A stretch of 22,861 bases of DNA from a virus. The position numbers and the translations under genes are program-made. The stretch lies in IMG/VR virus record IMGVR_UViG_3300025151_000326, positions 1 to 22,861 of that record; one strand, given 5' to 3'. The notes under the pieces were generated by a model. The model had not been told where the DNA came from. It saw nothing but the letters and a program-made list of their open reading frames with translations, and ran no database searches. This document shows, one piece after another, positions 1 to 22,861 of this stretch; within the stretch, counting starts at the first letter, position 1; each line of letters opens with the position of its first letter.

Positions 1-137
1 TCTGCATACTCTGGTGCATGTAACCTGACGGTGGTGCATAGCATCTGTGCTTCTTCTAGTGGCATCTTGACCACATGTTTGTCGCACATATCACGAGCAC
101 ACAACTCAGGTGTGTAGTTAATAAGAAATCTATTCAT
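1..137 (-). CDS. Conserved phage protein, N-terminal part (CDKHVVKM family), runs off left edge
   Basis: The first 45 codons of a leftward gene are present and the stop lies outside the window. The start ATG is preceded by AGGAGAAACC, a strong ribosome binding site. Residues 18-25 read CDKHVVKM, followed by a helix-like EEAQML stretch. This N-terminus (short beta strand, then C-D-K-H-x-V-K-M and a helix) matches from memory a protein widespread in marine and T4-like phages that is normally annotated as hypothetical. The D-K-H cluster could be catalytic or metal binding, but this is inference. It is the last visible gene of the leftward operon. Confidence 0.75.
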   Translation of the reverse strand, partial: MNRFLINYTPELCARDMCDKHVVKMPLEEAQMLCTTVRLHAPEYA

Positions 138-146
138 GGTTTCTCC

Positions 147-299
147 TTAGTCTGTTTGTTCTACTGTAATCAAATCCATCCAAGTGTAAATTGATTTACA
201 AACTGTACGGATTTGCTTTGAGTTATAAGCATTCATATAAAAATAATAAGTATTCTTAGTGCCATCTTTATGACGATACTCTACATAATATCTGTTCAT
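147..299 (-). CDS. Small hypothetical phage protein (50 aa)
   Basis: A 50-codon ORF begins MNRYYVEYRHKDG and ends ...VEQTD. The start has AAAGGAGAAACC directly upstream, almost the same leader as the next gene downstream (start at 137). It is rich in Tyr and Lys, with alternating hydrophobic residues suggesting a small beta-sheet fold, and has no membrane segment or known motif. The stop codon is 9 bases before the next start. No function is recognised; reality is supported by the ribosome binding site and operon spacing. Confidence 0.7.
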   Translation of the reverse strand: MNRYYVEYRHKDGTKNTYYFYMNAYNSKQIRTVCKSIYTWMDLITVEQTD

Positions 300-391
300 G
301 GTTTCTCCTTTGGTTTAGGTGGTGGTAGTCCTGACCAATCGTCACATGGATCATCATGCGGCATCGGCTGTTCCATTGGTTTCTGTTTCAT
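296..391 (-). CDS. Very small proline-rich ORF (31 aa)
   Basis: A 31-codon ORF starts ATG-AAA-CAG inside the 3' end of the upstream gene (38-bp overlap) and its TGA overlaps the start of the next gene as ATGA (296-299). The peptide has an acidic middle containing DDPCDDW and a proline/lysine tail (PPPKPKEKP). In-frame ATG codons at 376 and 364 are alternative starts. The tight coupling to the downstream start supports translation, but the length is near noise. No function is recognised. Confidence 0.45.
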   Translation of the reverse strand: MKQKPMEQPMPHDDPCDDWSGLPPPKPKEKP

Positions 392-719
392 TTATTTTAG
401 ATACCACTACAAGTACTTCAAAGATGTAGTCTTCAACTACTACAAGCTCTGCCCGTAATCGCACAGTATCCCCCTCGTTAGCAAACTTACGCAAGTTCTT
501 GATGCTAATACGTTTGTCGCCCCTACCTTTTGCTTTGTAGAAAGTAACAACTGTGGGTGTACCATCTTCGTACAGTGAATCCCATTTCATCTTATCACCT
601 GCTTCCAATTCATCATACGTGTGTTCCAGTTCTTCTGTAAGAAACTGTTGCACAGTTTTATTGGCATCAATGATGCTTTTGTCTAGCATCGTCTTAGTCA
701 GTTTGATTTTAGCTTCCAT
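354..719 (-). CDS. Hypothetical phage early protein (121 aa)
   Basis: Begins MEAKIKLTK with AAAGGAG 9 bases upstream and overlaps the 3' end of the preceding gene by 11 bp. Residues 1-45 look helical and acidic. Residues 45-105 are beta-like with WDSLYEDGTPTVVTF and alternating Val/Ile, and the tail is polar. No catalytic motif or membrane segment is seen. The organisation is compatible with a small OB-like or SH3-like barrel, but this is speculation. Position in the leftward block suggests an early function such as DNA metabolism or host takeover. Confidence 0.8.
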   Translation of the reverse strand: MEAKIKLTKTMLDKSIIDANKTVQQFLTEELEHTYDELEAGDKMKWDSLYEDGTPTVVTFYKAKGRGDKRISIKNLRKFANEGDTVRLRAELVVVEDYIFEVLVVVSKINETETNGTADAA

Positions 720-894
720 AGATAGCTCCTTTCAGTTTGCGAAACATCAATGCAAATGTATACACCTGTATATACACAATGAACAATGTCTCTGTTTCAA
801 TAGACTTTATGTCTATCCCTATACTTGCTGCAAACCCAACTGTAAACAGCATGGTAAAGTATGCAGACATGGGTATAAGAGCCACATACGTCAT
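709..894 (-). CDS. Small membrane protein (61 aa, two helices)
   Basis: Two hydrophobic stretches, about residues 3-26 (VALIPMSAYFTMLFTVGFAA) and 36-51, are separated by a short loop with IDIKSIETE. The C-terminus is basic (FRKLKG). The start forms an ATGA overlap with the stop of the upstream gene at 891-894, and the end overlaps the next gene by 11 bp, so it is embedded in the operon. It probably inserts in the host inner membrane; immunity, exclusion or lysis roles are all possible. No family is recognised. Confidence 0.7.
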   Translation of the reverse strand: MTYVALIPMSAYFTMLFTVGFAASIGIDIKSIETETLFIVYIQVYTFALMFRKLKGAIYGS

Positions 895-1130
895 TGCAAT
901 GCAACTGGTGCAGGGAATATATACCCATAGTTTTTGTATTCTTCCATTTCAAACTCTCCACATTCTATGAATGATATGTTGGTTGCCTCTGGATAATAGT
1001 GCCTTGCCATGTGCAGTGCAAGTTCAGTTGCACTACGCCAATCATCAACGGTAGGATAGAGATCGTCTAACTCAACGACACTATCCACACCATCAATCTC
1101 AAGGGTTATATCGTAACCCATTACCCTCAT
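891..1130 (-). CDS. Hypothetical acidic phage protein (79 aa)
   Basis: The chosen start is the ATG at 1130, which overlaps the upstream stop as ATGA and has GGAAAGG nine bases upstream. An in-frame ATG at 1154 would add eight residues but has a weaker ribosome binding site. The protein reads MRVMGYDITLEIDG, then an acidic region with DDLYPTVDDW, then a helix with AALHMARHYYPEA-like character and FIECGEFEMEEY. No motif of known function is visible. Its neighbours are equally small early genes. Confidence 0.7.
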   Translation of the reverse strand: MRVMGYDITLEIDGVDSVVELDDLYPTVDDWRSATELALHMARHYYPEATNISFIECGEFEMEEYKNYGYIFPAPVALQ

Positions 1131-1414
1131 CCATTTGGGCCTTTCCAAAACCATGCACGTTCATCATCAGGTAACACTTCAGGTTTCCAATGACATGGCC
1201 TATCACCTTCCTCATCTTTCTGTGGGCGAAAGTCAAACCTAGATTTTACCTTGTAAGACAAGGAACGTAGGTCACGTAGTGTGGATATGTCTATGTCAAA
1301 TGTTTCACCGACTTCATTAGTCATACTGTCAATCACATTATACAATGCTAGTATATCTTCTATGTCACTACGTGAAATCATTACGTTTTCTGTTTTAGTT
1401 TTTGATTTAGCCAT
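1127..1414 (-). CDS. Hypothetical phage early protein (95 aa)
   Basis: Starts MAKSKTKTENVM with AAAAGGAGTGCAAC upstream, a clear ribosome binding site. Residues 14-60 are predicted helical with regular Leu/Ile spacing (DIEDILALYNVIDSM and TLRDLRSLSYKVKSRF). The C-terminal third is charged and Trp-rich (PCHWKPE, DERAWFWKG). It overlaps the upstream gene by 8 bp. The helical core and small size are typical of phage host-takeover proteins, but no specific function can be named. Confidence 0.75.
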   Translation of the reverse strand: MAKSKTKTENVMISRSDIEDILALYNVIDSMTNEVGETFDIDISTLRDLRSLSYKVKSRFDFRPQKDEEGDRPCHWKPEVLPDDERAWFWKGPNG

Positions 1415-1598
1415 GTTGCACTCCTTTTCTTATTACATCATCATACTCATAGGGGTGTTCTTCCCACTCTCCACCCATAGGTAGATTGATTTCGTCTTTT
1501 ATACAATCTGCAAAGACATCGTACCCATCATAGCACCAACCATCTTTGTTAGACCACCCCTGTTCGCCATCTTCTTTGTTTATTATAATATAATTCAT
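1407..1598 (-). CDS. Hypothetical acidic Trp/Tyr-rich protein (63 aa)
   Basis: Starts MNYIIINKEDGEQGW; GGAGCAAAACC precedes the ATG, which overlaps the upstream stop as ATGA. The protein is strongly acidic and aromatic (WSNKDGWCYDGYDVF, EWEEHPYEYDD). It may be a small DNA-mimic-like or protein-binding peptide, but that is only suggested by charge. No family is recognised. Overlaps the next gene by 8 bp. Confidence 0.7.
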   Translation of the reverse strand: MNYIIINKEDGEQGWSNKDGWCYDGYDVFADCIKDEINLPMGGEWEEHPYEYDDVIRKGVQHG

Positions 1599-1990
1599 GG
1601 TTTTGCTCCTTCTGCATATAGGTATGGTCTGTTTACGGTATCATATACCACCATACTTGGTTGTATTTTTAACACTGCACGTTTAGCTGTACGTACAGGT
1701 GTCACATCACATACATCCACAAACGTGTCATGCTTGTATGGATTGTATGACACAAGTGTGTAGTCCAGATAGTCTGGATTGAAATCATCAAACACAGTTA
1801 TGTCACCACGTACAAACGCATGGACATTCTTTTTGCCCTCACGCAATACACGCTCACGTCCTGCCTTACGTACTACAAACGTAGGATTGTTTATGTGTAC
1901 TTCGTCAGTGTGTAGCATTACTCTGCCCGTCCTACATGAACGAACAGACCATATGTATTTATGTAGGTTGAAGTAGACTTCTACTCGCAT
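1595..1990 (-). CDS. Conserved phage protein (131 aa, MRxEVYxNLHK family)
   Basis: The start at 1990 is chosen because AAAGGAGAAACAAG lies immediately upstream; the frame stays open to 2071 but that extension overlaps another ORF and has no ribosome binding site. The protein begins MRVEVYFNLHKYIWSVRS and contains TFVVRKAGRERVLREGKKNVHAFVRG near residues 58-82. This pattern (N-L-H-K, then G-R-x-R-V-L-R-E-x-x-K-N-V-H-A) is, from memory, a widespread phage hypothetical family. The length is usual for it. The fold appears mixed beta with a basic central helix. Function unknown. Confidence 0.85.
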   Translation of the reverse strand: MRVEVYFNLHKYIWSVRSCRTGRVMLHTDEVHINNPTFVVRKAGRERVLREGKKNVHAFVRGDITVFDDFNPDYLDYTLVSYNPYKHDTFVDVCDVTPVRTAKRAVLKIQPSMVVYDTVNRPYLYAEGAKP

Positions 1991-2102
1991 CTTGTTTCTC
2001 CTTTGCATATTGTATGCACACAGTTTTGTTGGATGATATGATGACGATTTTACCATCATCACCATATACAATCCATTTGTTTTTGTATGGCGCTATGAAC
2101 AC
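1959..2102 (-). CDS. Possible small protein with GTG start (47 aa)
   Basis: An open frame starts at GTG 2102 inside the last codons of the upstream gene and runs through the gap to 1959, overlapping the next gene by 32 bp. The translation (KNKWIVYGDDGKIVIIS, then NKTVCIQYAKEKQ) has the alternating hydrophobic/polar look of a real small beta protein. It fills what would otherwise be the only 100-bp gap in this part of the operon. No strong ribosome binding site precedes the GTG, so translational coupling would be required. The protein is unrecognised. Confidence 0.4.
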   Translation of the reverse strand: MFIAPYKNKWIVYGDDGKIVIISSNKTVCIQYAKEKQDASRSLLQPT

Positions 2103-2425
2103 TGCGCCAGTTTATTGTCTATGTCTTTTAGCCAAGTGACCGCAGCTTTACGTTCACGCATAAGGGTGGCACGTTCATTTTTGTTTTTGATTAGGCCAAG
2201 TGTTTTCAATACTTGGACACGATAGACTACACGATTATAGTATTCGTTCATATCATCCGCAATCTGTCTATGCGTTTTGCTAGACCAGTTGGCTAGAATG
2301 TAATCATCTAACGGCGCATAGTTGTACGTGTATTCGTGAGCACGTTTCATGTGAAAAGTGTGTTCTGCATACAAGTTTGCGTTGAAAGATTTTACTACTG
2401 GGCGTTTGTCATTTGAATTTGTCAT
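2093..2425 (-). CDS. HTH-like (SANT/Myb-type) DNA-binding protein, putative (110 aa)
   Basis: The start has AAGGAGTAATACGCT upstream. Residues about 38-80 (LDDYILANWSSKTHRQIADD to VLKTLGLI) resemble the trihelical unit in phage proteins where W-x-x-x-x-x-x-x-I-A precedes V-x-x-R-x-x-x-L-G-L. That pattern is known from homeodomain-like HTH domains. The last 25 residues are a charged helix. DNA binding is inferred from the pattern only. It could regulate the leftward operon or bind the repeated palindromes seen in this arm, but nothing in the sequence shows that directly. Confidence 0.65.
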   Translation of the reverse strand: MTNSNDKRPVVKSFNANLYAEHTFHMKRAHEYTYNYAPLDDYILANWSSKTHRQIADDMNEYYNRVVYRVQVLKTLGLIKNKNERATLMRERKAAVTWLKDIDNKLAQCS

Positions 2426-2438
2426 AGCGTATTACTCC

Positions 2439-2576
2439 TTATGCTACTGATTTACGAAGGTTTAGTTTAGCTTTACGTGCCGCTTTACGGTCACGTTTCC
2501 AATCATCTTTCTTTGGTCCAACCTTGGACCTATTTTTCTTCGTTATCTTAACGAAGTTCTTCATCTCGTATCGCAT
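2439..2576 (-). CDS. Small highly basic protein (45 aa)
   Basis: Begins MRYEMKNFVKITKKNRSK and ends RKAARKAKLNLRKSVA; about one third of residues are Lys or Arg. The start has CAGGAGAAGTAC upstream and overlaps the preceding gene by 29 bp. One copy of the GGTCCAACCTTGGACC palindrome (2515-2530) lies inside the gene and encodes S-K-V-G-P. The charge suggests nucleic-acid or ribosome binding, but no motif is present. Confidence 0.65.
   Translation of the reverse strand: MRYEMKNFVKITKKNRSKVGPKKDDWKRDRKAARKAKLNLRKSVA
2515..2530. repeat. Palindrome copy 1 (GGTCCAACCTTGGACC)
   Basis: A perfect 7-bp dyad (GGTCCAA/TTGGACC) around CC. It is in the coding sequence of the small basic protein at 2439-2576, in the frame encoding S-K-V-G-P. 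Confidence 0.8.
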
Positions 2577-2703
2577 TGTACTTCTCCTGCTTACGGTTAC
2601 GTTTAGCCTTACCACCCTTTTTAGGTGGTACGACCTGTGGTGATTTGCGCTCCTGTAACATAGCTTTGGCTACAGGATTGCGGTATGTGATAGTACGTTT
2701 CAT
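2548..2703 (-). CDS. Small basic protein (51 aa)
   Basis: Begins MKRTITYRNPVAKAMLQERK and continues with PQVVPPKKGGKAKRNRKQEKY. The N-terminal part (T-x-R-N-P-x-A-K-A-M-L) has the look of the short phage peptides that precede a basic tail. The stop lies inside the next gene. CAGAGGAATTG upstream gives a moderate ribosome binding site, and the stop of the upstream gene is one base away. The role is unknown; nucleic-acid binding is a guess from charge. Confidence 0.65.
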   Translation of the reverse strand: MKRTITYRNPVAKAMLQERKSPQVVPPKKGGKAKRNRKQEKYNAIRDEELR

Positions 2704-2704
2704 A

Positions 2705-2884
2705 TCACAATTCCTCTGTGACTACACGAAACGTGTAGCCTAATTGTTTAATTAATTCAATGTCACGATCAGTCAACGTAGTTGTACCTGCAATCTGCGC
2801 AAGTGTTCGTGACACGCTACACTTTGGGTACACTCTGCGTGTACCGTAATTTGTTTCTACTGATACTGAAAGTATCTTTTCCAT
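2705..2884 (-). CDS. Hypothetical phage protein (59 aa)
   Basis: Begins MEKILSVSVETNYG with GGAGTGTAAC before the ATG. It has a beta-like N-terminal half (VSVETNYGTRRVYPKCSV) followed by a helix (LTDRDIELIKQLGYTF). Two bases separate the start from the stop of the upstream cysteine-rich gene. The small beta-plus-helix layout is common among unstudied phage early proteins. No function recognised. Confidence 0.65.
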   Translation of the reverse strand: MEKILSVSVETNYGTRRVYPKCSVSRTLAQIAGTTTLTDRDIELIKQLGYTFRVVTEEL

Positions 2885-2886
2885 TG

Positions 2887-3576
2887 TTACACTCCTTGTG
2901 CTACTGTATCTGCTTTGCGTTTGCTGCTACCATGAGCAGGAAAACCAATGATTGCATCACGCTGTTTTGCACATAGCTGACACGTGGCACATGACACATC
3001 ATCACGAATTGTTGCAGGGCATACGACTATCTTACGACCTTTAGGTGTAGTGGTATTGGTGGTTTGTGTCTCAGGCAACACAGTTGCTACAGGTCCAATA
3101 CCTAAGTCATATAATGCATCAGCGTGTTTGACATTGTTGGCTGACAGATTGACCACAAAACCTTTCTCATTCATACGTTTGACCACCTTTGCATTATGCT
3201 TGCTAGTCAATACGGGATAATGAGTGTAGGTGAAACCACGTTTGCCTGTATTAGCATCAGCAAGCTGATCGTTTGCCTTGGCATCAAGTTGCTTGCCATC
3301 ACCTGCAAGATCACCAGCCTGATTGTGTCGCCACAACTGACCGTCCTTGAAGGACGATACATTGGCAATGAATGTAGACCAACCATCACCACGTTCACCA
3401 CGTGTTACCTTCGCCCAATGCATAGCCAGAGGCCCACCATTTGCATAGCAACCACCCTCGTTTGCATTGTTGAAAGGGCAAACATCAGGGCAGGTAGCTG
3501 CACTCGTAGTGGTCACGGGTATCTTGCCTACTTTGCGATTGTTGGATTTGAATGTAGTGTGTACTTGATAAGTCAT
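2887..3576 (-). CDS. Cysteine-rich conserved phage protein (DUF7227-like), 229 aa
   Basis: Begins MTYQVHTTFKSNNRKVGKIP. Visible motifs are T-C-P-x-x-C-P-F at 28-35, G-G-C-Y-A-N-G-G-P-L-A at 41-51, W-R-H-N-Q-A-G-D-L at 82-90 and a C-terminal cluster C186-x9-C196-x2-C199-x2-C202, then GFPAHG. Seven cysteines in two clusters suggest metal or iron-sulfur binding. From memory this architecture is a conserved family in phages and plasmids, which I associate tentatively with DUF7227; its activity is unknown. The W-R-H-N-x-x-G-D motif may be catalytic (inference). It is the largest gene in the leftward block. Confidence 0.85.
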   Translation of the reverse strand: MTYQVHTTFKSNNRKVGKIPVTTTSAATCPDVCPFNNANEGGCYANGGPLAMHWAKVTRGERGDGWSTFIANVSSFKDGQLWRHNQAGDLAGDGKQLDAKANDQLADANTGKRGFTYTHYPVLTSKHNAKVVKRMNEKGFVVNLSANNVKHADALYDLGIGPVATVLPETQTTNTTTPKGRKIVVCPATIRDDVSCATCQLCAKQRDAIIGFPAHGSSKRKADTVAQGV

Positions 3577-3662
3577 AGGATTACTCCAATTAGGTGAATT
3601 GATCCGAATATAATTGTTAGTACCACGAATAGTACCATTGTTGCAACATAAATCTGATACAT
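3573..3662 (-). CDS. Single-helix membrane peptide (29 aa)
   Basis: Starts MYQIYVATMVLFVV and continues with an uninterrupted hydrophobic run ending IHLIGVIL, so nearly the whole peptide is one membrane helix. CTGGAG lies about 8 bases upstream of the ATG. The TGA overlaps the next start as ATGA. An in-frame ATG at 3692, inside the palindrome at 3683-3698, would give 39 residues. Too small to assign; such peptides in phage early operons may modify host membrane proteins. Confidence 0.55.
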   Translation of the reverse strand: MYQIYVATMVLFVVLTIIFGSIHLIGVIL

Positions 3663-3682
3663 CAGATATACTCCAGTTTTTA

Positions 3683-3698
3683 GGTCCAACATTGGACC
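3683..3698. repeat. Palindrome copy 2 (GGTCCAACATTGGACC)
   Basis: Same dyad with CA at the centre. It lies in the gap between the membrane peptide at 3573-3662 and the stop at 3706, so outside the best-supported genes. Confidence 0.8.
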
Positions 3699-3705
3699 AG
3701 TTGAA

Positions 3706-3942
3706 TTAGACCCAATGGGAATGGATATTAGCCTGTTCCAGCCACCGCATTGCAGTGTCTATGTCAGGTGCGCCAGCTTCCATACAAGCATTGATGGATG
3801 CATCCTCATCGGCACGTTCTTGTGCAAGTTGGTACTCCAACTCACGTTGTAAGTAGTCCACCATTTCTGGTGTTGGCACAATACCACGTGGTCTAATGCC
3901 ATGTACATCTTTGTACAAATCACTGAAAAAATCCAAGTCCAT
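3706..3942 (-). CDS. Hypothetical phage early protein (78 aa)
   Basis: Begins MDLDFFSDLYKDVHGIRPRG, then PTPEMVDYLQRELEYQL and an acidic middle, ending AMRWLEQANIHSHWV. The N-terminal D-L-Y-K-D-x-x-G-x-R-P-R pattern recurs, from memory, in small proteins of marine and enteric phages of unknown role. Predicted mostly helical and acidic. CGGAGTTACC-like sequence precedes the start (GGAGTTACCGAA upstream). A competing frame over the same bases (start 3956) gives an unlikely composition and was rejected. Confidence 0.75.
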   Translation of the reverse strand: MDLDFFSDLYKDVHGIRPRGIVPTPEMVDYLQRELEYQLAQERADEDASINACMEAGAPDIDTAMRWLEQANIHSHWV

Positions 3943-3973
3943 TTCGGTAACTCCATTGTTAATGTCTATACAT

Positions 3974-4014
3974 GTTATATAACACTTTCACTAAAAATTC
4001 AAGTGTTATATAAC
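3974..4014. promoter_or_regulatory. Inverted repeat of two GTTATATAAC palindromes
   Basis: GTTATATAACACTT (3974-3987) is repeated exactly inverted at 4001-4014 with a 13-base spacer. Each arm contains the perfect 10-bp palindrome GTTATATAAC, so the block is two palindromic sites facing each other. It sits in an 82-base gap in the leftward operon between the stop at 4025 and the start at 3942. It could be an operator pair or a hairpin in the leftward mRNA; there is no T-tract typical of a terminator. Confidence 0.6.
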
Positions 4015-4024
4015 TGTAAGACAA

Positions 4025-4144
4025 TTAATTGTACACCAAGGGCAGCAAAGCAATCAGCATTGCGGTTGCAGTCCAGCTTACACCCAACAGAAACCAGCCT
4101 ATGGTTCTGTTACGGTTCATACGTTTAATTTCACGCCTAGTCAT
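4025..4144 (-). CDS. Single-helix membrane peptide (39 aa)
   Basis: Starts MTRREIKRMNRNR, a basic head, followed by one membrane helix (TIGWFLLGVSWTATAMLIAL) and a short end. Arg-rich head and helix predict an N-in orientation in the host inner membrane. The start overlaps the preceding stop by 8 bp. An internal ATG at 4120 gives a 31-residue version. No family recognised; a role in superinfection exclusion or membrane remodelling would be a guess. Confidence 0.6.
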   Translation of the reverse strand: MTRREIKRMNRNRTIGWFLLGVSWTATAMLIALLPLVYN

Positions 4145-4376
4145 TGCTTACGTCCTTCCATCCGCTATCATAGACCAGTGAGGGCGATTGCCTCGCCATT
4201 TGGTCAGGCGTCTTTGAATTTTCAATCAGTTGGTCCAACGTTGGACTTGTTATCTCCTGCATAGCCAATTCATAGAATTGGTCAGTAGCTGCATCAAGCT
4301 GCCACTGTGCAAGGTCACGTTTAGTGCTAGGTATAAGATACCTAACACTCTTATCATGTGTTTGCTTGTGAGGCAT
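4137..4376 (-). CDS. Hypothetical phage early protein (79 aa)
   Basis: Begins MPHKQTHDKSVRYLIPSTKRDLAQWQLDAATDQFYELAMQE (given in part) and is mostly helical and polar. The start overlaps the upstream stop by one base (TAATG) with AGGTGG ten bases before. A copy of the repeated palindrome (4232-4247) is inside the gene and encodes S-P-T-L-D-Q, a different reading frame from the copies in the neighbouring genes. No domain is recognised. Confidence 0.75.
   Translation of the reverse strand: MPHKQTHDKSVRYLIPSTKRDLAQWQLDAATDQFYELAMQEITSPTLDQLIENSKTPDQMARQSPSLVYDSGWKDVSND
4232..4247. repeat. Palindrome copy 3 (GGTCCAACGTTGGACT)
   Basis: Same dyad with CG at the centre and a T at the last position. 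Inside the gene at 4137-4376, in a reading frame (S-P-T-L-D-Q) different from copies 1 and 4. Confidence 0.8.
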
Positions 4377-4963
4377 TATGCTGCCACCTGCTTTGCAGGG
4401 ATAGCTGACATTAGATCTTCAATGATCTTTTCAAGATCAAGTCCATTGACCTCGGCCTGACGAAGAATGGTATTTACCATTACAGTGTGGCTGATCTTTG
4501 GACGTTCAGCTTTAGCTGGTGTCTCAGTTTCAGTTGGTCCAACCTTGGACTTGTCAGCTTCGCTGTTATCAGGTTTAGCTGCATCTTTGGCAGCTTTACG
4601 CATGGCAGCTTGCAGGGCAGTGAGTGACGTGAAGCCTTTCTTTGAGGCTTTGATAAAGTCAGTTGCGGCAGGTTGGTTTTCAACAAACCAAAGAGCTTCC
4701 GCTCTACGGCGTTTATCAATGGCATAAATGCCATGAGCAGTAAGAACTTGACGAGATACCCTGCCAGCTTCACTGGCTGCTTTCAGCTTCTGCATCAGCT
4801 TTCCAAGCCGTGTGTCGAAGCCGTCAGCAGCAGTATCAGCAGTGAAGCTACGGCGAAGCGAAGCTTGTTTCTTTTTCCAAAGATCACCAAGGGCTTTGCC
4901 CTCTGCGATATCAGCTTGGATTGAAGTTCCTTCAAATTGAGTTTTTGCTGTTGTGTTTGCCAT
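4376..4963 (-). CDS. Hypothetical Ala/Lys-rich protein, first gene of leftward operon (195 aa)
   Basis: Begins MANTTAKTQFEGTSIQADI with AAAGGGCC before the ATG. Residues 1-125 are a long series of charged helices (KKKQASLRRSF, RLGKLMQKLKAASEAG, ALQAAMRKAAKDAAK). Residues 126-160 form a polar linker with SEADKSKVGPTETETPA, and the C-terminus is a helix with ILRQAEVNGLDLEKIIEDLM. The palindrome at 4536-4551 encodes part of the linker. Being promoter-proximal, it should be the most abundantly transcribed early gene. Helical and basic character suits a DNA- or RNA-associated protein, but no family is recognised. Confidence 0.8.
   Translation of the reverse strand: MANTTAKTQFEGTSIQADIAEGKALGDLWKKKQASLRRSFTADTAADGFDTRLGKLMQKLKAASEAGRVSRQVLTAHGIYAIDKRRRAEALWFVENQPAATDFIKASKKGFTSLTALQAAMRKAAKDAAKPDNSEADKSKVGPTETETPAKAERPKISHTVMVNTILRQAEVNGLDLEKIIEDLMSAIPAKQVAA
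4536..4551. repeat. Palindrome copy 4 (GGTCCAACCTTGGACT)
   Basis: Identical to copy 5. Inside the gene at 4376-4963, encoding S-K-V-G-P in the Pro/Glu/Thr-rich linker. Confidence 0.8.
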
Positions 4964-4976
4964 TGGTTGGCCCTTT

Positions 4977-5066
4977 CTCTATCTACTGTTACACTAAAGA
5001 GAATTTATATCTCTCTCACCCTAAAGGGAGAGATAGAAATTATCTGTGTAACATTAGTAGATAGAG
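4977..5066. promoter_or_regulatory. 90-bp nested inverted repeat upstream of leftward operon
   Basis: The outer arms are CTCTATCTACTGTTACAC (4977-4994) and GTGTAAC-ATT-AGTAGATAGAG (5046-5066), 18 paired bases with a 3-base bulge. Inside are TATCTCTC (5008-5015) and GAGAGATA (5028-5035) around CCCTAAAGGG. It starts 14 bases upstream of the first leftward ATG, so it would form the 5' leader of that mRNA or a cruciform in DNA. A TATAAA on the minus strand (5009-5004) could be a -10 box, but no matching -35 is seen. Confidence 0.65.
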
Positions 5067-5079
5067 TTGTTGAAAGTGA

Positions 5080-5167
5080 CCTCACGCGATCCTCTGCGCT
5101 TGCCGTTTCCCGTGTGACTGCAGGTATCTTCGATACCGAAGTTCGTGCGCGAAACTCGTGAGGCAAG
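5080..5167. promoter_or_regulatory. Compact structured block with competing pairings
   Basis: Pairs visible: CCTCACG (5080-5086) with CGTGAGG (5157-5163); CTTGCC (5099-5104) with GGCAAG (5162-5167); GTTTC (5105-5109) with GAAAC (5151-5155); and GGTATC-TTC-GATACC (5123-5137). The first two share 5162-5163 and cross, so they are alternatives or a pseudoknot. The block is GC-richer than its flanks. It could be a structured RNA, an origin element or a binding-site array; no known RNA class is recognised. Confidence 0.45.
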
Positions 5168-5185
5168 TTCACTGTTTGTTCTACT

Positions 5186-5201
5186 GGTCCAACCTTGGAC
5201 T
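5186..5201. repeat. Palindrome copy 5 (GGTCCAACCTTGGACT), in control region
   Basis: Identical to copy 4, but in the non-coding region. Here the dyad is extended by flanking TGTTCTA (5177-5183) and TAGAACA (5201-5207), giving a longer hairpin with a 3-base bulge. Confidence 0.8.
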
Positions 5202-5214
5202 AGAACAGCCACCC

Positions 5215-5229
5215 CACCCCATAGGGGTG
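5215..5229. terminator. GC-rich hairpin, possible weak terminator
   Basis: CACCCC-ATA-GGGGTG is a perfect 6-bp stem with a 3-base loop, followed on the plus strand by TAGTATTTTGTG. The T-run is short, so termination efficiency is doubtful. Confidence 0.35.
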
Positions 5230-5524
5230 TAGTATTTTGTGTATCGGCTTTGCAACACCCTTCCCTTGTGAAAATCCCACCTGTTTTTTCATGCTATTGC
5301 ATGGCAACTGATTGCATAACAGTTGTCGCCAGTTGCTATGTCACTGAAAGTGTTGGGGTTTTCCTGTGCGTAGTGGATGTGTCTGCATTATGCCTGTTCA
5401 CCAGCGCAGCATGTGTACGTCAGGCGCATATGCAAGCACGAATGCGTGGGTGGGCAGGGGCCACACGGGGGGTGTGCGTTATATGTATACAGACTCTTAC
5501 ACAGATCAGGAAAAATGGAGTGTT

Positions 5525-5622
5525 AACCACATTACATATATAGTGGTTTACAGATATAATGTTACAGTTTGTAACTAAATGTGATATCACGAAATGTTAC
5601 AATCATCACATTATTTTGTAAC
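5525..5622. promoter_or_regulatory. Operator-like dyad cluster with TATAAT box
   Basis: In order: AACCAC (5525-5530) with GTGGTT (5543-5548); TATAAT (5555-5560); GTTACA-GTT-TGTAAC (5561-5575); the perfect palindrome GTGATATCAC (5581-5590); and GTTACA (5596-5601) with TGTAAC (5617-5622). The same GTTACA/TGTAAC half-sites flank the -10-like box, as expected of a repressor-controlled promoter. No good -35 is found for the TATAAT. Confidence 0.5.
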
Positions 5623-5637
5623 AATGCATTTTGTGTA

Positions 5638-5671
5638 TTGACAGGGGGGTAAAAATGTGTAAAACTATATT
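5638..5671 (+). promoter_or_regulatory. TTGACA element, weak promoter candidate
   Basis: A consensus TTGACA (5638-5643) is followed by TATATT (5666-5671), but the 22-base spacing is too long for a standard sigma-70 promoter. At 17 bases the -10 would be AAAACT, which is poor. It points rightward towards the gene at 5841. Confidence 0.3.
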
Positions 5672-5705
5672 AAGAGAGTTTTTGGTAGGCTCACTTTAAC
5701 TGTAA

Positions 5706-5780
5706 CACGTACAATGATACACTTAGAATGTATCATATACTAACTTAAATAGATACATAAACTAAATCACGTACAATGAT
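5706..5780 (+). repeat. Direct repeat CACGTACAATGAT, two copies 62 bp apart
   Basis: Exact 13-base copies at 5706-5718 and 5768-5780, each followed by (T)ACACTTA and then a GTAT/GTAC half-site (TGTATC and TGTACC). Both lie directly upstream of the first rightward gene. The arrangement suggests tandem activator/repressor sites or tandem phage-type promoters. Confidence 0.55.
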
Positions 5781-5840
5781 TACACTTAAACTGTACCTAA
5801 AGGTAATTAATTTGTATAAATTTACAATTAGGTATTGACA

Positions 5841-6056
5841 ATGGCTAAAAAATCAGTAAAACTATACACAGACAATGTTCTTGAAGAGTTCTATAATCAC
5901 GTACTAGATGGAAACATTGAGAATTTGCATATTCCCCATAGTGATGTATTCTACGTGCGTAAGGCAGTAGAGGCTCACTACGGTAGACCTTTTTCATTAA
6001 AGGAAGTAGAGGACGCTATGAGAGCGGAAGGTTGGACAGATGAGCGCAATACCTGA
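5841..6056 (+). CDS. Hypothetical phage protein (71 aa), first rightward gene
   Basis: The ATG at 5841 is preferred; an in-frame TTG at 5835 would only add two residues. The protein reads MAKKSVKLYTDNVLEEFYNHVLDG, then a histidine-containing middle (IENLHIPHSDVFYVRKAVEAHYG) and RPFSLKEVEDAMRAEGW. The last segment (F-S-L-K-E-V-E-D-A-M-R-A-E-G-W) looks like a helix-turn-helix or winged helix end. A regulatory function is therefore possible but unproven. Overlaps the next gene by 17 bp. Confidence 0.7.
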   Translation: MAKKSVKLYTDNVLEEFYNHVLDGNIENLHIPHSDVFYVRKAVEAHYGRPFSLKEVEDAMRAEGWTDERNT

Positions 6057-6336
6057 GCGTGTAAAAAATAAAATGAAAGAAGAGGGGCTGAAGGGTGTAA
6101 ACAAACCAAAACGTACCCCGAATCACCCAACTAAATCTCACTGTGTTATGGCATCAGAAGGCGGTAAGTATAAGTTTATTCGCTTTGGTCAGCAGGGGGT
6201 TAAAGGTGCAGGTAAAAACCCTAAGTCAGCTAAAGACAAAGCACGTAAACGTAGCTATTATGCAAGGCACAATGCGCAAGACGCAAAGCCAAGTAAGTTA
6301 AGCGCCAGATACTGGTCGCACAAAGTCAAATGGTAA
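6040..6336 (+). CDS. Conserved basic phage protein (98 aa)
   Basis: Begins MSAIPERVKNKMKEEGLKG with GGAAGG upstream. It contains NKPKRTPNHPTKSHCVMASEGGKYKFIRFGQQG, then GAGKNPKSAKDKARKRSYYARH and ends SARYWSHKVKW (motifs quoted in parts). From memory this exact pattern, T-P-x-H-P-x-K-S-H, F-G-Q-Q-G and A-x-Y-W-x-x-K-V-K-W, is a family common in marine phages near the structural genes. Strongly basic and likely nucleic-acid associated or a minor virion component; its role has not been established as far as I know. Confidence 0.85.
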   Translation: MSAIPERVKNKMKEEGLKGVNKPKRTPNHPTKSHCVMASEGGKYKFIRFGQQGVKGAGKNPKSAKDKARKRSYYARHNAQDAKPSKLSARYWSHKVKW

Positions 6337-6351
6337 TAGGAGATAATACTG

Positions 6352-7059
6352 ATGGCTAAAGGAGAATCACTAGCAGCCCTACTGAAATTAATTACGGGGG
6401 CAAAAACTAAGAGCGCAGCTAAGTCTGCTGCCAGTTCTGCTCGTAACACAGTTCGTAAAAATGATAAGATGACAGGCGAGAAAGAACAAGAGGCAATTGA
6501 TAGAATTAATAGTAAATTACAAGCCAAGCTTGATAGCATTACAGAGGCAGCAAGTGGAACTAAAAAAGCACCACCACAAGGTGTAGCAGGGGAACGTGCT
6601 AAGACACGTGCTCGTGAAGAGGCAGCTAGAACTGTACAGCAAAAAGGTTCTGTTGCTAAGAAAATGACTGTAAGTGCTACAGACATTAAGCAAGCTAAAA
6701 CAGCAAATCAATTAGACACAATGCAAAGACGTATTGATGAGATGCCAGATGGCTTACGTAAGAAAATGATGCAGAACATGTTGGATAGACAACGTGCCTC
6801 TTTCGAGGGTATGCAAGCTGCAGAGCTAGACAAGGCAGGACGTAAAGCTGCGCAGTCAGCCAGTGATCGTAAACCCTTTAAAGGTTATACCCCTAAGTCA
6901 CCATTTAACCAAGGTGGTCTTGCTAAACCAAAAGCAAATCAAACTGGTTTGAAAAAACTTCCTACTGCAGTCCGTAATAAAATGGGTTATATGAAGCGTG
7001 GTGGAGTAGTTAAGTCAGGCCACATGGATATGCGTAAAGGTGGCATGTTCTACAAGTGA
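6352..7059 (+). CDS. Basic Ala/Lys-rich protein with C-terminal RGGVV motif (235 aa)
   Basis: GGAGATAATACTG precedes the ATG. The protein is composed of charged low-complexity helices (KTKSAAKSAASSARNTVRK, then ARTRAREEAARTVQQ-like stretches and MQRRIDEMPDGLRKKMMQNM). The C-terminus reads MKRGGVVKSGHMDMRKGGMF-Y-K, which resembles tails of other marine phage proteins and recurs in part in the genes at 7574 and 15782. No enzymatic motif is seen. It may be packaged with DNA or act as an assembly factor; that is inference from charge and location only. Confidence 0.75.
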   Translation: MAKGESLAALLKLITGAKTKSAAKSAASSARNTVRKNDKMTGEKEQEAIDRINSKLQAKLDSITEAASGTKKAPPQGVAGERAKTRAREEAARTVQQKGSVAKKMTVSATDIKQAKTANQLDTMQRRIDEMPDGLRKKMMQNMLDRQRASFEGMQAAELDKAGRKAAQSASDRKPFKGYTPKSPFNQGGLAKPKANQTGLKKLPTAVRNKMGYMKRGGVVKSGHMDMRKGGMFYK

Positions 7060-7583
7060 GCATAGAGGATGATTTACGAAATTGGTCTAGCCAAGTTTTG
7101 GAAGTACCTAATGCAGTACTTGGAGGATTGCCAGCATGTCCCTATGCAAAAGAAGCATGGAAACAAAATAAAGTAAAGGTAGTTGAAACATCTAACCTTG
7201 GAATAGATACAATATGCCAAGCTAGAGAGTTTGATAATACATATGACTTAGTTGTGGTTGCATCTTACACGTTTCCATCTTCATACGCCTTCACTGACTT
7301 TATTGAATTTCTAAACAATACATTTACAAGAGATGATCTGCATATCATGGGGTTTCACCCTGACTACGGTGCAGAAGACGCAGACTTAGACTTTCTATAC
7401 GAACACGAATGGGAATCTGCACTAGAGGATGAATATGCTATGTTGTTTATTCAATCTCTTTCAAAGGTGGATGATGCAAGTCTGAAGCTAGAAAAACTAG
7501 GATACTACGATGTGTATCCATCTGAAGAATACCAAACACTGGTAATAAATAGAAGAAAGCGGAGAAACAAACAATGGCAATGA
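7056..7583 (+). CDS. DUF1415-like protein (175 aa), GTG start
   Basis: Starts GTG at 7056, overlapping the upstream TGA. N-terminal DLRNWSSQVLEVPNAVLGGL then PACPYAKEAW (26-35) resembles the DUF1415-type motif W-x-x-x-x-V-x-x-L-x-x-C-P-Y/F-A found in bacterial proteins of unknown function. The middle has YDLVVVASYTFPSSYAFTDF, and HIMGFHPDYG resembles the H-P motif expected near the C-terminal half of that family. Acidic overall. Family assignment is by remembered motif and remains tentative. Other possibility: an unrelated phage family with a similar CPYA motif. Confidence 0.65.
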   Translation: MSIEDDLRNWSSQVLEVPNAVLGGLPACPYAKEAWKQNKVKVVETSNLGIDTICQAREFDNTYDLVVVASYTFPSSYAFTDFIEFLNNTFTRDDLHIMGFHPDYGAEDADLDFLYEHEWESALEDEYAMLFIQSLSKVDDASLKLEKLGYYDVYPSEEYQTLVINRRKRRNKQWQ

Positions 7584-7846
7584 AACCTCGTGCAATGAAA
7601 AAGAAGACCCCTATGCGTGGAGGCGGTATACCTCGTAAAATGATGAAAAAAGGTGGTGCAGTAGCAGAACCTGCATGGCTAAAGTCATTGAAAAAAGAAG
7701 CAGATAAACTTGGTGTACCTTTACGTGAACTTTTGACCATGTATGAAAAAGGTAAAGATCCTAAAAAAGAAACAATGAAAGCTGCTAAAGGCGGAATGGC
7801 AAAGAAGCCCATGATGCGTGGCGGCATGACAAAGAAAAAGAAGTAG
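7574..7846 (+). CDS. Lys/Met/Gly-rich basic protein (90 aa)
   Basis: Begins MAMKPRAMKKKTPMRGGGIP and ends KPMMRGGMTKKKK. A short central helix (WLKSLKKEADKLGVPLRELLTMYE) is flanked by low-complexity basic arms with K/R-G-G motifs (KKGGAVAEP, AKGGMAKK, MRGGM). The central helix with an aromatic W at its start could mediate a protein contact. Overlaps the preceding gene by 10 bp. Probably nucleic-acid binding or virion-internal; no family recognised. Confidence 0.7.
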   Translation: MAMKPRAMKKKTPMRGGGIPRKMMKKGGAVAEPAWLKSLKKEADKLGVPLRELLTMYEKGKDPKKETMKAAKGGMAKKPMMRGGMTKKKK

Positions 7847-7856
7847 GAACAAATAA

Positions 7857-8207
7857 ATGAAAAAAATATTATTACCCGTTGCTTTTGCAACTATGGCGAC
7901 ATCTGCATTAGCAATTGATCTGGGCAATGGCCTGTCAATGGGTGCTGAAATAGACACAAGTTATGTGACAGGTGTAGATACATGGGCATTGGAAGCAACT
8001 CCATATGCAGCTATTTCACAATACGGAATTACACTAAAAGCAGAAACAACTGTAGATGTGCTAAAGATTAATGAAGATGATGTGTTTAAAGGCGTAGACC
8101 TTACAGCGGAGTACGTGTGGAATAACATGACTACGTACACAGAAGTTTCATCAGACGCAGACTTTGAGTTTGGTGATATTACAATAGGTGCAAAAATTAA
8201 ATTCTAA
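7857..8207 (+). CDS. Exported outer-membrane beta-barrel-like protein (116 aa)
   Basis: The first 19 residues are a textbook Sec signal: KK, a hydrophobic core, then SALA before I20. The mature part (97 residues) is acidic and shows alternating hydrophobic/polar strands: SMGAEIDTSYV, WALEATPYAAI, YGITLKAETTV, DLTAEYVWNN and DITIGAKIKF. It ends in Phe with hydrophobic residues at alternating positions, the signal recognised by the BAM complex for outer-membrane insertion. Length would allow about six strands, shorter than typical eight-stranded barrels. Phage-encoded outer-membrane proteins are known from superinfection exclusion and receptor modification; this role is inferred. It resembles short porin-like repeats of host outer-membrane proteins. 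Confidence 0.75.
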   Translation: MKKILLPVAFATMATSALAIDLGNGLSMGAEIDTSYVTGVDTWALEATPYAAISQYGITLKAETTVDVLKINEDDVFKGVDLTAEYVWNNMTTYTEVSSDADFEFGDITIGAKIKF

Positions 8208-8208
8208 C

Positions 8209-8574
8209 ATGGCTATAGTATCTACAGCTAAATATTTTACAAATGCAAAAGACCTTTCAGCGACATCTGGTGGGGCAAGTGGTGATATAATATACACTTG
8301 TCCTGCTAATTTTATTTCTCTTATTAAATTTTTACACGTATCTAGTGGAGCAACTGCCACAAAGAAATACAGTCTTCAGTGGTACGAAGCCGCAACAACT
8401 ACCTATCATTTTATTATAGATGAACATAGTGTAGCAGGTAATGGCATTGAGGAAGTCATAGAGGGTGGCGCATATCTTGCATTAGCTGCAGGTGATAAAA
8501 TTGTAGGATTTGAAGAAAGTAGTTCAGACTTTCATGTAATAATTTCTGGCGAGGAACATTTCCAGCCTACATAA
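8209..8574 (+). CDS. Small beta-rich protein, possible virion component (121 aa)
   Basis: The ATG at 8209 is one base after the upstream stop (TAAC-ATG) with no clear ribosome binding site, suggesting translational coupling; the frame is open from 8188. The translation starts MAIVSTAKYFTNAKDLSATS and consists of Ser/Thr/Gly-rich beta strands (SLIKFLHVSSGATATKKYSL, LALAAGDKIVGFEESSSDFH). Such composition is typical of small phage structural or decoration proteins. No signal peptide. It is not specifically recognised and could alternatively work with the exported protein upstream. Confidence 0.65.
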   Translation: MAIVSTAKYFTNAKDLSATSGGASGDIIYTCPANFISLIKFLHVSSGATATKKYSLQWYEAATTTYHFIIDEHSVAGNGIEEVIEGGAYLALAAGDKIVGFEESSSDFHVIISGEEHFQPT

Positions 8575-8579
8575 CGGGG

Positions 8580-8608
8580 TTGCAATAATAGCAATTCTAT
8601 TGTATACT
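8580..8608 (+). promoter_or_regulatory. Sigma-70-type promoter ahead of DUF1127 gene
   Basis: TTGCAA (8580-8585) and TATACT (8603-8608) are 17 bases apart, matching host-type promoter spacing. The spacer holds the dyad AATAG-CAATT-CTATT, a possible operator. It lies in an 83-base gap in a region where genes otherwise touch. Confidence 0.6.
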
Positions 8609-8657
8609 AATTTATGTTATAACTATCTCCAGCACACAAATAAAAGGAGGTAGTGCA

Positions 8658-8801
8658 ATGTTTAAACGTATATACAACTTTATAAAAGACACAAACGAAA
8701 AGAGAGTGGCATACTGGCAATTACAGAATATGTCAGATAAAAATCTAAAAGATATGGGGATATCTCGTGGCGAAATCTACTCGAAAATCTACGGTGAATA
8801 A
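8658..8801 (+). CDS. DUF1127 (YjiS-like) small protein (47 aa)
   Basis: Starts MFKRIYNFIKDTNEKR with a perfect AAAGGAGG ribosome binding site. The second half, LQNMSDKNLKDMGISRGEIY, matches the DUF1127 signature L-x-x-L-S-D-x-x-L-x-D-I-G-I-S-R-x-x-I. DUF1127 proteins are short Arg-rich proteins abundant in alpha- and gammaproteobacteria; some have been linked to phosphate and carbon metabolism and to RNA turnover. The gene ends inside the next one (35-bp overlap). It is probably a host-derived gene that modulates host physiology on infection (inference). It is too short for many ORF callers and may be missed. Confidence 0.85.
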   Translation: MFKRIYNFIKDTNEKRVAYWQLQNMSDKNLKDMGISRGEIYSKIYGE

Positions 8802-8952
8802 GGCTGGTAATTATACCAAGCCAACTATGCGTAAAAATTTATTTAACCGCATTAAGGCAGGTAGTAAAGGTGGAGGGGCTGGTCAATGGTCGGCCCGTAA
8901 AGCCCAAATGCTTGCGAAACAGTATAAGGCTAAAGGTGGGGGCTATAGATAA
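8767..8952 (+). CDS. Conserved basic phage protein (61 aa), GTG start
   Basis: GTG at 8767 follows GGGG at about -9. The protein contains KAGNYTKPTMRKNLFNRIKA, then GSKGGGAGQWSARKAQMLAK and ends KAKGGGYR. From memory this K-P-T-x-R-x-x-L-F-x-x-I-K-A...G-Q-W-S-A-R-K-A-Q pattern is a conserved marine phage family of unknown role, often adjacent to the next gene. Basic charge suggests nucleic-acid binding. Overlaps both neighbours (35 bp and 1 bp). Confidence 0.8.
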   Translation: MAKSTRKSTVNKAGNYTKPTMRKNLFNRIKAGSKGGGAGQWSARKAQMLAKQYKAKGGGYR

Positions 8953-9197
8953 TGGCTCTCGCCAAATCCCAAAAAAGTTTAAAATCTTGGACAAAACAAA
9001 AGTGGAGAACCAAGAGTGGGAAGCCTAGTGCTAAAACTGGTGAAAGGTATTTACCTACTGCGGCTATTAATGCTCTTAGCGATAGTGAGTACGCAGCCAC
9101 TACCAGAGCAAAACGAAAAGGCACTAAGGCAGGTAAGCAGTTTGTGGCTCAACCTAAAAAAGTTGCAAAGAAAACCGCTAGATTTAGAAGGACTTAA
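8952..9197 (+). CDS. Conserved basic phage protein (81 aa), DUF5872-like
   Basis: Starts MALAKSQKSLKSWTKQKW, followed by TKSGKPSAKTGERYLPTAAI, the segment ALSDSEYAATTRAKRKGTKA and GKQFVAQPKKVAKKTARF. The S-L-K-x-W-T-K-Q-x-W-R-T-K-S-G-K-P-S block and Y-A-A-T-T-x-A-K-R are distinctive of a phage/viral family that I tentatively equate with DUF5872; function unknown. ATG overlaps the upstream stop as TAATG. It is a very basic protein, likely in complex with nucleic acid or virion interior. Confidence 0.8.
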   Translation: MALAKSQKSLKSWTKQKWRTKSGKPSAKTGERYLPTAAINALSDSEYAATTRAKRKGTKAGKQFVAQPKKVAKKTARFRRT

Positions 9198-9200
9198 ACT

Positions 9201-9383
9201 ATGACTGCTAGTTTTTTAAAACACAAACAAAAGGACTTGTTAAAAACAAGAGCTAGAAAACTAGGGGATATAGAAATAGATGAAAAGTACATTAAGAAGA
9301 AAAAGAAAAAACCCAAAGTTTACAAAAATAAAGAAGGCAGAACGGTAATAGAGATTCCATATTCAATCACAAAGGACACATAA
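9201..9383 (+). CDS. Small basic hypothetical protein (60 aa)
   Basis: Begins MTASFLKHKQKDLLKTRARK and contains a run of lysines (IKKKKKKPKVYKNKEG) followed by RTVIEIPYSITKD. A helix-plus-beta layout is visible but no family motif. The preceding AAGGACTTAAACT acts as ribosome binding site. It is the third consecutive small basic protein in this block. Confidence 0.65.
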   Translation: MTASFLKHKQKDLLKTRARKLGDIEIDEKYIKKKKKKPKVYKNKEGRTVIEIPYSITKDT

Positions 9384-9614
9384 ATGTATATCAGTACAGG
9401 TTTATTAGACTATATGCCATTGGCTCAAATGCCATTTAATAAAACTAAACCTGTAGAAACTACAACAAAACAAGAGATAGTTGAAGTAACAAAAACAGCC
9501 ATAGACAAAAAAGCAGATAAATATAAACATGAAATTATATATGCGTACCATCCTCACAACAATAATAAACTACACACTAATCAAGGGCGCAATGTAGATT
9601 TCATAGTAGCATAG
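9384..9614 (+). CDS. Hypothetical protein (76 aa)
   Basis: Starts directly after the upstream stop (TAA-ATG). Sequence begins MYISTGLLDYMPLAQMPFNK, has a polar helical middle (TKQEIVEVTKTAIDKKADKY) and a C-terminus rich in His/Asn (YAYHPHNNNKLHTNQG). No membrane segment or catalytic motif. It is unrecognised; position between the basic proteins and lysis genes gives no clear role. Confidence 0.65.
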   Translation: MYISTGLLDYMPLAQMPFNKTKPVETTTKQEIVEVTKTAIDKKADKYKHEIIYAYHPHNNNKLHTNQGRNVDFIVA

Positions 9615-9623
9615 GAGAATAAT

Positions 9624-9839
9624 ATGGCACACACAATTATTGACGATTATAAAATCTTTCCACGACTAATGATGTTAGTTGTGACAGTGCTTACATATCA
9701 ATCGGTACATTGGTACATGTCTTTACCAGACCCAACTACAGGCCAAGCAGGGCTTGTTTCAGTTTGTATGGGTGCATTGACAGGTTGTTTTGGTATTTGG
9801 ATGAACAAAGAAGCTAAAACAGATCGCGGTTCAAAATAA
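9624..9839 (+). CDS. Two-helix membrane protein, holin-like candidate (71 aa)
   Basis: Begins MAHTIIDDYKIFPRLMMLVV. Predicted membrane helices lie at about 12-33 and 42-60, joined by a short loop with LPDPTTGQ, and the C-terminus is charged (NKEAKTDRGSK). From memory this M-A-H-T-I-I-D-D-Y-K-x-F-P-R family is common in marine phages beside holin and endolysin genes. Small size, two helices, charged tail and the location two genes ahead of another holin-like gene suggest a lysis or antiholin role. GGAGAATAAT precedes the ATG. Confidence 0.75.
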   Translation: MAHTIIDDYKIFPRLMMLVVTVLTYQSVHWYMSLPDPTTGQAGLVSVCMGALTGCFGIWMNKEAKTDRGSK

Positions 9840-10048
9840 TGTATGTTCTTATTGTGGTGATGTTTGTAAATGGAACACACAAAGTAGCCTCAGATCAAAT
9901 ATTATATCCGAATCAAGAAATGTGTGAAGTTGCAGAAGTAGTACTATCACAAAAGTTAGAGTCTGCTAAACCCACTCCTGACTCTTTTGTGATTACTAAG
10001 TGTGTAGAAATGTCTTTCGCTAAAGAATCAAAAGGAATAGCTCTATGA
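9839..10048 (+). CDS. Small protein with N-terminal hydrophobic segment (69 aa)
   Basis: ATG overlaps the upstream stop (TAATG). The first 11 residues (MYVLIVVMFVN) are hydrophobic; the rest is soluble and contains two cysteines (NQEMCEVAEVVL and VITKCVEMSF). The short hydrophobic head could be a signal or anchor. This arrangement in a lysis block is reminiscent of small cell-envelope lysis accessories, but it lacks a clear spanin lipobox. Function unassigned. It overlaps the next gene by 4 bp. Confidence 0.65.
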   Translation: MYVLIVVMFVNGTHKVASDQILYPNQEMCEVAEVVLSQKLESAKPTPDSFVITKCVEMSFAKESKGIAL

Positions 10049-10431
10049 TACAAGCATTAGTTGGACCCATTACAAGTTTAGTAGGAACATGGTTAAATGG
10101 AAAAGTTGAAACAAAAGCTGCCGAAACTAAAGCTAAAGTTGCCAAAGCTGAAGCTGAAGCACAGATTATGCTCTCTCGTGCAACAAGTGAAGCTGATTGG
10201 GAAAAGATTATGGCACAAGGTTCTCAGTCTAGCTGGAAAGACGAGTGGCTAACTATACTGTTTAGTATACCCCTTATACTTGTATTTACAGGAGATTGGG
10301 GCAGAGAGATAGTAGCAAATGGATTTGTAGCACTAGAGTCCATGCCAGATTGGTATCAGTATACGCTGGGTGTAATTGTAGCTGCCAGCTTTGGTGTAAG
10401 ATCAGCTACTAGGTTTTTTGGTAAGAAATAA
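10045..10431 (+). CDS. Holin, three-helix GTA-type family (128 aa)
   Basis: Layout: an N-terminal amphipathic region (LVGPITSLVGTWLNGKVE), a charged coiled stretch (20-55), then the conserved W-K-D-E-W at 64-68 followed by membrane helices about 68-83 and 106-120. W-Y-Q-Y-x-L-G-V-I-V-A-A-S-F-G-V-R is typical of the holin family of gene transfer agents and marine phages (GTA_holin_3TM, from memory). It would form membrane pores that release the endolysin encoded at 10807. It overlaps the upstream gene by 4 bp. Confidence 0.8.
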   Translation: MIQALVGPITSLVGTWLNGKVETKAAETKAKVAKAEAEAQIMLSRATSEADWEKIMAQGSQSSWKDEWLTILFSIPLILVFTGDWGREIVANGFVALESMPDWYQYTLGVIVAASFGVRSATRFFGKK

Positions 10432-10432
10432 A

Positions 10433-10810
10433 ATGGATAGGATTAGAGGTACTACCGTAGCAAAACGTCAGTTATCTAAATTAAACAAGGAACTTAAATC
10501 TATTCCTAACTATAGCTACACTGCTAAATCTCACCCCGAAGCTCTTATAGAAGGTCTTTCAAATATTGTGGCTGCAGGAAAAAGAGGTCTTAGAGTTTTG
10601 CAAGGCAAACCTAAAGTTGCAGAGCTTCAAGCAAAGAAAAAAAGACTGGAGTTGTTAATTAAGGAAACGGAAGAATTAAAAAACATGGCTTTTTATGTTA
10701 ATGGAAAGTATGTAGATTATAGGGGTAGAGAAATAAAAAACCCCCAGTTTAAAACTTTAACCACTAAATCTCCAGACCAGTACAAAAAAGATAACAGGAA
10801 AAAACAATGA
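10433..10810 (+). CDS. Hypothetical coiled-coil protein (125 aa)
   Basis: The ATG at 10433 (one base after the holin stop) is preferred to the in-frame TTG at 10418. Basic helical protein: KRQLSKLNKELKSIPNYSY, GLSNIVAAGKRGLRVLQGK, then a coiled coil (KVAELQAKKKRLELLIKETE) and a polar basic tail. It sits between holin and endolysin with a 4-bp overlap to the endolysin, so could be a lysis accessory. No family recognised. Confidence 0.7.
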   Translation: MDRIRGTTVAKRQLSKLNKELKSIPNYSYTAKSHPEALIEGLSNIVAAGKRGLRVLQGKPKVAELQAKKKRLELLIKETEELKNMAFYVNGKYVDYRGREIKNPQFKTLTTKSPDQYKKDNRKKQ

Positions 10811-11259
10811 CATTTAAACTTAGTAAAAGAAGTCTGCATAAGTTAGAAGGTGTGAATGAGCAACTGGTTCAAGTTGTAAAAGACGCTATTGAAATAACTA
10901 AAGTAGACTTTGGTGTAACGTATGGATTACGAACATTAGAAGAACAAAAGAAACTCTATGAGTCGGGCAGATCACAAACTATGAAGTCCAAACACCTAGA
11001 CGGTAGAGCCGTAGACTTAGTAGCCTACTTTGGTTCAGATATTTCATGGGAACTAAATGTTTATGATGACATCTGTGATGCAATGGCAGAAGCAGCCAGA
11101 CGTAATACATGCGCCATCAAATGGGGTGCTGCATGGTCGGAAGGAGACATCAGAACATATTCAGGAACTGCAGAGGATGCAATGAATGCGTATGTTGACC
11201 TACGTAGATCACAAGGACGTAGGCCATTTATTGATGCTCCACATTTTGAGATGATGTAA
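10807..11259 (+). CDS. Endolysin, peptidase M15 (VanY/L-Ala-D-Glu peptidase type), 150 aa
   Basis: Motifs of the M15 zinc peptidases are present: S-K-H-L-D-G-R-A-V-D-L at 61-71 (zinc ligands H63 and D70) and the C-terminal D-A-P-H-F-E at 143-148 (catalytic acid D143, zinc ligand H146). FGVTYGLRTLEEQKKLYESG is the family's N-terminal helix-strand block, and W-G-A-A-W (106-110) is also typical. It would cleave the peptide of peptidoglycan at the end of infection, acting after the holin at 10045. No signal peptide, consistent with holin-dependent export. Length is normal for single-domain phage M15 endolysins. Confidence 0.9.
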   Translation: MTFKLSKRSLHKLEGVNEQLVQVVKDAIEITKVDFGVTYGLRTLEEQKKLYESGRSQTMKSKHLDGRAVDLVAYFGSDISWELNVYDDICDAMAEAARRNTCAIKWGAAWSEGDIRTYSGTAEDAMNAYVDLRRSQGRRPFIDAPHFEMM

Positions 11260-11260
11260 A

Positions 11261-11629
11261 ATGGCTAGACAATTAACAGAACAACAACAAAAGTTTTTAG
11301 ATGTCCTGTTTGATGAAGCAGCAGGTAGTGTAACTAAAGCTAAAAAGCTTGCTGGTTACTCTGTGGGTACATCTACTGCTCAAGTTGTGAATAGTTTGAA
11401 AGAAGAAATACTAGACGCTACACAAACATATATGTCACGTAATGCACCTCAAGCTGCAGTTGCAATGGTAGGTGCTTTAATAGACCCAACAGAATTGGGT
11501 ATACGCGATAAGATGCAAGCAGCAAAAGAATTGCTAGATCGTACTGGCCTAGTTAAAACAGAAAAAATGCAAGTAGAAACAACGGGTGGTGTAATGTTAA
11601 TGCCGCCTAAACAGGTAGAAGAAGATTGA
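11261..11629 (+). CDS. Terminase small subunit, probable (122 aa)
   Basis: N-terminal MARQLTEQQQKFLDVLFDEA and KKLAGYSVGTSTAQVV form an HTH-like unit (about residues 5-45), followed by an amphipathic oligomerisation-like region and IRDKMQAAKELLDRTGLVKT, which is typical of phage small terminases. The last part is a flexible beta tail. It binds viral DNA and hands it to the motor encoded by the large subunit at 11903. Identification rests on motif, size and immediate upstream position. It starts one base after the endolysin stop. Confidence 0.75.
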   Translation: MARQLTEQQQKFLDVLFDEAAGSVTKAKKLAGYSVGTSTAQVVNSLKEEILDATQTYMSRNAPQAAVAMVGALIDPTELGIRDKMQAAKELLDRTGLVKTEKMQVETTGGVMLMPPKQVEED

Positions 11630-12057
11630 ATAAAACTGGTGTTTGGAAGTTACCCCAACCAACTGACATAAAAGAAGACAATGAGTGGATACCAATTCCA
11701 CGTATATCCAGAACAATTCCATTTGGATATGATATTGACCCCGATGATCCAACCGTACTGTTGCCTAATGAGCACCAGTTAGATATGTTAGAGAAAGCAA
11801 AACAATATCTAAAACAATACTCATATCGTGAAGTAGCCAATTGGCTAACACGAAATACAGGCAGAGATATATCTCACGTAGGTTTGAAGAAACGGCTAGA
11901 TAATGAGCGAACAAGAAAAAACAAAGCTGGAAGCCTTCGCAGATGGGCAAACTATGCGAAAAAGGCAATCGCCAAAGCGGAGGAACTCGAAGCCAAACGG
12001 CTCGGTGCCAAAGCAGACAACAAAACGGACAACGAAGAAGAACCCAGCGCAGCCTAA
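11626..12057 (+). CDS. HTH-like protein between terminase subunits (143 aa), TTG start
   Basis: The only suitable start is TTG at 11626, overlapping the upstream TGA by 4 bp. Residues about 45-60 (LLPNEHQLDMLEKAKQYLKQ) and 62-88 (YSYREVANWLTRNTGRDISH then VGLKKRLDNERTRKNKAG) look like a recombinase/resolvase-type helix-turn-helix, with R-E-V-A-N-W-L as the first helix. The C-terminal tail is Ala/Lys/Glu rich. A role in DNA packaging is inferred from its location. The last 155 bp are shared with the start of the large terminase in another frame. Confidence 0.7.
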   Translation: MNKTGVWKLPQPTDIKEDNEWIPIPRISRTIPFGYDIDPDDPTVLLPNEHQLDMLEKAKQYLKQYSYREVANWLTRNTGRDISHVGLKKRLDNERTRKNKAGSLRRWANYAKKAIAKAEELEAKRLGAKADNKTDNEEEPSAA

Positions 12058-13492
12058 ACCAAATCCTGTAGTCGAAGAAATACCTGTAGAAGAACAGCAT
12101 AACGTTATATTTAAACCAAATGCTGGCCCCCAGACAGACTTCCTTGCTGCAGGTGAACGTGAGGTGCTATATGGTGGCTCTGCAGGTGGTGGTAAATCAT
12201 ATGCGATGCTGGCAGACCCTTTACGTTTTATGGGCCACCCAGCCTTTTCGGGTTTGTTGCTACGGCATACAACAGAAGAACTTAGGGAACTTATATTTAA
12301 ATCACAAGAAATGTACCCTAAGATTTGGAAAGGTATTAAGTGGTCTGAAAGAAAAATGCAGTGGACTGCGCCCTCTGGTGCGAGGTTGTGGATGTCCTAC
12401 CTAGACAGGGAAGATGATGTCCTGCGCTACCAAGGTCTAGCATTTAGCTGGATAGGCTTTGACGAACTCACTCAGTGGCCCACCCCCTTTGCGTGGACCT
12501 ACATGAGATCACGTCTACGGTCCACTGCACCCGATCTACCAGTGTACATGAGGGCCACTACTAACCCAGGAGGTAGGGGGCATCATTGGGTTAAGAAAAT
12601 GTTTATTGACCCAGCCCCACATGGAAAGTCGTTTGATGCTACAGATATTGAAACAAATGAAGTCTTACGTTATCCTGCTGGACACTCAAAAGCTGGCAAA
12701 CCTTTATTCAAACGTAGGTTTATACCTGCCCGTCTTACCGACAATCCTTACTTAGCGGAACAAGGTGACTATGAAGCAATGCTTCTGTCACTACCAGAAC
12801 AGCAACGTAGGCAATTACTAGAGGGCGATTGGGATATTAAAGAAGGCGCAGCCTTTACTGAATTTGATAGGAAAGTACACGTTGTTGAACCTTTTTACAT
12901 CCCTAGTAACTGGGTTAAATTTAGAGCTTGCGATTATGGTTACGGTTCTCACAGTGGTGTGCTTTGGTTTGCCGTATCGCCTAATGAGCAACTTATCGTA
13001 TATAGAGAATTATACGTCAGTAAAGTTTTAGCTACAGACTTAGCTGATATGGTAACAGAGTTAGAGGCCGAAGATGGAAATATTAAGTATGGTGTGCTTG
13101 ATAGCTCTTTATGGCACAAGCGTGGTGATACTGGGCCATCATTGGCTGAACAAATGATTCAACGTGGGTGTAGGTGGCGTCCATCAGATAGATCAAAAGG
13201 CTCACGTGTAGCAGGTAAAAACGAAATACACAGACGTTTACAGATAGATGAATTTACAGAAGAACCAAGAATAGTATTTTTTAATAATTGTACAAACACA
13301 ATTGCGCAACTACCTGCGTTACCAATAGATAAAAAGAATCCAGAAGATATTGATACAACGTCAGAAGATCACTTGTATGATGCTTTAAGATACGGTATAA
13401 TGTCACGACCAAGATTTAGTGTATTTGATTACGATCCACATGGCAGACCTTCTGTGGGGATGCAAGTAGCAGATAACGTATTTGGTTATTAG
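11903..13492 (+). CDS. terL: Terminase large subunit (529 aa)
   Basis: The packaging ATPase-nuclease. Walker A G-G-S-A-G-G-G-K-S is at 91-99, Walker B F-S-W-I-G-F-D-E-L at 181-189 (D187, E188), and the coupling motif R-A-T-T-N-P-G-G at 217-224. RNase-H-like nuclease acids are in R-A-C-D-Y-G (D344), Y-G-V-L-D (D400) and H-L-Y-D-A-L-R-Y-G (D493). Residues 1-50 are a basic low-complexity tail not needed for the core. The ATG at 11903 overlaps the previous gene by 155 bp; an in-frame GTG at 12005 would shorten this to 53 bp and still keep all motifs. Full-length catalytic core is intact. Confidence 0.95.
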   Translation: MSEQEKTKLEAFADGQTMRKRQSPKRRNSKPNGSVPKQTTKRTTKKNPAQPKPNPVVEEIPVEEQHNVIFKPNAGPQTDFLAAGEREVLYGGSAGGGKSYAMLADPLRFMGHPAFSGLLLRHTTEELRELIFKSQEMYPKIWKGIKWSERKMQWTAPSGARLWMSYLDREDDVLRYQGLAFSWIGFDELTQWPTPFAWTYMRSRLRSTAPDLPVYMRATTNPGGRGHHWVKKMFIDPAPHGKSFDATDIETNEVLRYPAGHSKAGKPLFKRRFIPARLTDNPYLAEQGDYEAMLLSLPEQQRRQLLEGDWDIKEGAAFTEFDRKVHVVEPFYIPSNWVKFRACDYGYGSHSGVLWFAVSPNEQLIVYRELYVSKVLATDLADMVTELEAEDGNIKYGVLDSSLWHKRGDTGPSLAEQMIQRGCRWRPSDRSKGSRVAGKNEIHRRLQIDEFTEEPRIVFFNNCTNTIAQLPALPIDKKNPEDIDTTSEDHLYDALRYGIMSRPRFSVFDYDPHGRPSVGMQVADNVFGY

Positions 13493-13505
13493 TTAGGAAA
13501 AATAA

Positions 13506-15647
13506 ATGGCAGAAGAAACTGAAGGCTTTATTGAAGATGACGCAATAGTTTTAGCAGATTCGGAAGAATCAATTGTTGAAGATGCGGATACTTCAAACAT
13601 TATTCCATTTATTATGGAACGATATAATCGTGCAGAAGATTATAGAAATCAAGATGAAGAAAGATGGCTAAGAGCCTATCGTAACTATCGTGGTTTATAT
13701 GGACCTGACGTTCAGTTTACAGAGGCAGAAAAGTCTCGTGTATTTATTAAAGTAACTAAAACAAAAACACTTGCTGCATATGGTCAGATTGTAGATGTAT
13801 TATTTGCTAATCAAAAGTTTCCCCTTACTATTGACCCCACAGAATTACCTGATGGGGTTGTTTCTGATGTACATTTTGATCCACAATTACCTGATCAATT
13901 AAAAGAATCAGAACTAAATGAACCTGTAAGTCCGTATGGATTTAAAGGAGATGGTAGAGACTTTCCTGCAGGCTCAACATCAAAGACATTATTAGAAAGT
14001 CTTGGACCTTTAGAAGATAAGCTAAAAGATATTGATGGTGTAAAGAAAGGTGCAGGACTGACTCCTACATCTGTTACTTTTAGTCCAGCGATGATAGCTG
14101 CTAAAACAATGCAAAAGAAAATACACGATCAGTTAGAAGAATCTAGCGCCAGTAAGCACTTACGTAGTACAGCATTTGAGATGGCTTTATTTGGTACAGG
14201 CGTAATGAAAGGTCCATTTGCTGTAGATAAAGAGTATCCTAACTGGAATGAAGATGGTGAATACTCCCCCATAATGAAAACTATTCCACAAGTATCACAT
14301 GTTTCTGTATGGAACTTTTATCCAGATCCAGATGCAAACAATATGGATGAAGCGCAGTACGTTATTGAGCGTCACAAACTTTCTCGTACTCAAATGAGGG
14401 CGCTAAAGAAACGTCCTTATTTTAGACCAAGTGTAATTGATGAAGCTATACAGCTAGGAGAAAATTACAACAAAGAATATTGGGAAGATGATCTATCTGA
14501 CTATGCACCAGAACATGGCATAGAACGTTTTGAGGTTCTTGAGTATTGGGGTATGTGTGATACAGAAATGCTTTTAGAACAAAATGTAGATATTCCTAGT
14601 GAGTTGCAAGATGTAGATGAACTACAAGCAAACATTTGGATTTGTAATAATAAATTATTGCGTATGGTTCTTAACCCATTTAAGCCAGCTAAGATCCCTT
14701 ACATGGCTGCACCCTATGAGCTAAATCCCTATTCATTCTTTGGTGTAGGTATTGCAGAAAATATGGATGATACACAAACACTTATGAATGGGTTTATGCG
14801 TATGGCGGTAGATAATGCTGTACTATCTGGTAATCTTCTTATAGAGGTAGATGAAACTAACTTAGTTCCAGGCCAAGATCTATCAGTATACCCAGGGAAA
14901 GTATTTAGACGGCAAGGTGGAGCACCAGGACAAGCTATTTTTGGTACAAAGTTTCCTAATGTTGCAGGGGAAAATCTGCAGTTATTTGATAAAGCAAGGG
15001 TATTAGCGGATGAATCAACTGGCTTCCCATCTTTCGCACATGGTCAAACAGGGGTATCGGGCGTGGGCCGTACTGCTTCTGGTATTTCTATGCTTATGGG
15101 TGCTGCTCAAGGTGGCATAAAAAATGTAATTAAAAATGTAGATGACTATTTATTGCGTCCTTTAGGAGAGGGGCTATTTAGATTTAATATGCAGTTTGAC
15201 TTTGATCCTAGCATTAAAGGAGACTTGGAAGTAAAAGCACGTGGTACTGAAAGCCTTATGGCAAATGAAGTACGAAGCCAAAGACTTATGCAATTTATGC
15301 AAGTAGCATCTAGTCCAACACTTGCACCTTTTGCTAAATTTCAATATATTATTAGAGAGATTGCAAAATCTCTTGACCTTGACCCTGACAAAGTAACCAA
15401 CAATATGAATGAAGCTGCCATTCAAGCTGAACTTATGAAAAACTTTCAGCAACCAGCACAAGAGCAACAAGGGGCTGCAGGAGCAAATCCAGAAGACCCA
15501 ACAGGAGCAGGTGGTGGTACAATAGGCACAGGACAAGCACCAGTGCCGCAGGAACAAGGATTTAGTGGTAATGCTCAAGGACAAGGAACACCTGAACAAG
15601 CTCAAGGGGATGGTCAACAGCCAGCGCCAGTGGGATCAGTTCAGTAA
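13506..15647 (+). CDS. Portal protein (713 aa)
   Basis: Position after the large terminase and size fit a portal that forms the dodecameric entry channel at one capsid vertex. Visible regions: N-terminal helices with IMERYNRAEDYRNQDEERW; the FIKVTKTKTLAAYGQIVDVL block (83-102); the segment VWNFYPDPDANNMDEAQYV; the clip/stem region with YSFFGVGIAENMDDTQTLMN; and AHGQTGVSGVGRTASGISM. The last about 68 residues are Gln/Gly/Pro-rich and flexible. AGGAAAAATA precedes the ATG. Family call is by order and composition; a P22-type or podoviral portal is the likely class. Confidence 0.85.
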   Translation: MAEETEGFIEDDAIVLADSEESIVEDADTSNIIPFIMERYNRAEDYRNQDEERWLRAYRNYRGLYGPDVQFTEAEKSRVFIKVTKTKTLAAYGQIVDVLFANQKFPLTIDPTELPDGVVSDVHFDPQLPDQLKESELNEPVSPYGFKGDGRDFPAGSTSKTLLESLGPLEDKLKDIDGVKKGAGLTPTSVTFSPAMIAAKTMQKKIHDQLEESSASKHLRSTAFEMALFGTGVMKGPFAVDKEYPNWNEDGEYSPIMKTIPQVSHVSVWNFYPDPDANNMDEAQYVIERHKLSRTQMRALKKRPYFRPSVIDEAIQLGENYNKEYWEDDLSDYAPEHGIERFEVLEYWGMCDTEMLLEQNVDIPSELQDVDELQANIWICNNKLLRMVLNPFKPAKIPYMAAPYELNPYSFFGVGIAENMDDTQTLMNGFMRMAVDNAVLSGNLLIEVDETNLVPGQDLSVYPGKVFRRQGGAPGQAIFGTKFPNVAGENLQLFDKARVLADESTGFPSFAHGQTGVSGVGRTASGISMLMGAAQGGIKNVIKNVDDYLLRPLGEGLFRFNMQFDFDPSIKGDLEVKARGTESLMANEVRSQRLMQFMQVASSPTLAPFAKFQYIIREIAKSLDLDPDKVTNNMNEAAIQAELMKNFQQPAQEQQGAAGANPEDPTGAGGGTIGTGQAPVPQEQGFSGNAQGQGTPEQAQGDGQQPAPVGSVQ

Positions 15648-15789
15648 CTATTTAGATTTTTTAATAGATCAACAGCATCGTATTATGGAACAATCAGATA
15701 ATACACAAGCTGTTCATAGAGCACAGGGTGCGGTATTTACATTGCGCAGATTAAAACTTTTGCGTGATGAAGTTTTAAAGAATGGATAA
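15610..15789 (+). CDS. Small helical protein downstream of portal (59 aa)
   Basis: Start chosen at ATG 15610 (frame is open from 15565), overlapping the portal 3' end by 38 bp. Helical throughout: MVNSQRQWDQFSNYLDFLID, then QQHRIMEQSD and HRAQGAVFTLRRLKLLRDEV. It resembles short phage proteins after the portal that are thought to be assembly partners, though I recognise no specific family. AAGGGG before the start is a plausible ribosome binding site. It overlaps the next gene by 8 bp. Confidence 0.7.
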   Translation: MVNSQRQWDQFSNYLDFLIDQQHRIMEQSDNTQAVHRAQGAVFTLRRLKLLRDEVLKNG

Positions 15790-17830
15790 ATCTATGATGG
15801 AAAAACAAATGAGTTTATTTCGTAAGGGCGGTCTTGAAGATGAAGGCGGTGAAATAGATGAAGTATCAGGAAATAAAGTTCCTGTAGGTGGAACTAAAAA
15901 AGGTGTACGTGATGATATACCTGCTATGGTAAGTGAAGGTGAGTTTGTTTTTCCTGAAGATGTTACTCGTTACATTGGCCTTGAAACATTAATGCAAATG
16001 CGGCAAGAGGCTAAAATGGGTTTGAAAAAGATGGAAGCTATGGGGCAGATGGGAAATAGTGATGAAGCAACTATTCCAGATGATTTACCTTTTACTGCTG
16101 CTGATTTAATTATTGTGTCTGGAGAAAAACCAGAAAACGATGACAAGACTAAAAAGTTAAATAGGGGTGGGGTTGTACACGCAAACCAAGGAATGCTTGC
16201 ACAAAATCAAAACCCAAATCAGTTTATGCCCACTACGGGTATAGTAGGAATGCAACCATCTATATATTCACAGCCAAATATACAACCCTTTAATCCTAAT
16301 CCTGTAGTTCCTCAACCCACATTTCAACCACCAGCTATTACAACGGGTGGGGAAACTGCACAACCAACTGGTCCTGCATTTTTTGGTACAATTCCTGAGC
16401 CAGTTAAACCTGTTAAGTTTAAAGATTTTGTAACGGAAGCGGATGATGTTTATAAAACTATAAAGTTTATTAATCCCGAAACTGGAGAAATCCGAGATGT
16501 AAGAACATATAACGGTGAGCCTATAAATCCATTACCTGCTGGGTTTATTCCCTATGATGACTACATGGCATCAGGTGAACAACCAGTTACAGGTACAGAA
16601 GTAGAAACAACGCAAACTATACAAGAACCTCGTGATGATGACTCTTATGATCAACAAGTTCTTACTAGAATGCGTGAAGATAAACAACGGCAAGATAGCA
16701 CTAAGTTTAGAAATATGCTTGACCCTACAAAGGAAGAGTTTAAAAATGCAAGTAAAAATGACTTGGTAAATGCATATCTTGATAATAAAAAAGGACAAGC
16801 GGTAGCTACAGGAATGAGTATAATTCCAGGTGTAGGTATTGTAGGTTTAGCTGGCAGGTTTGCCGCAAAAAATCAAGAAAATAAAATAGCGGCAGCTTTA
16901 ACTGCTAAATTTGGAAATGAAAGCTGGAAAGAAGATGAGCGTATTAAAGGGTACGAAGAATCAGGTCTTTTAGGAGACACTTTTGCAGGACTTAAAGATA
17001 TAGGATCTGATATAAAAGAAGGTCTTGCAGAAACATTTACAAGAGGAGGAAGGCAAGGTTTTTATGATAGGTATCAATCGCAGTATGATGTAAAAGATGT
17101 TGGTAATAGTCAGGGGTCAAGTTATAGTAAAGATCCTGAAACGGGAGTTAAATCGGGCCATCTTAATGTAAGAGAACAACAATCTTTTGATAATGCGGTT
17201 AGAGATGGTAACGCTTCAGTAGCAAATCACCATGCGTTAATAGCAAGTCACAGAGCACGTCAGGATAGTTTTGCAGATACTAATCGTGATTTAATTACAC
17301 GCGCTCAGAATGGAGATAAAGCGGCAGAGCAAGAACTTTATGCTAAAAAACCTTTTGGTATGAGCAATGCAACGGTAGAACAAACTATTAAATATGGCAG
17401 CAGCGTTCATACTGCAGTAAACAAGGGTACTGCAGTGTACAATAAAAATCCACTTAAAGCTGCGCGAGTAACTACTGATAGTGAACCTGCAGGTTCTAAT
17501 GATAGTGATAAAACAAGTGACTCTTGTGTAATTGCCACTCATGCATTACAAAGTGGTGCATTTAAAAACTCTGATAGGGCTAACGCTGTAGATTGGTGTA
17601 AACGTACACTACACAATAAATGGTGGGGCGAAACAATGCGTAGAGGCTATAGATACTTAGGCCGTAAACATATTGCTAATGGCACCGCAGACACAGTGTA
17701 TAAAGAGTTTAAAGAATGTATTGAGTGGGCAAATGGCAAACGTCCATTTACAATAAAGGTAGCGAGTAGATATTATTACCGTGCAGTACAAACATTTATT
17801 GTTGGACTTTTTATTAAAGAGGAAGTATAA
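15782..17830 (+). CDS. Large virion-associated protein with C-terminal CFIATA-like domain (682 aa)
   Basis: N-terminal part has FRKGGLEDEGGEIDEVSGN and then VRDDIPAMVSEGEFVFPEDV (42-61), a motif I recall from large structural/injection proteins of marine phages. It continues with a helical region, NRGGVV (127-132), a Pro/Gln-rich linker (140-210), a Gly-rich hydrophobic stretch (338-360, VATGMSIIPGVGIVGLAG) and a helical region to about 540. The C-terminal domain begins at S579 with SDSCVIATHALQSGAF, like the CFIATA-type motif of other phage proteins, and has C582, C606 and C646 plus WWGETMRRGYRYLG. It may be an internal or DNA-ejection protein, or tail component (inference). Confidence 0.75.
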   Translation: MDKSMMEKQMSLFRKGGLEDEGGEIDEVSGNKVPVGGTKKGVRDDIPAMVSEGEFVFPEDVTRYIGLETLMQMRQEAKMGLKKMEAMGQMGNSDEATIPDDLPFTAADLIIVSGEKPENDDKTKKLNRGGVVHANQGMLAQNQNPNQFMPTTGIVGMQPSIYSQPNIQPFNPNPVVPQPTFQPPAITTGGETAQPTGPAFFGTIPEPVKPVKFKDFVTEADDVYKTIKFINPETGEIRDVRTYNGEPINPLPAGFIPYDDYMASGEQPVTGTEVETTQTIQEPRDDDSYDQQVLTRMREDKQRQDSTKFRNMLDPTKEEFKNASKNDLVNAYLDNKKGQAVATGMSIIPGVGIVGLAGRFAAKNQENKIAAALTAKFGNESWKEDERIKGYEESGLLGDTFAGLKDIGSDIKEGLAETFTRGGRQGFYDRYQSQYDVKDVGNSQGSSYSKDPETGVKSGHLNVREQQSFDNAVRDGNASVANHHALIASHRARQDSFADTNRDLITRAQNGDKAAEQELYAKKPFGMSNATVEQTIKYGSSVHTAVNKGTAVYNKNPLKAARVTTDSEPAGSNDSDKTSDSCVIATHALQSGAFKNSDRANAVDWCKRTLHNKWWGETMRRGYRYLGRKHIANGTADTVYKEFKECIEWANGKRPFTIKVASRYYYRAVQTFIVGLFIKEEV

Positions 17831-18087
17831 TGGAATCTGAAGAAAACAATGATCTTGTTCAATTTATTGACGTTGCCATTTCTAATTATAATAACTTAGA
17901 AGAGAGCGAAAAAGAAATAATACGAAATATGGAAGGTACACCGCAAGCAAATGTTTTGCGTAAAATACTTGGACCAGAATTGGGTAGCTATTTTAACTTT
18001 GTAGAACCCCCAGATAGAACAGAGGAAGCTATGCAATTTAGAGAGGCTTCAGTTATGGAGCAACCACGTGAACTAGCACCACGATAA
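17830..18087 (+). CDS. Hypothetical acidic protein (85 aa)
   Basis: ATG overlaps the upstream stop (TAATG). Acidic helical protein: MESEENNDLVQFIDVAISN, NLEESEKEIIRNMEG, KILGPELGSYFNFVEPP. A linear, mostly disordered C-terminus (EASVMEQPRELAPR) is typical of small proteins near phage scaffolds. Its stop (TAA at 18085) is followed by an in-frame open stretch (see separate entry), so read-through would extend it by 23 residues. Confidence 0.7.
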   Translation: MESEENNDLVQFIDVAISNYNNLEESEKEIIRNMEGTPQANVLRKILGPELGSYFNFVEPPDRTEEAMQFREASVMEQPRELAPR

Positions 18088-18090
18088 AAT

Positions 18091-18159
18091 GTGTTAGATA
18101 AGCTGGCTACTCATCCCCCATCCAACATGGCTACGGTGGCCCCAGTTAAGGAAATATAA
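18091..18159 (+). CDS. Tiny ORF (22 aa, GTG start), or read-through tail of the upstream gene
   Basis: GTG at 18091 begins a 22-codon frame (LDKLATHPPSNMATVAPVKE visible part) that ends at the overlapping TAATG start of the scaffold. It shares the frame of the upstream gene beyond its TAA, so it may be a separate peptide or a read-through tail. No ribosome binding site is obvious. Confidence 0.3.
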   Translation: MLDKLATHPPSNMATVAPVKEI

Positions 18160-19013
18160 TGTCAGAACAAATGGTAGTGGAAGAACCACAAAAAACAAAA
18201 GCATTTATGGCAAAGCCATATTCAAATCAAGATAAGATTAAAAAAGAAGAAGAAGAATTAGAACAATTAATTGCTGAACAAAAAGGTGAAGTAAAAGAAA
18301 CTGTAGAAGAAGAACCTTTAAGCGCAGAAGAAAAATCATTTAAGAAACGTTATGGTGATCTTCGCCGCCACATGCAAGAAGAAAAAAAGTCTTGGGAAGA
18401 TAAGTTTGAAAAACTGCAATCCCAACTAGATTCTGCAACAAAGAAAGAAATGAAACTTCCTACATCTGATGAGCAGTTAGATGCTTGGATGAAAAAATAT
18501 CCTGACGTTGCACGAATTGTAGAAACAATTGCAATTAAAAAGGCAAAAGAACAGGCGTCAGAATTAGAAGAACGTGTAAAAGCAGTAGATGAAATGCGAG
18601 AGTCTGCAGCTAAACAAAAAGCTGAAGTAGAACTTTTACAGATTCATCCTGACTTTGCAGATATTCGTGAGAGTGATGACTTTCATAATTGGGCAGAAGA
18701 ACAACCTAAGTGGGTTCAAGATGCTCTATATGAAAATGGTAATGATGCAAAATCTGCAGCAAGAGCTATTGATTTATACAAAGCAGATAAAAATATTAAA
18801 ACCCGAAAAGCGTCTAATCCAAAAGATGCAGCACGTTCTGTAAATAGTCGTAATAGTAGAACACAACCAGACACAGACAGTGATGGTATAGTGTTTAAAG
18901 AAAGTGTCGTAAATAAAATGACCGCAGCACAATATGAAAAAGCTGCAGATGATATTATGGAAGCTATCCGTACAGGTAAATTTATTTATGATATGTCGGG
19001 TTCTGCCCGATAA
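18159..19013 (+). CDS. Scaffolding protein, probable (284 aa)
   Basis: Highly charged, Glu/Lys-rich and helical, with coiled-coil regions at about 25-50 (KIKKEEEELEQLIAEQ) and 60-92 (FKKRYGDLRRHMQEEKKSW). It has PTSDEQLDAWMKKYPDVARI (101-120), a motif seen in marine phage scaffolds, and a basic C-terminal part ending AADDIMEAIRTGKFIYDMSG. It lies directly upstream of the capsid gene, the usual location of a scaffold that templates capsid assembly and is then lost. AAGGAAATATA gives the ribosome binding site. Confidence 0.85.
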   Translation: MSEQMVVEEPQKTKAFMAKPYSNQDKIKKEEEELEQLIAEQKGEVKETVEEEPLSAEEKSFKKRYGDLRRHMQEEKKSWEDKFEKLQSQLDSATKKEMKLPTSDEQLDAWMKKYPDVARIVETIAIKKAKEQASELEERVKAVDEMRESAAKQKAEVELLQIHPDFADIRESDDFHNWAEEQPKWVQDALYENGNDAKSAARAIDLYKADKNIKTRKASNPKDAARSVNSRNSRTQPDTDSDGIVFKESVVNKMTAAQYEKAADDIMEAIRTGKFIYDMSGSAR

Positions 19014-19018
19014 AAAGG

Positions 19019-19046
19019 TTGACATATTAGTTATTTATGATATAAC
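19019..19046 (+). promoter_or_regulatory. Promoter candidate for capsid gene
   Basis: TTGACA (19019-19024) with TATAAC (19041-19046) at 16-base spacing; TATAAT at 19053-19058 is an alternative -10 but lacks a -35. It would drive the strongly needed capsid mRNA independently of upstream genes. Confidence 0.6.
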
Positions 19047-19061
19047 TATATGTATAATATA

Positions 19062-19098
19062 AAAAGTGTAGCCCCTTTATAGGTTTACCTACACTTTT
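19062..19098 (+). terminator. Hairpin with T-rich tail, terminator or attenuator
   Basis: AAAAGTGTAG (19062-19071) pairs perfectly with CTACACTTTT (19089-19098), a 10-bp stem with a 17-base loop, followed by ATATC. It may end upstream transcripts, yet it lies just after the promoter at 19019, so it could also act as an attenuator or mRNA stabiliser. Confidence 0.55.
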
Positions 19099-19159
19099 AT
19101 ATCTTAGCAAAACAACACGTACTTTCGGACTCACCTAATCAATCGTGGCCCGTAAGATG

Positions 19160-19177
19160 CAATGTAGGCCAACATTG
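19160..19177. promoter_or_regulatory. 18-bp palindrome in capsid leader
   Basis: CAATGT-A-GGCC-A-ACATTG is symmetric except for one pair. Its CCAACATTG half is identical to nine bases of palindrome copy 2 at 3683, which may be chance. Possible operator or 5' leader hairpin. Confidence 0.45.
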
Positions 19178-19262
19178 TATTTTATGCACCCTAGTATATT
19201 AGCCTCTAGTAAGTAAAGTTAGTTTCGCATCTGTCGTGCTCAATGCTATAAGGAGAATTATA

Positions 19263-20324
19263 ATGGCATTTTCAACAGCGTCAGGTTATGGCAACCTGCC
19301 TAATGGCAACTTTAGTCCCATAATCTACTCCAAACAGGTGCAACTTGCATTCCGCAAAGCATCTGTTGTTGAAGCAATTACAAACTCTGATTATTTCGGA
19401 GAAATTGCAAATATGGGCGATAGTGTTAAAATCATTAAAGAACCTGAGATTACAGTGAAAGCGTACTCACGTGGTACAACAATCACTCCTCAAGATCTTG
19501 ATGATGAAGACTTTTCATTGACTGTTGACAAAGCAAACTATTTTGCTTTTAAAGTTGATGATATTGAAGAAGCTCACTCACATGTGAACTTTCAATCTAT
19601 CGCTTCTGATCGAGCAGCCTATCGTTTGGCTGATCAATTTGACCAAGACGTTCTTGGATATATTTCTGGCTTTAAACAGTCAGCAATTCATGGACGGGCA
19701 AACGCAGCTAACACAACCGTAAATGGTTCTAAAGCTGTATCAACCGCAGGTTCTGATGAACTTCTAACAAATAACAAGTTAGATGCTTCTGATTTTAACA
19801 GTGGTTCAAGCGGTAACTCAATTGTTGTCAAACCACGTACTGGTGCAGACACATTGAATACTACAACAGCTAATGCGACACCAATGCAAGTTATTGCACG
19901 TATGTCTCGTAAGCTAGATCAACAAAATGTTGACACATCAGGTCGTTGGCTTGTCATTGACCCTGTGTTTGCAGAATTGTTGAAAGACGAAGATTCGCGT
20001 TTATTAAACGCTGACTTCGGTGGATCAGGTCTACAAAATGGCCTAATCATTGATAACATTCACGGCTTTAAAGTCTTTATGTCTAACAACCTTCCAGAAG
20101 TAGGAGATGGTCCAACATCAACTACATCTACTGGTTCTACACACTATGGTGTATTGGTTGCAGGTCATTCATCTGCTGCAGCAACTGCAGAACAGATTAA
20201 CAAGACTGAAACATACCGTGACCCAGATTCATTCGCGGATATTGTTCGGGGTATGCATCTATATGGTCGCAAGATCCTTCGTCCAGAAGCTCTTGTGAAT
20301 GCAATCTACACATCTGGTCTATAA
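19263..20324 (+). CDS. Major capsid protein (353 aa)
   Basis: The ATG at 19263 follows a perfect AAGGAG; the frame opens upstream at 19236 but lacks a ribosome binding site there. Begins MAFSTASGYGNLPNGNFSP, with IYSKQVQLAFRKASVVEAIT, a region with GDSVKIIKEPEITVKAYSRG (HK97-type N-arm/E-loop appearance) and VDTSGRWLVIDPVFAELL (P-domain). The end is ADIVRGMHLYGRKILRPEAL. Composition, position after the scaffold and length all fit the marine phage capsid. No HK97 crosslinking residue claim is made. No cleavage site is seen. Confidence 0.9.
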   Translation: MAFSTASGYGNLPNGNFSPIIYSKQVQLAFRKASVVEAITNSDYFGEIANMGDSVKIIKEPEITVKAYSRGTTITPQDLDDEDFSLTVDKANYFAFKVDDIEEAHSHVNFQSIASDRAAYRLADQFDQDVLGYISGFKQSAIHGRANAANTTVNGSKAVSTAGSDELLTNNKLDASDFNSGSSGNSIVVKPRTGADTLNTTTANATPMQVIARMSRKLDQQNVDTSGRWLVIDPVFAELLKDEDSRLLNADFGGSGLQNGLIIDNIHGFKVFMSNNLPEVGDGPTSTTSTGSTHYGVLVAGHSSAAATAEQINKTETYRDPDSFADIVRGMHLYGRKILRPEALVNAIYTSGL

Positions 20325-20338
20325 GGGAGGAATGAGAT

Positions 20339-20824
20339 ATGGCACTTGGTGATAATACTCTTCGTTCAGCCGCAGGAAACTCGCAGCGTGGACGCAACCC
20401 TTACATGGTTCAAACTACGTTGAACTTAGCTACTGCTTTGTCAGACAAAGGTTCTGCTCTTGCAGCATCCGATGTTGTTCCTGTAATTGCTGTACCAAAA
20501 GGTACAATGATTTTGAATGCAGGTATTGAAGTTGACACAGCATCAGATGGTTCTACATTTACTGTAGACCTTGGAACTGGTGTAGATGCTGATGTATTTG
20601 TTGATGGTTTTGACGGTACATCTGCAGCAGCAGTAGTTGCACAAAATCCTGCAGCATATCAGCCAGTAATGGCTGTAGCTGATGACAACATCGACATGAC
20701 AATTGCTACATTGTCTGGTGGTGCTGTTACTACAGGTAAGTTCCGTATTTGGGCAGTTCTTATGGACTGTACTGACATGGGCGACACATCTGCTAACGAA
20801 GTAGCTCGTGACGCACTTGCGTAA
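20339..20824 (+). CDS. Probable head decoration or minor structural protein (161 aa)
   Basis: Begins MALGDNTLRSAAGNSQRG with GGGAGGAATGAGAT upstream. After an N-terminal arm it is a Ser/Thr/Asp-rich beta protein (MILNAGIEVDTASDGSTFTV, DLGTGVDADVFVDGFDG, VMAVADDNIDMTIATLSG). It follows the capsid gene by 14 bases and precedes a terminator-like hairpin, so the two are likely co-expressed at high level. Decoration, head-tail joining and head fibre roles are all possible. Confidence 0.7.
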   Translation: MALGDNTLRSAAGNSQRGRNPYMVQTTLNLATALSDKGSALAASDVVPVIAVPKGTMILNAGIEVDTASDGSTFTVDLGTGVDADVFVDGFDGTSAAAVVAQNPAAYQPVMAVADDNIDMTIATLSGGAVTTGKFRIWAVLMDCTDMGDTSANEVARDALA

Positions 20825-20834
20825 CTAAAAATAT

Positions 20835-20860
20835 GAGAGGCTGCTTTTGGGTGGCCTCTC
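20835..20860 (+). terminator. Hairpin after capsid operon
   Basis: GAGAGGC (20835-20841) pairs with GCCTCTC (20854-20860), loop TGCTTTTGGGTG, followed by TAATTG. The T-tract is weak, so partial termination seems more likely; it separates capsid-level from downstream expression. Confidence 0.6.
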
Positions 20861-20884
20861 TAATTGTATAAAAAGGATTCAAAC

Positions 20885-21322
20885 ATGGCTATCACAACAG
20901 CAATGTGTACAAGTTTTAAGGGTGAGCTACTTGGCGGTATTCATGATTTGGATACTCATACTATTAAACTTGCTCTAATTAAAGCTTCACCTTCTGGTAC
21001 ATATGGTGCAGCAACAACTAATTATTCAGATGTAACGGGTAACTCTGATGAAGCATCTGGTACTAACTATTCTGCAGGTGGTCAAAACCTAGATAGTCCA
21101 GCTATTACTACATCTGGAACTACTGCAATGGTAGACTTTGCAGATGAAGTATTTTCAAACGTAACAACATCAGCAGATGGTTGTATCATTTATAATTCAT
21201 CTGCATCTAATAAAGCCATTGCTGTAATTGACTTTGGTGGCACAGTCAGTGCTACAGCAGGTGATTTAACTATTGAGTTTCCAGCAGTAGGAACAAGCAC
21301 TGCAGTAATTCGTATTGCCTAA
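20885..21322 (+). CDS. Probable virion structural protein (145 aa)
   Basis: The ATG at 20885 follows AAAAGGATTCAAAC; the in-frame extension from 20864 is unlikely. Beta-rich Thr/Ser/Gly protein beginning MAITTAMCTSFKGELLGGI, with IKLALIKASPSGTYGAATT and later VDFADEVFSNVTTSADGCII. It ends in strands (TIEFPAVGTSTAVIRI). From memory the pattern F-K-x-E-L-L-x-G-x-H-x-F...T-I-K-x-A-L is common to phage proteins encoded downstream of capsid genes. A tail or neck location is likely. Confidence 0.75.
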   Translation: MAITTAMCTSFKGELLGGIHDLDTHTIKLALIKASPSGTYGAATTNYSDVTGNSDEASGTNYSAGGQNLDSPAITTSGTTAMVDFADEVFSNVTTSADGCIIYNSSASNKAIAVIDFGGTVSATAGDLTIEFPAVGTSTAVIRIA

Positions 21323-21332
21323 GAGGTAAACT

Positions 21333-22049
21333 ATGGCTGTTATAAAGGCTTCAGCACGGTACGGTACAGGTAGGTATGGAGTATCTAATTACGGTGCTGA
21401 AGACATATCTATAACACTAACTGGTGTTGCAGCTACAGGTGCAGTAAATACAGTAGAAGAAAAACCTACTGAAGTTCTTAATAGTGTAAGTGCTACAGGT
21501 GCAGTAGGCACAGTTAAAGCATTTATTAAAGTTACACTTACAGGAGTATCTGCTACAGGTTCTTTAGGAACTTTGTCTCCTAATATAGCAGAAGATATTA
21601 CGGGCGTATCTGCAACGGGAGCAATAGAACCTGTATCTGCTGGTGGTTTTGAAATTGATATTACGGAGCGTATAAGCACAGGAGTAAGTGCTACAGGTGC
21701 AATAGGCACAGTAGAACCACAGGTAGATGAAAATTTAAATAGTGTATCAGCTACAGGGTCAATAGGAACTCTTGTACTACACGCAGACTCACAACTAACA
21801 CTAACTGGTGTTTCTGCTACTGGTCAAGTAAACGAAGTAGAAGATCAAACTACAGAAAAACTTGACAGTGTGTCAGCAACAGGATCTGTACAGGCAGTAT
21901 CACAAGTTAAAGTAAAAGAATTTTTAGATTCAACGTCAGCTACAGGAACAATAGGAAACCTAACTACAACTGCAGTAGTATTTGATTTCCAAGCTGTAAG
22001 AGAACAGTATAGTCGTAGACGTACAATTTACATAGCAGAGGCAGCATAA
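21333..22049 (+). CDS. Repeat protein with nine GVSATG-type units (238 aa)
   Basis: Nine copies of an 11-residue core (G/S-V-S-A-T-G-A/S-I/V/L-G-T-V/L) are separated by irregular linkers from about residue 30 to 210: GVAATGAVNTV, SVSATGAVGTV, GVSATGSLGTL, GVSATGAIEPV, GVSATGAIGTV, SVSATGSIGTL, GVSATGQVNEV, SVSATGSVQAV and STSATGTIGNL. The N-terminus carries ARYGTGRYGVSNYG and the C-terminus RRRTIYIAEAA. The repeats should build a beta-solenoid-like stalk. It may be a fibre or spike part (inference). AGAGGTAAACT precedes the ATG. Confidence 0.8.
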   Translation: MAVIKASARYGTGRYGVSNYGAEDISITLTGVAATGAVNTVEEKPTEVLNSVSATGAVGTVKAFIKVTLTGVSATGSLGTLSPNIAEDITGVSATGAIEPVSAGGFEIDITERISTGVSATGAIGTVEPQVDENLNSVSATGSIGTLVLHADSQLTLTGVSATGQVNEVEDQTTEKLDSVSATGSVQAVSQVKVKEFLDSTSATGTIGNLTTTAVVFDFQAVREQYSRRRTIYIAEAA

Positions 22050-22219
22050 TGTCTACTTCAGCATCAAGAACTGTGCGTGTACCAGAAGAAAATAGAGTAG
22101 TGTTTATTGAAGCATTAGATATAAATAGAATAGTAAGAGTTCCAGCAGAAAATAGGATAGTTTTTGTCGAAAGACAATCTACCTCTGCAGAACGAACTGT
22201 GTATGCAACTGAGGATTAA
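22049..22219 (+). CDS. Small protein with internal repeat (56 aa)
   Basis: ATG at 22049 overlaps the upstream stop (TAATG). It contains two copies of R-T/I-V-R-V-P-x-E-N-R-V/I-V-F-I/V-E (residues about 7-21 and 27-41) and a third partial copy ending RTVYATED. The ending of the upstream repeat protein, RTIYIAEAA, matches the third copy. It may be an interacting partner or evolved by duplication of the same segment. Too short for standard ORF calling thresholds. Confidence 0.75.
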   Translation: MSTSASRTVRVPEENRVVFIEALDINRIVRVPAENRIVFVERQSTSAERTVYATED

Positions 22220-22221
22220 AA

Positions 22222-22590
22222 ATGAGTTTTCGTTGGCCTAATAAAGACCCAGATGAACAATTAGATTATAGTGTAGATTGGTCAAGATTTCTTGGAAGTG
22301 CAACTGTAAGTTCATTTTCATGGTCTGTAAAATCTACTTTGTACGATACAAAAACTGTATTAGGTTCAGGCCAAACACTTACTGTTGCTTCAGGCTCCGC
22401 AACCACAGACAGTATTCAAAATGTATCACAAACAAAAGCACCTGTTTCTGGTGGCAGTGGAGATAAAGTAGTAACTATAAATATTGGCGGTGGTCAAAAT
22501 AATGTTGAGTATACTTTTTTCTGTAACATAGTAGACAGTACAGGAAGTCAGGCAGAGCGCAGTATTAAGTTACGAATAAAGGAACGTTAA
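22222..22590 (+). CDS. Fibre-tail adaptor-like protein (122 aa)
   Basis: Starts MSFRWPNKDPDEQLDYSVDW; the K-D-P-D-E-x-L-D-Y-x-V-D-W-S motif is, from memory, the signature of the family annotated as phage fibre-tail adaptor proteins. The remainder (FLGSATVSSFSWSVKSTL, VVTINIGGGQNNVEYTFFC, RSIKLRIKER) reads as an Ig-like beta sandwich. It probably links a tail fibre to the tail tip. It follows the small repeat protein by 2 bases. Confidence 0.8.
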   Translation: MSFRWPNKDPDEQLDYSVDWSRFLGSATVSSFSWSVKSTLYDTKTVLGSGQTLTVASGSATTDSIQNVSQTKAPVSGGSGDKVVTINIGGGQNNVEYTFFCNIVDSTGSQAERSIKLRIKER

Positions 22591-22591
22591 A

Positions 22592-22861
22592 ATGGCATAT
22601 GATTATCTTGGCATTGTAAACGATTTAAACCGTAGGCTTAATGAAGTGCAGCTTACATCTTCTAACTTTTCAACTGCTGTTGGTGAGTATTCAATGATTA
22701 AAGACGCTGTAAACTCAGCAATACGATATATTAATCAACATGAATATGAATGGCCCTTTAATCACGTAGAAACAGAAGAAACACTTACAGCAGGAACTGT
22801 TAGATATGCTTATCCTTCTGATGCTAAAACACTTGATATGGATAGTTTTAGAATTAAAAGA
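22592..22861 (+). CDS. Head-tail connector / tail-tube-like protein, N-terminal part (90 codons), runs off right edge
   Basis: Begins MAYDYLGIVNDLNRRLNEVQ and continues LTSSNFSTAVGEYSMIKDAV, NSAIRYINQHEYEWPFNHVE and ETLTAGTVRYAYPSDAK. The N-R-R-L-N-E-V, A-V-N-S-A-I-x-x-I-N and W-P-F-N-H pattern is, from memory, a family of marine podoviral proteins at the adaptor/tail-tube position. The stop is outside the window. The start is one base after the upstream stop. Confidence 0.75.
   Translation, partial: MAYDYLGIVNDLNRRLNEVQLTSSNFSTAVGEYSMIKDAVNSAIRYINQHEYEWPFNHVETEETLTAGTVRYAYPSDAKTLDMDSFRIKR

Follow-up and report, generated by a model that had tools for sequence, protein, structure and literature searches.

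A predicted Shine-Dalgarno-masking hairpin and a local promoter element ahead of the DUF1127 gene of HMO-2011-type marine podoviruses

Introduction

What might a DUF1127 gene of bacterial type do in a marine phage, and why is it preceded by a leader of its own inside an otherwise tightly packed gene module? This question is raised by a 22.9-kb stretch of viral DNA from IMG/VR (hereafter the window), in which the gene and all the leader features described below lie on the + strand. An earlier note on this DNA had read the locus as a moron-type gene with its own promoter, a dyad in the promoter spacer and a perfect ribosome binding site. HMO-2011-type phages, to which the window is assigned below, have been described as dominant ocean phages with a broad distribution (PMC9038755). 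The word "promoter" was not found in the literature on these phages that was searched as text, and a phage-borne DUF1127 gene is not treated in the titles and abstracts of the open-licence literature that mentions DUF1127 together with phages.

The DUF1127 Gene and Its Protein

The ORF at 8658-8801 encodes a protein of 47 amino acids (MFKRIYNFIKDTNEKRVAYWQLQNMSDKNLKDMGISRGEIYSKIYGE) that matches the Pfam profile PF06568 with 27.5 bits (E 2.6e-6). The curated cut-off of the profile is 23.3 bits, and the identification as a DUF1127 gene made in the earlier note was borne out. It is the single DUF1127 match in the whole record, and the profile is also matched by all nine members of set A1. The average arginine content of DUF1127 proteins is given as 14% (PMC12501420), but this arginine-rich tendency is absent from the window protein, which contains 6.4% arginine compared with a median of 10.6% in phage DUF1127 proteins and 14.4% in bacterial DUF1127 domains. 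Arginine richness is a tendency of the family with no defining cut-off, and membership as judged by the profile stands. Given the low arginine content and a net charge of +3, arginine richness is in this case a weak argument for RNA binding.

Roles in both phosphate and RNA metabolism have been reported for DUF1127 proteins, including PhoR binding in Agrobacterium and E. coli and RNA binding by CcaF1 of Rhodobacter (PMC12501420), while RNA binding was not detected for YjiS of Salmonella (PMC11707872). We infer that the phage protein probably targets either RNA or a regulator of the host, of which sensor kinases such as PhoR would be one example; regulator binding in particular is a guess, possible but doubtful. 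A host-directed role is plausible, since a real bacterial-type DUF1127 gene is found in a phage together with local promoter elements.

Phage Lineage and Gene Order

The portal protein encoded in the window shares 84.6% identity with its counterpart in Roseobacter phage CRP-345, so that the window is, judging from this similarity, a fragment of an HMO-2011-type podovirus. The DUF1127 gene is carried by all 11 RCA-roseophage isolates of HMO-2011 type that were searched (CRP-1, -2, -3, -9, -13, -207, -212, -235, -345, -603, and -738), always ahead of the terminase genes and in the same gene order, while it is absent from the more distant HMO-2011 and pelagiphage HTVC033P. Three overlapping scans, in which IMG/VR loci are partly redundant, confirmed relatives encoded on at least 389, at least 491 and 194 viral stretches, respectively, and the leaders analyzed here were drawn from the best 80 of each scan.

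In the window, same-strand genes run from about 5.8 kb onward, and the DUF1127 gene opens a close-packed run toward the lysis, terminase, portal and capsid genes. A gap of 83 bp precedes it inside the tightly packed module, and to call it unlike its neighbours was therefore fair. The next gene (8767-8952), which matches phrog_17747 (function not assigned) with 124 bits over residues 2-61, overlaps it by 35 nt, and thus any promoters in the gap would also serve downstream genes. No terminator-like site was detected on the + strand between 5476 and 9738, and accordingly none between the end of the gene at 8801 and 9738. Taken together, gene content and order point to an established lineage gene that heads the late-module run, not to an inserted cassette. 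In a tree of about 50 columns a branch separates the phage copies from the bacterial ones. Its support is weak (32/93; 28% of bootstraps), and for this reason neither the host nor the donor of the gene can be named.

With respect to annotation, GenBank shows no gene at the DUF1127 ORF of CRP-13 (MW514247.1, 2501-2662; L004), and among the GenBank records examined the DUF1127 label is carried only by CRP-603 gp69 and Melnitz-3, the others being hypothetical. In GTDB, MAGs of Neomarinimicrobiota and Flavobacteriales appear to include HMO-2011-type phage contigs of 55-63 kb (L102-L105).

A Conserved Hairpin Over the Shine-Dalgarno Sequence

The perfect Shine-Dalgarno (SD) sequence claimed for the gene is present: AAAGGAGG lies at 8643-8650, 7 nt ahead of the ATG. 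What the first reading overlooked is that it forms part of one arm of a conserved hairpin and that a second -10 element is found at 8618-8623. In the predicted fold the 5' arm ACTATCTCC (8622-8630), an anti-Shine-Dalgarno sequence, pairs with the 3' arm GGAGGTAGT (8646-8654), so that the GGAGG of the SD is paired. The window hairpin folds at -11.5 kcal/mol with a z of -2.36, which is significant but modest. The same hairpin was predicted in all eight cultured relatives first folded, reaching -26.1 kcal/mol, while in a small number of leaders (CRP-2, CRP-603, L232 and their relatives) the structure is weaker or the shorter RNA considered below is predicted to bring little gain.

Comparison of the leaders argues that the hairpin is kept across these phages by compensatory change. 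In a MAFFT alignment of 29 leaders that was built without structure, 90.8% of the stem cells are paired, compared with 40-70% in slid control structures. Double changes were observed in six of the nine stem pairs, and doubly changed cells numbered 25 against 9.2 expected (0/500 shuffles). Among 144 distinct leaders there are 47 distinct arm pairs; loop length is variable, extra inner hairpins are present, and the start codon, rather than the SD, is covered by 5'-arm pairing in CRP-603 and in the CATGGTAT..ATACCATG leaders. When stems covering at least 4 nt of the SD were sought at SD-bearing ORFs, the DUF1127 start had the highest-scoring one of the 21 in the window and ranked first in five of six genomes tested, the sixth, CRP-13, being unscored as its SD, CGGAG, is outside the motif list. 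Searches of five genomes with a covariance model gave the leader as a single hit in each (next match E 0.14), and no Rfam match at E up to 1 was obtained in 8400-8850.

Promoter Elements in the Leader

Two promoter-like elements precede the gene. The upstream one, P1 (8580-8608), consists of TTGCAA (8580-8585), 17 nt and TATACT (8603-8608), as described in the earlier note. By consensus alone P1 is no better than chance, with 15 promoter-like sites found in 7 kb compared with 18.9 +/- 5.1 in shuffles. Its support comes instead from conservation, as 84 of 141 distinct related leaders contain a P1-type promoter, with a TTGCA(A/T)-type -35 and a -10, and 70 of these 84 have the 17-bp spacing. The conserved elements lie ahead of the following genes as well as of the DUF1127 gene. 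The spacer also holds the dyad (AATAG..CTATT), but inspection of relatives did not reveal it there, and it is probably a chance feature. Just upstream of P1 lies a conserved CATAACGGGG block (8570-8579; role not assigned), whose CATAACGGG string (CATAACGGG(G)) occurs once in the window; a CGG(G) element is found upstream in 130/141 distinct leaders. The P1 start is predicted at about 8615, and the resulting RNA would include the whole hairpin.

The proximal element, P2 (8615-8623), is an extended -10 (TG-T-TATAAC) with its hexamer at 8618-8623 and without a recognisable -35. Its hexamer (TATAAC, TATAAT or TAAAAC) is present in all 141 distinct leaders, and a TG occurs within 3 nt upstream of it in 122 of them. 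The P2 -10 is, on this comparison, the sole promoter element found in every leader and is better conserved than the P1 -10, from which it is mostly separated by 14-15 bp. It is only partly paired in the hairpin. In most leaders it runs straight into the 5' arm, while in CRP-235- and CRP-738-type leaders it sits within the hairpin loop, so that the local promoter would always escape the hairpin. The P2 start is predicted at about 8630, right at the end of the 5' arm. The hexamer is the poor TAAAAC in 27 of 144 distinct leaders, several of which also have a good TATAAC further upstream. RNA from that element would retain the hairpin, and in TAAAAC leaders a switch may be silent or work otherwise.

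Other features of the leaders and of the genome were also recorded. The ATG-NTA-TAA mini-ORF of many leaders was judged to arise incidentally from the TATGNTATAAC promoter motif. Just upstream of the P2 -10, CRP-3 (L003, 2412-2494) and CRP-212 (L006, 2421-2503) have a second inverted repeat, GCACCTA..TAGGTGC or CACCTAATTAGGTG, which is possibly an operator. Elsewhere in the window, a perfect TTGACA - 16 nt - TATAAC(TA) promoter (19019-19046) precedes the capsid gene, and with its counterparts ahead of the CRP-1, CRP-345, and CRP-13 coat genes it makes up a sigma70-type promoter set for these phages.

Predicted Effect of the Transcript Start on SD Accessibility

The energy needed to open the stretch from the SD to the AUG was computed for RNAs with different starts. 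It is at least 6 kcal/mol in 141/144 distinct phage leaders, and in 138/144 more than 3 kcal/mol is lost when the RNA starts at P2; one leader (L043) has a mis-assigned P2 in this analysis. For upstream starts the median is 10-12 kcal/mol, as opposed to 3.6 at the predicted P2 start, and the change is graded, from 10.0 at -12 through 6.5 at -4 to 3.6 at +0 relative to that start, a series in which a few -10 assignments fell on P1. In the window, the energy falls from 13.7 to 5.6 kcal/mol with the P2 start. As background, 207 other SD-bearing phage ORFs have a median of 4.6 kcal/mol and a 95th percentile of 9.7. The starts of 17 alphaproteobacterial DUF1127 genes are ordinary in this respect (median 5.4 kcal/mol). 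A chromosomal Rhodobacteraceae DUF1127 gene (L119) has a strong SD-sequestering leader hairpin with an opening energy of 17.8 kcal/mol, and the sole other exception among these 17 is L116 with 14.0 kcal/mol.

The gene, the hairpin and its covariation, and P2 and its position come from computation, whereas the activity of P2, its timing and a translational effect are inferred. We consider it probable, with considerable room for doubt, that the leader acts as a start-site-dependent translational switch for DUF1127. Upstream RNAs, whether by read-through from a late-module start or from P1, would include the arm at 8622-8630. In such long RNAs this arm would fold onto the SD arm at 8646-8654 and DUF1127 would be poorly translated, with the genes further down still readable. 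RNA started at P2 would lack the 5' arm and leave AAAGGAGG free for translation, so that DUF1127 production would depend entirely on P2 activity. The preservation of a cis-acting RNA through 47 arm sequences by compensatory change would imply strong selection against DUF1127 translation from the wrong transcripts, and making the protein at the wrong time probably carries a cost or does harm. A narrower proposal, that the P1 and P2 starts, 14-15 bp apart, form a tandem switch with opposite translational fates, is tentative and on balance unlikely. If it were true, a small shift in start site, under the influence of a phage factor or of the state of the host, would toggle DUF1127 while the downstream late genes stay on, and a tandem-promoter translational switch would be conserved across an abundant group of ocean phages.

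Alternative Explanations

It could also be that P1 is the real promoter and the hairpin is present on all functional transcripts, to be opened in trans by a host or phage RNA-binding protein, by feedback from the DUF1127 protein or by an sRNA. The frequency of P1-type promoters and the RNA binding of CcaF1 (PMC12501420) are in line with this, as are the leaders with a poor P2 hexamer, and it is mainly for these TAAAAC leaders that such an opener is possible. However, arm and loop sequences vary freely and offer little fixed sequence to a recogniser, RNA binding was not detected for YjiS (PMC11707872), and the P2 -10 is both universal in the leaders and only partly paired. Moreover, in CRP-235-type leaders the stretch from the upstream gene to the 5' arm holds no recognised promoter. 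We regard a trans-acting opener as unlikely, though it merits serious consideration.

A hairpin that sequesters the SD is the usual design of an RNA thermometer, in which heat would melt the stem and DUF1127 would be made. The phage arms are often perfectly paired, however, and opening requires 18.5 kcal/mol at 20 C and 14.1 at 37 C in the window, with a median of 15.3 kcal/mol over all leaders at 20 C. Such a stem is far too stable to melt at the temperatures of the sea, and we give a thermometer hardly any credence. If the inverted repeat were instead a DNA operator overlapping the promoter, its coverage of the P2 -10 and start in most leaders would be explained and the overlap with the SD would be incidental. 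Yet a DNA-binding protein would conserve sequence and spacing, whereas the arms change together, loops differ in length and may hold inner hairpins, and the 3' arm always follows the translation start region, which makes an operator highly improbable. The moron reading of the earlier note, taken here to mean a recently inserted host gene with its own promoter and independent expression that alters host metabolism, agrees with a bacterial-type protein, a local promoter and a slightly lower G+C content (32.6% compared with 37-39% in the neighbours). It did not survive the comparison with relatives, since the gene is fixed in presence and order in the 11 isolates, lacks a terminator behind it and overlaps its successor, and its phage copies group together, albeit weakly. 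We therefore consider a moron cassette very improbable. The start-site switch is the reading that we prefer. Cultured CRP phages allow a direct test both of what DUF1127 does in phages and of their timing programme.

Comparison with Known Systems

The window protein belongs to the same Pfam family as the Agrobacterium SDPs, CcaF1 and YjiS and is of similar length, but unlike them it is arginine-poor (6.4% against the family average of 14%; PMC12501420). Control of a DUF1127 gene through its mRNA leader has a parallel in duf1127-1 of Sinorhizobium meliloti, which is subject to uORF-dependent transcription attenuation (PMC12218461). Attenuation in that case operates via a translated uORF, while the phage leader is predicted to mask the SD directly by a hairpin. 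Among other phages, the DUF1127 genes of Lentibacter phage ICBM1 and Methylophilales phage Melnitz abut or overlap the preceding gene, and no comparable leader was seen by eye before either.

The closest likeness is to the hairpin-regulated late genes of T4 (I-TevI, segB, soc, and e) and to mobE of Aeh1, in which a stable hairpin sequesters the SD on upstream transcripts, as was computed here. In T4 I-TevI, upstream transcripts fold over the ribosome binding site, while those of the local late promoter lack the sequence needed for the hairpin, and sequestration of the ribosome binding site is also listed for soc and e (PMC2988022). Similarly, the predicted local -10 of the phage leaders is placed so that its RNAs would lose the 5' arm, a position that fits in 138/144 leaders. 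However, the late promoters of the T4 genes are read by the phage sigma factor gp55, whereas P2 is a sigma70-like extended -10 of the TATAAC type also found before the capsid gene. The leaders described here further differ in serving a small DUF1127 regulator gene in marine podoviruses, in often having a second start 14-15 bp upstream that would keep the hairpin, and in including versions that mask the start codon; a sequence relation to T4 is not claimed. By analogy, the phage DUF1127 leader may work like those of the T4 genes without being one of them.
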